A stretch of 64,000 bases of DNA, from NCBI RefSeq assembly GCF_015160855.1, contig NZ_CP063373.1, forward strand, positions 3,720,001 through 3,784,000, given 5' to 3'. The translations under genes were made by a program, and so were the position numbers. Source of the DNA: Streptomyces ferrugineus. Its GTDB lineage: Bacteria; Actinomycetota; Actinomycetes; Streptomycetales; Streptomycetaceae. Below, one piece after another: positions 1 through 64,000 of this stretch (positions within the stretch are counted from its first letter, which is position 1; every line of letters starts with the position of its first letter). The notes beneath the pieces were generated by a model. The model was not told the DNA's origin. It worked only from the letters and a program-made list of their open reading frames with translations, and made no database searches.

Positions 1-876
1 CTGTGGACCGGCGAGGAGGTCTGGTGCCAGCTCTTCAGCGAGCCCGGCGCCGGATCCGACCTCGCGGCCCTCGGCACCCGGGCCGTCCGCGAGGGCGACG
101 ACTGGGTCGTCAACGGGCAGAAGGTGTGGACGTCCAGCGCCCACCTCGCCCGCTGGGCCATCCTCATCGCACGCACCGACCCGGACGTGCCCAAGCACGC
201 GGGCATCACCTACTTCCTGTGCGACATGACCGACCCCGGTGTCGAGGTCCGGCCGCTGCGCCAGATCACCGGCGAGGCCGAGTTCAACGAGGTCTTCCTG
301 ACCGACGTGCGCATCCCGGACGCGCGGCGGCTCGGCGACATCGGCGCCGGCTGGAAGGTCGCGCAGACCACGCTGAACAACGAGCGCGTCGCCATCGGCG
401 GCATGCGGCTGCCCCGCGAGGGCGGCATGATCGGCCCCGTCGCCAGGACCTGGCGCGAACGGCCCGAGCTGCGCACCCACGATCTGCACCAGCGGCTGCT
501 GAAGCTGTGGGTCGACTCCGAGGTCTCCCGCCTCACCGCGGAACGGCTGCGCCAGCAGCTCGTCGCGGGCCAGCCCGGCCCCGAAGGTGCCGGCATGAAG
601 CTCGCCTTCGCCCGCCTCAACCAGGAGATCAGCGGCCTTGAGGTGGAACTCCGCGGCGAGGAGGGCCTGTTGTACGACGACTGGACCATGCGCCGCCCCG
701 AGCTGGTGGACTTCACCGGCCGCGACGCCGGCTACCGCTACCTGCGCTCCAAGGGCAACAGCATCGAGGGCGGGACCAGCGAGGTCCTGCTGAACATCGT
801 CGCCGAGCGCGTCCTGGGACTGCCGTCCGAGCCGCGCACCGACAAGGACGTCGCCTGGAAGGACCTGGCCCGATGA
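1..876 (+). CDS. acyl-CoA dehydrogenase, 5' end missing
   Basis: The reading frame is open from the first base, so the N-terminus lies outside the window; 291 codons plus stop are visible. The product is an FAD-dependent acyl-CoA dehydrogenase. The flavin-binding middle domain shows CQLFSEPGAGSDLAAL and VNGQKVWTSSAHLARW, and the C-terminal helical domain ends in NSIEGGTSEVLLN, which matches the family's (Y)EGT catalytic-glutamate region. The stop overlaps the ATG of the next acyl-CoA dehydrogenase by ATGA, so the two are translationally coupled. In actinobacteria such pairs often form heterotetramers for side-chain beta-oxidation of sterols or branched acids. The substrate cannot be read from the sequence. 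Confidence 0.93.
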   Translation: MWTGEEVWCQLFSEPGAGSDLAALGTRAVREGDDWVVNGQKVWTSSAHLARWAILIARTDPDVPKHAGITYFLCDMTDPGVEVRPLRQITGEAEFNEVFLTDVRIPDARRLGDIGAGWKVAQTTLNNERVAIGGMRLPREGGMIGPVARTWRERPELRTHDLHQRLLKLWVDSEVSRLTAERLRQQLVAGQPGPEGAGMKLAFARLNQEISGLEVELRGEEGLLYDDWTMRRPELVDFTGRDAGYRYLRSKGNSIEGGTSEVLLNIVAERVLGLPSEPRTDKDVAWKDLAR

Positions 877-1958
877 GCACACAGCCCGACCTGCTGTACT
901 CGGAGGAGGAAGAGGCGCTGCGGGCCGCCGTACGGGACCTGCTCACCGACCACTGCGACGCGCCCGGCGTCATCGCCCGCACCGAGTCGGACGCCCCGCA
1001 CGACCTGGAGGCGTGGAAGGCGCTCGCCGACGGCATGGGCCTGGCCGGACTCCTGGTCCCGGAGGACAGGGGCGGCCAGGGCGCCACGCACCGCGAGGTC
1101 GCCGTAGTGCTGGAGGAGCTGGGGCGTGCGGTCGCCCCGGTGCCGTATCTGACGAGCGCCGTGGTCGCCACCGAGGCGCTGCTCGCCTGCGAGGCCGAAG
1201 ATGGCCTGCTCGCCGAGCTGGCGTCCGGGCGGCGGATCGGCGCCCTCGCCGTCGCGCTGAACGTCGCTCCCGGCGCCGCCTACAAGGTCGTACGGCATGA
1301 GGACGGCGCCCTGAACGGGGAGCTGACCGCCATCGCGGACGCGTCCGCCGCCGATGTGCTGCTCGTGCCCGCGGACGACGGTGGGCTGTACGCGGTGGAC
1401 GCCGACGCGGTGACCGTCACCCCGCAGGTGTCCCTGGACCTGACCCGGCCCGTCGCGACGGTCAGCCTGGACGGCGCGCCCGGCCGGCTGCTCGGGGACG
1501 CCGAGCCCGCCGTACGACGCGCCCTGAGCGCCGGAGCCGGGCTGCTCGCCTCCGAGCAACTCGGGCTCGCCGAATGGACGTTGACCGAGACAGTCCGCCA
1601 CCTGAAGGACCGCAAGCAGTTCAACCGCCCCGTCGGCGGCTTCCAGGCCCTCAAGCACCGGCTCGCCCAGCTGTGGCTGGAGGTCGTCAACCTGCGCGCC
1701 GCCGCCCGCAACGCCGCCGACGCGCTGGCGACCGGCGAGGACGTCGAGGTGGCGGTCGCCGTCGCCCAGGCGTATGCGGCGCCCGTCGCCGTGCACGCCG
1801 CCGAGGAGGCGCTGCAACTGCACGGCGGAATCGGGATGACGTGGGAGCACCCGGTGCATCTGTATCTGAAGCGGGCCAAGGCCGACTCGATCGCCTACGG
1901 CACCGCGGGCGCCCACCGCGAGGCACTGGCCGGATTCATCGACCTGCAGGCTCCCTGA
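873..1958 (+). CDS. acyl-CoA dehydrogenase, second subunit type
   Basis: A 361-residue acyl-CoA dehydrogenase fold protein starting at the ATGA overlap with the gene before it. Family marks are LAGLLVPEDRGGQGAT in the N-terminal domain and QLHGGIGMTWEHPVHLYLKR in the C-terminal domain. The place where the partner has EGGTSE reads DSIAYGTAGAHREAL here, so the usual catalytic glutamate segment is not recognisable. This fits a heteromeric enzyme in which one subunit carries the base and the other completes the flavin site. That role is inferred from known actinobacterial alpha2beta2 dehydrogenases. A strong hairpin follows the stop. Confidence 0.9.
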   Translation: MSTQPDLLYSEEEEALRAAVRDLLTDHCDAPGVIARTESDAPHDLEAWKALADGMGLAGLLVPEDRGGQGATHREVAVVLEELGRAVAPVPYLTSAVVATEALLACEAEDGLLAELASGRRIGALAVALNVAPGAAYKVVRHEDGALNGELTAIADASAADVLLVPADDGGLYAVDADAVTVTPQVSLDLTRPVATVSLDGAPGRLLGDAEPAVRRALSAGAGLLASEQLGLAEWTLTETVRHLKDRKQFNRPVGGFQALKHRLAQLWLEVVNLRAAARNAADALATGEDVEVAVAVAQAYAAPVAVHAAEEALQLHGGIGMTWEHPVHLYLKRAKADSIAYGTAGAHREALAGFIDLQAP

Positions 1959-1981
1959 CACACACCCGGGCGAAGCCCGCG

Positions 1982-2012
1982 AAAAGCCCGTCCCACCTGG
2001 GGCGGGCTTTTT
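1982..2012 (+). terminator. Rho-independent terminator after the dehydrogenase pair
   Basis: AAAAGCCCGTCCC and GGGGCGGGCTTTT form a stem with one mismatch around a 4-nt loop and run into a T tract. It lies 24 nt after the stop of the second dehydrogenase. Confidence 0.85.
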
Positions 2013-2144
2013 CGTGTGCCCTGCGCGGAGGAAGTGAACGCGGGACGGCGGTCCGGCCAACTCCCCGCTCGGGCACTGCTGTTCGGGCCCTTCGGAATCG
2101 CATACTCGCAACGGTTCCATCCGGCCCTATCAGGGAGGCAGAGC

Positions 2145-3008
2145 ATGGCCCTCACCACCCGTCGCAGAGCCCTCACCACCCTCGGCGCCGCCCTCGCGGG
2201 CACCGTCGCCCTGCCCGCCACCGGTGCGCTGGCGAGCGAACGCAAGCACGGCCCGCGCCCGTTGTGGCGGGCGCACGCACACAACGACTACGAGCACCCG
2301 CGCCCTCTCCTCGACGCCCTCGACCATCGCTTCGGCAGCGTCGAGGCCGACATCTACCTGGTCGGCGACCAGCTCCTGATCGGCCACGACCCCGAGGACC
2401 TCGACCCCGGCCGCACCCTGGAGTCCCTCTACCTCGACCCGCTGGCCGCCCGCGTCAAGGCCAACCGCGGCTCCGTGTACCGGGGTTACCGCCGACCGGT
2501 CCAGCTGCTGATCGACATCAAGACCGAGGGCGCCTCGACGTACCTCGAACTCGACCGGCACCTGGGGCGCTACAAGCACCTGTTCACGACGTACGCCCAC
2601 GGCCGGGTGTTCCCGGGCCCGGTCACCGCCGTGATCTCCGGCGACCGCGCCGCCCGTGCGCCGATGGCGGCCCAGACCGTCCGCCGCGCCTTCTACGACG
2701 GCCGTCTGTCCGACCTCGGCACCTCCGCGCCCGCCTCCTTCGTCCCGCTGATCAGCGACAACTGGACGCTCAACTTCACCTGGCGCGGCGTCGGCGCCTT
2801 CCCGGACGCCGAGCGGCAGAAGCTGCACGGCATCGTCCGGGCCGCGCACTCCCGTGGTCAGCGGGTGCGGTTCTGGGCCACCCCCGACGTGGCCGGCCCC
2901 GCGCGGGAGGCCCTGTGGAGCGAGCTGCTCGCCGCCGACGTCGACCACCTCAACACCGACGACCTGGCCGGCCTGGAGGCCTTCCTCGACGCCCACCGGA
3001 CGGCCTAG
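2145..3008 (+). CDS. secreted PI-PLC/glycerophosphodiesterase-like protein
   Basis: A 287-residue exported protein. ATG 2145 is chosen because AGGGAGG sits just upstream; the frame is open further 5' but has no better site. The N-terminus MALTTRRRALTTLGAALAG followed by a hydrophobic stretch and ALA is a likely Tat signal. The mature part begins with WRAHAHNDYEHPRPLLDAL and EADIYLVGDQLLIGHDP. This is the His/Glu/Asp/His pattern of the phosphatidylinositol phospholipase C/GDPD TIM barrel (AIM6-like subgroup). It probably hydrolyses phosphodiesters outside the membrane. The substrate is unknown. It is followed by its own hairpin. Confidence 0.82.
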   Translation: MALTTRRRALTTLGAALAGTVALPATGALASERKHGPRPLWRAHAHNDYEHPRPLLDALDHRFGSVEADIYLVGDQLLIGHDPEDLDPGRTLESLYLDPLAARVKANRGSVYRGYRRPVQLLIDIKTEGASTYLELDRHLGRYKHLFTTYAHGRVFPGPVTAVISGDRAARAPMAAQTVRRAFYDGRLSDLGTSAPASFVPLISDNWTLNFTWRGVGAFPDAERQKLHGIVRAAHSRGQRVRFWATPDVAGPAREALWSELLAADVDHLNTDDLAGLEAFLDAHRTA

Positions 3009-3027
3009 GCGACTCCGGGGAGTCGCC
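3008..3027 (+). terminator. hairpin after the phosphodiesterase gene
   Basis: GGCGACTCC, GG, GGAGTCGCC: a perfect 9-bp stem with a 2-nt spacer starting on the last base of the stop codon. There is no T tract, so termination is likely but not certain. Confidence 0.6.
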
Positions 3028-3156
3028 CGGCCGCACCGCGCCGGAACACCACACGTTCGGAGTACAGGTCAGCCGCCCGGACGAACCCTCCGCTACGCCA
3101 CACTTACGGCCGAACGCCGTGAACCGGGCAAGGCGGCGTGGCGGAGGAGGTAGACG

Positions 3157-3351
3157 ATGGCCATTTCCATCTCTGTGGTGCTGCTGCTGTTCATCCTTGC
3201 GGTGATCTTCGTGCGCAACGGCGGGCTGAAGATCACCCATGCGCTGGTGTGCCTGCTGCTCGGCTTCTATCTGGCCAGCACGAGCATGGCGCCCACCATC
3301 AACAGCGGTCTGACGGCCACGGCGGACATCGTCAGCAGCCTCAGACCGTGA
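3157..3351 (+). CDS. 64-residue small membrane protein
   Basis: ATG 3157 has a strong GGAGGAGG site upstream. The product has an N-terminal hydrophobic helix (about residues 3-20), a short NGGLKITHA linker and a second hydrophobic segment (about 29-43), then a polar tail. I recognise no named domain. It looks like a conserved uncharacterised Streptomyces membrane peptide, which is inference from its good ribosome site and codon pattern. It stands alone, convergent with the glycosidase gene that follows on the other strand. Confidence 0.7.
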   Translation: MAISISVVLLLFILAVIFVRNGGLKITHALVCLLLGFYLASTSMAPTINSGLTATADIVSSLRP

Positions 3352-3366
3352 CCGCCGGCGGGCCGG

Positions 3367-4644
3367 TCAGGAAGTCGAGAACACTCCGATGCCGTTGGGG
3401 ACGGGGCGCTCCCTGCCCCCGGACGGGTGGTTGCGCACCGACACCGTCCCGGCTCCCGGCTCGCGGGCGACCAGTGTGGACGAGCCGCCGCCGTCCAGGC
3501 TGAAGGCGTCGTCCGATCCCAGGTCCCGCATCACGGAGGCGACCTCCGCGATCGTCAGGCCGGTGCGGTACTCGGGCGCTCCGTCCAGCGTGAGCAGCAT
3601 CAGGCGCCGGCCGCCGGCCGCGATGCCGACCGCGGTGCGCACGGCGGAGGTCCGGTCGTCCAGGCCCGGCAGCGGCCGGCCGTCGTCGAGCACCGGGTAG
3701 CCGCCGAGGGCGAAGCGGTACGGGATCCGGGACGTCGAGGCCACCAGCCGGTGCCGTACCGCCACCCTCCCCCAGCCTCCGGCCGGGGGGACCCCCATCT
3801 CGCTTCGCTCGCCCGCGAACAACTTCCGCAGCCGCTGTGCGCCCTCCTCCCGGCCCACCAGGACGGTGGTGCCCGGCGCGATCGGACCGTTGCCGGGCGT
3901 GTCGGCCATGGACACGACCCGGCCGTGACGGACCGTCACCTCATGGGTGTCGGCGCTGCACGGAGCCCCCCGGTCCTCGTCCGTGCCGCATGTCGCGCGC
4001 ACCCGGGACACGCTGCCCCAGTCGCTGGTGAACGCCCCGATGGAACCCACCGGCAGCGCGTACTGGTTGAGCCCGCCCAGCGGGAGCCGCCCCTCGGGTG
4101 TGCGGATCGAGCCGTCCAGGCTCAGGCCGTCGAGCCGGGCCCGGCGGTCGACGCCCACCCCGAACACGTCCTCGGTGCTGGTGCCGGGCGGCAGCGCGGG
4201 CCCGAAGCGCTGGCCGTCCGGCACCGCCGCCTTCAGCGCCCGGCCACGCGCGACGGCCGGCCCCACGCTCGCGCCGGTCACCTCGACCCCGGGGTGCTGG
4301 GTCTCGCTGATGTTGAAGAAGTCGCCGTTCACGCCCGCCACGGCACCCTGAGCGGTGGCCTGCCGAGAGATCGTGGCCCGCGCCGCCACCGCCCCCGGAT
4401 GCAGCAGGTCGAGCCGTACGCGCGGATCGCGCAGGTCGACGGTGAGCACATGGGCGTGCGCCGTGCCCTTGGCCGCCGGGATGTCGAACTCGTCGTAGGC
4501 GACACCCGGCGCGATCTCGGTGCCCTGCTGCACGGCGCCGGCCGGTGCCGCCCCCACCAGGGCCGCACCGGCCAGCGCGCCGAGTGCCGTGAACAGCGTG
4601 AGTGCCGCTCTTGCCGATGCGAACCGTTTCTGACGAAGCGTCAC
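3367..4644 (-). CDS. secreted phosphodiester glycosidase (NAGPA domain)
   Basis: A 425-residue exported protein. GTG 4644 is preferred over the upstream TTG at 4668 because AGGGGGAA lies at ribosome-site distance. The signal peptide ends near APAGA. The NAGPA/DUF2233 fold is shown by GVNGDFFNI, an Asn/Asp-rich core, and DAFSLDGGGSSTL near residue 380, the family hallmark. Members cleave sugar-1-phosphodiester bonds, for example in cell-wall or teichoic-type polymers; the substrate here is unknown. Residues about 278-294 are encoded by an inserted palindromic repeat kept in frame. The family function is known, the target is inferred. Confidence 0.85.
   Translation of the reverse strand: MTLRQKRFASARAALTLFTALGALAGAALVGAAPAGAVQQGTEIAPGVAYDEFDIPAAKGTAHAHVLTVDLRDPRVRLDLLHPGAVAARATISRQATAQGAVAGVNGDFFNISETQHPGVEVTGASVGPAVARGRALKAAVPDGQRFGPALPPGTSTEDVFGVGVDRRARLDGLSLDGSIRTPEGRLPLGGLNQYALPVGSIGAFTSDWGSVSRVRATCGTDEDRGAPCSADTHEVTVRHGRVVSMADTPGNGPIAPGTTVLVGREEGAQRLRKLFAGERSEMGVPPAGGWGRVAVRHRLVASTSRIPYRFALGGYPVLDDGRPLPGLDDRTSAVRTAVGIAAGGRRLMLLTLDGAPEYRTGLTIAEVASVMRDLGSDDAFSLDGGGSSTLVAREPGAGTVSVRNHPSGGRERPVPNGIGVFSTS
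3765..3813. repeat. Streptomyces-type palindromic interspersed repeat inside a gene
   Basis: The stretch with CTCCCCCAGCCTCCGG, GGCCGGGGGG and ACCCCCATCTCGCTTCGCTC has the look of short G/C-run repeats scattered through many Streptomyces genomes, usually between genes. Here it lies in the coding frame of the phosphodiester glycosidase and is translated as GERSEMGVPPAGGWGR. Confidence 0.55.
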
Positions 4645-4720
4645 GGCTTCCCCCTGAAGTCTCGTCAAATGTCCCAGGACTCAGGGGAAGTGCACCAGAC
4701 GGCGATGACCGGCCGGGTTT

Positions 4721-5080
4721 CTAGGCGCCGACTACACGAGAACGGGTGAGGAAACGCACCCCCTCGGGTGCCTCCAGGGAGAACCCGCTGCCCCGGCCCT
4801 CGACCACGTCGACGATCAGCCGGGTGTGGCTCCACGCCTCGTACTGACTGCGTGACATCCAGAACGTCACCGGCTCGACCACCCCCTCCACCCGCAGCTC
4901 CGCGAGCAGCACGTCCGAGTCGCCGGTACGGAACTCGCCCTCCGGGTAGCACATCGGCGCGCTGCCGTCGCAGCAGCCGCCGGACTGGTGGAACATCAGC
5001 GGGCCGTGCGTCGCGCGCAGACGGCGCAGCAGATCGGCGGCCGCGGGGGTGAGTTCGACGCGCGGGGTCTCCTCATACAT
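4721..5080 (-). CDS. DUF779 family protein
   Basis: A 119-residue cytosolic protein starting at ATG 5080 (MYEETPRVELTPAAADLL). No clear ribosome site is seen upstream, so the start rests on family length. The Cys-rich MFHQSGGCCDGSAPMCYP and the end VEGRGSGFSLEAPEGVRF are hallmarks of DUF779. This family is usually encoded next to an aldehyde dehydrogenase of the ExaC/AldA type and is thought to assist it. Here no dehydrogenase is adjacent; the matching enzyme and its GAF regulator lie about 43 kb away at 48.1-51.0 kb. Function beyond that association is unknown. Confidence 0.88.
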   Translation of the reverse strand: MYEETPRVELTPAAADLLRRLRATHGPLMFHQSGGCCDGSAPMCYPEGEFRTGDSDVLLAELRVEGVVEPVTFWMSRSQYEAWSHTRLIVDVVEGRGSGFSLEAPEGVRFLTRSRVVGA

Positions 5081-5384
5081 GGGAGCCAGCGCAGCACGGG
5101 CAACGTTGCGAGAGGGTTGCACCCAGGGCCAGGAGCCGGGGCGCGGCGTCCATACGTCGGCGGAGCCACAGGGCGGGGCGGTGGCTGACGTCGAAGGAGA
5201 GCAGGCGGCCTCACGACGGCCCGCACCGCCATGCGGACCCAGCTGCGCGCCGTCTTCAGCGACATCGAACGCATCCGCGCCCATTCGCCCGAACTCTCTG
5301 GGAGTAGCGCGGGCCCCCGGGCACACGGCGAGGCCCTGAGCCGGGCCGAGGTCTCGGCACCGGCTCAGGGCCCAGAGGACGCCG
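5081..5384. other. intergenic stretch between DUF779 and the GH43 gene
   Basis: About 300 bases with no gene I can name. A 57-codon plus-strand frame from ATG 5231 to 5404 begins MRTQLRAVFSDIERIRAHSP, which looks codon-like and could be a remnant of a lost gene, but its second half runs through the terminator hairpin of the GH43 gene. Confidence 0.4.
5332..5372 (-). terminator. terminator hairpin of the GH43 gene
   Basis: GGCCCTGAGCCGG and CCGGCTCAGGGCC form a perfect 13-bp stem with an inner GCCGAG/CTCGGC extension, 12 nt beyond the stop of the minus-strand gene. Confidence 0.75.
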
Positions 5385-8300
5385 CTAGCGTCGGCCGACG
5401 GTGACGAAGCCCGCGGTCCGAGCGCCGGTGACGTTGTCGTACACGACATCACCGGTGGACTTCTTCCAGATCCTGATACGGAAGGTGTCCGGCGTGTCGG
5501 TGGCGGTGACCCGGAAGCCGTAGCCGCCGCTGCCGTTGACCTTGCCGGTGCCCTGGTAGACGGCCCGGGAGCCGCTCACCACGAGCCAGTCGGAGCCGGT
5601 GGAGCGGAACTTCAGGCGGGCCCGCCCGAAGTCGAAGGTGGCCTTCCCGAGGGGGGCGGCGGCTGCCTTCGGGTACGTGGCGGCGAAGGAGAAGACCGCC
5701 TTGCCCTTCAGGGTGGGCCTGTCCGGGTACGCCCCGGCCGCGGAGGTGATCAGGCCCGTGCCCAGCGCGGGACCGGCGGCGCGGTCGTAGACGATCAGCT
5801 CGGGCAGGGTGGTGCTGTCCGAGGCGTCGTCGTTGTCGGTGACGGTGACGACCGGTCGCTGGATGCCGGCCCGGGCGTAGGTGTGCTCGGCCCGGCACTC
5901 GGTGCCCTCGACCGTGCCCGTCGTCGGCTCGGTGCCGTCCTTCCAGTCGACCCGGCAGACGTGGGTGTCGCCGACGTCGGCGTCCCGGAACTCGGCCGTG
6001 ACGGTGGTGCGGTGGCCGGCCGGCACGGGGGCCGTCGGGCCGGTGGCGGAGGTGATCGCCGGGGTCCGGTTGACGATCGGGTCGATGCCCGTCAGGGTCG
6101 GGACGACCTTCTTGATCAGGCCGTCGGCGTCGAACTCCAGCTTGTCGAGGGTCGTTTCGCGGTGGGTGCCGTCACCGCCGGGGATGGCGAACCGGTGATA
6201 GGCGACGTACCACTCGTCGGTCTTCGGGACGTGCACCACCGAGTGGTGGCCGGGGCCCTTGATGCCGAGGGAGAGGTCCTTCTCCAGGATCACGCCGTGC
6301 TTGGTCCACGGGCCGGTGGGGGAGGGGCCGGTGGCGTAGGCGACGCGGTAGTTCTCGTCGCGGGTGTCGTTCTCCGACCACATGAAGTAGTAGGTGCCCT
6401 TGCGCTTGATGACGAAGGTGCCCTCGTTGTAGCCGCTCGGGGTGATGTCCTTGACCTTGGAGGTGTCGATGGACGTCATGTCGTCGTTCAGCGGGGCGAC
6501 GTAGGCACGGCCGTTGCCCCAGTACAGGTACGACTGGCCGTCGTCGTCGGTGAAGACGGCGGGGTCGATCATCTGGCCGCTGTAGGCGCCGCGGGCGACC
6601 AGCGGCTTGCCCAGGGGGTCCTTGAACGGGCCGGTGGGGGAGTCGGAGACCGCGACGCCGATGTTCGTGTCGGCGGAGTAGTAGAAGTAGTACTTGCCGT
6701 TCTTCTCCGTGGCCGTCGGCGCCCAGGCCCGGGCGTCGGCCCAGGAGACGTCCGGCCCCAGGTCGAGGATGACGCCGTGGTCCTTCCAGTGGACCAGGTC
6801 CTTGGAGGAATACGCCTTGAACTGCGTGCCGCTCCAGCCCTCGAAGCCGTCGGTGGTCGGGTAGAGGTAGTAGGTGTCGCCGAACCGGACGATGTTCGGG
6901 TCGGCGTTGAGACCCGGCAGAACCGGGCTCTTCATGATCAGCGCCTTGACCGTCCAGGTGCGCTTGGCGCCGTCGGAGCCCGTGACCTCGTACGTCACCG
7001 GCTCGCTGAAGTCCCGCACGCTGCCGGAGGCGGGGCTGATCGCCGCGCCGTGGGCCAGGGTGAACTCCGGGGCGAGCGCGGTGAGATCGGTGCCCTCCTT
7101 CATCGGCAGCGTGATCCGGCTGCCGGCGTTGTCGATGAGTGCGTCGACCTTCAGGTCCGGATGCGTCGCCCGCGCGATGCCCGCGGTGTTGCCGCTCAGC
7201 TCCATGACCTCGGCGGCCGTCAGGGCCCGGTCGTAGACACGGAAGTCGTCGACCTCACCGCCGAAGTACGGGTCGGCCGCGTACAGGGACCTGCCGATGT
7301 AACCGCTGTAGTCCTTGTTCGCGTCGTACAGCTCGGACGGCTTGATGGTGGTCGTCGTACGGGCCACCGCGACGCCGTCCACGTAGAGGACCATCGCGCC
7401 GGACGCGCCGTCCAGGGTGACGGTGACGTGCCGCCACTCGCCGGGCGTCAGCCGCGAGCCCGCCGTCAGCTTCGACTCCGCCGACCAACTGGCCTTCGTG
7501 ATGGCCGAGTAGAGGCTGGAGCCGCCGTTGGACGGGGTCGCGAACAGGTACTTGTCACTGTCCGGCCCGAGCCCGAACAGCCACTGGAAGTTGCCGCCGC
7601 CCTTCCACTTGGCGTACGTCGAGACGGTGACGCTGTCGGCGTCCTTCAGCACGCCGTTCGGGATCTTCACATACGGCGAGGTCGAGTCGCCGGACATCCG
7701 GAACGAGCCGCCGTCGACCCCGGTGCCGAAGTCGGGCGTACGGACGTAGGTGCCGTGGTGGCCGTGCCCGCTGGAGTCACGGGCGATGCTGCCGCCCGTC
7801 TCGTCGAAGTCGTACCGCAGCAGCAGGTCGGCGGGGACGTCGGCGCCCTCCTCGGACACGGTGACCTCGGCGCGGACGGGCAGCGCGGCACCGTCGGGCA
7901 GGCCGCCGGTCACGGTGAACGTGCCGGCCTGCGCGTACTTCGACTCCGGGACGTCCTCCCAGGAGACGGCGACAGGCCGCCGCACACCGTCGGCGTACTC
8001 GGCGATCACGGTGGCCGGCAGGACCGGCGCCTGACCGATCCGCGTCTTCACGCTCACGTCCTCGACGCTCTCCACCAGCTGGTCCGGCTGGTAGGCGCGC
8101 AGCAGACGGTCGTACTCGGCCTGCGTCACCGGGAGCACCGTGCCGTGGCGGGGCTTGGCGGGCAGGTCGTAGTCGGTGGACGGGGTCCAGGTGCCGGAGG
8201 CGAGGTCGGTGGTCTCGAAGGGGATGTAGCCGCGGCCGCCGAACTCGTCGAGGAACGCGTACCACTTGTCCTCGGTGTTCGACTTGAACACCAGCGGCCC

Positions 8301-10358
8301 CTCGGCCGCGTTCATCGCGCCCTTGCCGATGCCCTCGGCGACCGCGGTCCAGGACAGGTCGAGGAGGGAGTCGCTCTTCTCCTCGAAGATGAACTTGCTG
8401 TTGGGCGTGGAGGAGGTGTTGTTCCGCTCGTCCTTGGACAGGCGGAAGTACGTGCCGTCGTGCTCGATCACCGTGGAGTCGATGACGGAGTAGCCGCGGT
8501 CGATCCACACCTTGGGCTCGCTGAAGGTGTGGAAGTCGCGGGTGGTCGCGTACATCATGCGGTTGTACGTGCTGCCCGAGTGCGCATCGTTGTCGTACAG
8601 CTTCGAGGCCCAGAAGACCACGTACTCGCCGCGCTGTGCGTCGTAGAACGCCTCGGGCGCCCAGGTGTTGCCCGCGCTGTCCGGGGAGACCTTCACCAGG
8701 CGCTGGTCCGTCCAGTGGACGAGGTCGGTGGACTCCCACACCATGATGGACTTGCTGCCGGTGCGCTGCGCGGCGTCCCAGTCGCCGTTTCCGTAGATCC
8801 TGAGGTCGGTGGCGATCTGGTAGAACTTGTCGCCCTCGGGGGAGCGGATGATGAACGGGTCGCGCAGGCCCTTCTCACCGAGCGTGGAGGTCAGGACCGG
8901 CTTGCCGTCGTTCAACTCCCGCCACTTCAGCGGGTCGTCGCCCTTGCTGAGCGCGGCGTACAGCTGCTCGCCGTCAGCCGTGCCCTCGCCGGTGAAGTAG
9001 CTGAACATATAGCCCTTGAGGGCCTCTTGCCTTGGTAGTTCGGGCACCTTGGCGGTGAAGGCGCGGGTCGTGCTCGCCTCCCCCTTGGTGACGGTGGCGG
9101 TGAGTTTGACGGTGGTGGCCCCGGCGCCGTGGGCGGGGCGGTGGACCAGGCCGTCGGAGGTGATGACGTCCGGCTTCGCGGAGGACCAGGTGACGTCGGT
9201 GCCGTAGGAGCCGGTCGCCGGGAGGGTGAGGTTGCCGCGTACGTCGTCGAGGTTGTGGACGGTCAGCTCCTTGGCCGCCTGCTCGGTGGCCGCCTCGTCG
9301 TCGAAGGCGGGGAGCACCGTGACCTCGAAGGTCCTGGTGTCGGTCACGGTGCCCTTCTTCAGGGTCGCCGTGAGCGTGGCGTGGCCGTCGGGTTCGCCGG
9401 CGGCGGGGCGGGTCACCTCGCCGGAGTCGGACACGACGGCGGGGTTGTCGCTGGCCCAACCGATCGTGGAGCCGCCGGCCGGACCGGTCTTCGGCAGGTC
9501 GAGGTCGGCCGTGACGGCGCTGGTGTCACCCAGGCTCAGCGCGGCCTTGTCGTCGGCGACGCCCTGCGTGGCGACGGGGAGGGCGAGTTGCTCGACCTCG
9601 GAGCCGGCGAGGGCGCGGTCGTAGACCCGGAAGTCGCGGATCCGGCCCTTGAACAGCTTGTCGCCGGAGTAGACCGACCTGCCGATGTGGTTGGCGGTGG
9701 TGGTGCCCGAGCCTATGGCGCCCGGGGTGATGCTGACGGCGGTGTTGCGGCCGACCTCGACGCCGTCCTCGTACAGGACACCGGTGCTGCCGGTCTGGGT
9801 GTAGGTGAGGTGCTTCCAGACCGAGCGGGTCAGGTTGTGGGAGTCGGCGGGCCTGGTGGTCTGCTCGGTCGACCAGTTGCCGGTCGCGATGGACGTCCGC
9901 AGGGAGTTGCCGGTCGTGAACAGATACCCGTTCCCGTTGCCGCCGCTGGAGTTGCCGAAGCCGTAGATGAAGTACGGCGTGCTCTGGGCGGAGTCGACCA
10001 TCACGTCCATCGAGACGGAGATCGAGTCCATGCCCTTCATCACGTCGTCGGGCACCTTGAGGTAGGTGTCGGAGCCGTTGAAGGCGAGCCCCTGACCGGT
10101 GCCCGACCAGTCGGCGGTGCCGTTCACCGTCGCGTCCCGGCCGTGGCCCGAGGCGTCGGTGACGGTGCTGCCGGCGGCGGCGTCGAGCTTGTACCAGAGG
10201 GCGAGGCCGGCGGTGATCTCGGCCGCTTCGGCCGGGTCGGCGGCCTGTGCGGGAAGGGCGGGTGCGGCGAGTCCCAGCAACAGCGACGCGGCGGTGAGCC
10301 CGGCGAGTCGGCCCGCCAGGCGTCTCGCGCGGGCACGGACGCGTGCGATGTACGGCAT
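5385..10358 (-). CDS. giant secreted protein with two GH43 modules
   Basis: 1,657 residues from ATG 10358 (MPYIARVRARARRLAGRL, preceded by AGCAGGGAAA); an in-frame ATG 45 nt upstream is less likely. A signal peptide ends near LPAQA. Order of domains, approximate residues: LamG-like concanavalin module 55-250; Ig-like repeats 257-430; first GH43-type five-bladed propeller 445-750 (LRDPFIIRSPEGDKFYQI, NTWAPEAFYD, NAAEGPLVFKS); Ig-like 760-835; second LamG 843-1045; linker domain 1060-1140; second GH43 1143-1420 (LNADPNIVRFGDTYYL, MIDPAVFTDDDG, YNEGTFVIKRKG, giving the Asp, Asp and Glu expected of this family); PKD-like 1433-1525; C-terminal beta domain to 1657. It likely removes arabinose or xylose side chains from plant hemicellulose outside the cell. 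Substrate specificity is inferred. Confidence 0.9.
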   Translation of the reverse strand: MPYIARVRARARRLAGRLAGLTAASLLLGLAAPALPAQAADPAEAAEITAGLALWYKLDAAAGSTVTDASGHGRDATVNGTADWSGTGQGLAFNGSDTYLKVPDDVMKGMDSISVSMDVMVDSAQSTPYFIYGFGNSSGGNGNGYLFTTGNSLRTSIATGNWSTEQTTRPADSHNLTRSVWKHLTYTQTGSTGVLYEDGVEVGRNTAVSITPGAIGSGTTTANHIGRSVYSGDKLFKGRIRDFRVYDRALAGSEVEQLALPVATQGVADDKAALSLGDTSAVTADLDLPKTGPAGGSTIGWASDNPAVVSDSGEVTRPAAGEPDGHATLTATLKKGTVTDTRTFEVTVLPAFDDEAATEQAAKELTVHNLDDVRGNLTLPATGSYGTDVTWSSAKPDVITSDGLVHRPAHGAGATTVKLTATVTKGEASTTRAFTAKVPELPRQEALKGYMFSYFTGEGTADGEQLYAALSKGDDPLKWRELNDGKPVLTSTLGEKGLRDPFIIRSPEGDKFYQIATDLRIYGNGDWDAAQRTGSKSIMVWESTDLVHWTDQRLVKVSPDSAGNTWAPEAFYDAQRGEYVVFWASKLYDNDAHSGSTYNRMMYATTRDFHTFSEPKVWIDRGYSVIDSTVIEHDGTYFRLSKDERNNTSSTPNSKFIFEEKSDSLLDLSWTAVAEGIGKGAMNAAEGPLVFKSNTEDKWYAFLDEFGGRGYIPFETTDLASGTWTPSTDYDLPAKPRHGTVLPVTQAEYDRLLRAYQPDQLVESVEDVSVKTRIGQAPVLPATVIAEYADGVRRPVAVSWEDVPESKYAQAGTFTVTGGLPDGAALPVRAEVTVSEEGADVPADLLLRYDFDETGGSIARDSSGHGHHGTYVRTPDFGTGVDGGSFRMSGDSTSPYVKIPNGVLKDADSVTVSTYAKWKGGGNFQWLFGLGPDSDKYLFATPSNGGSSLYSAITKASWSAESKLTAGSRLTPGEWRHVTVTLDGASGAMVLYVDGVAVARTTTTIKPSELYDANKDYSGYIGRSLYAADPYFGGEVDDFRVYDRALTAAEVMELSGNTAGIARATHPDLKVDALIDNAGSRITLPMKEGTDLTALAPEFTLAHGAAISPASGSVRDFSEPVTYEVTGSDGAKRTWTVKALIMKSPVLPGLNADPNIVRFGDTYYLYPTTDGFEGWSGTQFKAYSSKDLVHWKDHGVILDLGPDVSWADARAWAPTATEKNGKYYFYYSADTNIGVAVSDSPTGPFKDPLGKPLVARGAYSGQMIDPAVFTDDDGQSYLYWGNGRAYVAPLNDDMTSIDTSKVKDITPSGYNEGTFVIKRKGTYYFMWSENDTRDENYRVAYATGPSPTGPWTKHGVILEKDLSLGIKGPGHHSVVHVPKTDEWYVAYHRFAIPGGDGTHRETTLDKLEFDADGLIKKVVPTLTGIDPIVNRTPAITSATGPTAPVPAGHRTTVTAEFRDADVGDTHVCRVDWKDGTEPTTGTVEGTECRAEHTYARAGIQRPVVTVTDNDDASDSTTLPELIVYDRAAGPALGTGLITSAAGAYPDRPTLKGKAVFSFAATYPKAAAAPLGKATFDFGRARLKFRSTGSDWLVVSGSRAVYQGTGKVNGSGGYGFRVTATDTPDTFRIRIWKKSTGDVVYDNVTGARTAGFVTVGRR

Positions 10359-10615
10359 GTGGTTTCCCTGCTGAGGCATGGCCGGGGCCTCGGCCATGGG
10401 CACCCTGCCGTTTCGGCTGTGTGACGTCGTGTTGCGAGAGTGTCAATCGGGGTGTGGCACAGCGTCAAGAGTTTTCGAACAATGTCCGACCTGTCGAACG
10501 TTCTGGAGGGTATCGACGCGGTCATCTGCCGTTCACCGCTCCTCAGCTCTACGCTGACAGGGATCGGGAAAACCGGCGGTCGAGTGCGCCACGGTGGCTT
10601 TCGGGGGGCAACGGG

Positions 10616-12076
10616 GTGGTGGAGGAGCGCAGCCCGGCGCGCATCCGAAATGAGCTGGTGGCCGAGATCGTCGACGCACTCCAGATGAGCGCCACGCTGC
10701 GGCTCCCCGGGAGCCGGCATCTGTGGACCACCTATCTGTGCGAGGAACTCGGCGTCTCCCTTGAGCCGTTCACCGGCGAGGCGTTACGTCCCTGGCTGCT
10801 CGGCCTCGTCGAGCGGTGCGCGCGGCTGCCCGACGGACTGCCCTGTCTGGCGAGGGCGTTGCGCTATCTGGAGCAGGAGTCCACCTCGGTCACCTCGCTG
10901 CTGCAGCTCCTGGAGGAGTGGGAGGCGGCGGCGTTCTTCAGCGGTGTGGACCTGCGCGGGCTGCGGCCCGTCCTGGAGACCCTGGGGCCTCCGGGGCTGC
11001 CGGCCCTCGCGCGGCGCGCCAGCCGGTCACGGGTCCAGGAACTGCCGTCGTGGTGCGATTCGGGCTGGCGGGTGTTCCTCCGGCTGGCCGGGGAGAACTC
11101 GGCGAAGGGCGAGATCCCCCCAAGTCTGGCCTTCCTGGCCCTGGTCGCCGAGGAACTCGCCACGGACGGCCGCCTGGAGGAGGCCGAGCAGCTCCGTCGC
11201 TGGCATCGGCTGCGTCAGTACGAGTGGGGGCTGGACGGTGACGCGGCGGACTGGGAGCTCTCCCTGGTCCCCGCCTACCTGATCATCCAGTTCGAGCCGG
11301 ACGGTCTCGACTCCGAGCGCTACTACCTGTCCCACTGGCACCAGTCCGACAGCGCGGGCTGGCATCCCGTACAGGGCGAGACCCGGCACCTGCACCGGGA
11401 CGAGCTGCATGCCGAGGTCGAGCGGCTGATCGAGGAGACCGAGGAGAGATGGGCCGATCTGACACAGCCGGTCGTCCTGGAGTTCATCCTGCCGTGGGAG
11501 TTGCTCAACGAACCCGTCGAGTGGTGGCACAAGGAGTCGTCGTCCGCGCTGCCCACCCCCCTGGTGATGGACTACATGGTGTTCCTGCGCAGCCTCGACC
11601 GGCTGCGAAGAACCGCATGGCATCGCCCCTGGCGGAACAAGTGGCGCCGGCTCAGCGAACAGCCCGCCGACAGCCACTCGTACTGGAGCCACCCGGCCGA
11701 CGGCCCGAGTTACTACTTCCACCTGGAACGCGAACTCAAGGAGGACCAGCACGCGGTGTGCCTGATCCTCAGCGCGCCCCCGGGCGGCAACGGAGAGGCC
11801 GACCGCTACGAGTTCCTCGCCGGGCTCCGCTCCGGCGTTCCCCTGATGATCTGGCACCGCCGTGACTGCGCCGACCCGGCGTTCAGGGAGGCCGTCAGCG
11901 AGATCGTGCAGGACCGGGGACTCGCCAGCCTCGCGGACCGGGTGGCCCGGCTGCGCACCGAGGCCCTCGCACTCGGCCCGGACCAGTGGGACGGCCATGT
12001 CGGCCGGCATCTGGCGATCCTCCTGGACGATCCGGACCACCAGCCCGGACTGCGCAGCCCGGACCGAGCGTCCTGA
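10616..12076 (+). CDS. EAD2 + VMAP-C effector-type protein
   Basis: 486 residues from GTG 10616, which has GGGGGG eight bases upstream; the frame is open further 5' but overlaps the GH43 promoter side and reads as non-coding. Residues about 5-95 (RNELVAEIVDALQMSATLRLPGSRH and following) resemble effector-associated domain 2. Residues about 200-475 match the vWA-MoxR-associated protein C-terminal domain: VVLEFILPWELLNEPVEWW, FLRSLDRLRRTAWHRPWRNKW, AVCLILSAPPGG, GVPLMIWHRRDC, HVGRHLAILLDDP. Such proteins belong to NTPase-linked conflict or signalling systems. It is followed 131 bp later by the FxsT-like gene in the same direction. Its biochemical activity is unknown. Confidence 0.82.
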   Translation: MVEERSPARIRNELVAEIVDALQMSATLRLPGSRHLWTTYLCEELGVSLEPFTGEALRPWLLGLVERCARLPDGLPCLARALRYLEQESTSVTSLLQLLEEWEAAAFFSGVDLRGLRPVLETLGPPGLPALARRASRSRVQELPSWCDSGWRVFLRLAGENSAKGEIPPSLAFLALVAEELATDGRLEEAEQLRRWHRLRQYEWGLDGDAADWELSLVPAYLIIQFEPDGLDSERYYLSHWHQSDSAGWHPVQGETRHLHRDELHAEVERLIEETEERWADLTQPVVLEFILPWELLNEPVEWWHKESSSALPTPLVMDYMVFLRSLDRLRRTAWHRPWRNKWRRLSEQPADSHSYWSHPADGPSYYFHLERELKEDQHAVCLILSAPPGGNGEADRYEFLAGLRSGVPLMIWHRRDCADPAFREAVSEIVQDRGLASLADRVARLRTEALALGPDQWDGHVGRHLAILLDDPDHQPGLRSPDRAS

Positions 12077-12207
12077 GCCCGGACCCGGACTCTTGCGTCC
12101 GCCTGGCCCCACTGCGAGGCTGAGGGCGTGGATGACTCTCCCGCGCGCCGGTCCGGCCTATGCGCGTGCCCGCCGGTGGCTGTCGGCCCCTCGACGTAGT
12201 ACTCCCC

Positions 12208-15200
12208 ATGACTGCTGACGGCGGGGCGGGCCGGGCGAACCCGACGGAGACCTCCTTGCGGGCACTGCGGGCCCTCGCCCCGCCGGACGGCTCGCCACCT
12301 GCCGGAGATCTGCTCGTGGCGATCGACGCCCACCCGACCATGCGGGTGTGGCAGGACACCCTGGACTCGGCGTTCGCGGAACTGCGCGCCCTGGGGCTCT
12401 TCGACCGGGTCGACACCGTGCGCCTGCCCGGCACCGACCCGGACGACGCGGCCGGCGTCCGGGAGCAGCCGTGGCCCGCCCCCGAGACGGGCCGGCACCG
12501 GATGGTGCTCGTGGTCACCGACGGGCTCGCGGCGGGCTGGCGGACCGGCTCGGTGTTGCTCGCGCTGCGTCCCGAACTGAGCCGGGGGCCGACCGCGATC
12601 GTCCATCTGCTGCCCCAACCCCTGTGGTTCCGCAGCGGGTTGAACGTCCGCCACTTACAGGTGAGCGCACACCGGCCGTGGACCGCGAACGACACCTACG
12701 ACTGGCGGCCGCGCGAGGTTCCGCTGGAGATCGACGACGCCGACGGCGAGGCGGAGCGCGACGTCATGCCGTTGCCCGTCCTCGAGTTCACCGAGCGATC
12801 GATGTCGGCCTGGGCGAGGCTGGTGCACGACGGGAACGGGGACCGGCTGGAGATGTCGGCCGTCCTGACACCGATCGGCCCCACTCCGGAGGCCGAGGAC
12901 CCGCCGGAGCCACGGCTTGTGCGGCCCCCGGTCATGTCCGCCCATGACTGTGTGTCGGACCTGCGCGCAGCGGCCTCACCCACCGCGTTCACCCTCGCCA
13001 CGCAACTCGCCGCCGCGCCGCTGTCCCTTCCCGTCGTACGCATGCTCATCGCTCAGACCCCCGGCGCCGGACCGGGACACCTGAGCGAGGTGCTGCTGAG
13101 CGGTCTGCTGCGGCCCGTGACCGGTGCCGGCGACGGCCGGACGGACATCGCCTTCGAGTTCGCCCCGGAAATCCGTGAGGAACTCCTGGCACTCGCCCGC
13201 CGTGCCGATACCATTCGCGTGCTGCGCGATGTGCGCAGACTGGTGAACAACTCGGCGAATACCACGGAGATTCCGCTGCTTCCGCCTGTCTCAGAGGCAC
13301 TGGACAGCACCGCCGTTCCGACCGTCACCCGACGGAACCTTCCTTTCCTCAGAGTCGAACTCCACGCTCTGCAGGCGTTGTCCGGGCCCTTCCTGGAACG
13401 CGCCGAAATGCTCGCCATCGTGCTCAACTCGTTCGACCAGTACGATGCGGGCGCTGTATCTCCATCCGACCGGGCACCCCGCCCGGAACTGCCTGAAATA
13501 CTCTCGAGAGGAGAGTCGGGCATGGCCGTCTCGCCCCTGCCTCCGGCAGACGAGGGAAACGTCTCGACACCCCGTGTCTGGGGGAACATCCCACCACGCA
13601 ACCCCAACTTCACCGGCCGAGCCGACCTGTTGGAGCTGCTCGCCGCCCGGTTGCGGGAAGGCACGACGACCGTACTGCCGGAGGCACTGCACGGCATGGG
13701 CGGTGTCGGCAAGACGCAGCTCGCCATCGAGTACGCGTACCGGCATCAGTCGGAGTACGACATCGTGTGGTGGATTCCCGCCGAACGGCCCGGCCAGATA
13801 GGGCAGGCATTGGTGGAACTCGCGCAACGGCTGGGTATCAACACCTCCTCGGAGGCCAACATCGCCGGCCCGGCCATCCGTGAGGCGCTTCGGGAGGGAC
13901 GGCCGTATTCCCGATGGCTGCTCATCTTCGACAACGCCGAAAGTCCGGAACGAGTGCGGCATTATTTCCCCACGGGCGGCAGCGGCACCATTCTGGTGAC
14001 ATCCCGCAACCGACGGTGGAGCCTGGTCGGTGGCTCACTCGAAGTGGACGTCTTCACCCGTGAGGAAAGCAAGGAATTGCTGCGCCGCAGCGGGGCGCCC
14101 ATCGACGACGGCGAGGCCGACCGGCTCGCGGACGCCCTCGGCGACCTGCCGCTCGCCCTGGAGCAGGCGGCCGCCTGGCGCGCCGAGACGGGCATGCCGG
14201 TGGCCGAGTATCTGCGGCTGTTCGAGACCAAGCGGTCCGAACTGCTCGAACTGTCCCCGCCGTTGGACTACCAGCTGCCGGTCGCCGCGGCGTGGAACGT
14301 CTCGCTGGACCACCTGGAGACCCGCAGCGTGGCGGCGCTCAGACTGCTGCAACTGTGCTCGTACTTCGCCCCGGGACCCATCTCCCGCGCCATCTTCTCC
14401 GGGCTCGGCGGCGGCAGCATCGTCCCGGAGCTGGACCACGCCCTCAACGACCCGATCCGGCTGGCCCGGGCGCTCAGGGAGGTCAACCGGTACTCCCTCG
14501 CCCGCATCGACCACCGCACGAACTCCGTGGAGATGCACCGCCTCGTACAGGCCGTCCTGATCAACCGGATGTCCCTCGACGAGCGGGAGCGCATGCGCAG
14601 CGGCGCGCACACGCTGATGGCGGCCGCGGACCCGAAGGAACCCGCCCAGCCGGACAACTGGCCCCGGTACGCCGAGCTCTACGGCCATGTCGTCGCGTCG
14701 GAGGCGGTCGCCTCCGACCAGCTCTGGGTGCGTGAACTGGTGATGAACATCGCCAAGTACCTCTACTACTGGGGCGACTGGGAGATCGCCGTCGACTTCT
14801 GCGAGCAGTCCTGGGAGACCTGGCAGCGGCGGTTCGGCCCGGACGACACGGCCAGCCGCAGGATGGCCTGGTGGCTGTGTTTCGTCTATCTCAGGACGGG
14901 CCGCCACGAGGACGCGAGGGTGCTGTCGGAACGGCTGCGGGAGATCTACGAGTCCACCGCCCCGCCGGACGGCGAGGACGACCGCGAGGACGCGATCGAG
15001 GCGCTGAGCCTGGTGGCGGCCGTCCGGCGGGTTCTCGGCGAGTTCGCCGCCGGGGCGGAACTGGACACCCTCGTCTACGAACGCGCCCTGCGGCTCTACG
15101 GCGAGGACGATCCACAGACGCTCTACGCGGGCCACAACCTCGCGGTGAGCCTGAGGCTGACCGGTGAGTTCCACCGGGCACTGGAACTGGACGAGCGCAC

Positions 15201-16092
15201 GCATGCGCTGAAGGTGCGGCTGTTCGGCTCGGACCACCAGCAGTCGCTGGTCACCCAGGGCGGTCTCGCGATCGACGTCCGCGAGACCGGGGACTACATC
15301 CGGGCCAGGTCCCTGCAGCAAGCCGCCCTGGACGCCAACCGCCTGGTCTTCGGCGCCACCAACCCCGCGACCGTCCAGGCGACGAAGCAGCTCAGTGAGG
15401 CCTGCCGCAAGGAGGGCGACCACGAGACCGCGCTCGAACTCGCCCGCGAGGCCTTCACCGAGTTCACCAGGCGGTACGGCCACACCCACCCCCGCTCCCT
15501 GGACGCGGCGCTCGCCCTGGCGATCTCGGAACGCCAGAACGGAGACCTCGACTCCGCCCTGGACATGGGGATGAAGGCCTGTGAGCGCTACCGGCGGCTG
15601 TTCACCCCCACCCACCCGCACACACTCGCCGCCGACGTGGACCTGGCGGTGACGCTACGGCTGCTCGGCCGCCCGGAGGAGGCCAGGGACCTGGACCGGA
15701 ACGCCCTGTCCCAGCTGACGGAGCGCCTGTCGGCGGGGCACCCCATGGCCCTCGCCTGTGCGATCAACCTCGCCAGCGACCTGAGCGCGCTGGGCGAGGT
15801 GGCCGAGGCACGCCGGCTCGGTGAGGAGACGCTGGAACGCTGCCGGTCGGCTCTCGGCCCCGATCACCCGACGACGCTGGCATGCGCGGGAAATCTGGCA
15901 CTGGACCAGATCGCCACGGGCGCGCGGGAGGAGGGCACTGGAGAGGATCTGCTGGAGCAGACCGTGGAACGGCTCAGGGCCGTCCTGGACACGCCCCGGC
16001 TCCGCTCACCGAGCGCGGCCCCGCATCCCGCCACCCGGCAGGCGCAGAACCGGGAACGCGCCAACTGCGCGATCGATCCCATGCCTCTGTAG
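12208..16092 (+). CDS. fxsT: FxsT-like protein: vWA/SAV_2336-type + NB-ARC + TPR
   Basis: 1,294 residues from ATG 12208. The ribosome site there is poor, and TTG 12256 with GGAG upstream is an alternative. Residues about 20-170 (LLVAIDAHPTMRVWQDTL, RHRMVLVVTDGLAAGW) resemble the SAV_2336 N-terminal vWA-like domain. From about 460 comes an NB-ARC STAND NTPase: NPNFTGRADLLELLAARL, Walker A HGMGGVGKTQLAIEYAY near 495, Walker B RWLLIFDNAE near 571, then a winged-helix part. From about 840 to the end are tetratricopeptide repeats of the kinesin light chain type (LAVSLRLTGEFHRALELDE and further copies). This order is that of the FxSxx-COOH system TPR protein. It probably senses or scaffolds; its partner is not shown. 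It ends at a two-way terminator facing the HExxH gene. Confidence 0.85.
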   Translation: MTADGGAGRANPTETSLRALRALAPPDGSPPAGDLLVAIDAHPTMRVWQDTLDSAFAELRALGLFDRVDTVRLPGTDPDDAAGVREQPWPAPETGRHRMVLVVTDGLAAGWRTGSVLLALRPELSRGPTAIVHLLPQPLWFRSGLNVRHLQVSAHRPWTANDTYDWRPREVPLEIDDADGEAERDVMPLPVLEFTERSMSAWARLVHDGNGDRLEMSAVLTPIGPTPEAEDPPEPRLVRPPVMSAHDCVSDLRAAASPTAFTLATQLAAAPLSLPVVRMLIAQTPGAGPGHLSEVLLSGLLRPVTGAGDGRTDIAFEFAPEIREELLALARRADTIRVLRDVRRLVNNSANTTEIPLLPPVSEALDSTAVPTVTRRNLPFLRVELHALQALSGPFLERAEMLAIVLNSFDQYDAGAVSPSDRAPRPELPEILSRGESGMAVSPLPPADEGNVSTPRVWGNIPPRNPNFTGRADLLELLAARLREGTTTVLPEALHGMGGVGKTQLAIEYAYRHQSEYDIVWWIPAERPGQIGQALVELAQRLGINTSSEANIAGPAIREALREGRPYSRWLLIFDNAESPERVRHYFPTGGSGTILVTSRNRRWSLVGGSLEVDVFTREESKELLRRSGAPIDDGEADRLADALGDLPLALEQAAAWRAETGMPVAEYLRLFETKRSELLELSPPLDYQLPVAAAWNVSLDHLETRSVAALRLLQLCSYFAPGPISRAIFSGLGGGSIVPELDHALNDPIRLARALREVNRYSLARIDHRTNSVEMHRLVQAVLINRMSLDERERMRSGAHTLMAAADPKEPAQPDNWPRYAELYGHVVASEAVASDQLWVRELVMNIAKYLYYWGDWEIAVDFCEQSWETWQRRFGPDDTASRRMAWWLCFVYLRTGRHEDARVLSERLREIYESTAPPDGEDDREDAIEALSLVAAVRRVLGEFAAGAELDTLVYERALRLYGEDDPQTLYAGHNLAVSLRLTGEFHRALELDERTHALKVRLFGSDHQQSLVTQGGLAIDVRETGDYIRARSLQQAALDANRLVFGATNPATVQATKQLSEACRKEGDHETALELAREAFTEFTRRYGHTHPRSLDAALALAISERQNGDLDSALDMGMKACERYRRLFTPTHPHTLAADVDLAVTLRLLGRPEEARDLDRNALSQLTERLSAGHPMALACAINLASDLSALGEVAEARRLGEETLERCRSALGPDHPTTLACAGNLALDQIATGAREEGTGEDLLEQTVERLRAVLDTPRLRSPSAAPHPATRQAQNRERANCAIDPMPL

Positions 16093-16107
16093 AGGTTGGC
16101 GCGAGCC

Positions 16108-16140
16108 CTCCGACCGCGCCCGCAGCGGATGCGGTCGGAG
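16108..16140. terminator. bidirectional terminator between fxsT-like and HExxH genes
   Basis: CTCCGACCGC and GCGGTCGGAG form a perfect 10-bp stem around a 13-nt loop, placed exactly between two convergent stop codons. Confidence 0.75.
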
Positions 16141-16150
16141 CATGCCGCCC

Positions 16151-18013
16151 TCAGACCGTCGGAAGGCCGCCGCCCAGCCAGGCCGCCAGGCGCACCGGGT
16201 CACCCGGCCGCCCGGTGTCCGCCACGAGGACCCGCTGCACCGCCCGGGCCCGTTCGGGATGCCGGGTCAGCAACCGGGCCGCATCCGGCTCGACCCCCTC
16301 GGCGGTCAGCGCGCCGCCGAGACCCGCCCACGCGGCGGCATCGTCAGGGGCCGCCGCCAGACGTGCGACGTAGGACCGCCTGGCGGCACCCGGCTCGCCG
16401 GCCGCGAGCAGCGCGTCGCCCTCGAGGGCCCCCTTGACGTGCGCCACCGCTCCGGCCGGATCGGCGCCCAGCAGTCCCCCGCACGCGGCGGTTCCCTCGA
16501 GCCGGTGCCGGACCAGCGTCGCCAGGCTGTCCAGCCGGTTCGCGGACCGGTCAGGCGCCAGTCGGGTGCCGGTGTCCGAGGACTCCGGTGGGCCGTCGGC
16601 CGCCTCGGTCCAGCGCCGTGCGGCCGACTCCGCCCACTCCCGGGCCGGGCGCAGATGGTACGCCCGCCAGCGGGCCCGGTGATTGTCCGCGCACATGTGG
16701 GCCAGCAGCCCGGGTACATCGGGCACCGGGTCGTCCAGCCACGCCGCGCACCGACCCCGCAGGATGCCGAGGAACCGGTGGCCCAGCGGGGTCAGCCGCC
16801 GGTGGTCGCGCACCGAGTCGAGCACCGACCACAGCTGTGAGCGCCACAGCGCGAACTCGAAATGCCCGAGCTCCGACGCCCCGCCGACCGCCGAGTGGCG
16901 ATGAGTGCGCCAGAAGCGGGTGACGCCCGTGAACGCGTAGATGCCCTGGAGCAGTCCGCCCAGCGGCCGGGGATCGTCACGCCAGGGCGCGTACAGACGT
17001 TCGTCGCTCTGGGGTGCGTCCATCCGGTACAGGGGCGTCAGATGGAGCAGACCGCTCAGCTTCGAGTGCTGGAACTCGTGCACCATCGTGGCGGCCAACT
17101 GCACCGCGTCGTCCGGTTCGGAGACCAGTACGCCGCCGAAGGCGTCCCCGGTGGAGGCGCTGCGCGGCCGGAACCGCTCGCCGGCTCCGACGGGACTGAA
17201 GGACATCAGCCCGCGGCGCATCGCTGTCGCGGTCTGCGGTTCGTCCCGCAGCAGCAGCGTCCAGGTGCGTTCCAGGAGTTCCTGCCAGCGCTCGGCCCGG
17301 TCGTCGGGCAGCCGCTCCGGCACGGTCGGCCTGGGGTAGGTCCGGTACGGGTCCAGGTCGTCCAGGGCCAGGGCGAGCTCGCTGTCCCCGTGCCCGGCCC
17401 GCAGCCAGCGCAGCGGGTGCCAGCCCGGCCTGCCGCGATCGGGGTGCGGGGCCACCCGGACGCGGCCGTTCGGCGTCGTGATCCAGGTCTCGCCCGCCGC
17501 CGACCGCACCCACACCGTCGTCCACGGGTCGTCGGCGGTTACCTCGGCAGCTCCCAGTGTGGGCAGCAGCGCGTACCCGTACCGCACCGGCACGGTGATC
17601 GTGAAGTCCAGGCCCGCCCGGACCCCGGCCGCGGCGGCCAGGGCCGACAGATGACCGAGGACGACCCACAGCGGTGTCGCCTCGTCCTCGGTGCCGCGCA
17701 GTCGGCGCAGGGCGGACGACAGCCACATCCCGGTCTGCGGGTACAACAGGACCGCGTCCACCGCGGCGGGCTTGGCGCGCTGGGCGCGGGCCAGGAGTTC
17801 CCACGCCTCGCTCAGCGAGAGCGAGCCGTCGGACGGCCCCGGCATCCCGCCCGACGTCATCTCGTCCAGCATGCGCAGCAGCAGGAGCCTGCGGCTCCGT
17901 TCCGCGGACACCAGGAGGTCGACGACATCGTGGTCGCCGTCTCCTTCGGCGAGGGCGACGAGGCTCTCCGCCGGAACCCGGTGGCGCGGCAGAACGGGAC
18001 TGCTACCCGGCAT
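16151..18013 (-). CDS. HExxH-type putative peptide beta-hydroxylase
   Basis: 620 residues from ATG 18013 with AAGGGACA upstream. The centre carries LAATMVHEFQHSKLSGLLHL, with HEFQH at residues 312-316, in the setting seen in HExxH putative peptide-modification proteins, now called alpha-ketoglutarate HExxH-type peptide beta-hydroxylases. Those enzymes use Fe(II) and alpha-ketoglutarate to hydroxylate side chains of ribosomal peptides rather than act as zinc proteases. The gene starts 29 nt after the stop of the 59-residue peptide gene, so the two almost certainly share a transcript and the peptide is the likely substrate. The C-terminal 150 residues are Ala/Arg-rich with a possible TPR-like segment (GEPGAARRSYVARLAAAPDD). 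Family assignment is firm; the hydroxylation of this peptide is inferred. Confidence 0.82.
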   Translation of the reverse strand: MPGSSPVLPRHRVPAESLVALAEGDGDHDVVDLLVSAERSRRLLLLRMLDEMTSGGMPGPSDGSLSLSEAWELLARAQRAKPAAVDAVLLYPQTGMWLSSALRRLRGTEDEATPLWVVLGHLSALAAAAGVRAGLDFTITVPVRYGYALLPTLGAAEVTADDPWTTVWVRSAAGETWITTPNGRVRVAPHPDRGRPGWHPLRWLRAGHGDSELALALDDLDPYRTYPRPTVPERLPDDRAERWQELLERTWTLLLRDEPQTATAMRRGLMSFSPVGAGERFRPRSASTGDAFGGVLVSEPDDAVQLAATMVHEFQHSKLSGLLHLTPLYRMDAPQSDERLYAPWRDDPRPLGGLLQGIYAFTGVTRFWRTHRHSAVGGASELGHFEFALWRSQLWSVLDSVRDHRRLTPLGHRFLGILRGRCAAWLDDPVPDVPGLLAHMCADNHRARWRAYHLRPAREWAESAARRWTEAADGPPESSDTGTRLAPDRSANRLDSLATLVRHRLEGTAACGGLLGADPAGAVAHVKGALEGDALLAAGEPGAARRSYVARLAAAPDDAAAWAGLGGALTAEGVEPDAARLLTRHPERARAVQRVLVADTGRPGDPVRLAAWLGGGLPTV

Positions 18014-18042
18014 CGGCGGTGTCCCTTGCTGTGATCGGAAGG

Positions 18043-18222
18043 TCAGTCGTCGTACGAGGGGTTGAAGTCGCCGCCGGCACTCGCCTGCGGGTTGTCGATC
18101 TTGAGAAGGATGCTGGGCAATGAAGGAGCGACAACCGAGTCGTCGAGGCTGCGCAGCATCTCAATTGATACCCCCGTGAGATCGACCAGATCGGACTCGA
18201 CGGCGGCCATCGGCTGATCCAT
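18043..18222 (-). CDS. FxsA-like precursor peptide, 59 residues
   Basis: A short frame just under 60 codons, from ATG 18222 (AAGGGG about ten bases upstream) to TGA 18043. The leader MDQPMAAVESDLVDLTGVS then MLRSLDDSVVAPSL matches the conserved leader style of FxSxx-COOH precursors (Asp-Leu, Val, LxxLDDSVLxxxL). The C-terminus is GGDFNPSYDD, so the terminal Phe-x-Ser-x-x motif that names the family is absent; the Phe and Ser are seven and four residues from the end and the peptide ends Asp-Asp. It lies between the trypsin-EAD2 gene (62 bp upstream) and the HExxH gene (29 bp downstream). It is probably a ribosomally made peptide modified by the HExxH enzyme. No product of this gene is known to me. 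Confidence 0.8.
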   Translation of the reverse strand: MDQPMAAVESDLVDLTGVSIEMLRSLDDSVVAPSLPSILLKIDNPQASAGGDFNPSYDD

Positions 18223-18284
18223 GACGGCCAGGCCCCTTCTTCGAAGTGCTAGCTTTTCACGACTCCCACATCATGGCCCATCTG

Positions 18285-19391
18285 TCAGCCGTCGGCCCCA
18301 GTGGGGGTGGACGACACGGCCGCAGGTCCGCCGCCGTCCGGTCCCTGACGCCGCGCCAGCTCGGCGGCTTCCCGGTCCAGCCGTGCCCTGGCGGCGGTGT
18401 CCCCCTCCAGCAGCCGTATGGAGTCGAGCAGTTCGTCCAGCGTGCCGGGGTAGCGCAGGCAGGTGCGCACGATGCCGAAGACGTCCACGCGGAGGGTGGC
18501 GTCGCGGGGGCTGTTCGCCGCGATCGCCGGGTTGACGTTCTGCAGCACGAGATCGAGGCGTGTCCTGTCCCGGACGACGGGCAAGGCGGTGAGCGCTGTC
18601 ACCAGACCGTCCAGCTCGCGCAGCGAGACGGTGTCGGGCAGGCCCCCGAGACGCACGGCGTCGGACGGCGGCGGGGCCTGGTGCCCTATCAGGCCGTCCC
18701 GTCCGGTGGGGAACCCGGCGGTACGCGCCAGCAGGTCCAGCTCCTCGTCCGCCAGGAGTTCGAACCACCGATCCACGCGGGCCACGGCGAGGCGTCCCGG
18801 CCCGTCCGGGCGATGGTGTGCCCGCACGAGACCGATGAGCGCCCCGGTGTGCCAGACCGCCGCACCGGACATGCCCTCCCACGGTGAGCGAGCGGGGTCC
18901 GGATCGGGATCCGGCGCCGCCACGACGAACTCGAGCGTGCCCTCCCTGCGGTTGGACAGGACGGCGATGGTTCCCGTGGCGTGGCACGAGTCGCGGTACC
19001 GGTCGTGCGAGCCGTCCCGGAGCTTGAAGCGCGGGAAGCCCATGGCGGTGCAGCGCAGCACCACGTCGTCGTCGGGCACCGGACCGTACCGGGGCGGCGC
19101 GATGGGCGCGTGGCGCGTCGGGCCGGCGACCTCCAGAAGAGCCACATCCGCGGACTCGGCGAACAGCCGGATGCGTGCGGGGGCGGACCACTGGGCCGGC
19201 AGGTCGGCGTTGAACCGCACGGTGACGGTGGCGGCCGGGGCCGGGGAGACGGCGTGCGCGGCGGTGAGGACCCAGCGGTCGCCCACCAGATACCCGGACC
19301 CGCGGCGGCCGGGTCCGCCTCCGTCCGGGGCGACGATGATCTCGGCGACCCGGCCGGGGTCGAGGCCCGGTGCCCGGGGTGGTGTGACCAC
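18285..19391 (-). CDS. trypsin-like protease with EAD2 domain
   Basis: 368 residues from GTG 19391 (GGAG upstream); the open frame extends further 5' but reads as non-coding. The N-terminal part is a chymotrypsin-fold serine protease with a complete triad: His46 in LTAAHAV, Asp82 in SADVALLEV and Ser175 in WEGMSGAAVW. No signal peptide is seen, so it acts in the cytosol. Residues about 265-340 (LDGLVTALTALPVVRDRTRL, ADVFGIVRTCL-like pattern, GTLDELLDSIRLLEGD) are effector-associated domain 2, an adaptor also found in the VMAP protein at 10.6 kb, so the two may be linked by EAD2-EAD2 contact. It heads the operon of precursor peptide and HExxH enzyme and is divergent from the Trypco2 gene. Confidence 0.85.
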   Translation of the reverse strand: MVTPPRAPGLDPGRVAEIIVAPDGGGPGRRGSGYLVGDRWVLTAAHAVSPAPAATVTVRFNADLPAQWSAPARIRLFAESADVALLEVAGPTRHAPIAPPRYGPVPDDDVVLRCTAMGFPRFKLRDGSHDRYRDSCHATGTIAVLSNRREGTLEFVVAAPDPDPDPARSPWEGMSGAAVWHTGALIGLVRAHHRPDGPGRLAVARVDRWFELLADEELDLLARTAGFPTGRDGLIGHQAPPPSDAVRLGGLPDTVSLRELDGLVTALTALPVVRDRTRLDLVLQNVNPAIAANSPRDATLRVDVFGIVRTCLRYPGTLDELLDSIRLLEGDTAARARLDREAAELARRQGPDGGGPAAVSSTPTGADG

Positions 19392-19544
19392 GGCGTCAAC
19401 GCTCCGGCACGGGCAACCGTGCGACGGTGCAGGCGAGTTCGCGCATCCTCCATGCATACCCGGGTCGGCTGGGAGCCAGTCGGCGGACGCGCGGCCCCGG
19501 TAGCATCGGGAGCGGGCGGGAGCGGGCGGGAGAGGGGGAGCAGG

Positions 19545-19850
19545 GTGGAACTCACCGAGATGATCAGGGAGTTGCGGGCCGAGCTGATCGCCGCGATGAC
19601 CGACGACACGAGGCAGCCGTTGCGCTTCGAACTGGGTCCTGTGGAGGTGGAGGCGACGGTGGCCGTGTCCCGCGAGGCGGGCGCCGGCGGGAAGGTGCGG
19701 TTCTGGGTCGTCGAAGGCGGCGCGGACGCCAAGTACGCGCAGTCGACCACCCATCGCATCACGCTCACCCTCCACCCCAAGGCCGTCGCCGCCGACGGGA
19801 CCACCCGGACCGCGATGGTCTCCGGTGACGAGGTGGCCGGGGAGCGGTGA
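19545..19850 (+). CDS. Trypco2 (trypsin-co-occurring domain 2) protein
   Basis: 101 residues from GTG 19545, with GAGGGGGAG at ribosome-site distance. The sequence VELTEMIRELRAELIAAM, then GPVEVEATVAVSREAGAGGKVRFWVV and STTHRITLTLHPK is the small helix-plus-beta module called trypsin-co-occurring domain 2. Such proteins are nearly always encoded beside trypsin-EAD proteins, as here (divergent, about 150 bp apart). It probably binds or is cleaved by the protease; that is inference. The upstream bases hold three copies of GGGAGCGGGC-like repeats. Its stop is 6 bp from the convergent DedA gene. Confidence 0.85.
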   Translation: MELTEMIRELRAELIAAMTDDTRQPLRFELGPVEVEATVAVSREAGAGGKVRFWVVEGGADAKYAQSTTHRITLTLHPKAVAADGTTRTAMVSGDEVAGER

Positions 19851-19856
19851 GGGACG

Positions 19857-20489
19857 TCAGCGGTCGCGCCTGTCCCGGCGGGCCTCCGTCAGCACGGGGA
19901 TCAGCGGCAGCAGGGAGAGCACGACGATGAGGGCGACCAGCGGCAGCAGGAACGCGTCGGCGTCGGGGACGGTGGCCCCGAGGGCGTATCCGGCCATGAC
20001 CAGGCTCTGCGACCAGAGCAGTCCGCCCACGATCTGCCAGACGGTGAAGGTGCGTGTGGGCACGCCCAGGGCTCCGGCCGCCGGGTGCAGGACGGTCCGC
20101 ACCATCGGGATGAAACGGCCGATCACCAGGGCTTTCCCGTAGCCGTAGCGGGCCAGGAGCTTCTCGGCGCGTGCCGCTGTCTCGCGCACGCGCCGTCTCG
20201 AGGTGCGGGCCAGCAGGGCCCGGCCGCCGTGCCGACCGAGCAGGAAGCCCACCTGGCCCCCGGCCACGGCGCCGACGGCCGCGCACAGCAGCACCTGCCA
20301 CAGCACCAGCCGGGGTGCCTGGCCGGCGGTGGCGGCGCACAGCACGCCCGCCGGGAAGAGCAGGGTGTCGCCGGGCAGGAAGAAGCCGAAGACGAGCAGG
20401 CCCGACTCCGCGAAGATCACCGCGAGGACCCCGAGGGCGCCGAAGGTCGCCAGCACCGCGTCGCTGTCCATCGGGTTGACGGCGATCAC
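19857..20489 (-). CDS. DedA family membrane protein
   Basis: 210 residues from GTG 20489, chosen because GGGAGGTGAGG precedes it; the long open frame upstream is a shadow of the permease gene. The DedA/SNARE-associated fold is shown by ESGLLVFGFFLPGDTLLFPAG, the re-entrant loop GRFIPMVRTVLHPAAGALGV and several hydrophobic helices. Relatives are undecaprenyl-phosphate or phospholipid flippases of the cytoplasmic membrane. It is not clearly linked to the sugar transporter upstream (about 100 bp gap). Confidence 0.9.
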   Translation of the reverse strand: MIAVNPMDSDAVLATFGALGVLAVIFAESGLLVFGFFLPGDTLLFPAGVLCAATAGQAPRLVLWQVLLCAAVGAVAGGQVGFLLGRHGGRALLARTSRRRVRETAARAEKLLARYGYGKALVIGRFIPMVRTVLHPAAGALGVPTRTFTVWQIVGGLLWSQSLVMAGYALGATVPDADAFLLPLVALIVVLSLLPLIPVLTEARRDRRDR

Positions 20490-20587
20490 TGCCCTCACCT
20501 CCCGACCGTCCTCGTCGGTCGCGCTCCCTCCAGCATCCCGTGGCCGCGGCGCGGGCGCCGCACGGCCGCCGCAGCCCCGCGAGACGG

Positions 20588-21841
20588 TCAAGCCCGCCCA
20601 TGCGCCTCCTGGGAGCGTCGCGACAGCGCGTCGATCACCACGGCGGCGAACAGCACCCCGCCCGTGATCATGAACTGGACGGCCGCGGGCGTGTCCGTGA
20701 TCGCCATGCCCGAGGAGATCGACTGGATCACGAGCATGCCGAGCACCGCCGACCAGGTCGAACCGCGCCCGCCGAACAGGCTGGTGCCGCCGATGACGGC
20801 CGCCGCGATGGCGTTGAGCAGCAGCACGCCCGAGCCCGAGCTCTGGCTCACGGAGGTGATCCGCGAGGCCAGGAACAGACCGCCGATCGCGGCCATGGTG
20901 CCCGAGACGGCCAGCACCGCGGTCTGCACCCGGGTGACGCGGAGGCTGGCGCGACGGGCCGCCTCGACCCCGCCGCCGAGGGCGTAGACCTGCCGCCCGT
21001 AGTGCGTGCGGCGCAGCAGGATGTCGAGGCCGGCCACCACCACGAGGAAGATCAGAAGGGCGAGCGGCAGCCCCTGGAACCGGTTGAGCAGATAGGCGAC
21101 GGTGAACGCGACCACCGCGAGCGCTCCCGCGCGCAGCCCGATGACCTGCAGAGAGCGGTGCGGCATCCCGGCGGCGAGCCGGCGCCGCCGGTCCAGGTAG
21201 GACACCAGGAAGACGAGACCGGCGGCGAGCGCGGCAAGGCCGTAGGCGACGGCGTCGTCGGTGAAGTAGTAGCTGGTCAGCTTGGCGACGAGGCCGTTCT
21301 CGTCGATGTTGATGGTGCCGCTGGTGCCCAGGATGTAGAGCATGAGCCCGTTCCAGGTGAGCAGCCCCGCGAGGGTGACGACGAACGCCGGCACCCGGGT
21401 TCTGGCGAAGGAATAGCCCTGCACGGTGCCCGCCGCCATGCCGGCGAGTACGGCGATGATGAGGGCGAGCCACTCCGGCACGCCGTTGTTGACGTTCAGC
21501 ACGGCGAAGATCGCCGCCGCGAGCCCGCTGATCGAGCCGACCGACAGATCGAGCTCGCCGAGCAGCAGCACGAAGACGATGCCGACCGCGATCAGGCCGG
21601 TGCCCACGATGTCCACGCTGAGGTTGGACAGATTGCGGGGCGAGAGGAAGTTCTCGTTGAGGGACTGGAAGGTGATCCAGACGACGGCGAGGACGAGGAC
21701 CACGGGCAGCGACCCCACTTCACCGGCCCGCAGCTTGCGCCGCGCGTAGGCGACCCCGTTCTCCACGGCCCGGCCGACGGCCTGCGCGCGGGGTGTCCCG
21801 CGGGCGTCGGGGGGCTGGGGCGGCGGGGTGCTGTCCGCCAT
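20588..21841 (-). CDS. sugar ABC transporter permease (XylH-like)
   Basis: 417 residues from ATG 21841 (AAAGGGA upstream). About ten hydrophobic segments follow a polar N-terminal tail. VFVLLLGELDLSVGSISGLAA and NAIAAAVIGGTSLFGGRGS are the signatures of the ribose/xylose-type permease family (BPD_transp_2). The length and the insertion in the middle are closest to XylH-type permeases. It is last in a three-gene minus-strand operon after the ATPase (14-bp gap) and the binding lipoprotein, and would form the membrane channel of that importer. Confidence 0.9.
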   Translation of the reverse strand: MADSTPPPQPPDARGTPRAQAVGRAVENGVAYARRKLRAGEVGSLPVVLVLAVVWITFQSLNENFLSPRNLSNLSVDIVGTGLIAVGIVFVLLLGELDLSVGSISGLAAAIFAVLNVNNGVPEWLALIIAVLAGMAAGTVQGYSFARTRVPAFVVTLAGLLTWNGLMLYILGTSGTINIDENGLVAKLTSYYFTDDAVAYGLAALAAGLVFLVSYLDRRRRLAAGMPHRSLQVIGLRAGALAVVAFTVAYLLNRFQGLPLALLIFLVVVAGLDILLRRTHYGRQVYALGGGVEAARRASLRVTRVQTAVLAVSGTMAAIGGLFLASRITSVSQSSGSGVLLLNAIAAAVIGGTSLFGGRGSTWSAVLGMLVIQSISSGMAITDTPAAVQFMITGGVLFAAVVIDALSRRSQEAHGRA

Positions 21842-21855
21842 GTCGCGCGTCCCTT

Positions 21856-22629
21856 TCACCACGCCGCCTCCTGATGGGTCGGTCGGCGCGGCGCGTTCTC
21901 CGTCGCCCCGGTGATGGAGGAGATGATCTGTTCCTGCGAGGCGGTGTTCACGTCGAAGAAGCCGTTGTTGCGACCGAGCCGCAGTACGACGGCGCGGTCC
22001 GCCAGGGCCTTGACGTCGCCCATGTTGTGGCTGATCAGCAGCACGCCGAGGCCGCGGTCCCGCAGCTCGTCGATCAGGTCCAGGACCTCGGTGGTCTGCC
22101 GCAGCCCCAGTGCCGCGGTCGGTTCGTCGAGCAGCAGCAGCCGCGGGTCGCCGAGGAGCGAGCGGGCGATGGCGACCGTCTGCCGCTGACCGCTGGACAG
22201 TGACACGACGGGGGCGCGCAGCTCGGGGACGCCCCGGGTCAGCCGCTCCAGCAGGTGCAGGGTGCGGCGCTCCATCTCCATCTCGTCGAGGAAGCCGAAC
22301 CTGCGGATCTCGCGGCCGAGGAACAGGTTGCCGACGACGTCGAGGTTCCCGCACAGCGCGAGGTCCTGGTAGACGGTGGCGATGCCGAGGTCCCGGGCGT
22401 CGTTGGCGCGCCTGATGTGGACGGGACGGCCCTCCCACCGGATGTCGCCCTTGTCCGCGGGGGCGACGCCGGAGATCACCTTGACCAGGGTGGACTTGCC
22501 GGCGCCGTTGTCGCCGAGCAGCGCCACCACCTGGCCGGCCCGGATCTCCAGCTCGATGTCGATGAGCACCTCGACGGCGCCGTAGCGCTTGCACACGCCG
22601 TTCAGGGCCAACAAGGGGGCGGCAGACAT
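21856..22629 (-). CDS. sugar ABC transporter ATP-binding protein
   Basis: 257 residues from ATG 22629, with AAGGAG upstream. A single nucleotide-binding domain: Walker A LLGDNGAGKSTLVKVISG, Q-loop TVYQDLALCGNL, signature LSSGQRQTVAIARSL, Walker B RLLLLDEPTAAL and switch LLISHNMGD. Xylose/ribose importers often have a two-domain ATPase; this one has one domain, as in the fructose or single-domain XylG type, and presumably acts as a dimer. The middle gene of the importer operon. Confidence 0.92.
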   Translation of the reverse strand: MSAAPLLALNGVCKRYGAVEVLIDIELEIRAGQVVALLGDNGAGKSTLVKVISGVAPADKGDIRWEGRPVHIRRANDARDLGIATVYQDLALCGNLDVVGNLFLGREIRRFGFLDEMEMERRTLHLLERLTRGVPELRAPVVSLSSGQRQTVAIARSLLGDPRLLLLDEPTAALGLRQTTEVLDLIDELRDRGLGVLLISHNMGDVKALADRAVVLRLGRNNGFFDVNTASQEQIISSITGATENAPRRPTHQEAAW

Positions 22630-22675
22630 GCGGAACCATCTCCTTCCCATGGCCCGGTCGGGGTCGAACCGGAGG

Positions 22676-23764
22676 TCAGGTCAGCCCGGCCTTGGCGCAG
22701 GCGGCCCCGAGACCGGGGGCGCAGATCTGCCGGACCGTGTACACGCCGTCCTTCACCAAGGTGTCCTCGATGTTGTCGACGGTCACGGACACCGGGGTGA
22801 GCACGACCGCCGGGACCGTCTTCCCGCCGCTCGTCCGCACCTGTTGTTCCGCCACCCGGTCGAGGCTCTCGCCGCGGGCCGCGGCCACGGCCATGGCGGC
22901 GCCGGCGGACGCCTCCGGTTCGAAGGGCTTGTAGACGGTCATGTACTGCTCGCCGACGACGATGCGCCGCACGGCGGTGAGCTCGGCGTCCTGTCCGGTG
23001 ACCGGGGGCAGCGGTGCCACCTTGTTCGCCTTGAGGGCGGTGATGCTGCCGGCGGCGAGGCCGTCGTTGGCGGCGTAGACCCCCTCGATGTTGCCGGCGC
23101 CGAGCGCGGAGATGGCACCGGCCATGTTCAGGTTGGCGGTCTCGGCCCGCCACTGGAGGGTGTCGTACTCCTTGCCGATCTTCACCTTCCCGGCCAGCAC
23201 CGACAGCGCGCCCTGCTTGAACAACACGGCGTTGCGGTCGCTGGGATCGCCGTTCATCATGACGATCTGGGCGCCGGGCACCTTGTCGCCCATGGCCCTC
23301 AGCAGGGCCCGGCCCTGGAGCCGGCCGACCTCCTGGCCGTCGAAGGAGACATGACCCGAGATCGGGCCCTCGGCGGGCCGGTCGTAGGCGATGACCGGGA
23401 CGTCGGCCGCCTCCGCCTTGCGGACCGAGGCGGCGAGCGATCTGGAGTCCACCGCCGCGAGGAGCATCGCGTCGACCCCCCTGGCGATCATCGAGCTCAC
23501 CTGCTGCTGTTGCAGCGCCACATCGCCCTTGGCGTTGCCGTACTTGACGGAGCACGTCGGGCACAGCTGCCGGATCTTCCGCTCCAGCAGCGGCCGGTCC
23601 TGGTTCTCCCAGCGGGCCGTGGTGGCGTCCGGCAGCAGCACGCCGATCTGCGGTCCGCTCTCCGTGCCGGTGGCGTTCCCGCCGTCCGACCCGCAGGCCG
23701 CGAGGCCGACGGCCGTGGAGACCGCGAGCACAGGGAGGGCCGCGTGCCGTACGGAGGCCTTCAT
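22676..23764 (-). CDS. sugar-binding lipoprotein of the ABC importer (XylF-like)
   Basis: 362 residues from ATG 23764, with GAGGGA upstream; ATG 23788 in the same frame is possible. The lipobox VGLAAC places the lipidated cysteine near residue 24. The periplasmic-binding-protein fold is shown by LPDATTARWENQDRPLLERK, VDAMLLAAVDSRSLA, VPVIAYDRPAEG and GVYAANDGLAAG, like D-xylose-binding proteins. First gene of the importer operon. It is clearly paralogous to the lipoprotein at 26.5 kb. Xylose as ligand is inferred from family and from the xylose genes elsewhere in the window. Confidence 0.9.
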   Translation of the reverse strand: MKASVRHAALPVLAVSTAVGLAACGSDGGNATGTESGPQIGVLLPDATTARWENQDRPLLERKIRQLCPTCSVKYGNAKGDVALQQQQVSSMIARGVDAMLLAAVDSRSLAASVRKAEAADVPVIAYDRPAEGPISGHVSFDGQEVGRLQGRALLRAMGDKVPGAQIVMMNGDPSDRNAVLFKQGALSVLAGKVKIGKEYDTLQWRAETANLNMAGAISALGAGNIEGVYAANDGLAAGSITALKANKVAPLPPVTGQDAELTAVRRIVVGEQYMTVYKPFEPEASAGAAMAVAAARGESLDRVAEQQVRTSGGKTVPAVVLTPVSVTVDNIEDTLVKDGVYTVRQICAPGLGAACAKAGLT

Positions 23765-23813
23765 ACGAGAGATCCCTCTGGCGAACATGGCGACACCTGG
23801 CTTCTCACATGCC

Positions 23814-23860
23814 GACCACTTGGTCAGTGTGACACCGGGGGCGGGGTTCTGCGAACGCAG
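23814..23860. promoter_or_regulatory. two palindromes upstream of the importer operon
   Basis: GACCACTTGGTC (23814-23825) and CTGCGAACGCAG (23849-23860) are each 5-bp inverted repeats with a 2-nt spacer. They lie 50-95 nt upstream of the binding-protein start in the divergent gap to the phosphatase gene, where repressor operators are expected. The regulator is unknown. Confidence 0.45.
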
Positions 23861-24010
23861 CCGACCCGCCGTACGGGACCGGCGACCGGGTGGATATGTC
23901 CGTCTCGTCCGTATATGCGATTCTGGTGTTCGGGCACCCGGAAGTGATGGGAGTGCGGTGCCCGAAACTCCTTCGGCACCTCCGGCATGGACGGGAGGAA
24001 GGTTGCGGAC

Positions 24011-26524
24011 ATGCCTCATGACGGCCCTGCCCGGACCGGAGTCTCGGCGCCGGGGGCTTGCGAGGCCGGCACCGCAGACACCGGTTCACCCGCTACGGGG
24101 CCGCAGACCGCCACGAGCGCGCGTGCCCTGACGTTCGCCGGCGCCGCGCTGACGGCGCTCTACGCGCGCGCCGTCGGGGACGACGAGTTCCAGCTCCTGG
24201 AGACGGTCGGCGACACACCCGAGTACCGGGTGCCGAAGCGGCTGTCCCCGTCCGGCGGCTCGGCCGCGGCACACGCCGTCCGCACCGGCCGTCCGCTGTG
24301 GCTGAACGCCGCGGCCCTCGCCTCCTACCCCGAGGGCGCGCCCACCCCGCCGCGCGCGAGGAGCGCCTCGCTCGGCGCGCTGCCCCTGGAGGCCGAAGGC
24401 ACCCGGCCGGCCTGCCTCGTCGTCGTGGGAACCTCGGCGGACGGCTTCGACGCCGGGCAGCAGCGCTTCCTGGAGCGGTACGCCGACGCCGTCACCACGG
24501 TTCTGTGCGCGCGGGCGGGCCCGCCGGAGCAGGCGGCGCCGGTGCTGAGGCGTGCGCTGCTCCGGCTGCGCGTCGGCTCGTTCGACCTGGTGCCCGACAC
24601 CGGCCTGATCGAGGCGGACGAGGCGCTCCTCGAGCTCGTCGGCATCACACCGGACGACTTCGACGGCAAGGTGGACACCCTGCTCGCGCACGCCCTGCCC
24701 GAGGACCTGCCCGCGCTGATGTCGGTCATGGAGCCGTCCCTGCACGCGGTCGGCCGGCGGGAGCTGGAGTTCCGGGTCCGCCGCCCCACCGGCGAGGTCC
24801 GCTGGCTGAGCCTGAGCTGCCGGGTGCCCGCGAGCGTCGGCGACGAGCCGGAGCGGGTGCTGGGCGTGGTGACGGCGACCCAGGTCAGGAGCCGCAGCGC
24901 CGACGACGTGTCCAGGATCCAGTGGCTGACCGCCGCGCTCGACGACGCCGCGACCGTCGGCGACGTCGGACGGGTCGCGGTCACCGCCCTGCGCGAGCCT
25001 CTGGGCGCCGACCGGGTCGCGCTCGCCGACGTCCGCGACGAACGGCTCATGGTCACCCTGCTCGACCCGCCGGACCCGGACGCCTGGCCGCAGCTGTGGC
25101 GCGCCCAGTGGCGCTCGGAGTGGCCCGACGCCCCGGTCAGCGCCCTGCCCACCCTGCAGCTCGCCCTGCGGGACGGCCGGATGGATCTGTGGCCCGCCGG
25201 GACACCGCTCGAACCGGGCCTGGCGGGCGTCGGACCCGGCGGCCTGGCCGTCCTGCCGCTGCCGGCCAAGGGCAGTGTGGCCGGTGTGTGCCTGGTCGGC
25301 TGGGACCAGCCGCACGAGTTCATCCCCGAGGAGCGGTCCCTGCTGACCGCCACCGCGGCCCTCGTCGGGCAGGCCCTCAAGCGGGCCCATGCCCACGACG
25401 CCGAGCAGGAACTCGCCACCATGCTCCAGCGCAGCCTGCTGCCCCGGCGCCTGCCCGAACTGCCCGGCGGCACGGCCGTCGCCCGCTATCTGCCCGCCCG
25501 CCGGGGGCTCCAGGTGGGCGGCGACTGGTACGACGTGATCGCCCTGTCCGAGGACCGGGTCGCCCTGGTCATCGGCGATGTGCAGGGGCACAGTGCGGCG
25601 GCCGCGACGATCATGGGCCAGATGCGTACGGCGGTCCGGGCGTACGCGGTGGAGGGCCACCCGCCCGACGTGGTCGTCTCGCACGCCAACCGCCTCCTCG
25701 TCGGCATGGAGACCGACCTCTTCGCCACCTGCTGCTATGTCGAACTGGACATGGAGGAGGGCAACACCCTCTTCGTCCGGGCGGGACATCTGGCGCCGCT
25801 GCTGCGCCACCCCGACGGCCGCACCGAGGAGGTGGAGGTCGAGGGCGGGCCCCCGCTGGGCATCGTCGAGGACGCGGAGTTCCCCCTGACCGCGGTCGCG
25901 CTGTCCCCCGGCACCGTGCTCGCCCTGGTCACCGACGGCCTGGTCGAGGCCGCCGACCTGCCGCTGGACGCGGGCATGGAGCGCACCCGCGCCGCGCTCG
26001 CCGCGGCCGATCCCTCGGACCCGGCGCGCATGGCCGACGCGCTGCTCGGCGACATCGGCCGGCGCGAGGACGACGTGGCGCTGCTGCTGCTGCGCTACGA
26101 CGGCATGAAGACCAAGCCGATCCGGTCCGGCTGGGTGGTGTGGCGGCTGCCCGACGCGGTCATGCACGCCCGCCGCTTCACCGCGCGCACCCTGCGCCGG
26201 TGGAACGTCCAGGAGGCCGCCGACGCGGTGCTCCTCGTCGTGTCCGAACTGGTCACCAACGCCCTGGTGCACACCCAGGGCTCGGTCCGCCTCGACCTGG
26301 TGCTGCGCGGCAACCGGGTCCGGGTCAGTGTCAGCGACTCCTCGCCGCGTGCGCCCGCCAAGCCGGTGATCGTGGACTGGGAGTCGACCGGCGGCCGGGG
26401 CCTGCTGCTGGTCGAGGCGGTGTCGGATGCCTTCGGCACGGTGCCGGTGGCCGGTGGGAAGCAGGTGTGGAGCGAGATCTCGGTGCCGCGGAGCGAGCCC
26501 GCCACCGCGGACGCCGGTCTGTAG
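24011..26524 (+). CDS. GAF-PAS-GAF sensor with PP2C phosphatase and HATPase domains
   Basis: 837 residues from ATG 24011; GGGAGGAAGG lies just upstream, inside the longer open frame, which rules out the earlier ATG. Approximate order: GAF 30-165, PAS 185-305 (DFDGKVDTLLAHALPEDLPAL), second GAF 310-455, SpoIIE/PP2C phosphatase 470-690 (QVGGDWYDVIALSEDRVAL, VIGDVQGHSAAAA, LALVTDGLVEA), and a serine-kinase-type HATPase 705-830 (VVSELVTNALVHTQGSVRL, GGRGLLLVEAVSDAFG). Such proteins control anti-sigma or anti-anti-sigma factors in actinobacteria. No membrane segment is seen. Only 19 bp separate it from a sugar-binding lipoprotein gene, so its signal may be a sugar. That link is inferred. Confidence 0.92.
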   Translation: MPHDGPARTGVSAPGACEAGTADTGSPATGPQTATSARALTFAGAALTALYARAVGDDEFQLLETVGDTPEYRVPKRLSPSGGSAAAHAVRTGRPLWLNAAALASYPEGAPTPPRARSASLGALPLEAEGTRPACLVVVGTSADGFDAGQQRFLERYADAVTTVLCARAGPPEQAAPVLRRALLRLRVGSFDLVPDTGLIEADEALLELVGITPDDFDGKVDTLLAHALPEDLPALMSVMEPSLHAVGRRELEFRVRRPTGEVRWLSLSCRVPASVGDEPERVLGVVTATQVRSRSADDVSRIQWLTAALDDAATVGDVGRVAVTALREPLGADRVALADVRDERLMVTLLDPPDPDAWPQLWRAQWRSEWPDAPVSALPTLQLALRDGRMDLWPAGTPLEPGLAGVGPGGLAVLPLPAKGSVAGVCLVGWDQPHEFIPEERSLLTATAALVGQALKRAHAHDAEQELATMLQRSLLPRRLPELPGGTAVARYLPARRGLQVGGDWYDVIALSEDRVALVIGDVQGHSAAAATIMGQMRTAVRAYAVEGHPPDVVVSHANRLLVGMETDLFATCCYVELDMEEGNTLFVRAGHLAPLLRHPDGRTEEVEVEGGPPLGIVEDAEFPLTAVALSPGTVLALVTDGLVEAADLPLDAGMERTRAALAAADPSDPARMADALLGDIGRREDDVALLLLRYDGMKTKPIRSGWVVWRLPDAVMHARRFTARTLRRWNVQEAADAVLLVVSELVTNALVHTQGSVRLDLVLRGNRVRVSVSDSSPRAPAKPVIVDWESTGGRGLLLVEAVSDAFGTVPVAGGKQVWSEISVPRSEPATADAGL

Positions 26525-26543
26525 AACGGAAGCGAGGGGAGCT

Positions 26544-27629
26544 GTGCCGAGGACCCGTACGCCGCAGGTCGTCGCGGCGCTCGTCGCGGGGCTCATGGCG
26601 CTGTCGTCGGCCGCCTGCGGCGGGGACGGTGGCGCGGGCGAGGGCGGCTTCCGCGTCGGTCTGCTGCTGCCGAGCCGGGCGCTTCCCCGCTGGGAGCACT
26701 CCGACAAGCCGCTGATCGAGAGCGGTCTCAAGCGCCTGTGCCCCGACTGCACGATGGAGTACGCCAACGCCGAGAACGACGCGGCACGGCAGCGGCAGCA
26801 GATCAGCACCATGATCACCAGAGGTGTCGGCGTCCTGATCCTCGACGCCGCCGACACCCGGGCGCTGCGCTCCTCGATCCAGGAGGCACGCAGGGCGGGC
26901 GTCCCGGTGGTCGCCTACGACCGGCTCGCCGAAGGTCCGATCTCCGGCTTCGTCAGCTTCGACGGCGGGGAGGTCGGCCGGCTCCAGGGCGAGGCCCTGC
27001 TGAAGGCGATGGGCCCAGGGGCGAGCGGCCGGACCGTCGTCATGATGAACGGCGATCCGACCAGCCCCAACGCGGCCTGGTACCGCAGGGGAGCGCTGTC
27101 CGTCCTCGAGGGCAAGGTGAAGATCGCCAGGTCGTACGAGACCCTGGGCTGGACCGCGCACAACGCGCACGACAACATGTCGGCCGCCATCGCCGCCCTC
27201 GGCCCGGACCGCATCGACGGCGTCCTGGCGGCCAACGACGCCATCGCCGCCGGCGTCATCTCCGCCTTCAAGAAGGCAGGCGTCAGGAATCCGCCCCCGG
27301 TCACCGGGCAGGACGCCGATCTGGAGGGACTGCGGCGCATCGTCCGGGGCGAGCAGGACATGACGGTGTACAAGCCGTTCGGCAAGGAGGCCGCGGCGGC
27401 CGCCGCGATGGCCGTGGCCCTGGGCCGCGGCGAGGAGGCCGACGAGGTCGCGACGACGACGATCGACAGCCCCACCACCAAGGACATCCCGTCCGTCCTG
27501 CTCAAGCCGAACGCGGTGACGGCCGCCGACATCGAGAAGACCCTCGTCCGTGACGGCGTCTACACCGTCGAGCAGATCTGCACACCGAAACTCCGGCGGG
27601 CCTGCGATCGGATAGGGCTCACCGGATGA
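26544..27629 (+). CDS. second sugar-binding lipoprotein, paralogue of the importer's
   Basis: 361 residues from GTG 26544 (GAGGGGA upstream). Lipobox LSSAAC near residue 22. LPSRALPRWEHSDKPLIE, GVGVLILDAADTRAL, VPVVAYDRLAEGPISG and GVLAANDAIAAGV line up along the whole length with the binding protein at 22.7-23.8 kb, so the two arose by duplication. No permease or ATPase follows. Its position in one transcript with the PP2C phosphatase suggests a sensory rather than a transport role, or sharing of the divergent importer. The ligand is unknown, probably a pentose. Confidence 0.9.
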   Translation: MPRTRTPQVVAALVAGLMALSSAACGGDGGAGEGGFRVGLLLPSRALPRWEHSDKPLIESGLKRLCPDCTMEYANAENDAARQRQQISTMITRGVGVLILDAADTRALRSSIQEARRAGVPVVAYDRLAEGPISGFVSFDGGEVGRLQGEALLKAMGPGASGRTVVMMNGDPTSPNAAWYRRGALSVLEGKVKIARSYETLGWTAHNAHDNMSAAIAALGPDRIDGVLAANDAIAAGVISAFKKAGVRNPPPVTGQDADLEGLRRIVRGEQDMTVYKPFGKEAAAAAAMAVALGRGEEADEVATTTIDSPTTKDIPSVLLKPNAVTAADIEKTLVRDGVYTVEQICTPKLRRACDRIGLTG

Positions 27630-27652
27630 GGAAGGAACCAGGGAGGTCAGCC

Positions 27653-27829
27653 ATGAAGACCGGAGCCTCGGAGTACGACCGCTGGCTGTACTCGCACACC
27701 CCCTCCCAGGCGGAGGGCGAACGCGACGAGCCCGCCGAGCGCACGGCCGCGGAGCAGCACCCGGACGTCCCCAGGACCGAGCCGTCCCAGGCCGAGGGAG
27801 AGCGGGTGGACGACCTCAGGAACCGGTGA
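27653..27829 (+). CDS. 58-residue hydrophilic protein
   Basis: ATG 27653 has GGGAGG at the right distance; an ATGA-overlapping ATG at 27626 is also in frame. The product is charged (MKTGASEYDRWLYSHT) and contains the direct repeat PSQAEGERDEP / PSQAEGERVDD. No domain recognised. It follows the lipoprotein by 23 bp and may be in its operon. Confidence 0.55.
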   Translation: MKTGASEYDRWLYSHTPSQAEGERDEPAERTAAEQHPDVPRTEPSQAEGERVDDLRNR

Positions 27830-27891
27830 TCAGCAGCACACCGTCCACCAGGGGATCCGGCTGGACCTCCCGCGGGCGAGCACGCATACTT

Positions 27892-27903
27892 TGAACACGT
27901 TCA
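27892..27903. promoter_or_regulatory. inverted repeat before a small membrane protein gene
   Basis: TGAAC, AC, GTTCA: a 5-bp inverted repeat with a 2-nt spacer about 19 nt before the start of the next gene. Possible operator or part of the promoter. Confidence 0.3.
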
Positions 27904-27921
27904 GAAATGGGGGAACCGATT

Positions 27922-28194
27922 ATGCGTGAACCGATCGCCGCGGCCCAGCAGGACTCACCCGCCGTCGCCCTGGGACCCACCGCACTCGTCTTCGGCGTCA
28001 TCGCCGCCCTGACCTCGTTCTTCATCTCCCCGTTCGCCCTGATCGCCGGCGGTCTGGCCGTCACCTTCGGCGCGGCGGGCCTGCACTACGCCCGTCAGGG
28101 CGTCGGCCGAATGTGGCCCGCCGCGCTCGGGATGACGCTCGGAACCGTCGGAGTGCTCGGCATCGCCGCCCTCCTCGGGGCGTTCGGCGCCTAG
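27922..28194 (+). CDS. small DUF4190-like membrane protein
   Basis: 90 residues from ATG 27922 with GGGGGAA upstream. A polar start (MREPIAAAQQDSPAVALGP) leads into two long hydrophobic segments separated by LHYARQGVGRMWP, the layout of DUF4190-type two-helix proteins. Function unknown. Its stop is shared with the end of a decayed GH43 fragment on the other strand. Confidence 0.7.
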   Translation: MREPIAAAQQDSPAVALGPTALVFGVIAALTSFFISPFALIAGGLAVTFGAAGLHYARQGVGRMWPAALGMTLGTVGVLGIAALLGAFGA

Positions 28195-28264
28195 CCGGTG
28201 TGGACGATCCAGTCCTCCGTCCCGTCGGGCGACTTGAAGAAGCCATGGTGACCGGGCCCGCGCC
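28192..28264 (-). pseudogene. GH43 gene fragment
   Basis: Read on the minus strand this short stretch gives GPGHHGFFKSPDGTEDWIV then HTG and a stop. GPGHxGFFKSPDGTEDWIVYH is a stock phrase of GH43 arabinosidases. Both ends of the gene are missing: the 5' part stops at the junction with the GH127 remnant and the 3' part at the neighbouring gene. About 22 codons remain. Confidence 0.6.
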
Positions 28265-29985
28265 AACGCCGGGCTCGACACCCGCGGCGCCCGCCCGCCC
28301 GGCGGCTGGGAGACCTTCGACGGCAATCTGCGCGGCCACTACGGCGGCCACGTCCTCACCCTGCTCGCCCAGGCGTACGCCGACACCGGGGAGGCCGCCC
28401 TCAAGGCCAAGCTCGACCACCTCGTCACCGCGCTGGAGGGGTGCCGGCGGGCCCTGGCGGAGCACGGCGAGCCGAGGCCCAGTCACCCCGGCTATCTGGC
28501 GGCGTATCCGGAGACGCAGTTCATCCTGCTGGAGAGCTACACGACGTACCCGACCATCTGGGCGCCGTACTACACCTGCCACAAGATCATGCGCGGCCTG
28601 CTCGACGCGCACACCCTGGCCGGGAACGCACAGGCGCTGCGGATCGCCTCCGGGATGGGCGACTGGGTGCACAGCCGCCTGAGCCGGCTGCCCAGGGTCC
28701 AGCTGGAGCGCATGTGGTCGATCTACATCGCCGGTGAGTACGGCGGGATGAACGAGGTGATGGCGGACCTGTACGCCCTCACCGGACGGCAGGAGCACCT
28801 CGCCGCCGCCCGCCGCTTCGACAACACCGCGCTGCTGGACGCCTGCGCCGCCGACCGGGACATCCTGGAGGGCAGACACGCCAACCGGCACATCCCCCAG
28901 TTCACCGGCTACGTCAGACTGTTCGACCACACCGGGGAGGAGACGTACGCCGCCGCGGCACGCAACTTCTGGGGCATGGTCACCGGCACGCGGACGTACA
29001 GCCTGGGCGGCACCGGGCAGGGCGAGATGTTCCGCGCCCGGGGCGCCATCGCGGCCACCCTGGACGACAAGAACGCCGAGACCTGCGCGACGTACAACAT
29101 GCTCAAGCTGAGCCGGCAGCTCTTCTTCCGCCGGCCGGACCCGGTCTACATGGACCACTACGAGCGGGCCCCGACCAACCACATCCTCGCCTCCCGCCGG
29201 GACGTCCCCGGCACCGGCACCTGCTGCGGCGGCACCGGCATGGAGAACCACACCAAGTACCAGGACTCGGTCTACTTCCGCTCCGCCGACGGCGACGCGC
29301 TGTACGTCAACCTCTACCTCGCCGCCACGCTGCCCTGGCCGGAGCGCGGTCTCGTCGTCGAGCAGTCGAGCACCTATCCGTACGAGGGGGTCCGCACCCT
29401 GACGTCCCGGGAGGGCGGCGGCAGGCTCGACCTGAAACTGCGGGTGCCGTCCTGGGCCACGGGCGGCTTCACGGTCGCGGTCAACGGCGTACGGCAACGC
29501 GTCGAGGCCACGCCCGGCACGTACCTCACGCTGAGCGGGAACTGGCGGCCCGGCGACCGCGTCAGCGTCACCGCCCCCTACCGTCTGCGCATCGAGAGGG
29601 CCCTGGACTATCCGGGTCCGGTGCCCGGCCAGCTCGGCGGGGTGACGGCGGCGGCGCCGGCGAACGGGTGGGCGGGGCCGGTGGACTGACCCTCGCCCCG
29701 TTCCACATCGCGGACGACACCCGCTACCACGCCTACTTCAGGCGTGCCGAACCCGTCGTCGTGTTCGGCACGAGCGACTCGGGCGTACCGAACCGGGCTC
29801 GCGGCGACGGCCTGACCTTCCTCGACGTGCTCTGGGCACGGGCGCCCTTCGTGTCGTCGGGCAGCTTCGTGGCGGCGGTGCGCGCGCTTGCCGGGACCTG
29901 GCTGTCCGAGGGTCTGTTCACCTCCGCCGAACGGGACCGGGTCGTCGCGGCGGCCGTCAACGCGGACCTCAGGAGCCGTTCGTAG
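28265..29985 (+). pseudogene. truncated and mosaic GH127 beta-L-arabinofuranosidase
   Basis: Homology begins abruptly near GWETFDGNLRGHYGGHV, so roughly the first 100 or more residues and any start are missing. The core is otherwise well kept, including the zinc/catalytic cluster ETCATYNMLKLS and GTCCGGTGMENHTKYQDS. After RIERALDYPG at about 29617 the sequence is replaced by 67 bp copied from the neighbouring lysR gene, the frame then hits a TGA at about 29687, and the C-terminal part resumes in another frame (LTLAPFHIADDTRYHAYFRR) to a stop at 29985. Intact relatives hydrolyse beta-L-arabinofuranosides. It overlaps the lysR stop by 17 bp. Confidence 0.85.
29617..29683. repeat. 67-bp direct repeat, copy A (in GH127 remnant)
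   Basis: Identical to 30349-30416 except for one missing G in a run of five. The sequence from TCCGGTGCCCGGCC to GGGGCCGGTG interrupts the GH127 reading frame. Confidence 0.9.
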
Positions 29986-30925
29986 GGCGACGCGCCCACG
30001 TCGGCGTCCAGGTCTCACCGGCCGGCGGGTCGTGGTGGACGGAGGCGAGGTACGCGCGCAGCGCGGTGAGCGCCGGGTGCGGGTTGTCGGCGCGCCAGAG
30101 AATCGAGTGCGGGTAGACCGGTGCCGGGTCGCGCAGCGGGACGAGGCGCATGTCGTAGCCGGCCGGCCAGACGATGGGCGTCTGCGGGCCGAGGAAGGTC
30201 GCCAGCGTCGAGGAGGCCGCGATCGTGTCGATGAGGGCCTCGACCCCGAAGTTGGGGCCCGTGGTCTCGATGGTCAGCCCGAAGTCGGCGGCCAGCGCCT
30301 CGTAGTACGCGGTCCACTCCGTCCCGGGGACGTTGCCCGGCATCCAGATCCGGTGCCCGGCCAGCTCGGCGGGGGTGACGGCGGCGGCGCCGGCGAACGG
30401 GTGGGCGGGGCCGGTGAACAGGTGGAGCGGCTCGTCGTGGACCGGGGTGATCTCGATGCCCTCGGGGATCATCTGCCCGGGCATGGTGACGGCACGGAAC
30501 GTGGCGTCGATGGTGCCGTCCCGCACGGCGGCGACCGCCTCCTCCGCGCCGAGCAGCGTCACGACGTCCAGGGCGATCTCCGGATGGACGCGGTGGAAGT
30601 CGCGCAGCACACCGGCCAGTGACACCCGGCGGCCCACCACGTCGACCCGCAGCGCACGGCTGCCCGGACGGACCGAGGCGCGCGCCCGCTCCGCCGCCTG
30701 GAGCAGGGACCGGGCGTGGGCCAGGAACGCCTGCCCGTCGATGGTGAGCTCCGCGCCGCGCGGTGTGCGGGTCAGCAGCCGCACCCCGAGTTCCCGCTCC
30801 AGCGCGGCGACGCGCTTGGAGACGGCCTGCTGGGTGAGCGACAGGTCGACGGCGGCCATCTGGAACTGCCCGGCATCGGCGACGGCGACGAAGGTCCGTA
30901 CGGCATTGAGATCCACGCCGGTCAC
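29969..30925 (-). CDS. LysR family transcriptional regulator
   Basis: 318 residues from GTG 30925. The N-terminal winged helix is clear (LNAVRTFVAVADAGQFQMAA, LSLTQQAVSKRVAALERELG), followed by a type 2 periplasmic-binding effector domain. The gene is intact and contains the donor copy of the 67-bp repeat, which encodes GPAHPFAGAAAVTPAELAGH in the effector domain. The divergent side holds palindromes typical of LysR binding regions and the next minus-strand operon; what it regulates is not certain. Confidence 0.9.
   Translation of the reverse strand: MTGVDLNAVRTFVAVADAGQFQMAAVDLSLTQQAVSKRVAALERELGVRLLTRTPRGAELTIDGQAFLAHARSLLQAAERARASVRPGSRALRVDVVGRRVSLAGVLRDFHRVHPEIALDVVTLLGAEEAVAAVRDGTIDATFRAVTMPGQMIPEGIEITPVHDEPLHLFTGPAHPFAGAAAVTPAELAGHRIWMPGNVPGTEWTAYYEALAADFGLTIETTGPNFGVEALIDTIAASSTLATFLGPQTPIVWPAGYDMRLVPLRDPAPVYPHSILWRADNPHPALTALRAYLASVHHDPPAGETWTPTWARRPTNGS
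30349..30416. repeat. 68-bp direct repeat, copy B (in lysR, likely donor)
   Basis: Partner of 29617-29683 in the same orientation, about 730 bp away. It lies in an intact reading frame, so this copy is the likely source. Confidence 0.9.
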
Positions 30926-30934
30926 CCTATCCGC

Positions 30935-31047
30935 ACAACGTTGTGTTGTGATTCGGTGGCGTGTTCGGTTGTTTGATTCGGCCGATCACCTGGCCTTTGG
31001 ATGGGCGGTCTTAGTGCGGGGCGCCCGATCTGATCAACGTTCCGTTG
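30935..31047. promoter_or_regulatory. two ACAACG-type inverted repeats upstream of lysR
   Basis: ACAACGTTGT (30935-30944) is a perfect palindrome 10 bp before the lysR start, and CAACG-TTC-CGTTG lies at 31035-31047. Both share the CAACG half-site, so one regulator, possibly the LysR protein, may bind both. Confidence 0.45.
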
Positions 31048-31101
31048 TACATCCGGAGGTGACGCACCGAGTGCTCGATGCTGGACGGCGCCCGCACCCC
31101 C

Positions 31102-32343
31102 TCACCTCAGGGGATGCAGCGCGGCCAGCTCCGGTGCCCCGCGGCCGGTCACGATCGACTCCGCCAGCAGCCTGCCGCTGAGCGGCCCCAGCACGATGCC
31201 CCACATGCCGTGCCCGCCGCACACATGGACCCGGGGCGAGCGGGTCGGGCCGATCAGGGGCAGACCGTCGGCCGTGCAGGGGCGCGGTCCGGCCCATTCG
31301 TCGGCGCGGTGGGTGAGGTCGGCCGAAGGGAGCAGGTCCCGGGCCGCGTTGACGATCGCCTGGACGCGGCGGGGATCCCTGGGCCGGTCGGGCGCGGTGA
31401 ACTCCATCATCCCCGACACCCGCACCCGGTCCCCGAGCGGCGTGCAGACCACCCGCTGCTCGGCGAGATAGGTCGGCCGCGTGGGCAGCCCTTGCGTGGA
31501 CACCGTGAAGCTGTAGCCACGCCCGGACTGCACCGGCGTACGCACACCGAAGGGCGCGGCCAGGCCGCCGAGCCAGGCTCCGGAGGCGAGCACGGCCGCG
31601 TCGGCCCGCACGGCCGCGCCGTCCGGGGCGAGCGCGGCGACCCCGGTGCCCAAGTCCCGTACCCGGACGACCTCCAGATCGCTGACGATCTTCCCGCCCC
31701 GCTCGCGCACCGCGTCGGCCAGCGCCGCGACGAACGCCCCGGGGTTGAGATACCGCTGACCGTGCAGCCGTACGGCCGACTCGATCCGCGCCGACAGCGC
31801 CGGTTCCAGCTCGCGCGCCTCGGCACCGGTCAGCAGGTCGTACTCGACGTCCTGCCCCGCCGCCCGCACCGCGTCCAGCTCCGCCACGAGCGGGCCGCGC
31901 CCGGCTGCGGAGGTGAAGGCGAGCAGAGCCGCCTCGCCCGCGCGGGTCGGCTCGGCGACCCCGCCCCGCGCCAACTCGTCGTACGCCGACAGCGCGCGGC
32001 GGTTCAGCGCGGAGAGCGCGGCCATGCCGACCTGCCAGCGCCGGTGGGTGCAGTTCCGGGTGAACGCCAGCAGGAAGCGGGCCAGCCGAGGGTCCGGGCG
32101 CGGCGGGACATAGAGCGGGGAGGCGGGGGAGAGGAGCCCACGCACCCCCACCTTCAGGGTGGCCGGTTCGGGCAGCGGCACCGTGAGGGCCGGGGACAGC
32201 CAGCCCGCGTTGCCCCAGGACGCGCCGGCCGCCACGCCGCGTCGGTCGACCACGGTGACCTCGACGCCCGCCTCCTGGAGGAACCAGGCCGTCGCCAGCC
32301 CCGCCATGCCGGCCCCCACGATCACGGCACTGCGCGGGCTCAT
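31102..32343 (-). CDS. FAD-dependent oxidoreductase, D-amino-acid dehydrogenase type
   Basis: 413 residues from ATG 32343, overlapping the amidase stop by ATGA. The N-terminal Rossmann motif is SAVIVGAGMAGLATAWFL, then VTVVDRRGVAAGASWGNAGW; the C-terminal FAD loop reads GPRPCTADGLPLIGPT and HVCGGHGMWGIVLGP. This is the DAO/DadA family, which oxidises D-amino or N-methyl amino acids to imino or keto acids. Last gene of a coupled operon with an amidase and an NRAMP-like permease, so it likely oxidises the amine released by the amidase. The substrate is unknown. Confidence 0.9.
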   Translation of the reverse strand: MSPRSAVIVGAGMAGLATAWFLQEAGVEVTVVDRRGVAAGASWGNAGWLSPALTVPLPEPATLKVGVRGLLSPASPLYVPPRPDPRLARFLLAFTRNCTHRRWQVGMAALSALNRRALSAYDELARGGVAEPTRAGEAALLAFTSAAGRGPLVAELDAVRAAGQDVEYDLLTGAEARELEPALSARIESAVRLHGQRYLNPGAFVAALADAVRERGGKIVSDLEVVRVRDLGTGVAALAPDGAAVRADAAVLASGAWLGGLAAPFGVRTPVQSGRGYSFTVSTQGLPTRPTYLAEQRVVCTPLGDRVRVSGMMEFTAPDRPRDPRRVQAIVNAARDLLPSADLTHRADEWAGPRPCTADGLPLIGPTRSPRVHVCGGHGMWGIVLGPLSGRLLAESIVTGRGAPELAALHPLR

Positions 32344-33785
32344 GACCGGCCCCCCGCACCTTCGGCGACGGCGACGGGCGGTCGCCGTTCCCCCACCCGC
32401 GTCGCCTGCTCGAAGGCGTACCCCGCCCTCAGCACGGCCGCGTCCCCCCGGTGCGGCCCCACCACCTGGACCCCGACCGGCAGCCCGCCCGGGGTGAAGC
32501 CGGCCGGGACCGACAGGGCCGGACAGCCGGTCATCGTGATGAGGTAGGCCGAGCGCATCCAGTCAAGGTAGGTCTCCATGTCGGTGCCGTCCACGGTGGT
32601 GGGGTAGGGGAGCCGGATGTCGAAGGGCGCGACCTGGCTGACCGGCAGCAGCAGGACGTCGTACGTCCCGAAGAACTCCCGGACCCGGTGGAAGAGCGCG
32701 GCCTGGAGAAGCTGGGCGCGCCCCAGGTCCGGGCCGGTGAGCCCCCGGCCCTCCTCGATGTTCCACACCACGTCCGGCGCCATGCGGTGGCGGTGCTCGG
32801 CCAGCAGCGGCCCGTGGGCGAGCTCCATCTGCCAGGCCCGCTGCACGAGGAACGCCTCGTCGGCGCCGTCGAGATCCGGGCACGCCTCCTCGACCTCGCA
32901 CCCGAGCGCGGCGAACACCTCCACCGCGCCGCGCACCACGTCCCTGACCTCGGCGTCGACGGGCACGCTCCCGCCGAGGTCGGGCGACCAGGCGACCCGC
33001 AGCCCGCGGATGTCGCCGTCGAGCGGGCCGGCGAACACGGACCCCGGAGCGTCGAGGGCGAGCGGGCTGCGCGGATCCGGCCCGGCGAGCACGGACAGCG
33101 TCAGCGCGACGTCCCGCACGGTCCGCGCCATGGGGCCCTTGACCGAGAGCTGCCCCCACGGCGCCTTGTCGGGCCACGACGGCACCCGGCCGGGGGACGG
33201 CCGCAGCCCGACCACGTTGTTGAAGGACGCCGGGTTGCGCAGCGAGCCGCCGGTGTCGCTGCCGTCGGCGATCGGCTGCATCCCACAGGCCAGCGCGGCC
33301 CCCGCGCCGCCGCTGCTGCCGCCCGCGCTGCGCGAGAGGTCGTAGGGGTTGCGGGTCGGGCCGAAGACGGGGTTGACGGTGTGTGAACCCATGCCGAGTT
33401 CGGGCACGTTGGTCTTGCCGAGCGTGATGGCGCCGGCCCGCCTGAGGCGTTCGACGACCAGATGGTCCCGGTCGGGGACGTGGTCGGCGAAGACGGGGGA
33501 GCCGTACGTCGTGCGGATGCCCGCGGTGTCGTGGAGGTCCTTGTGCGCGACGGGCAGCCCGTGCAGCGGCCCGACCTCGGCCCCGGCGGCGAGCCGCTCG
33601 TCCGCGTCGGCGGCCTGTGCCAGGGCCTGTTCGGCGACGAGGGTGACGATGGCGTTCACCGACGGATTGACCCGGTTGATCCGGTCGAGATGAGCGCTGA
33701 CGACTTCACGCGCGGACACCTCACGGCGCCGCAGGGCCGCGGCGAGGTCGGTCGCGGTGTCGAAGCACAGGTCGGCGGGGTTCAC
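32340..33785 (-). CDS. amidase (amidase signature family)
   Basis: 481 residues from GTG 33785, which overlaps the stop of the permease gene (GTGA) and has GGGAGG close upstream. The Ser-cisSer-Lys triad is visible: lysine in GLPVAHKDLHDTAG near residue 80, SAGGSSGGAGAALACG near 158, and nucleophile serine in GSDTGGSLRNPASF near 178. Cytosolic amidases of this family hydrolyse aliphatic or aryl amides and include GatA-like forms; no gatB or gatC is near, which argues for catabolism. The middle gene of the operon. Confidence 0.92.
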   Translation of the reverse strand: MNPADLCFDTATDLAAALRRREVSAREVVSAHLDRINRVNPSVNAIVTLVAEQALAQAADADERLAAGAEVGPLHGLPVAHKDLHDTAGIRTTYGSPVFADHVPDRDHLVVERLRRAGAITLGKTNVPELGMGSHTVNPVFGPTRNPYDLSRSAGGSSGGAGAALACGMQPIADGSDTGGSLRNPASFNNVVGLRPSPGRVPSWPDKAPWGQLSVKGPMARTVRDVALTLSVLAGPDPRSPLALDAPGSVFAGPLDGDIRGLRVAWSPDLGGSVPVDAEVRDVVRGAVEVFAALGCEVEEACPDLDGADEAFLVQRAWQMELAHGPLLAEHRHRMAPDVVWNIEEGRGLTGPDLGRAQLLQAALFHRVREFFGTYDVLLLPVSQVAPFDIRLPYPTTVDGTDMETYLDWMRSAYLITMTGCPALSVPAGFTPGGLPVGVQVVGPHRGDAAVLRAGYAFEQATRVGERRPPVAVAEGAGGRS

Positions 33786-35086
33786 AGTCCTCCCAGGGTT
33801 TCCTTGAGCTGGACGACGGCGAGCACCCCGAACAGCACGAAGGAACTCGACAGCAGCACGTTCGAGACGGTCTTGTTGCGGTACGGCGCCCGCAGGGCAC
33901 GCCGGTTCAGGAGCACCAGCAGCGCCCCGGACAGCAGCGGCAGCACGAGGGAGCCGACGGCCGCGTAGGTGAGCACCAGGCGGACCGGCCGGCCCATGAA
34001 GGTCACCGCCACCGACGTGACCGCGCAGTACAGCACGAACAGTCGGTACGGCCGGCTGCGCTGGCCCATGTGCCGCTCGGCCTCGCTGTCCGGGACGCCG
34101 CGCAGGGTGCGCAGGGAGTCGGACAGCAGGTAGCACAGGGCGTTGAAGCCGCCGACGAGGGCACTCAGGGTCACGAGGAAGAAGGTGCCCAGGAACAGCA
34201 CCCGGGCCACCGAGCCCAGGTCCGCGCCGAGCGGATCGGCCAGCGCGGCCAGCCCGTCGTTGCCGGTGATCGTCCGCCCGGTGCCGTACAGCAGACCGGT
34301 GCCGACGATCGAGGCGCACACCACGAACAGGAACGTGACGGCGTAGCTCACCGCCGAGTCGGCCCGCATGACCGGCAGCCAGCTCCGGTGCCGCCAGCGC
34401 TTCTCGCGCACCCAGTAGCTGTACGACGCCACCCCGGCCGTACCGCCCACCCCGCCGACCAGCGCCAGCACGGTGATCAGGTCGCCCTCCGGCAGCCGCG
34501 GCCGCAGCGAGGACACCAGGGTGGACGGGTCGTCGATCGTGACGACCGTGACCACCGCCAGCACCACCATGCCGACGAACTTGGCCAGCATGAAGGCGCT
34601 CATCACCCGCTCGAACAGCGCGTACCGGCCCACGTACACCAGACCGGCCGACGCCAGCGCGATCACCACCGCCAGCGGCCGCAGCGGCAGCGCGGGGAAC
34701 AGCGTCGACAGCGCCAGCGCCGCCACCGAGCTCAGCGCCGCCCCGTACAGCAGCCCGATGACCAGGACGAACACCAGGAAGGCGTACGGCAGCCAGCGGG
34801 CCGCCGCACGCAGGCTCGCGATCACCGTCAGCCCCGACGCCAGATACAGCCGCCCCACCGCCTCGGTGAGCGCGTACTTGAGGACGACCCCGACGAGGAT
34901 CGCCCACAGCAGGGCCATGCCGTACCCGGCGGCGCCCGCCAGCGACGTCACCATGTCGCCCGCGCCCACGCTCGTGGCCGCCAGGACCAGCCCCGGGCCG
35001 AGGACGGCGAGCCGCCCGCGCCGGGTGGTGGGGGCGGGGGCGTGGACCTGGGGAGGGCTCTGGGATGTCGCGGTCACGTCGGCCAC
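33782..35086 (-). CDS. NRAMP-family permease lacking the metal-site motif
   Basis: 434 residues from ATG 35086, eleven or so hydrophobic helices. GPGLVLAATSVGAGDMVTS is the first-helix region of NRAMP transporters, but where true Mn/Fe carriers have Asp-Pro-Gly-Asn this has Gly-Ala-Gly-Asp, and the helix-6 Met motif is replaced by GTAGVASYSYWVREKRW. The metal ligands are therefore missing. It is first in an operon with amidase and amino-acid oxidase genes, so an organic substrate such as an amide or amino-acid derivative is more likely than a metal. This is inference from residues and context. Confidence 0.85.
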   Translation of the reverse strand: MADVTATSQSPPQVHAPAPTTRRGRLAVLGPGLVLAATSVGAGDMVTSLAGAAGYGMALLWAILVGVVLKYALTEAVGRLYLASGLTVIASLRAAARWLPYAFLVFVLVIGLLYGAALSSVAALALSTLFPALPLRPLAVVIALASAGLVYVGRYALFERVMSAFMLAKFVGMVVLAVVTVVTIDDPSTLVSSLRPRLPEGDLITVLALVGGVGGTAGVASYSYWVREKRWRHRSWLPVMRADSAVSYAVTFLFVVCASIVGTGLLYGTGRTITGNDGLAALADPLGADLGSVARVLFLGTFFLVTLSALVGGFNALCYLLSDSLRTLRGVPDSEAERHMGQRSRPYRLFVLYCAVTSVAVTFMGRPVRLVLTYAAVGSLVLPLLSGALLVLLNRRALRAPYRNKTVSNVLLSSSFVLFGVLAVVQLKETLGGL

Positions 35087-35196
35087 CTCCGGAGGTAGGG
35101 GAAGCGCGGTCCGGCTTCCCGGCAGGGTCGGGCCGACTGACGGAAGGGAACAACAATCCCTGTGAAATCGACGGAATCGGCCATACGCTCAGACCG

Positions 35197-36195
35197 ATGG
35201 ACGCACCGCACCCCGGCCCCGTGGCCGATTCGCTGGACCGGCGCATCATCAGCGCCCTGCAGATCGACGGCCGTGCCTCATGGCACCGCGTCGCCACGGC
35301 CCTCGGCGAACCGGAACGCACCGTGGTGCGCCGGGGCACCAGGCTGCTGGACTCCGGACTCGTGCGGATCGGCGCGATGGCGGTGCGGGGCCGCAGCACC
35401 GTGGTCGCCATGCGCTGCGCACCCGGCCGGGCCCGCGTCGTCGCCACCGCGCTGGCACGCCGTCCCGACTCCGTCTTCGCCCATGTCCTGACCGGGACCT
35501 GGGACTGCGTCGCGGAAATGCAGTGCCCCCGCGACCGGCTCCCGGGCCTCGTCATGGACGAACTCCCCGGCCTGCCCGGCATCGTACGGACGCTGACGCT
35601 CCCGGTGCTGCGGCACGTACGGACGATCCGCGAGTGGCACGCGGGCCTGCTCACCGAGGCCGAGATCACGGCCCTCGCCGACGGCACGCCCGCGACCGCC
35701 GCCCCCGGATCGGCGGACCTGCTGCCCCCGGTCGACGGCGCCGGCGAACTCTCCCGCGCCGACCGCCTGTTGGTGAACGCCCTCGCCGAGGACGGGCGGT
35801 GCACCTACGACGAACTGGCCCGGGTCTGCGGGGTCTCCGAGGCCACCGCCCGACGCCGGCTCGGCGCCCTGCGCCGCGGCGGCCGCGTCCGCATCCGCGC
35901 CGTCATCGAACCGGCGCTGCTCGGGCTGCCGGTGGAGGCGGTGCTGTGGGTGCGTGCGGTCCCGGCGGCGGTCGACACGGTGACGGCGGCGCTCGCCGGG
36001 TCCCCGCACGTGCGGTACGCCAGCTTCGTCACCGGCGAACGCCAGCTGCTGGCCCTGACCGCGTTCCCGGACGAGGCGGCGCTCCACGACTTCGTCACGC
36101 GCTCGGCGTGGCTGCGCGAGGCCGTGTCGGTGGACGTGTCGATGGTCCTCGGCTCACTGAAGCGCGGCGGGATGCTCTCTCGATACATCGGATGA
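35197..36195 (+). CDS. Lrp/AsnC family regulator with two units
   Basis: 332 residues from ATG 35197. No ribosome site precedes it, and CATACG at about 35182 could be a -10 box, so the mRNA may be leaderless. Two AsnC-like halves are present: HTH at 14-55 (LDRRIISALQIDGRASWHRV, EPERTVVRRGTRL) and again from about 183 (ADRLLVNALAEDGRCTYDEL, GVSEATARRRLGAL), each followed by a ligand-binding RAM-like part. It is divergent from the permease-amidase-oxidase operon and probably controls it in response to an amino acid. The last codons contain one of the operator palindromes of the next gene. Confidence 0.88.
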   Translation: MDAPHPGPVADSLDRRIISALQIDGRASWHRVATALGEPERTVVRRGTRLLDSGLVRIGAMAVRGRSTVVAMRCAPGRARVVATALARRPDSVFAHVLTGTWDCVAEMQCPRDRLPGLVMDELPGLPGIVRTLTLPVLRHVRTIREWHAGLLTEAEITALADGTPATAAPGSADLLPPVDGAGELSRADRLLVNALAEDGRCTYDELARVCGVSEATARRRLGALRRGGRVRIRAVIEPALLGLPVEAVLWVRAVPAAVDTVTAALAGSPHVRYASFVTGERQLLALTAFPDEAALHDFVTRSAWLREAVSVDVSMVLGSLKRGGMLSRYIG

Positions 36196-36273
36196 GTTGG
36201 AACTCCTGATGCCGTAGAGGTCATTGACAGGTCCGTGAGCCCTGCTAGGTTCCGCGATACACCCGATGTATCG
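36181..36273. promoter_or_regulatory. promoter and operator pair of the GH97 gene
   Basis: TTGACA (36224-36229) and TAGGTT (36246-36251) are 16 bp apart and make a good vegetative promoter. CGATACATCG (36181-36190) and CGATGTATCG (36264-36273) flank it. Each is a CGAT-N2-ATCG palindrome and they are reverse complements of each other, which suggests a repressor that binds both and loops or blocks the promoter. Confidence 0.6.
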
Positions 36274-36300
36274 ATGATCCGTCAGGTCTGGAGGACAAGG

Positions 36301-38220
36301 ATGGCCTCACAGCCGGAGCAACGTTCGAAGGTGGCCCGCCGAGCCTTACTCGGCACCGCGCTCTGCGCAGGGCTGGTGGCCACACTGCTGACGACCGGGC
36401 CCGCTCGGGCCGACCACCGCGACGACGCCTGGACGGTGTCCGCCCCCGCGGCGCACGAACCGACGGCGCACATACGCCTGGACGACACCACCGGCACCGT
36501 CAGTCTCTCGGTGACCCGGCGCGGCCGTACGGTCATCGAGCCGTCGCCCGTCGGCATCGTCACCGAACAGGCCGACCTCTCCGAGGGGCTGCGCTTCCTG
36601 CACCGCAAGGACCGGCTCGTCGACGAGCGTTACCGGGCGAAGTCCGGCAAGCGACTGGACCGCCGGGTCCGCATGAACGAGACCCGGCTCTCCTTCGCCA
36701 CCCCCACCGGCGCCCGGCTCGACCTCGTCGTCCGCGCCTCCGCCGACGGCGTCGCCTACCGGTACGTGCTGCCCGGAGGGTACGGCGCCGTCCTCGGCGA
36801 GACCTCCGCCTTCAACCTGCCGCCGGACGCGAGCGCGTGGCTCGGCGCCTACCGGGTCGACAACGAGGGCCAGTTCGCGCAGTACACCGCCGCCACGGCC
36901 CCGACCGGCGAGTACTCGGACCAGGCGCTGTTCGAGACCGACGGCGGCTACACCCTGCTCGCCGAGTCCGACCTCACCGGGGACTACTCCGGCGCCCGGC
37001 TCGCCCACGACCAGGGCACCGGCACCTACCGCATCGAGCTCGCCGACGACCGCGTGCAAGCCGACGGACCCCTCGCCACCCCCTGGCGCGCGATGGTCAC
37101 CGGCGACCTCGCCACCGTCACCCGCTCCACCTTCACCGACGACCTCGCACCCGCCTCCAAGGTCCCCGACGGCTCCTGGATCAAGCCCGGCACCGTGCTG
37201 TGGACCTGGCTCGCGGGCGGCAGGGAGGCCGGCCAGAGCCTCGCGGCCCAGAAGGCCTACGTCGACTACGCCGCCGAGCGGAACTGGCCGTACGAGGCGG
37301 TCGACGCGGGCTGGTACTTCAAGGCCGGCGAGTGGGACACCACCGACCCCGACTGGCAGACCAACAGCTGGATGCCCGAACTCGTCGACTACGCACGCGC
37401 CAAGGGCGTCGGCATCATCGTCTGGATCCACCAGCGCGAACTCGACACGCCCGAGGAGCGCGCCCAGTGGCTGCCCACCCTGGAGCGCTGGGGCGTCAAG
37501 GGAGTCAAGATCGACTTCATGGACTCCGAGGCGCAGCCCATGCTCCGGTGGTACGATGCCGTCCTCGCCGAGACCGCCGCCCACCACCTCATGGTCGACT
37601 TCCACGGCTCGACCCTCCCCAAGGGCATCCAGCGCACCTGGCCCCACGTCATGACCCTGGAGGGCGTCGCGGGGGAGGAGAAGCGCACCAACACCGCCGC
37701 CCACCTGACCACCCTGCCCTTCACCCGCAACGTCATCGGCTCCATGGACTTCACGCCGGGCGCCTTCCAGCGCGTCGGCCTGCGCCCCAACTCCGACGCG
37801 GCCGAGGTCGGCCTCACCGTCGCCTACGAGTCGGGCCTCCAGATGTTCGCGGGCACCCCCGAGTCGTACGACCGACGGCCGCTCGCCCGCGCCTACTTCG
37901 ACCAGGTACCGGCGGCCTGGGACGACACCCGGCTGCTCACCGGCCGACCCGGGCGGGAAGCGGTGCTCGCGCGGCGCGGCGGGGACCGCTGGTTCCTGGG
38001 CGGCGTCTACGCCGGTGCGGCGCGCACGGCCGAGGTGCCGCTGACCGTCGGCCCCGGGAGGTGGCTGGTCGAGACGGTCGAGGACGGCGCCGACGGACTC
38101 GTGCGGAACCGGCGGGTGCTGCGCGGCGGTGACACGTTCGCCGTGGAGGTCGTCGCCAACGGCGGCTTCGCCGGGATCGCCTGCCGCTGGCGCCCGGGAG
38201 TCACGACCTGCCACCGCTGA
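36301..38220 (+). CDS. secreted GH97 glycoside hydrolase
   Basis: 639 residues from ATG 36301, with GGAGG six bases upstream. The N-terminus RRALLGTALCAGLVATLL with ARA cleavage is a signal peptide, with twin arginines that would allow Tat export. The N-terminal beta-super-sandwich (residues 45-290) leads to a TIM barrel with YEAVDAGWYFKAGEW, GIIVWIHQRELDTPEE and GVKGVKIDFMDSEAQPMLRW, then DFHGSTLPKGIQRTWP, the pattern of GH97 alpha-glucosidases and alpha-galactosidases. Which of the two it is cannot be told with confidence. Single gene under its own promoter. Confidence 0.9.
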   Translation: MASQPEQRSKVARRALLGTALCAGLVATLLTTGPARADHRDDAWTVSAPAAHEPTAHIRLDDTTGTVSLSVTRRGRTVIEPSPVGIVTEQADLSEGLRFLHRKDRLVDERYRAKSGKRLDRRVRMNETRLSFATPTGARLDLVVRASADGVAYRYVLPGGYGAVLGETSAFNLPPDASAWLGAYRVDNEGQFAQYTAATAPTGEYSDQALFETDGGYTLLAESDLTGDYSGARLAHDQGTGTYRIELADDRVQADGPLATPWRAMVTGDLATVTRSTFTDDLAPASKVPDGSWIKPGTVLWTWLAGGREAGQSLAAQKAYVDYAAERNWPYEAVDAGWYFKAGEWDTTDPDWQTNSWMPELVDYARAKGVGIIVWIHQRELDTPEERAQWLPTLERWGVKGVKIDFMDSEAQPMLRWYDAVLAETAAHHLMVDFHGSTLPKGIQRTWPHVMTLEGVAGEEKRTNTAAHLTTLPFTRNVIGSMDFTPGAFQRVGLRPNSDAAEVGLTVAYESGLQMFAGTPESYDRRPLARAYFDQVPAAWDDTRLLTGRPGREAVLARRGGDRWFLGGVYAGAARTAEVPLTVGPGRWLVETVEDGADGLVRNRRVLRGGDTFAVEVVANGGFAGIACRWRPGVTTCHR

Positions 38221-38221
38221 G

Positions 38222-38247
38222 CACGATCGTGTTCATGTAGATGAACA
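38222..38247. promoter_or_regulatory. overlapping palindromes upstream of the GH88 gene
   Basis: CACGATCGTG (38222-38231) and TGTTCAT-GTAG-ATGAACA (38230-38247, 7-bp arms) lie just after the GH97 stop, about 85-110 nt before the GH88 start. They are probable operator or hairpin sequences. Confidence 0.5.
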
Positions 38248-38332
38248 TTGCTCACGTGGGTGTACAGCGCTGTGCCTGCCATGCGACGCTCGGCCAACTC
38301 CGTTCTTCTGTCGACCAGTTGGAGGGACCGGC

Positions 38333-39565
38333 ATGAGTGTTTCCCGGCGAACTGTGCTGGCTACGGCGGCCGGGGCCGCGGCGATGGGTGCCACCGCGGC
38401 ACCCGCCGCGGCCGCGGACGTGACCGCCGGCCGGCCACCGGTACCGACCCTGCGCACCTTCCGCGCGGCGGCCGACTACGCCGTCGACAAGCTCCGCGCG
38501 GTCGCACCGACCGTGACCGCCTTCCCCGTCGGCACGAAGTTCGAGAAGTGGGTCTACTCGCAGAACGGCGACTGGGTCGGCGGCTTCTGGCCGGGCACGC
38601 TGTGGATGGCCTGGCTCCACAGCGAGGACGACGCCTTCCGCACCTGGGCCCTGGCGTCCGCGGAGAAGCTGGCCCCCCGCCAGTACGACACCGGCACCCA
38701 CGACCTGGGCTTCCTCTTCTATCCGTCCTGGGTCACCGCATGGCGCCTCACGGGCGACGCCAAGTGGCGGGCCGGTGCCCTCCGGGCCGCCGACTCGCTG
38801 ATCCAGCGCTACAACCCGCGTGGGCGCTTCATCAGAGCCTGGGGCGCGCTGAACGACGAGCGCAACGCCGGCCGGGTCATCATCGACACGATGATGAACC
38901 TCGACCTGCTGGCCTTCGCGAGCGGCGCGACCGGCGACGAGAAGTACCTGGACATCGCCGTGGAACACACGAAGACCGCCCGGCGGGTCTTCCCGCGCCC
39001 CGACGGATCGACCCCGCACGTGTACGACTTCGATCCGGTCAGCGGCGCCGAGATCGGCCCGAACACCGTGCAGGGGTACAGCCCCACGTCCTGCTGGTCG
39101 CGCGGACAGGCGTGGGGGCTGTACGGATTCACCACGATGTACCGACGCACCGGCGACCGGGAGTTCCTGGCCACCGCCCGCAGGCTGGCCGACTTCGCGG
39201 TGGGGGCGCTGACCCCGGACCACGTCCCGGTATGGGACTACGGCGCCCCGCAGCAGCCGTACGACATCAAGGACGCGTCGGCCGGCGCGATCACGGCGTG
39301 CGGTCTGCTCGACCTGGCCGCGGCGACCGGCAGGCCGGCCTATCGCGAGGTGGCGTTGCGGCTGCTCACCGCGCTGGCCGAGACCTGCCTGACCCGGAAC
39401 TCCACCCGCGCGGACGCGGTCGTGGCCCGCTGCACGCGCAACCGGCCGAGCGAGGACGGGGTCGAGATCTCCCTGCCGTATGCCGACTACTACCTGTTGG
39501 AGGGCATCCTGCGGGTGCTGCGGCCGAAGGACGTCGACCGGGCGATCGACCTGTCCACGGTCTGA
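38333..39565 (+). CDS. exported GH88-type unsaturated glucuronyl hydrolase
   Basis: 410 residues from ATG 38333 with GGAGGGA upstream. MSVSRRTVLATAAGAAAMG is a typical Tat signal. The (alpha/alpha)6 barrel contains NGDWVGGFWPGTLWMAW, THDLGFLFYPSW and VIIDTMMNLDLLAF; the Asp in HDLGF and in IIDTMMN match the two acidic residues of unsaturated glucuronyl hydrolases. These enzymes open unsaturated uronic-acid residues left by polysaccharide lyases. No lyase is in the window. Specificity is inferred. Confidence 0.88.
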   Translation: MSVSRRTVLATAAGAAAMGATAAPAAAADVTAGRPPVPTLRTFRAAADYAVDKLRAVAPTVTAFPVGTKFEKWVYSQNGDWVGGFWPGTLWMAWLHSEDDAFRTWALASAEKLAPRQYDTGTHDLGFLFYPSWVTAWRLTGDAKWRAGALRAADSLIQRYNPRGRFIRAWGALNDERNAGRVIIDTMMNLDLLAFASGATGDEKYLDIAVEHTKTARRVFPRPDGSTPHVYDFDPVSGAEIGPNTVQGYSPTSCWSRGQAWGLYGFTTMYRRTGDREFLATARRLADFAVGALTPDHVPVWDYGAPQQPYDIKDASAGAITACGLLDLAAATGRPAYREVALRLLTALAETCLTRNSTRADAVVARCTRNRPSEDGVEISLPYADYYLLEGILRVLRPKDVDRAIDLSTV

Positions 39566-39623
39566 TCGCCCGGGGGAGAGGTCAGCCCGCGATCGAGTCG
39601 AGCCGCTCCGCAATCGGTGCAGG

Positions 39624-40043
39624 GTGAGGAGACAGGTATGGGGGCATGAGCGGTTCATGTGGCTGGCCATCGAGGAGGCGAGGAGGAACCCCAAGTGGCC
39701 GTTCGGTGCGGTGCTCGTGAGCACCGCACCGGGGAGGTCCTGGGGAGCGGGGTCAACACCGGTGCGGACAACCCCGTGTGGCACGGCGAGGTGGTCGCCA
39801 TGAACGACTACGTACGGCGGCAGGGCAACCAGGGCTGGGCCGACACCACCCTCTACACCACGGGTGAGCCCTGCTCGATGTGCATGAGCGCGTTGGCATG
39901 GGCGAATGTACGGCGCGTCGTCTGGGCGAGCTCGATCGACGAGATCCGCCGCACCGGGGTCGTCCAGATCGACCTGTCCGCAGGCGAGGTGGCGTCCGCC
40001 GCACGGTCCTTCTACTCCCCGGAGCTGCTCCTCGCTGACGATG
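39624..40043 (+). pseudogene. frameshifted nucleoside deaminase
   Basis: From a possible GTG 39624 the frame reads HERFMWLAIEEARRNPKWPFGAVLVS and then loses one base near 39722; the next frame continues RTGEVLGSGVNTGADNPVWHGEVVAMNDYV, TTGEPCSMCMSALAWANV and SFYSPELLLAD. The zinc motifs HGE and PCSMC of the cytidine/guanine deaminase fold are intact. After LLLAD the normal C-terminus is replaced by unrelated sequence. The gene is broken twice unless the first break is a sequencing error. Confidence 0.75.
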
Positions 40044-40165
40044 GTCAGCACCGGGCTGCCCGGCGGTGCGGACATGGTCACCACCAGCTGCGACTGTGCG
40101 TCGGTGAGCGGTTGTCCCGCCAGCTCGAAGAGGATCTCGCCCTGTGCCACGTAGCCGCGACCACG
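40020..40165 (-). other. possible remnant coding fragment
   Basis: The minus strand reads QGEILFELAGQPLTDAQSQL then VVTMSAPPGSPVLTIVSEEQ, which looks like real protein but has no start and matches nothing I can name. It is fused to the broken end of the deaminase. Either a scrap of another gene or chance. Confidence 0.25.
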
Positions 40166-40265
40166 GCGCTGCGGCGCGCCGGGGTCGCGGGGCGTCAGGG
40201 GGAGGGCAGGGCGGCCTCCCTGGCTGTGACAGCCCACGGGGCGTCAGCAGGCGGAGTCACCGACT

Positions 40266-40958
40266 TCATGGGCTCGAAGGGGCGGGGTGGGCCAGTGCGT
40301 CCGCGGTCTGGGTGAGATGGCGGACCAGCACCTCGGCCGCGGTGTCGGCGTCGCGGGCGAGCGCCGCCTCCTCCAGCCGACGATGCTCCAAGGCCCCGTC
40401 CCGGCCGGGGTCGCGGTGCGCCGACCAGCGGCGGGCCAGTTCGCTCGCGGTCCACATCCGGTCGAACGTCTGGAGCAGGACGGGATTGCCGCAGCCCTCC
40501 AGCAGCGTGCGGTGGAACACCCGGTGGGCCTCGGACCACGCACCGCTGTAATACTCGCCTTCCTCCGGCACATACGCCGGGGTGCGGGCCAGGCGGTGGT
40601 GGGCGGCGCGCACCCGGGCCTCCCAGTCGACGTCCCCGCGCTCGATGGACATCCGCAGTACGACGGGTTCGACGGTCCGGCGGGCCTCCGCGATCTCCTG
40701 CCAACGGCGGTCGGAGACGGCCGGGACGGCGAAGCCGCGGTTGGGCAGCCGGTCGGCGAGACCCTCGCCGACCACCCGTACGAGCGCCTCGCGTACGACG
40801 GCCAGGCTCACGCCCTGTTCCTTGGCGAGGTCCTGCGGTTTGAGCGGGTCACCGGGGGCGTAGTCACCCCGCAGGATCGCGTCTCGCAGATGTGCGTAGA
40901 CCTGCTCGGAGAGCATCTGCTTCCCGGCGGGGGCCGAACCATGAGCCGTTCGAGTCAT
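40266..40958 (-). CDS. GntR family regulator (FadR/FCD type)
   Basis: 230 residues from ATG 40958. Winged helix MLSEQVYAHLRDAILRGDYA, LAKEQGVSLAVVREALVRVV; helical C-terminal FCD ligand domain with HRVFHRTLLEGCGNPVLLQ. Acts as a DNA-binding repressor in response to a small acid. The divergent gap to the PEBP gene contains a perfect 12-bp palindrome, probably its operator. It may control itself and the PEBP-DtxR genes. Confidence 0.9.
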   Translation of the reverse strand: MTRTAHGSAPAGKQMLSEQVYAHLRDAILRGDYAPGDPLKPQDLAKEQGVSLAVVREALVRVVGEGLADRLPNRGFAVPAVSDRRWQEIAEARRTVEPVVLRMSIERGDVDWEARVRAAHHRLARTPAYVPEEGEYYSGAWSEAHRVFHRTLLEGCGNPVLLQTFDRMWTASELARRWSAHRDPGRDGALEHRRLEEAALARDADTAAEVLVRHLTQTADALAHPAPSSP

Positions 40959-40983
40959 GACCGCAGCATAGACGATCCCTCGA

Positions 40984-40995
40984 ATAATCGATTAT
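40984..40995. promoter_or_regulatory. GntR-type operator palindrome
   Basis: ATAATCGATTAT is a perfect 12-bp palindrome, AT-rich against a GC-rich background, 26 bp upstream of the GntR start in the divergent promoter region. Confidence 0.6.
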
Positions 40996-41050
40996 CTGTG
41001 ATACTGTCGATTTACCGCAGCGCACAGCTCTGCCGAGAGGAAACGACGTG

Positions 41051-41584
41051 ATGCACGCCAACGACCCCTTCGCCCGCCTCCCCCGAGCGGCCTCCTTCAC
41101 CGTCACCAGCACCACCGTCACCGACGGGGCCGCCTGGCCGCCGGAGCAGCGCGCCTCCGGCGTGCCCGGCGGAAAGGACATCTCCCCGCAGCTGTCCTGG
41201 AGCGGCGCTCCGGACGGCACCGAGAGCTACGCCGTCACCGTCTACGACCCCGACGCGCCCACCGGCTCCGGGTTCTGGCACTGGGCGGTCGCCGACATCC
41301 CCGCCACCGTCACCGAACTGCCCGAGGGCGCCGGCGACGACAGCGGTACGGGCCTGCCCGAAGGCGCCTTCCAGCTGCCCAACGACGCCCGCCTGGCCCG
41401 CTACATCGGCGCCGCCCCACCGGCCGGGCACGGCCCGCACCGCTACTTCGTCGTGGTGCACGCCCTCGACGTCGCCTCCATAGGCGTCCCCGCCGACGCC
41501 ACCCCCGCCGTCCTCGGCTTCACCATGGCCGGCCACACCCTCGGCCGCGCGGTGCTGACCGTCACGGCCGAGACCCCCGCCTGA
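41051..41584 (+). CDS. YbhB/YbcL (PEBP) family protein
   Basis: 177 residues from ATG 41051; the adjacent GTG 41048 is possible, and GAGAGG lies upstream. The phosphatidylethanolamine-binding protein core is plain: [38 protein letters not shown] and [14 protein letters not shown]. Cytosolic; bacterial members have no settled role, with ligand binding or kinase inhibition suggested. It is followed after 9 bp by the DtxR-type regulator gene. Confidence 0.92.
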
Positions 41585-41593
41585 CGGTCCGGC

Positions 41594-42295
41594 GTGTCCC
41601 GACTCATCGACACCACCGAGATGTACCTCCGCACCCTCCTGGAACTCGAGGAGGAAGGCGTGGTCCCCCTGCGCGCCCGTATCGCCGAGCGCCTGCGGCA
41701 CAGTGGCCCGACGGTCAGCCAGACCGTCGCCCGCATGGAGCGCGACGGCCTGCTGCGCGTCGCCGGCGACCGGCACCTCGAACTGAGCGACGAGGGCCGC
41801 CGACTGGCCACGCGTGTCATGCGCAAGCACCGGCTCGCGGAGTGTCTGCTGCTCGACGTGCTCGGGCTGGAGTGGGAGCAGATCCACGCCGAAGCCTGCC
41901 GCTGGGAACACGTGATGAGCGAGTCCGTCGAACGCCGTGTCCTGGAACTGCTGCGACACCCGACACACTCGCCGTACGGCAACCCGATCCCGGGCCTGGC
42001 GGAGCTCGGTGAGGAAGGTGAGAACACGGCCGCCGATCCGTTCCCCGACGGCACCACGATCAGCCTCAGTGACCTGGAGACCGGGCCGGACGGCGTGAGC
42101 GCGGTCGTACGCCGGATCAGGGAGCCGGTGCAGGCCGACGCCCGGCTGATGTACGCCGTGCGGTACGCCGGGGTGCGGCCCGGCGCGGTCGTGTGCGTGA
42201 CGTCGTCGCCCGGCGGTGTGACGGTCGGCAGCGGCCGGGTGACCGCCGAACTCCCCGCGCCGACCGCCGCGCACGTCTTCGTGACCAAGCCCTGA
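41594..42295 (+). CDS. DtxR/IdeR family iron-dependent regulator
   Basis: 233 residues from GTG 41594. N-terminal HTH MSRLIDTTEMYLRTLLELEE, RLRHSGPTVSQTVARMERDG; dimerisation and metal-binding domain with VMRKHRLAECLLLDVLGLEW and IHAEACRWEHVMSESVERRV. The His, Glu, His, Cys, Glu and His ligands of both metal sites of IdeR are in place. C-terminal SH3-like domain from about residue 150. It represses iron-uptake genes when Fe(II) is bound. The pairing with a PEBP gene is uncommon. A strong terminator follows. Confidence 0.93.
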   Translation: MSRLIDTTEMYLRTLLELEEEGVVPLRARIAERLRHSGPTVSQTVARMERDGLLRVAGDRHLELSDEGRRLATRVMRKHRLAECLLLDVLGLEWEQIHAEACRWEHVMSESVERRVLELLRHPTHSPYGNPIPGLAELGEEGENTAADPFPDGTTISLSDLETGPDGVSAVVRRIREPVQADARLMYAVRYAGVRPGAVVCVTSSPGGVTVGSGRVTAELPAPTAAHVFVTKP

Positions 42296-42342
42296 GCCGG
42301 CGGGGCTCCTGCCCGTCGCCGTGCCCGGTGCGGGCCCGAGGT

Positions 42343-42373
42343 CGGCCCTCGACCGCGAACCGGTCGAGGGCCG
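42343..42373 (+). terminator. terminator after the DtxR-type gene
   Basis: CGGCCCTCGACCG and CGGTCGAGGGCCG form a perfect 13-bp stem with a 5-nt loop, followed by TTCCCGTTT. Confidence 0.75.
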
Positions 42374-42405
42374 TTCCCGTTTGCGGCAATCCGCGGAGGC
42401 GGTGC

Positions 42406-42476
42406 CTTCTCGGACCGGCCCGCTTTTCGGACCGTCCCGCCTTTTCTGACCGTCCCGCCCTTTCGGACCGTCCGCC
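42406..42476. repeat. four imperfect 18-bp tandem repeats
   Basis: Units close to CTTTTCGGACCGTCCCGC occur four times in a row between the dtxR terminator and the SDR remnant. Too few and too short for a CRISPR. Role unknown. Confidence 0.6.
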
Positions 42477-42496
42477 GGGCTGCGGGGCCGGTCGGT

Positions 42497-42738
42497 TCAC
42501 CGGGAGCGTACGACGGCCTCCAGGACTTCGTGGACGGTCTTCGCGGGGTGGCCGATGGCGGCTCCGAGCGCGGGGTCGGTGACGTTGAACTCGCCATTGC
42601 GCGATGCGGCGAACATCGTCAGGGCGAACTCCGCAGCCGGCCGCGGCATCCCACCGGCGACCGCTGCGGCTGTCCAGTCGTCGTCCATGACGACTCGGGT
42701 GATGGTCCGCCCGGTGATGCGGCTGAGGACTGAACCCC
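42497..42738 (-). pseudogene. C-terminal remnant of an NmrA-like NAD(P)-binding protein
   Basis: The frame reads SRITGRTITRVVMDDDW, AAEFALTMFAASRNGEF and IGHPAKTVHEVLEAVV, the typical end of NmrA-like/SDR reductases (TGR, W, AGEF, GRPP-TL positions). The Rossmann N-terminus is absent; upstream sequence is unrelated and runs into the GH62 terminator. About 80 codons remain. Confidence 0.6.
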
Positions 42739-42782
42739 GAAGCCGCGCTTCGTCGCCGTATGGGCGCTGACGTTGTCGCCAG

Positions 42783-42811
42783 GGTGGGCTCGGCCTGCTG
42801 CCGAGCCCACC
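42783..42811 (-). terminator. terminator of the GH62 gene
   Basis: GGTGGGCTCGGC and GCCGAGCCCACC form a perfect 12-bp stem with a 5-nt loop, 39 nt beyond the GH62 stop. Confidence 0.75.
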
Positions 42812-42850
42812 ACGCCGGCTCCATACCGGGGCCGGGCCCGTGTCACGCCG

Positions 42851-44323
42851 TCAGCGCCGCATTGTCAGCAGCCCCGGACGGTAGGGCAGGAGGCCGTAGT
42901 CGACGCCGTCGGAGTTGGGGCTGCGCCCCTGGTAGAGCAACTGCAGATTGCAGGGATCGACGGTCATGGTCTGATCGGGGCCGGTGCGGAGCAGTTCGCC
43001 ATGACTGATGTCGTTGGTCCAGGTGGCGCCACTGTTGGCCTTGCCGGCGAAGGGATTGCTCTCGGTCGTGGCCTGGGGCGTCCATGAGCCGTTCAGACTG
43101 GTGGCCGTGAACGAGCGGAAGTAGCGGTGGCCCTGGGCGCCGATCGCCTCGACGATCATGAGGTAGCGGTTCTGGCCCTGCAGCTTGTAGACCTGCGGGG
43201 CTTCGAACAGGTTGTTCCTCGTATCGCTCATGATCACTGTCGAGTTCGAGCCGAAGCTGCCCGGGAAGTTCCCGATCGGCATGCTGGCCCGGTAGATCTT
43301 GCCGTTGTCACCGGCGAAGAACAGGTACATGTTCGTCCCGTCACCGATGAGTGCCTGGTCGATGGGTCCTGTTCCGGAGTCGCCGATGCTTCCGGAGAAG
43401 AGCACCTGCTCCGATGACCAGCCGTTCGGGTTGGTGGGGTCGCTCGACGTCCGGTAGGAGAAGGCGGTCCTCCCCCACTGGTAGGCGAGCACCCAGATGT
43501 TCTTCGGCGCGAAGTAGAAGAGCGTGGGCGCGACGGTGGATGTCGACATCGTGTTCTGGCTGGCCGAGGCCATCTCCGACCAGTTGGTGAACAGGCCGAA
43601 GTTCATCGAACCCCAACGCGTCCCCGTGTCGTGCGTCGTCGCGTAGACGAGCTGCCTGCCGTTGTAGGGGGCGACGGTGAAGTCCTTGAGCGAGACCCAC
43701 CCCGACTTGGGCTGCGCCAGCGCGCCCGTCGATGTCCAGCGGTACGTCGACGGAAGAGCGCACGGACCGGGGTTGTCGGCGCCGACCTTGACGAGCTGCC
43801 ACTGCTGGTTGGCGCCGCCCCAGTCGTCGTACTGGACGACGTTCGCGTTGTCGGCGGTGGAGGCGCCTTGCACCTCGAGGGCCTTGTTGCTGTGGCGCGA
43901 GATGAGCCTCACGTAGCCGTCCGAGCTGTCGGCCAGCCGCCACTGCTGGTTGGTGGCGTTCAGGTCGGCCCACTGGACGATCGAGCCGCCGTTCGCGGTG
44001 GACCAGTTGTAGACATCCAGGACCTTGCCCGAGTGCCGGGACTTGATGCGGTAGTAGCCGCCCCCGGAGTCGACGAACTGCCACTGCTGCTGGGCCTGAT
44101 CGTTCCTGGTCCACTGGGTGATGCGGGCGCCGTCGTTGGTCGCCAGGTTGTAGACGTCCAGGGCCTTGCCGCTGTTGCGGTTGACCAGCACGTACGAGGC
44201 GTTGGGGTCTACGGTCGCCGCGCCGGCGGGCTGCGCGCCGAGGAAGGTGGCCACGAGCAGCAAGGGCGCGAGAACAGCGAGTAAGCGTCTCACACGGACC
44301 GGGGGCGAATGGCGAAACCGCAT
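42851..44323 (-). CDS. secreted CBM13-GH62 alpha-L-arabinofuranosidase
   Basis: 490 residues from ATG 44323. Sec signal to about residue 35 ([22 protein letters not shown]). Residues 38-182 are a ricin-type CBM13 with three QQW repeats ([36 protein letters not shown]). From 195 comes the GH62 five-bladed propeller: [82 protein letters not shown]62 enzymes remove arabinose from arabinoxylan. It is divergent from the xylanase gene across an 800-bp control region, and its CBM13 is nearly the same as that of the esterase at 46.6 kb. Confidence 0.93.
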
Positions 44324-44398
44324 CTGAGGGCCTCCTTAAGGGGGCGGGTGAGATGGCCCGAATGAGCCGCGCAGCGGACGGGCCGGGAGAGGCAATCT

Positions 44399-44409
44399 CG
44401 AAAGTTTCG
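44399..44409. promoter_or_regulatory. CGAAAGTTTCG palindrome near the GH62 promoter
   Basis: CGAAA-G-TTTCG, a perfect palindrome about 76 bp upstream of the GH62 start. Similar CGAA/TTCG repeats are reported repressor targets in Streptomyces xylan and xylose genes, so it is a likely operator for substrate control. Confidence 0.6.
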
Positions 44410-44694
44410 AAGAATTCCCGGATGCTTCGACGCCACAAGCTAGGAATGCGGGGTCCTCCGGTCAAGGCCTGTCACTGATCTGTCTACAAACAGCGCCTCT
44501 CCTTCGGGCTGGGCGAGCAGTCGCGCCGACCGGAGCCCCTCCATGGTTCGCGGCTCGGCTCGCCAGTCCAAAGGGCCTCCTTGCAGGAGGGAAGCCGAGC
44601 AGGCGGTGTCCGCACGCTCGTCCCGGTCCGGTCTTCCGGTATCCGTCGGTGGCGGCGCCGGGGATCGACTTCCGGCTCGCCGGGCTTCCAGAAT

Positions 44695-44716
44695 GTTTCG
44701 AGGGGAAAGCCGAAAC
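44695..44716. promoter_or_regulatory. GTTTCG...CGAAAC inverted repeat on the xylanase side
   Basis: GTTTCG and CGAAAC are 10 bp apart, followed by TTTTTTT. The half-site matches the palindrome near the GH62 gene, suggesting one regulator acts on both divergent genes. Confidence 0.5.
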
Positions 44717-44733
44717 TTTTTTTGCGGGCAGTA

Positions 44734-44751
44734 TTGACGATGCATCGTCAA
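44734..44751. promoter_or_regulatory. perfect 18-bp palindrome
   Basis: TTGACGATGCATCGTCAA reads the same on both strands. It contains TTGACG, a fair -35 box, so a bound protein would block transcription from it. Regulator unknown. Confidence 0.65.
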
Positions 44752-44817
44752 CGCCTCAATCATCCCTGTCTGAGGAAACCGGCCTTGGTTCGAGATGTCG
44801 AACTGCACCGGCCCTGA

Positions 44818-46554
<1,737 letters not shown>

Positions 46555-46579
46555 CCTGCCACGGCGAAAGGGTGAACCG

Positions 46580-47950
46580 ATGAAGACCTACGGTGCGGCT
46601 TCCCCCGCCCCTCCCTTACGACATCGCTGGTGGTCCCGGATCGCCGCCGTGGTGGCGGCGACCCTCGCGATCGGCATGCTCGCCGCGGTGAAACCGGTGC
46701 CCGCCGCGGCGGCGACGGTGGACACCAACGCCTGGTACGTCCTGGTCAACCGCAACAGCGGCAAGGTCCTTGACGTATCCGGCCCCTCCACCGCCGACGG
46801 CGCGCGGATAAACCAGTGGACGCGCCACGACGGAGCCAACCAGCAGTGGCAGTTCGTGGACTCCGGTGGCGGTTTCTACCGCCTCAAGGCCCGGCATTCG
46901 GACAAGGTTCTCGACGTGGCCGGCGCCTCGACCGCGGACGGTGCCGCGATCCAGCAGTGGGCCGACCACAACGGGGCCAACCAGCAGTTCCGCCTGGCCG
47001 ACTCCGACGCGGGCCACGTCCGGCTGATCAACCGCGCCAGCGGCAAGGCGGTGGAGGTGCAGGGCGCCTCCACCGCCGACGGAGGCAACGTCGTCCAGTA
47101 CACCGACTGGGGCGGCGCCAACCAGCAATGGCAGATGATCAAGCTGTCGTCCGGTGGCGGCGGCGGATGCGGCAGCGCCCCGACTCTGACGAGCGGTACG
47201 CACACGATTCAGAGCGGCGGCAAGAGCCGCAGCTTCATCCTCAGGGTTCCCGCCAACTACGACAACAGCCACCCCTACCGGCTGATCTTCGCGTTCCACT
47301 GGCGGGGCGGAACCGCCGGCGACGTCGCCTCGGGCGGCACGAGCGGGAACGCCTGGTCCTACTACGGCCAACAGGAGCAGTCGAACAACAGCGCGATCCT
47401 CGTCGCCCCCCAGGGCCTCGGCAACGGCTGGGCCAATTCGGGCGGTGAGGACGTCACCTTCGTCGACGACATGATCCGGCGCATCGAGGGCGGCCTCTGT
47501 GTCAACCCGGCACAGCGTTTCGCCACGGGATTCAGCTGGGGCGGCGGTATGAGCTACGCACTCGCATGCAGCCGGGCGAACGTCTTCAGGGCCGTCGCGG
47601 TCATCTCCGGTGCCCAGATCAGCGGGTGCAGCGGCGGCACCCAGCCCATCGCCTACTTCGGAATCCACGGCATCAGCGACAACGTCCTCAACATCGGGCA
47701 AGGACGGTCCCTGCGCGACAAGTTCGTCAGCAACAACGGCTGCACCGCACAGAGCCCGCGCGAGCCCGCGCCGGGCAGCCGAACGCACATCACCACCACC
47801 TACTCGGGCTGCCGTGCCGGCTACCCGGTCCAATGGGCCGCGTTCGACGGAGGCCACATACCCGGTCCCGTCGACGGCTCCTCCGGCGAAAGCGGCGTCA
47901 CCACCTGGACCAAGGCAGAGATCTGGAGGTTCTTCGCACAGTTCCAGTGA
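46580..47950 (+). CDS. secreted CBM13 esterase, CE1/PHB-depolymerase-like
   Basis: 456 residues from ATG 46580 (GAAAGGG upstream). Signal to about residue 45, then a CBM13 at 46-190 closely similar to that of the GH62 enzyme ([20 protein letters not shown]), a Gly-rich linker, and an alpha/beta hydrolase with GFSWGGGMSYALACS carrying the Ser near residue 319, FAFHWRGG as oxyanion region and FDGGHIPGPV with the His. Family members are feruloyl or acetylxylan esterases, which remove acyl groups from xylan and help the xylanase encoded just upstream in the same operon. The exact ester is inferred. Confidence 0.9.
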   Translation: MKTYGAASPAPPLRHRWWSRIAAVVAATLAIGMLAAVKPVPAAAATVDTNAWYVLVNRNSGKVLDVSGPSTADGARINQWTRHDGANQQWQFVDSGGGFYRLKARHSDKVLDVAGASTADGAAIQQWADHNGANQQFRLADSDAGHVRLINRASGKAVEVQGASTADGGNVVQYTDWGGANQQWQMIKLSSGGGGGCGSAPTLTSGTHTIQSGGKSRSFILRVPANYDNSHPYRLIFAFHWRGGTAGDVASGGTSGNAWSYYGQQEQSNNSAILVAPQGLGNGWANSGGEDVTFVDDMIRRIEGGLCVNPAQRFATGFSWGGGMSYALACSRANVFRAVAVISGAQISGCSGGTQPIAYFGIHGISDNVLNIGQGRSLRDKFVSNNGCTAQSPREPAPGSRTHITTTYSGCRAGYPVQWAAFDGGHIPGPVDGSSGESGVTTWTKAEIWRFFAQFQ

Positions 47951-47966
47951 CACACCCGCACCACTG

Positions 47967-47995
47967 AGTGGAGCCAGGATGATCCTGGCTCCACT
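47967..47995. terminator. bidirectional terminator after the xylanase-esterase operon
   Basis: AGTGGAGCCAGGA, TGA, TCCTGGCTCCACT: a perfect 13-bp stem between convergent esterase and aldehyde dehydrogenase genes. Confidence 0.8.
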
Positions 47996-48098
47996 CCGTC
48001 GACGTCTGTCCCGGACCGAAGGACGAGGACGGATGCCTCGCCCGCCCTCGTTCAGCGAACCCGCGGCCGTGGCGACCTGCGAGGCCCGGCTTCAGGCT

Positions 48099-49622
48099 CT
48101 AGAAGAAGCCGAGCTTCTTCGGCGAGTACGACACCAGCAGGTTCTTCGTCTGCTGGTAGTGCTCCAGCATCATCTTGTGCGTCTCACGCCCGATGCCCGA
48201 CCCCTTGTAGCCGCCGAACGCCGCATGCGCCGGATACGCGTGATAGCAGTTCGTCCACACCCGCCCCGCCTGGATGGCGCGACCCGCGCGGTACGCGGTG
48301 TTGATGTCCCGCGTCCACACGCCCGCACCGAGGCCGTACAGCGTGTCGTTCGCGATCTTGATGGCGTCGTCGAAGTCGTCGAAGGACGTCACCGAGACGA
48401 CCGGCCCGAAGATCTCCTCCTGGAAGATCCGCATGCGGTTGTCGCCCTCGAAGACGGTCGGCTGGACGTAGTACCCGCCCTTCAGCTCGCCGTCGTGCTC
48501 GATACGCTCGCCACCCGTCAGGATCCGGGCGCCCTCCTGCCGGCCGATGTCCAGGTAGGAGAGGATCTTCTCCAGCTGGTCGTTGGACGCCTGCGCGCCG
48601 ATCATCGTGTCCGTGTCGAGCGGGTGGCCGGTGCTGATCTGCTCGGTGCGGGCGATCGCCGCCTCGATGAACTCGGCGTAGTGGCCCCGCTGCACCAGCG
48701 CCCGGGACGGGCAGGTGCACACCTCGCCCTGGTTGAGCGCGAACATCGTGAAGCCCTCCAGGGCCTTGTCCCGGAAGTCGTCGTTCGCCGCCCACACGTC
48801 GTCGAAGAAGATGTTCGGCGACTTGCCGCCGAGCTCGAGGGTGACCGGGGTGATGTTCTCCGAGGCGTACTGCATGATCAGCCGGCCGGTCGTGGTCTCG
48901 CCGGTGAACGCCACTTTGGCCACCCTGGGGCTGGACGCCAGCGGCTTGCCCGCCTCCACGCCGAAGCCGTTGACGATGTTGACCACGCCGGGCGGGAGCA
49001 GATCGGCGACCAGGCTCAGCCAGTAGTGGATGGACGCCGGGGTCTGCTCGGCCGGCTTGAGCACGACGGCGTTGCCCGCGGCCAGCGCCGGCGCGAGCTT
49101 CCACGTCGCCATGAGGATCGGGAAGTTCCACGGGATGATCTGCGCGACCACGCCCAACGGCTCGTGGAAGTGGTATGCCACCGTGTCGTCGTCGACCTCG
49201 CCGAGCGAGCCCTCCTGCGACCTGATCACGCCCGCGAAGTAGCGGAAGTGGTCGATGGCCAGCGGAATGTCCGCCGCCAGCGTCTCCCGCACCGGCTTGC
49301 CGTTCTCCCAGCTCTCGGCGACGGCCAGCCTCTCCAGGTTCGCCTCCATACGGTCGGCGATCTTCCGCAGGATGTCGGAGCGTTCGGTCACCGACATCCG
49401 GCCCCACGCCGGGGCCGCCGCGTGCGCCGCGTCCAGCGCCCGCTCCACGTCCTCCGCCGTGCCCCGCGCGATCTCGGTGAACGGCTGCCCGTTCACCGGC
49501 GTCGGGTTCTCGAAGTACTGCCCCCGGATCGGCGGCACGTACTCCCCGCCGATGAAGTGGTCGTAGCGCGCCTGGTAGGAGACGATCGCACCCTCGGTGC
49601 CGGGCGCCGCGTAACGGGTCAT
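48099..49622 (-). CDS. NAD-dependent aldehyde dehydrogenase (ExaC/AldA type)
   Basis: 507 residues from ATG 49622. [40 protein letters not shown], catalytic Glu in [13 protein letters not shown] near residue 262 and Cys in [15 protein letters not shown] near 300 give a complete class-3-type dehydrogenase. It oxidises acetaldehyde or similar aldehydes to acids. Relatives are usually followed by a DUF779 gene; here that gene is at 4.7 kb instead. The AcoR-like regulator gene lies upstream on the same strand. Confidence 0.95.
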
Positions 49623-49739
49623 ACTGCTCTGCCTCCCGAAGAAGCGCTGCCCGCCGTTGGGCAGCTCTCGGCGCGAGGCTAGGAACCGCGAGGTTGCAAG
49701 TACGTTGCGCGGGGCCGGCGGGTGGCGCCGGTTGTTCGA

Positions 49740-51017
49740 TCAGCGCGCCGGGCGGCGCTCCCGGGCGAGCGGCGCGGTGAGCTCGGACTCCAGCGCGGCC
49801 AGCCGCGACCGCACGCTCGCCGTCGGACGCACCGCGGCGAGCGCCCGCCATACGTCGAGATCGTCCTCGCCCCACGGCGCGTGCGCCCAGTCGGCCAGCA
49901 GGTCGGGATCACGACGGGCGATCAACGCCGTACGGAGCCCGTCGGCGAGCAGACGCCTGAGCCGTACGACCGCCGGGGCCTGGGATCCTGGCAGCAGCGG
50001 GCCCGCGTATGCCGTGGCCGCTGCCGTGACCGCACCCGTCTCCAGACGCCGCTCGACGACCGCCACGTCCGACTCGACCGGCACCGTGAGCCGGTAGGGC
50101 CGCGAGCCGAGCAGGCCGGGGCCCAGTATCCGGCGCAGGCGCGCCAGTTCGGCTCGCAGTGTCACGGGCGTCACCGACTCGTCCTCGTACAGTGCGCACA
50201 GCAGCTCGTCGCCGGTCAGTCCCTCCGGGTGGCGGGCGAGCAGCACCAGGATCTCGCTGTGCCGACGGCTGAGCCGGACCCGGCTGCCGCCGATGAGCAG
50301 CTGCGCCTCGTCGCGGCCCAGCGCGGACAGCTCGGGTGCGTCGGTGGCGGGCGTCCGCGGTCTGAGCAGCGCCAGGTGGGACTCCGCGGCACGCGCGACC
50401 GCCTGCACGAACCCCAGGCTGTGCGGATGCGCGAGCCCGTCACCACCGGTGATGTCCACCGCCCCGAGCACCCGCCCGGTCCGCGGATCGTGCACCGGCG
50501 CCGCCGCACAGGTCCAGGGCTGCACCCGGCGGATGAAGTGCTCGGCCGCGAACACCTGCACCGGCCGGTCCACGGTGACCGCCGTACCCGGCGCGTTCGT
50601 CCCGACCGAGGTCTCCGCCCACCGCGCACCCGGCACGAAGTTCATCAGCCCCGCCCTGCGCCGGGTCGTCGGATGACCCTCGACCCACAGCAGCCTGCCG
50701 TGCGCGTCGCACACCGCGAGCAGATGCTCGCCGTCCGAGGCGAACGTGCCCAGCAACTCCCGGAACAGCGGCATCACCCGCGCCAGCGGATGCTCCGCGC
50801 GATAGGCGCCGAGGTCACCGTCCACCAGCTCCACGCTCGCCGTCCCGTCCGGACCGACACCGGCCCGCGCGGAACGCCGCCACGAGTCGGCCACCACGGA
50901 ACGCACCGGCGTCGGCACCGTGCCCACCTCGGTGAACGTCTCATGCGCACGACGCAGCACCCGTACGCGCTCGGCGGGGTCGGCCCCCGGTTCCAGAGCC
51001 ACCCACGGATCGGTCAA
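49740..51017 (-). CDS. GAF-domain regulator of the aldehyde dehydrogenase
   Basis: 425 residues from ATG 51017. The N-terminal GAF-type sensor (VADSWRRSARAGVGPDG, GARWAETSVGTNAPGTAV, DRPVQVFAAEHFIRRVQPW, CAAAPVHDPRTGRVLGAVDI) matches AcoR-like acetoin/aldehyde regulators, but the sigma-54 AAA domain is absent. Instead there is a winged-helix region (RLSRRHSEILVLLARHPEGL, LCALYEDESVTPVTLRAELA). This is the usual actinobacterial regulator beside aldehyde dehydrogenase and DUF779 genes. Its last codon is 117 bp from the dehydrogenase start. Confidence 0.88.
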   Translation of the reverse strand: MTDPWVALEPGADPAERVRVLRRAHETFTEVGTVPTPVRSVVADSWRRSARAGVGPDGTASVELVDGDLGAYRAEHPLARVMPLFRELLGTFASDGEHLLAVCDAHGRLLWVEGHPTTRRRAGLMNFVPGARWAETSVGTNAPGTAVTVDRPVQVFAAEHFIRRVQPWTCAAAPVHDPRTGRVLGAVDITGGDGLAHPHSLGFVQAVARAAESHLALLRPRTPATDAPELSALGRDEAQLLIGGSRVRLSRRHSEILVLLARHPEGLTGDELLCALYEDESVTPVTLRAELARLRRILGPGLLGSRPYRLTVPVESDVAVVERRLETGAVTAAATAYAGPLLPGSQAPAVVRLRRLLADGLRTALIARRDPDLLADWAHAPWGEDDLDVWRALAAVRPTASVRSRLAALESELTAPLARERRPAR

Positions 51018-51203
51018 CTCGGCCTCCCCGGTAGCGATGCGGCTGGGGACATCGTCACTCCGGGTACGCGTGCGGACAACCTCTTCGACGGGGCGGACCC
51101 GAGCGGTGGACGCACCGGCACGGATGTGCGAGCCCTCAGCTTGGTGTTTAACCTCGGCCGTTCACCTGACCCGCTGATCTTGGTTCGTTCCAGGGACAAC
51201 AGG

Positions 51204-51259
51204 GCGGCCGTTCTTCACGCTTCGAGGTGTCGAGCAACGTCGCGTGAAGGAACGGCCGC
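51204..51259 (+). promoter_or_regulatory. hairpin covering the transposase start
   Basis: GCGGCCGTTCTTCACGC (51204-51220) pairs with GCGTGAAGGAACGGCCGC (51242-51259) apart from one bulged base. The GTG start codon at 51244 lies in the stem, so read-through transcripts would hide it and limit transposition. Confidence 0.65.
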
Positions 51260-52713
51260 TGGTGAAGAGTCTCGCCGCTGAACAGTCCGCTGACGCCGCG
51301 GTGGGCGTCCTGTCCCACTTTCGTGTCGAGTTCTACGACTGCCTCTACACCCGGGCGGATGCGCTCTTCGAGCTCACCGACGCGGTGCTGTGCTCGGACG
51401 GCCCGGTGACGTCGCTGGTCGAGTTGACGCTCACCGCCGAGCACCGGCGCGGGCACGGAGCGATGTACGACGCGGTCAACCACGGCTGGCTGGAACCGCG
51501 CCGCCTGCGCAGGCTGCTGGCCGCCACGCCGCTGCCACGCGCCGCCGACGGGCGGATCGTGCTCGCGGTGGACGTGAGCAACTGGCTGCGACCCGACGCC
51601 CCCACCAGCCCGGAGTTGCTGTTCTGCCACGTCTACGGGCGGGGCCGCAGCGCGGATCAGTTCATCCCCGGCTGGCCCTACTCCTTCGTCGCCGCCCTGG
51701 AGACGGGACGCACGTCATGGACGGCCGTGCTGGACGCGATCCGGCTGGGGTCGTGCGACGATGCCACCGCGGTGACCGCCGCCCAGCTGCGCGAGGTGGT
51801 CACCCGGCTGGTGCACGCCGGGCAGTGGCAGCCGGGCGACGCAGACATCCTCGTCGTGATGGACACCGGCTACGACGTCACCCGCCTCGCCTACGTCCTG
51901 GCCGACCTGCCCGTCGAACTGGTCGGCCGCCTACGCTCGGACCGCGTCATGCTCCGGGACGCCGGCCCACGCCGCTCCTCCCCGCGTGGCGGGCAGCCCC
52001 GCAAGCACGGCGGCGTCCTCACCTTCTCCAAGCCGGAGACCTGGCACACCCCCGACCAAGCCACGACCTGCGACACCACCCGCTACGGCACGGCCGAAGC
52101 CCTCGCCTGGGACCGGATGCACCCCCGATTGCAGGCCCGCGGCCCCTGGCTCGACCACTGCGGCGAACTCCCTCTGATCCACGGCACGTTGATCCGGCTG
52201 AAGGTCGAGCACCTACCTGGTGACCGCGACCCCAAGCCGGTATGGATGTGGTCCTCGCGCACCGGCATGACCGGCCAGGACGTCGACCTGCGCTGGCAGG
52301 CGTTCCTCCGCAGATTCGATCTTGAACATACCTTCCGGCTGTTCAAGCAGACCCTGGGCTGGACCGTCCCCAAGGTCCGCGATCCGCACACGGCCGACCT
52401 GTGGACCTGGCTGATCATCGCCGCCCACACCCAACTCCGCCTCGCCCGGCCCCTCGCCGAGGACCTCCGCCGCCCCTGGGAACGGCCCTCCGAGCCGCGC
52501 CGGCTCACCCCCGCCCGAGTCCGCCGAGGGTTCCGCCACCTCCGCGTGAAGACCGCCCGTCCCGCCGACGTGCCCAGACCCTCCAAGCCCGGACCCGGAC
52601 GCCCACCCGGCTCGAAGAACCGCAGGCCAGCCCCACGTCACGAGCCTGGGAAGACCGTGAAACGAATCGAAACCCTCACCGAACACGTCCGCCTGAAACA
52701 GCAGCGAGGTTAA
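51244..52713 (+). CDS. IS4-like DDE transposase (NF041680 type)
   Basis: 489 residues from GTG 51244; GTG 51262 is an alternative. The RNase H-like core shows the first Asp in IVLAVDVSNWLRP, the second in DILVVMDTGYDVTRLAYV and the Glu in RFDLEHTFRLFKQTLGW, with a beta-strand insertion between. C-terminal basic tail (PSKPGPGRPPGSKNRR). It resembles a family of Streptomyces putative transposases. The frame is complete, so the element may be active. Confidence 0.88.
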   Translation: MKERPLVKSLAAEQSADAAVGVLSHFRVEFYDCLYTRADALFELTDAVLCSDGPVTSLVELTLTAEHRRGHGAMYDAVNHGWLEPRRLRRLLAATPLPRAADGRIVLAVDVSNWLRPDAPTSPELLFCHVYGRGRSADQFIPGWPYSFVAALETGRTSWTAVLDAIRLGSCDDATAVTAAQLREVVTRLVHAGQWQPGDADILVVMDTGYDVTRLAYVLADLPVELVGRLRSDRVMLRDAGPRRSSPRGGQPRKHGGVLTFSKPETWHTPDQATTCDTTRYGTAEALAWDRMHPRLQARGPWLDHCGELPLIHGTLIRLKVEHLPGDRDPKPVWMWSSRTGMTGQDVDLRWQAFLRRFDLEHTFRLFKQTLGWTVPKVRDPHTADLWTWLIIAAHTQLRLARPLAEDLRRPWERPSEPRRLTPARVRRGFRHLRVKTARPADVPRPSKPGPGRPPGSKNRRPAPRHEPGKTVKRIETLTEHVRLKQQRG

Positions 52714-52722
52714 TGATCAAGC

Positions 52723-53322
52723 TCAGACGGCGTTGACCAGTCGTATGTAGCGCGTCCAGTCCCAGTGCGGGCCGGGATCGGTGTGGTCGGTGCCCGGCAC
52801 CTCGTGGTGTCCGATGATGTGTGCCCGGTCCTTCGGTATGCCGTGCCTGGCGCAGATCGCCGCCGTGAGCCGGGCCGACGTCTCGTACATGACGTCGGTG
52901 AAGTAGCCGGGCCGGTCCACCCAGCCCTCGTGCTCGATGCCGATACTGCGCAGGTTGTGGTCCCAGTCCCCGGCGTGCCAGGCGATGTCCGCCTCGGGAA
53001 CACACTGGGAGGTGTGTCCGTCCGCCGACCGGACGACGTAGTGCGCGGACACCTTCTTCCTGGGGTTCTCGAAGACGAACAGGGTGTTGAGGTAGGTGGT
53101 CTGTGTGACGTGGATGATCACTCGGTCCACGGCGTGGGACGCAGGGCGGTTCGCCTCCGTGTAGTTGGCGGGGTTCGCCGGCCGCCACTCGGCGAGTGGG
53201 TGGTCCGGACCCGGAATGTGGGCTCCGGCCCGCCGCTCGGGGAGCAGGGCGTACGGGACGGCGGCGAGAGCCGTGCCCTGGAGGATCCGCCGTCGGCTGA
53301 GATGGGGTCTTGCGCGTTCCAA
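52723..53322 (-). CDS. exported N-acetylmuramoyl-L-alanine amidase (amidase_2)
   Basis: 199 residues from TTG 53322; no convincing ribosome site is seen, so the start is provisional. LSRRRILQGTALAAVPYALL is a Tat-type signal. The zinc amidase/PGRP fold shows VIIHVTQTTYLNTLF, SAHYVVRSADGHTSQCV, NLRSIGIEHEGWV and GHHEVPGTDHTDPGPHWDW, giving the two His and the Asp/Cys-position ligands. It cleaves the peptide stem from muramic acid in the cell wall. It ends only 9 bp from the insertion sequence. Confidence 0.88.
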   Translation of the reverse strand: MERARPHLSRRRILQGTALAAVPYALLPERRAGAHIPGPDHPLAEWRPANPANYTEANRPASHAVDRVIIHVTQTTYLNTLFVFENPRKKVSAHYVVRSADGHTSQCVPEADIAWHAGDWDHNLRSIGIEHEGWVDRPGYFTDVMYETSARLTAAICARHGIPKDRAHIIGHHEVPGTDHTDPGPHWDWTRYIRLVNAV

Positions 53323-53397
53323 AGGGAGGATCGCCTTTCGGTGTTGAGTCTGTGCCGAGGCCAGTCGTGGCCCTTGTGACCTTTGAGGCCCTTGAGG

Positions 53398-54408
53398 TCA
53401 GCGCAGCGTCGCCGCCGTCTCTCGCAGCCGCGCATGCACTCCGCGGTGCGTCTCGCGCACCGGCAGCCACTGTTTGCGGATCTTGGCCACGCACGTGTAG
53501 TTGGTGTCGCACACGTTGGCCAGCGGCGACTCCACGGCCTGGGTCGCGAACTGGTACGCGTCCAGCTCACTGAACCCGTAGTCGCGCACCAGCCACTGCA
53601 CCAGGTCGAGCTGGGATATCCGGAACGCGTCCTCCAGCGGCCGCGCCGAGCCCGTCGAGACGATGTGCGTGTCCGACTCGATGCGCGGCCAGGGCGTGGC
53701 GAGCCCCTTGAGCAGCTCGACGATCACCACGGTGTTCATCGCACACTCGACGGCGACCCCGCACGTCTCTCCCTCACCTTGCCGGGCGTGCCCGTCGCCG
53801 AGGCTGAGCAGCGCGCCCTCGACGTTCACCCCGAGATAGCAGGTGACGCCGGCCCGCATCTCGGGTGTGTCCATGTTCCCGCCGTGCGCGTCGGGCACCA
53901 GGGCCGAACGCACCTCCAGATTGGCGGGAGCCACCCCGACAGTGCCGTGCATCGGGTCCATGGGCAACTCGGCCTCGATGTCACTGTCGTGGGCCCGGAA
54001 CAGCGCCGTCCGCCGCGCCCGGTCGAGCTGCCAGATCCATACGGTCTCCGGCAGCGGCGGCTGCAGCGTGGCCGTGGTGTGCGTCGAGGTGAGCGCGCCG
54101 AACAGCGGGACCGTGGTCGACGCGGCCCAGTCCCGGGCCGGTTCGATCGACACGAAGTGCACGGCGACCGTGTCACCCGGCTCGGCGCCCTCGATGTGGA
54201 AGGGCCCCGTCTGAGGGTTGAGGTAGGGGAACTCGCACACCTCGGACACCAGGTCCTTCTCCGAGCGCACCCGCCCCGCGAAGCAGTCCTCCGTGTACAG
54301 GTCGAGGACCGTGCCGGGCGCGACGCGCGCCACGGGCGGTGCGCCGCCGAACGTCCAGGCGTACTCGCCGGGTTCGGGTCGCACGGTGAGGATGTGGGGG
54401 TCGCTCAT
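53398..54408 (-). CDS. acetamidase/formamidase family protein
   Basis: 336 residues from ATG 54408, overlapping the stop of the upstream membrane-protein gene by ATGA. NPQTGPFHIEGAEPGDTVAV, VAPANLEVRSALVPDAHGGN, DTPEMRAGVTCYLGVNVEGA and LSLGDGHARQGEGETCG are marks of the FmdA/AmdA beta-sandwich family. It hydrolyses short amides to acid and ammonia in the cytosol. The C-terminal CDTNYTCVAKIRKQWLPVRE is typical of actinobacterial members. Confidence 0.93.
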   Translation of the reverse strand: MSDPHILTVRPEPGEYAWTFGGAPPVARVAPGTVLDLYTEDCFAGRVRSEKDLVSEVCEFPYLNPQTGPFHIEGAEPGDTVAVHFVSIEPARDWAASTTVPLFGALTSTHTTATLQPPLPETVWIWQLDRARRTALFRAHDSDIEAELPMDPMHGTVGVAPANLEVRSALVPDAHGGNMDTPEMRAGVTCYLGVNVEGALLSLGDGHARQGEGETCGVAVECAMNTVVIVELLKGLATPWPRIESDTHIVSTGSARPLEDAFRISQLDLVQWLVRDYGFSELDAYQFATQAVESPLANVCDTNYTCVAKIRKQWLPVRETHRGVHARLRETAATLR

Positions 54409-54758
54409 CGCCGCACAGCTCCGTTCTGCGGAAGGTCGGTGGGGGAGGGCTCGTCGAAGCGGACGCGGGCGGTCTCGGCTATTCGCTCGGGGTGGCGCGG
54501 CCGCATCAGCACGACCGGCACCACGACCCCGGCCGCCATCCACACTCCGACCACTGATCCCGCGTACGACACGGGCGCGGTCAGCTCGGAGACGGAGTCG
54601 AAGACGGGCGGTCCCGCCGCCGTCAGCAGCGCGGGCACGAACGCGACGATGCCCAGGACCAACAGGAGCAGATGCCGCACCGGCTTGAGCGCGTCGCGCC
54701 GGCGGCGCGGGAAGCAGCCGGCACGGGCGAGGTCCACCACGATGTTTCCCCCCGACAT
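54405..54758 (-). CDS. small membrane protein coupled to the acetamidase
   Basis: 117 residues from ATG 54758, with AGGGGGA upstream. Two hydrophobic segments (HLLLLVLGIVAFVPALLTAA and YAGSVVGVWMAAGVVVPVVL) separate a basic N-terminus from a polar tail RHPERIAETARVRFDEPSPT. No named domain. The overlap with the acetamidase start points to a shared role, perhaps in amide or urea-type substrate entry; this is a guess. Confidence 0.72.
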   Translation of the reverse strand: MSGGNIVVDLARAGCFPRRRRDALKPVRHLLLLVLGIVAFVPALLTAAGPPVFDSVSELTAPVSYAGSVVGVWMAAGVVVPVVLMRPRHPERIAETARVRFDEPSPTDLPQNGAVRR

Positions 54759-54934
54759 GTGAATCCCCCTCAAGCGCGCCGACGCGCCCCGCGTCCCCGT
54801 GACACGACGGCTGCGCCTCGCGTGAATCACGGTACGGCGCTGGCGGGTTGGGCAGAAGAGTGCCCAGGGATTCCGTGGACAGCCGCGGGATTGTGGATAA
54901 CTCGCTCACCCACACGGATGAACTCGGCCTGGAA

Positions 54935-56143
54935 TCAGGCCCGTTCCGCCACCGCCGCCGGATCGTCCAGCACCGCTCGCACCACGGAGTGCGCGGCCCC
55001 CAGCAGCGGCCCCTCGGGGCCCAGCCGAGACACGGACACCGGACAGGCGGGTCCGGCGGTGCGCTGGTCCAGCTCGGCCTCCAGCGACGGCAGCAGCCAC
55101 GGCGCGAGCCCGGCCAGCGCACCCCCCAGCACCACGCTCTCGGGGTCCAGCAGATTGACCGCGCCCGTCAGCGCGATGCCCAGTGCCGTTCCCGCGTCGC
55201 GCAGGGCACGCCGTACGTCCTCGTCGCCCTCGGCGGCCCGCCCGGCGAGCAGCCCGACACGATCCTCGCCGGGCTCCAGCCCGGCCGCCCGCAGCACCGC
55301 GTCCTCTCCGGCGTACTGCTCCAGACACCCGCGCCCCCCGCACGGGCACTGCGGACCGTCCGGCCGGACGGGCACGTGCCCCAACTCGCCCGCGAAACCG
55401 CGCGTTCCGCGCAGCAGCCCGCCGTCCACCACGACCGCCGCACCGATGCCGATCTCCGCCGACACATGCAGGAAGTCACGCGGAGTGCCGTCGCCGAGCC
55501 AGAGTTCGGCGAGCGCGCCGAAATCGGCCTCGTTGCCCACGGTCAGTGGGAGGTCCGCGGGGAGCAGTTCGCCCAGGTCCGCGTCGCGCCAGTCGAGGTT
55601 CGGGGCGCGTACGACCGTACGGGCGTCGCGCGCCACCAGGCCCGGCACCGCGATCGCGAGGCCCGCGGGCCACAGTCCCTCGCGCTCGGCCTCGGCGACG
55701 ACCTGGCGCACCAGCTCGTGGAGTTCCTCGATCACCGGTTTGGGCGCCCGGCCCCGGTTCGCGCCGTGCCGGACGGCCCGGGACCGCACTTCGCCGCGCA
55801 GGTCGACCGCGCAGACGGCGAGATGGTCGACGCCGACCTCCGCGCCTATCCCGGCCGGGCCGTGCCCGCTGACGGCGAGCGCCGACCCGGGACGGCCCAC
55901 CCGGCCGGGCCGCTCCGGACCCAGTTCCTCCAGCAGTCCCGAGCGGATCAGCTCGTCGACCAGGGTGGACACCGCCGCACGCGTCAGCCCGATACGGGAG
56001 GCGACGGCGGCACGGGAGAGCGGACCCTCGGCGCTCACGGTGTGCATCACCCGGGCGAGATTGCGGCGCCGCATGCCCTGCTGGGTGTTGGGCAGTGCGC
56101 GCCCGGCGCCGGTCGGGTGGGCCTCGTGCAGCGGTGCGGTCAT
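54935..56143 (-). CDS. xylR: ROK family repressor (XylR)
   Basis: 402 residues from ATG 56143. Winged helix NLARVMHTVSAEGPLSRAAV, ASRIGLTRAAVSTLVDELIR; then a ROK kinase-like sugar domain with SAEIGIGAAVVVDGGLLRGT and the zinc motif CPCGGRGCLEQYAGEDAVL. Such proteins repress xylose genes until xylose binds. The gene lies 15 bp after xylB on the same strand, so it is co-transcribed and sits beside its likely targets. Confidence 0.9.
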   Translation of the reverse strand: MTAPLHEAHPTGAGRALPNTQQGMRRRNLARVMHTVSAEGPLSRAAVASRIGLTRAAVSTLVDELIRSGLLEELGPERPGRVGRPGSALAVSGHGPAGIGAEVGVDHLAVCAVDLRGEVRSRAVRHGANRGRAPKPVIEELHELVRQVVAEAEREGLWPAGLAIAVPGLVARDARTVVRAPNLDWRDADLGELLPADLPLTVGNEADFGALAELWLGDGTPRDFLHVSAEIGIGAAVVVDGGLLRGTRGFAGELGHVPVRPDGPQCPCGGRGCLEQYAGEDAVLRAAGLEPGEDRVGLLAGRAAEGDEDVRRALRDAGTALGIALTGAVNLLDPESVVLGGALAGLAPWLLPSLEAELDQRTAGPACPVSVSRLGPEGPLLGAAHSVVRAVLDDPAAVAERA

Positions 56144-56158
56144 GCCTGAAGTCAGTCC

Positions 56159-57604
56159 TCAGTGCGCCTCGGGGCCCCGCTCCAGCAGCGGGGCCGCGTC
56201 GGAGAGTACCCCGCTGATCCTGGCCAGCGTCTCCTCGTCCCGCTCCACGGCGTCGAGCACCGGCCCGCGCGTGGTGTTCCAGCGCCGGGCGACCGCGGCC
56301 GGGTCCTCGCCGGTCAGCAGGCCCGCCGCCTGGGCCGCGGCGCCGAGCGCGACCAGTTCCCTGGCCTCCGGGACCTGCACCGGACGCCCCGACAGCCGTC
56401 GTACGGTCTGCTGCCAGGCCGTGCCCCGGGCGCCGCCGCCGATCAGCAGCAGCGGGGCCGAGCGGTCCGCGTCGTCGTCCAGGACGAGGTCCAGGGCGCC
56501 GAGCAGGGCGTGGACGGCGCCGTCGTAGGCGGCCTGCAGGAGCTGACCGGCGGTCGTGTCGTGGCGCAGGCCGTGCAGGAGCCCGGAGGCGTTCGGCAGG
56601 TTCGGCGTGCGTTCGCCGTCCAGGTACGGCAGCAGCGTGAGGCCCGTGGTGGGTTCCACGGCCTCGCGGTCGAGGCCCAGCAGGCTCGCGAGGCGGTCGA
56701 CGGCGAGTGTGCAGTTCAGGGTGCAGGCCAGCGGCAGCCAGTCGCCATGCGCGTCGGCGAACCCGGCGACCGTGCCGGTCGGGTCGGCGGGGCGCCGCGT
56801 CGACACGGCGTACACCGTGCCCGACGTGCCGAGGCTCAGCACGGGCGCGCCGGGGCGCAGGCCGAGGCCCAGTGCGGCGGCGGCGTTGTCGCCGGTGCCG
56901 GGCGCGACGAGGGTGCCCTTGGAGAACGGCAGGTCGTGGCTGTCGCGCACGGTGCCCGCCACTTCACCGGGCCGGACCACACGGGGCAGCATCGCCGGGT
57001 CGAGCCCCACGCGCGCGAGGATCTCCTCGTCGTACGACTCCGTCCCCGACGCCCACCAGCCCGTGCCGGAGGCGTCGCCGCGGTCGGTGGTGCCCTGCCC
57101 GGTGAGGCGTTCGGTGAGGTAGTCGTGGGGGAGGCGCACGGCCTTGGTGGTCCGGACGGACTCCGGTTCGTTCTCGGCGAGCCAGGCCCACTTCGTGACC
57201 GTGAAGGAGGCGGCCGGTACCGAGCCCGTCCGCTCGGCCCAGAACTTCGCGCCGCCCAGTTCCTCGGTCAGCCGGCGGGCCTGCGGCGCCGAGCGCACGT
57301 CGTTCCACAGCAGTGCCGGCCGCACCGGTTCACCCCGGTCGTCCAGCGTGACCAGGCCGTGCTGCTGTCCGCCGATCGACACCGCGGCGGCCTCGTGCGC
57401 GGCGTCGCCGCACTGGCTCAGTGCCTCGCACAGGGCGTCCCACCACTGGCGTGGGTCGCTCTCGCGGCCGGCCCCGGAGGACACGGTGTGCGCCGCCTGG
57501 CCGCTCGCGACGACCTGCCCGGTCGACGCGTCGACGACCAACGCCTTCGTGGACTGGGTGGACGTGTCCACGCCCACGACGAGCGGACCCTCGGCTGCTG
57601 ACAT
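56159..57604 (-). CDS. xylB: xylulokinase
   Basis: 481 residues from ATG 57604, with GAGGGAG seven bases upstream; the ATG 57619 is not favoured. FGGY kinase: VVGVDTSTQSTKALVVDAST, ALLWNDVRSAPQARRL, LPHDYLTERLTGQGTTDRGD, GTGDNAAAALGLGLRPGAPV and LLLIGGGARGTAWQQTV. Phosphorylates D-xylulose to xylulose 5-phosphate. Divergent from xylA over a repeat-rich promoter region and first in the xylB-xylR operon. Confidence 0.96.
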   Translation of the reverse strand: MSAAEGPLVVGVDTSTQSTKALVVDASTGQVVASGQAAHTVSSGAGRESDPRQWWDALCEALSQCGDAAHEAAAVSIGGQQHGLVTLDDRGEPVRPALLWNDVRSAPQARRLTEELGGAKFWAERTGSVPAASFTVTKWAWLAENEPESVRTTKAVRLPHDYLTERLTGQGTTDRGDASGTGWWASGTESYDEEILARVGLDPAMLPRVVRPGEVAGTVRDSHDLPFSKGTLVAPGTGDNAAAALGLGLRPGAPVLSLGTSGTVYAVSTRRPADPTGTVAGFADAHGDWLPLACTLNCTLAVDRLASLLGLDREAVEPTTGLTLLPYLDGERTPNLPNASGLLHGLRHDTTAGQLLQAAYDGAVHALLGALDLVLDDDADRSAPLLLIGGGARGTAWQQTVRRLSGRPVQVPEARELVALGAAAQAAGLLTGEDPAAVARRWNTTRGPVLDAVERDEETLARISGVLSDAAPLLERGPEAH

Positions 57605-57620
57605 CGGGCTCTCCCTCATT

Positions 57621-57647
57621 TGCGGCTCTTGCGGCTCTTGCGGCTCT
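57621..57647. repeat. three 9-bp tandem repeats upstream of xylB
   Basis: TGCGGCTCT three times in direct succession, 17 nt upstream of the xylB start codon, in its leader. Confidence 0.7.
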
Positions 57648-57655
57648 GCGCGACG

Positions 57656-57719
57656 AAGACATCAGGGTGACAAGGACATCGGGAACTAAGGACTTCGGGT
57701 GACAAAGACATCTTGTCTC
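57656..57719. promoter_or_regulatory. four 16-bp tandem repeats in the xylA-xylB promoter region
   Basis: Units near AAGGACATCGGGTGAC: 57656-57671, 57672-57687, 57688-57703 and 57704-57719. The last contains AGACA-TCT-TGTCT, an inverted repeat. They are placed where the ROK repressor should bind. TTGTCT (57713-57718) and CATACT (57738-57743) are 19 bp apart and could be the xylA promoter. Confidence 0.55.
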
Positions 57720-57770
57720 TTCCCAGAGGTGCGAGCGCATACTAATTTGTAAACCGCCATGACGAAATAG

Positions 57771-58961
<1,191 letters not shown>

Positions 58962-59124
58962 GGCCCCGCGCGTGTGCCGGACCGTGTGTCACCGCTGGTC
59001 GAGAGGCCTGGTCGCGCACGGCCCGGCCTGGTGATCGATCTGTGCACGGAATGTTCCGGAATCGTGCGATCCCTGGCATGGACCGGTATTAAGTCCCGAG
59101 TGAGGGTCGCGTCCCGGCCCGTCC

Positions 59125-59604
59125 ATGGCGAGTCTTGACGGTATGGCCATGCCGCCCGTACCGCCTCAGCCGCCAGGACCGCCGGGTGACACGCCGCCTC
59201 CGGGCGGTGGCTTCGGACCGCCTCCCGAAGGCTACGGTCCCCCGCCGGGAAGCAGCGGCCCGCCCACATACGGTGGCGGGCCGCCGCAGGAGCCGTTCGG
59301 CGGCGGAGGCGGACCGGGGCGGCGGCGGAATCCACTGGTCGTCCTGCTCGCCGTGATCGTGGCCGTCGGAGCCGTCGTGGCTGTGGTGCTGATGGCCTCG
59401 GGGAGCGGCGATGACTCACCGGAGCCGGCGCGGAGCACGAGCAGCTCGCCCGAGCCCTCCTTGAGCATCCCCACCGAACTCCCCAGCAGGCTGCCGAGCG
59501 AACTGCCCACATCGCTGCCGTCCGGGTTCCCGACCGAGCTGCCCAGTGAGCTGCCCAGCGGCCTGGAGTCGCTGCTCCCGTCCCTGGCGGACCAGTTGCC
59601 GTAG
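59125..59604 (+). CDS. proline-rich single-pass membrane protein
   Basis: 159 residues from ATG 59125; ATG 59143 is possible and no good ribosome site marks either. A Pro/Gly-rich cytosolic half (PPEGYGPPPGSSGPP) is followed by RRRNPLVVLLAVIVAVGAVV, one membrane helix, and an outer Ser/Pro tail with repeats of LPSELP type. This layout is common for actinobacterial proteins of unknown role. It is convergent with the next gene, 8 bp away. Confidence 0.7.
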   Translation: MASLDGMAMPPVPPQPPGPPGDTPPPGGGFGPPPEGYGPPPGSSGPPTYGGGPPQEPFGGGGGPGRRRNPLVVLLAVIVAVGAVVAVVLMASGSGDDSPEPARSTSSSPEPSLSIPTELPSRLPSELPTSLPSGFPTELPSELPSGLESLLPSLADQLP

Positions 59605-59612
59605 AACAGGCG

Positions 59613-60962
59613 TCAGATGCCGCGCGGCAGCCGCACGTAGATCACCGACGTCTCGACACCGCTGTCGACCAGCCGACCCCGGGCGTCGAACGCGTCCGCG
59701 CCGTCCGTCATCCCGAAGTCGTTGTCGTTGATGAGAGCCAGCGTGTCGTGGTCCACGCGCGCGATGCCCTCGATCTTCCCGGGCACCCCGGCGACCGTGC
59801 CCAGATCGACGACGAGCCGCTTGGGCAGCACCGGCACTCCCGAGGCCGCCGGGTCGTCGAGCTGTTCCAGCGACGGGGACGTCGCGTCGTCGTCCCAGCG
59901 GCTGCCCAGGATGTTCGCCGACCGGTCCAGCCGCACCAGCTGCAGCCGTGCGGCCTTGTCGGTGCGCTCCTCGACCAGCAGCCGGTTCCCGCCCACGGCC
60001 ACGACCGACGAGATCTTCAGCTCGGAGGTGTCGCCCTCGCTCGGGTCCACCACGTTCACCGGGTCGAAGCGGTACGCGTACTCCGCGGTGATCGCCTTCT
60101 TCTTCGGCGAGAAGCGCAGCAGCCGCGTGGTGCGCGACGCCTCCCCGGCATCCGCGTCGGGCAGCGACAGCGGGCTCTGCACGGCCATCACCAGGTCGCC
60201 GCCGGGCAACTGGGCCAGCCCCTCGAAACCGCGGTTGGTCTTCCGGTGCAACAGGACCGAGGGCAGCGCCTCCACCACGCGGTAGTCCGTACCGGTCAGG
60301 CCGAGCCCCTCGGGCACATAGCGCGTGAGGACCTTCCCGCGCGCGGAGGCGTGCACCAGGGAGGGCCCGTACTCGTCGACCAGCCAGAAACTCCCGTCGG
60401 CGGCCCGCACGATGCCCTCGGTGTCCAGCCCGTTCGGGTCGTACGTCAAAGGAGTCCGCGCGTCATAGGTGTACGGCGCCTCGTCGCGCCCCTCCTGGTT
60501 CGGCAGCCCGGTGACGGCCTTCCCGGAGGCGGTGGTGATCGGGATCGCGTCCAGCACCTTCACGGCGCTGCCCGTCACCCGGATCTTCACGATCGCCGGA
60601 TCGAAGCCCGGCACGGGGAACGTGCGGCGCTTCTTGCCGTCCACCTTGATCTGGCCGTTGGGGCCGCGGTCGGTGACCGTCCAGAACTCGCCCCTGCGGC
60701 CCGCCGGGTAGAGGTCGCTGCCTATGCCGCCCAGGTCCACGCCCCGGTCGTCGGCGACGCTGCCGGGCAGCAGCGCGTTGCTGAAGGCGGCGAGCGGGAT
60801 GTCGTCGAGGGTGGCCGTACGCACGACGTGCGCCTCGTCGGCATGCCCGCCCCCGGCGCCGGCGGCGGGCCCGGCGGCCGCGAGCGCCGCGATCACGGCG
60901 AGGGGTACGCCCCCGGCGACGAGGCGGTGGGTGCGGCGCCGGCCTGTGGCGTGCGGGGACAT
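59613..60962 (-). CDS. secreted esterase-like phytase-family protein
   Basis: 449 residues from ATG 60962, with AGGAGG five bases upstream; the longer open frame is not needed. Signal LVAGGVPLAVIAALAAAGPA. The beta-propeller domain shows DLGGIGSDLYPAGRRGEFWT, DRGPNGQIKV, DTEGIVRAADGSFWLVDEYG, GFEGLAQLPGGDLVMAVQSP and LALINDNDFGMT, the pattern called esterase-like activity of phytase. Likely a calcium-binding phosphatase or esterase outside the cell; the substrate is unknown. Confidence 0.85.
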   Translation of the reverse strand: MSPHATGRRRTHRLVAGGVPLAVIAALAAAGPAAGAGGGHADEAHVVRTATLDDIPLAAFSNALLPGSVADDRGVDLGGIGSDLYPAGRRGEFWTVTDRGPNGQIKVDGKKRRTFPVPGFDPAIVKIRVTGSAVKVLDAIPITTASGKAVTGLPNQEGRDEAPYTYDARTPLTYDPNGLDTEGIVRAADGSFWLVDEYGPSLVHASARGKVLTRYVPEGLGLTGTDYRVVEALPSVLLHRKTNRGFEGLAQLPGGDLVMAVQSPLSLPDADAGEASRTTRLLRFSPKKKAITAEYAYRFDPVNVVDPSEGDTSELKISSVVAVGGNRLLVEERTDKAARLQLVRLDRSANILGSRWDDDATSPSLEQLDDPAASGVPVLPKRLVVDLGTVAGVPGKIEGIARVDHDTLALINDNDFGMTDGADAFDARGRLVDSGVETSVIYVRLPRGI

Positions 60963-61144
60963 TCGGGCCTCCTGAGGACCAAGTTCACTGACAGCGGCCA
61001 GATTTGGAGCCCGCACGGAACGTCCGACGACGCAGGGGTGAACGCCGGACGACGAGCGCTCGGCGAGCCGACGACACCATCAGCCGATCCGGTTACTCCC
61101 GCACGGTGCTTCGAGGAGCGCTGCCAGTCGCCGTCCCCGGGCCC

Positions 61145-62431
61145 CTACCGCTCCTCCTCCTCGGTCGCCGACCGCGCCGAGGCCAGCGCCGTCGCCGGAT
61201 CCCGCGCGGGACCTCCCGCCGGCACCCAGCGGCCCCGCTCCTCGCGATACGGCCACCAGCGCCCGTCGCGCCCCAGGCGCAGTTGGCCCGGCGCGCCGAC
61301 GACCGTCCACCGATTGCCCCGCGCCCGCAGCGTCGGCCGTTTGTCCTCGTCCCAGGCGGACTCCAGGGCGGCACGCGCGCGTGCGAGCGCTTCGCCCTCG
61401 ACGGTCCACTCCTCGTCGAGCACGGCCAGCGCGGCGACGCCCCCCAGGTGCCAAGCGCGTACGGCCGTCTCCAGCCCTTCGTGGCCGCGGCCCGAACCGT
61501 CGGCCAGTCGCTCGGCCACGTCGGCGGGTGGGGAGCCGGCCGCGAGGCGCACCATGTCCTGGCTCGGCGTCAACCCGGCTTCGGCGACCTGCTGTTCCGG
61601 GCCCGCCCGCAGCGCGTCCGAGAGCAGGCGGTGTGCTTCCGCGGCGGTCCGGGCGGCCAGGAACTCCAGCGCGGCGGGTTCGACGCCGGGCGCGGGCGGC
61701 GTCTCGGTGTCCAGGGACGGCGGTACCCCCGGCTCGGCGGGCACCTCGGGCAGTGCGGGCAGCGGCGGCAGGATGTCGCCGGTCGCATACGCCTCGGCGG
61801 CATCCACGCCCTCGGGCTCGGCCGGTTCGCACGGCGCGGGTCGGTCGGAGGTGGGTGCGGCGCTGCGGGCCTGGAGGTCGTTCAGGAGGCCGCGTTCACC
61901 GCGCCCGCGCATCAGCAGCAGAACGAACGGGTCCTGGTCCAGCAGCCGTGCCACCTGGTAGCAGAGGGCCGCCGTGTGCCCGCAGTGGTCCCAGGCGTCG
62001 CAGCCGCACTCCGGTTCCAGATCGCCCATGCCCGGCAGCAGTTCGATGCCCCTGGCGGCCGCGTCCTCCACCAGGTGCGGCGGCATCTCGCGGTCCAGCA
62101 ACGCGGCGACGTGCCCGGCGTGCTCCACGGCCATGTCCAGGAAGCGGTCCCACTGGTCCTCGGTCAGCTCCTCCAGCAGCACATCGGCCCGGTGCGCCGT
62201 ACGGTCGCGGCCCTGCACCACGGCGGTGATGCGCCCAGGGCGCACCGACACGGCACCGACCGCTCCCGCGCGCGCGAGCCTGCGGCCGACCTTGAGCTGC
62301 TCCGAGTCCAGCGCCGTCTCCTCCAGCGCCTTCAGCCAGGCCTGGCCCCACCACGTCTGTGCGAATCCTCGCCCGCGCGCGGGCGGCAGCGCGGCGAACG
62401 TGCGCTCCTGGTCACCGTCGTAGCGCGTCAT
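61145..62431 (-). CDS. SWIM zinc-finger protein
   Basis: 428 residues from ATG 62431, overlapping the helicase stop (ATGA). TFAALPPARGRGFAQTWWGQ opens the family; the SWIM zinc motif is ECGCDAWDHCGHTAALCYQV. Such proteins are nearly always encoded with a SNF2-type helicase in actinobacteria and probably help bind DNA for it. The C-terminal half is Pro/Ala-rich with a WxxGRDGRWWPYREERGRW patch. Confidence 0.9.
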   Translation of the reverse strand: MTRYDGDQERTFAALPPARGRGFAQTWWGQAWLKALEETALDSEQLKVGRRLARAGAVGAVSVRPGRITAVVQGRDRTAHRADVLLEELTEDQWDRFLDMAVEHAGHVAALLDREMPPHLVEDAAARGIELLPGMGDLEPECGCDAWDHCGHTAALCYQVARLLDQDPFVLLLMRGRGERGLLNDLQARSAAPTSDRPAPCEPAEPEGVDAAEAYATGDILPPLPALPEVPAEPGVPPSLDTETPPAPGVEPAALEFLAARTAAEAHRLLSDALRAGPEQQVAEAGLTPSQDMVRLAAGSPPADVAERLADGSGRGHEGLETAVRAWHLGGVAALAVLDEEWTVEGEALARARAALESAWDEDKRPTLRARGNRWTVVGAPGQLRLGRDGRWWPYREERGRWVPAGGPARDPATALASARSATEEEER

Positions 62432-64000
62432 CGCGTTCCCCCTCGCAGTTCCACCAGATCGGCCAGCTCCGCGTCCGTCAGCTCCGTGAGGGCCGCCTCG
62501 CCCGCGCCGAGCACCGCGTCGGCGAGTTCCCGCTTGCGGCCGAGCATGTCGGCGATACGGTCCTCGATCGTGCCCTCGGCGATCAGCCGGTGCACCTGCA
62601 CGGGCCGGGTCTGACCGATGCGGTACGCGCGGTCGGTGGCCTGGGCCTCGACGGCGGGGTTCCACCAGCGGTCGTAGTGCACGACGTGCTCCGCGCGGGT
62701 GAGGTTCAGGCCGGTGCCGGCGGCCTTCAACGACAGCAGGAAGACGGGCACTTCACCGTCCTGGAAGCGCCCGACCAGGGCGTCGCGCTCGGCGATGGGC
62801 GTGCCGCCGTGCAGAAACTGCGAGGGCACTCCGCGAGCCGCCAGGTGCTCCTCGATGAGGCGTCCCATCTGCACGTACTGCGTGAAGACCAGAACGCTCG
62901 CTCCCTCGGAGAGGATGGTGTCGAGCAGTTCGTCCAGCAGTTCCAGCTTCCCCGAGCGTCCGGCGATCCTCGGTCGCTCCTCCTTGAGGAACTGCGCGGG
63001 GTGGTTGCAGATCTGCTTCAGGCCCGTCAGGAGCTTCACGATCAGGCCGCGGCGCGCCATGCTGTCTGCTTCGGAGATCTCCGCCAGCGTCTCGCGGACC
63101 ACGGCCTCGTACAGGCCCGTCTGTTCCGCGGTGAGGGACACGGCCCGGTCGGTCTCCGTCTTCGGCGGGAGCTCCGGCGCGATCCCCGGATCGGACTTGC
63201 GCCGGCGCAGCAGGAACGGGCGTACCAGCCGGGCGAGCCGCTCCGCTGCCGCCGGGTCCTGGCCGCCCTCGACGGCCTGGGCATAACGCGCGCGGAAGGT
63301 GCCCAGGCGGCCCAGCAGGCCCGGGGTCGTCCAGTCGAGGATCGCCCACAGTTCCGACAGGTTGTTCTCGACCGGGGTGCCCGTGAGCGCCACACGCGCG
63401 CGTGCGCCGATGGACCGCAGCGCCCGCGCGGTCGCGGAGTACGGGTTCTTCACATGCTGGGCCTCGTCCGCCACCACCATGCCCCACGGCACGTCGGCGA
63501 GCCGGCGCGCGTCCAGGCGCATCGTGCCGTACGTGGTGAGCACGAACTCGCCGTCCGCCACGGAGCCGAGGTCGCGCCGCGACCCGTGGAAGCGGCGCAC
63601 GCGCGTGCCGGGCGCGAACTTCTCGATCTCGCGCTGCCAGTTGCCCATCAGGGACGTCGGACAGACCACCAGCGTCGGACCGGCGGACGAGGCGTCGGCC
63701 TGCCGGTGAAGGTGCAGCGCGATCAGCGTGATCGTCTTGCCGAGGCCCATGTCGTCGGCCAGACAGCAGCCCAGGCCCAGGGACGTCATGCGCGCCAGCC
63801 AACTCAGGCCACGCCGCTGGTAGTCCCGCAGCGTGGCCGCGAGGGCGGCCGGCTGGCCGACCGGCTCCTGTCCCTCGGGGTCCGCCAGGCGCTCGCGCAG
63901 CGCCGCCAGCCAGCCCGTGGGCCGGACCTCGACCCGGCGGCCGTCCACTTCGGTGGAGCCCGTCAGCGCGGCGCCGAGCGCGTCGATGGGCGTGACCTTG
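62428..64000 (-). CDS. SNF2 family DNA helicase/ATPase, 5' end outside window
   Basis: 523 codons are visible and the frame stays open to the window edge, so the N-terminus lies beyond it. Motif I DDMGLGKTITLIALHLHRQ, Ia LVVCPTSLMGNWQREIEKFA, motif II VVADEAQHVKNPYSATARAL, III RVALTGTPVENNLSELWAIL, then the second RecA lobe with VLVFTQYVQMGRLIEEHLAA, LSLKAAGTGLNLTRAEHVVH and DRAYRIGQTRPVQVHRLIAE. It moves on double-stranded DNA and is coupled to the SWIM protein gene. A role in repair or chromosome remodelling is inferred. Confidence 0.95.
   Translation of the reverse strand, partial: KVTPIDALGAALTGSTEVDGRRVEVRPTGWLAALRERLADPEGQEPVGQPAALAATLRDYQRRGLSWLARMTSLGLGCCLADDMGLGKTITLIALHLHRQADASSAGPTLVVCPTSLMGNWQREIEKFAPGTRVRRFHGSRRDLGSVADGEFVLTTYGTMRLDARRLADVPWGMVVADEAQHVKNPYSATARALRSIGARARVALTGTPVENNLSELWAILDWTTPGLLGRLGTFRARYAQAVEGGQDPAAAERLARLVRPFLLRRRKSDPGIAPELPPKTETDRAVSLTAEQTGLYEAVVRETLAEISEADSMARRGLIVKLLTGLKQICNHPAQFLKEERPRIAGRSGKLELLDELLDTILSEGASVLVFTQYVQMGRLIEEHLAARGVPSQFLHGGTPIAERDALVGRFQDGEVPVFLLSLKAAGTGLNLTRAEHVVHYDRWWNPAVEAQATDRAYRIGQTRPVQVHRLIAEGTIEDRIADMLGRKRELADAVLGAGEAALTELTDAELADLVELRGGTR

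Follow-up and report, generated by a model that had tools for sequence, protein, structure and literature searches.

A candidate radical-SAM-free peptide hydroxylation module in a VMAP cassette of Streptomyces ferrugineus

Peptide-processing systems have been described in about 20% of actinobacterial VMAP-ternary systems, combining a gene for a zincin-like peptidase with that of a small, diverging precursor of the FxSxx, RxD, acidic or FtsH type (Kaur et al. 2020, eLife e52696, PMC7159879). In the accessible portion of that paper, a radical SAM gene is named for the FxSxx type and a distinct one for the FtsH type; the RxD and acidic types are described without such a gene, and in both the vWA protein carries a fused AP-ATPase with TPRs. 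The HExxH enzyme is there taken as a peptidase that releases the peptide, and a linking role is proposed for EADs generally. Thus, a RiPP-like pair lacking a radical SAM enzyme, which the first-pass annotation of the present locus had put forward as novel, belongs to a type in print since 2020.

Later work established members of the aKG-HExxH family as Fe/aKG oxygenases, and HExxH enzymes working without a radical SAM step are already published (PMC12636437; PMC13060819). According to the available text of the first of these reports, PflC and PosC act on Gln residues preceding a C-terminal ARMD motif, hydroxylating them with attendant oxidative cleavage; the Arg, Met and Asp of the motif are individually dispensable for PosC; Gln, Val or Ser at the first position leads to beta-hydroxylation without cleavage; PflC displays proteolytic activity when the leader is absent; and ChlH requires a pre-formed cyclophane (PMC12636437). 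The second, as far as its text was available, reports that PesO, co-expressed with an MNIO, hydroxylates a Pro before R(V/T)DN (PMC13060819).

Against this background, we analyzed a 64,000-nucleotide stretch of DNA from Streptomyces ferrugineus (henceforth the window), in which a 59-codon gene had been reported 29 nt upstream of an HExxH gene. The coordinates, strand and spacing given for this pair are right (Table 1), and by eye AAGGGA at 18022-18027 furnishes the ribosome-binding site ahead of the HExxH gene. The neighborhood as originally drawn was incomplete, as it omitted the FxsT, VMAP and trypsin-EAD2 genes next door as well as the genome's separate FxsB cassette. The FxsT-family protein scores 842 bits against NF040586 (cut-off 300); its N-terminus corresponds to NF041121, with a D-x-G-x-T...TDG-like pattern and without a Pfam vWA match, and is hence vWA-like by motif only. 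The VMAP gene adjoins it and probably starts downstream of 10343; likewise, the true start of the trypsin-EAD2 gene, whose catalytic motifs look complete by eye, probably lies inside its frame. Two MoxR queries yielded no tblastn match at E<=1e-4 within the 64-kb window, and no transporter family was matched among the cassette genes scanned. Sugar ABC transporter genes lie beyond the cassette and were matched at only 2 and 1 of 76 related loci. Also beside the cassette is a 1672-aa frame with GH43, Laminin_G, aBig_2 and PKD domains (5385-10403, minus strand).

Table 1. Features of the cassette, with positions counted from the first letter of the window.
Feature	Position	Strand	Remark
59-aa precursor-like peptide (P0001)	18043..18222	-	leader ESDLVDLTGVSIEMLRSLDD; tail GGDFNPSYDD
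Shine-Dalgarno-like GAAGAAGGGG ahead of the peptide gene	18233..18242	-	by eye
aKG-HExxH-type peptide beta-hydroxylase family protein (P0002), 620 aa	16151..18013	-	weakly TPR-like C-terminal extension
HEFQH motif, residues 312-316	17066..17080	-	H312, E313, H316 invariant in 47 aligned sequences
APWRDDPRP motif, residues 342-350	16964..16990	-	alike in ChlH (PWREDLRP)
FxsT-family protein: SAV_2336 N-terminal (vWA-like) domain, NB-ARC ATPase, TPR	12160..16092	+	convergent with the HExxH gene
VMAP protein (EAD2, VMAP-M0, VMAP-C 176 bits)	10343..12076	+	profile search
Trypsin-like protease fused to EAD2	18285..19775	-	TAAH and GMSGAA motifs by eye; upstream of the peptide gene

At E<=1e-10, 221 of the 295 same-genus genomes contain a relative of P0002, counting FxsB fusions; at E<=1e-40, the 64 positives among 394 genomes from the class fall in 18 of 137 genera. 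For comparison of neighborhoods we used two sets of loci, 40 (L036-L075, the window's own included) and 76 (L104-L179; from Streptomyces, Actinoplanes, Frankia, Amycolatopsis, Micromonospora, Lentzea and others), which are the best matches by likeness to P0002 rather than a random sample and extend up to ~10 kb on each side. Dropping 10 repeats and the window's own copy leaves 105 distinct loci, some of which are cut by contig ends, so that absences weigh less there. An FxsT-like protein is encoded at 100 of the 105, a vWA-like domain at 93, VMAP at 91 and MoxR at 55, while the trypsin-EAD query matches 41, nine of them via the EAD part alone. A MoxR match is absent from 37 of the 91 VMAP-bearing distinct loci. 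In the clade nearest the window (L036-L049) VMAP directly adjoins the FxsT-like gene, and MoxR is matched at 0 of 14 loci. At 14 loci two divergent HExxH genes flank the trypsin-EAD gene (L036-L038, L104-L108, L111, L113, L117, L146, L153, L169); in 13 of them both enzymes are paired with a peptide of their own, and here the peptide-HExxH pair seems to have been duplicated and specialized.

The 59-codon frame had been called a gene, and the related loci bear this out. A hand-written pattern recovers a credible leader-type peptide ahead of 92 of 134 HExxH places (82 of 122 in distinct loci) and none at the other 42 (40 in distinct loci), many of which belong to MoxR-bearing relatives; three spurious frames were removed ahead of these counts, and the pattern overlooked at least one real case, the peptide of L042 being visible in its locus. 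Since the same leader type, with the recurrent consensus AVES.LVDLSGVSLE.LRS.D, is found ahead of related HExxH genes, the frame is more than a chance occurrence. Moreover, of 64 related peptide pairs compared, 59 have a dN lower than dS, as do 50 of 53 after removing repeated loci, though the pairs are not independent and none of those listed contains the window's own peptide.

The claimed likeness of the leader to those of FxSxx precursors also holds: LVDLTGVS in the window peptide corresponds to LVDITGFS in the same genome's own FxsA. Used as a lone query, P0001 retrieves 3 proteins, and profile A1 retrieves 84. Two of the latter, P0087 and P0088, have FxSxx ends and may have been drawn in by P0003, which was included in the profile. 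P0007, 81% identical to the window peptide, shares the precomputed Pfam family PF27839 with P0087, itself named FxSxx-COOH; hence, the leaders may be one family, and a Pfam family covering them may already exist. The PF27839 model is absent from the Pfam version searched, which gave no match. The same family is precomputed on P0021, P0023 and others, taking in RxD-, other- and FxSxx-tailed peptides, and several related peptides carry the source name 'FXSXX-COOH protein'. Throughout the related peptides the leader is conserved far better than the tail, as might be expected if the peptide, instead of being a substrate, served the HExxH enzyme as a small partner or regulator. We hold this to be highly improbable, because the recurrence of a C-terminal RxD in otherwise unlike tails, along with the RiPP-like split between leader and core, argues for a substrate.

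The assignment of its partner to the peptide beta-hydroxylase type is corroborated by TIGR04267, against which P0002 scores 163.2 bits (cut-off 40) with the HExxH intact; it is the single match to that family in the genome. Against NF040587, the FxsBH form, it scores 134 bits, under the cut-off of 225. By sequence, P0002 matches the solved structure 22nu_A over residues 20-428 (E 2.4e-44) and ChlH (8s5f) over residues 302-369 (E 3.4e-8); both alignments cover the HExxH and the PWRxDxRP block, and some 200 C-terminal residues with weak TPR likeness fall outside them. Along with the three motif residues in Table 1, W344, R345, P348, R349 and P350 are invariant in the 47 aligned sequences, and all 43 HExxH places of L036-L075, the window's own included, have an open frame in which WR..PRP comes after HExxH. 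The published proposal that such a protein is a metallopeptidase, cutting the precursor to free a C-terminal peptide (Kaur et al. 2020, PMC7159879), draws on a motif that is indeed zincin-like, and the leaderless PflC assays lend it some substance (PMC12636437). We nevertheless regard it as quite unlikely here, given that the characterized family members, as described in the available text, are Fe/aKG oxygenases (PMC12636437; PMC13060819), that P0002 possesses the PWRxDxRP block alike in ChlH, and that the peptide gene has a different protease candidate beside it, the trypsin-like gene, whose triad looks complete.

The first-pass annotation found no radical SAM enzyme nearby and called for a survey of homologues for FxsB. 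In that survey the FxsB query was negative at the window's own locus and at all 105 distinct related loci drawn from the 40 and 76 fetched; it was positive in 5 of 5 FxsB control loci, which indicates that the query works. FxsC was likewise matched at 0 of 105, a result that weighs less, as the FxsC query was positive in just 3 of 5 controls. A related HExxH-type stretch is present in the FxsB loci too. Frames of at least 250 codons were scanned for CxxxCx[FYWLHMI]C. The 5 FxsB control loci had one match apiece, and a total of 4 arose among 116 loci, a set that counts repeats and the window's own; we rejected these four as radical SAM genes: the frame in L132 reads as low-complexity and non-coding, those in L106 and L108 lie opposite an HExxH gene, and that in L039 lies opposite a called frame (5370-6224, minus strand). 

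The genome search for FxsB that had also been suggested does find one over the cut-off, at G000:C1:5600019-5601146, 1.86 Mb from the window's pair, but it sits in an FxsA-FxsB-FxsC-FxsT cassette of its own, with the second FxsT of the genome and an FxsA-like peptide ending in FDSAL (TIGR04268 22.3 bits, under the cut-off of 28). The FxsT of this cassette has a KGGVGR-type AAA ATPase N-terminus, and a SLATT-domain gene lies near the cassette (L005:5822-14761). More broadly, 183 of 295 genomes have an FxsB at E<=1e-60 and 112 do not. Among 34 other genomes with a fetched HExxH locus, 18 lack FxsB at that threshold, absence being taken from the list of 183 positive genomes and each of the 18 being listed as at least 99% complete; G195 was counted as positive on a weak match (1.5e-66), and G216, one of the 18, has at L064 the HExxH gene only, with its neighbors absent.

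These data bear on whether the distant FxsB could cyclize the window peptide in trans before the HExxH enzyme acts. Such a scheme would accord with an FxsB that scores over its cut-off, with the LVD(L/I)TG common to both leaders and with the cyclized substrate of ChlH (PMC12636437). It is weakened by the FxsB-less genomes and by FxsB having its own FxsA, FxsC and FxsT alongside, and, of 82 unique related peptides, none has aromatic-x-Ser in its C-terminal 12 residues and 3 have aromatic-x-[SND]. We therefore judge it very unlikely. By the same evidence, together with the FxSxx end found in 0 of the 82 (the window's included) and P0001 giving no family match to TIGR04268 at E<=1, the first supposition, that the locus is an FxSxx system missing its maturase, finds no support. 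The part of that description that stands is a precursor-enzyme pair without a nearby radical SAM enzyme, plausibly hydroxylated by the HExxH protein alone. The sequences show that VMAP and an FxsT-like STAND ATPase with TPRs co-occur, in the absence of FxsB, with the conserved precursor-like peptide and a standalone aKG-HExxH family enzyme, and that a trypsin-EAD2 gene joins them in the nearest relatives. They also show that the active-site block is conserved and that the pair occurs in FxsB-less genomes.

The tails point to a different C-terminal signature. R-x-[DE] forms the very C-terminus of 37 of the 82 unique related peptides, against an average of 0.9 in shuffled tails (kinship uncorrected). 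With database relatives included, RxD is at or near the end in 72 of 154 peptides, a set that leaves out P0087 and P0088 and contains near-duplicates; a Pro stands two before the Arg in 44 of these 72 (tail background 0.08) and in 30 of 55 distinct RxD tails. The window peptide terminates in FNPSYDD, with YDD in place of RxD; its NPSYDD keeps the Pro and the final Asp, Tyr replacing Arg. In some related tails a small residue (S, G or A) precedes R-x-D, and ARMD, the RxD tail that PflC and PosC cut off (PMC12636437), invites the alternative of a PflC-like oxidative backbone cleavage, in which an alpha carbon in the tail is oxidized and the last residues are removed, leaving a C-terminal amide. 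This outcome appears unlikely to us, as PosC tolerates the individual loss of Arg, Met and Asp, and the Ser of the window's NPSYDD is among the first-position residues reported to give hydroxylation only (PMC12636437). A Cys is found near the end in 16 of 82 peptides of distinct loci, and in 14 of these cases the locus also has a MoxR match. Cys tails (GSC, CVS, AAGCDAGDL) replace RxD at L054-L058, L060-L062, L071, L072, L144, L154, L163, L166, L168 and L172. The four types listed in the accessible portion of Kaur et al. 2020 (PMC7159879) do not include this one, which may represent a further substrate class with other chemistry.

Taken together, the reading that we favor, and think rather probable, is that the locus is a radical-SAM-free peptide-processing module of an actinobacterial conflict cassette of the VMAP kind, a MoxR-less variant of the RxD type, whose enzyme hydroxylates an uncyclized peptide. 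Briefly, the conserved leader (ESxLVDLSGVSLExL) would dock the peptide on the HExxH enzyme, which, with Fe(II), O2 and 2-oxoglutarate, would hydroxylate one or more residues just ahead of the C-terminal acidic motif. Within DFNPSYDD the site would most likely be P55, or else N54 or F53, and no prior cyclization would be needed. The product might then be a hydroxylated but linear peptide that the trypsin possibly trims. Instead of being exported as an antibiotic, it would act internally, as a signal for the NB-ARC/TPR protein or its effector, with EAD2 perhaps linking trypsin and VMAP, after the general proposal for EADs by Kaur et al. (PMC7159879).

A broader and decidedly tentative conjecture starts from the apparent recurrence of RxD tails in three aKG-HExxH settings, namely this cassette, PflC/PosC and PesO, as far as the latter are described in the available texts. 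It holds that an RxD C-terminus, or its YDD variant, is a substrate signature of aKG-HExxH enzymes across phyla, and that the linear hydroxylated product in actinobacteria is a ligand or amplifier of a STAND immune ATPase. We consider this possible but doubtful; as PosC needs none of Arg, Met or Asp singly (PMC12636437), the likeness may be fortuitous. If true, the hydroxylation site could be predicted as the residue or residues just before RxD, and the actinobacterial product would be an oxidized peptide second messenger made without radical SAM chemistry.

The open-licence literature that we searched contains no mention of the RxD-tail link among aKG-HExxH settings; along with it, the reassigned chemistry, the evidence from FxsB-less genomes and the MoxR-less variant are new as far as searched. 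They would turn the 2020 prediction of a peptidase that releases a peptide into a specific oxygenase hypothesis that names the peptide, the enzyme and the residues. They also support the independence of this branch from FxsB and tie standalone HExxH enzymes of Streptomyces, Amycolatopsis, Frankia and Actinoplanes to conflict-type cassettes, as opposed to obvious antibiotic clusters.

Set beside the known systems, the window shares with PflC/PosC and PesO an HExxH enzyme without a radical SAM step. Their precursors end in ARMD or R(V/T)DN; unlike the window, they come from clusters of Pseudomonas and Peribacillus that also encode MNIO enzymes and transporters, with no VMAP or STAND ATPase mentioned in the available texts (PMC12636437; PMC13060819). 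With ChlH and the beta-hydroxylase domain of FxsBH the window enzyme has HExxH and PWRxDxRP in common; it is, however, standalone and extends about 200 C-terminal residues beyond the ChlH match, and ChlH needs its cyclophane first (PMC12636437). From the FxSxx-COOH system (FxsA-FxsB-FxsC-FxsT), whose FxsT family and similar peptide leader it shares, it differs in that FxsB and FxsC were not found and that the peptide has neither an FxSxx tail nor a TIGR04268 match. The closest correspondence is with the RxD type, which, going by the accessible account (Kaur et al. 2020, PMC7159879), likewise has VMAP, an HExxH gene with a small precursor and no radical SAM gene; the fusion of its ATPase to the vWA protein has a candidate counterpart in the window, where the NB-ARC and TPR parts follow a domain that is vWA-like by motif. 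The window departs from it in that no MoxR was found in the 64 kb, the peptide ends in YDD and the enzyme is reread as an oxygenase. As the match otherwise extends to all but MoxR and the altered RxD, we place the locus as a variant of that type rather than a plain member.
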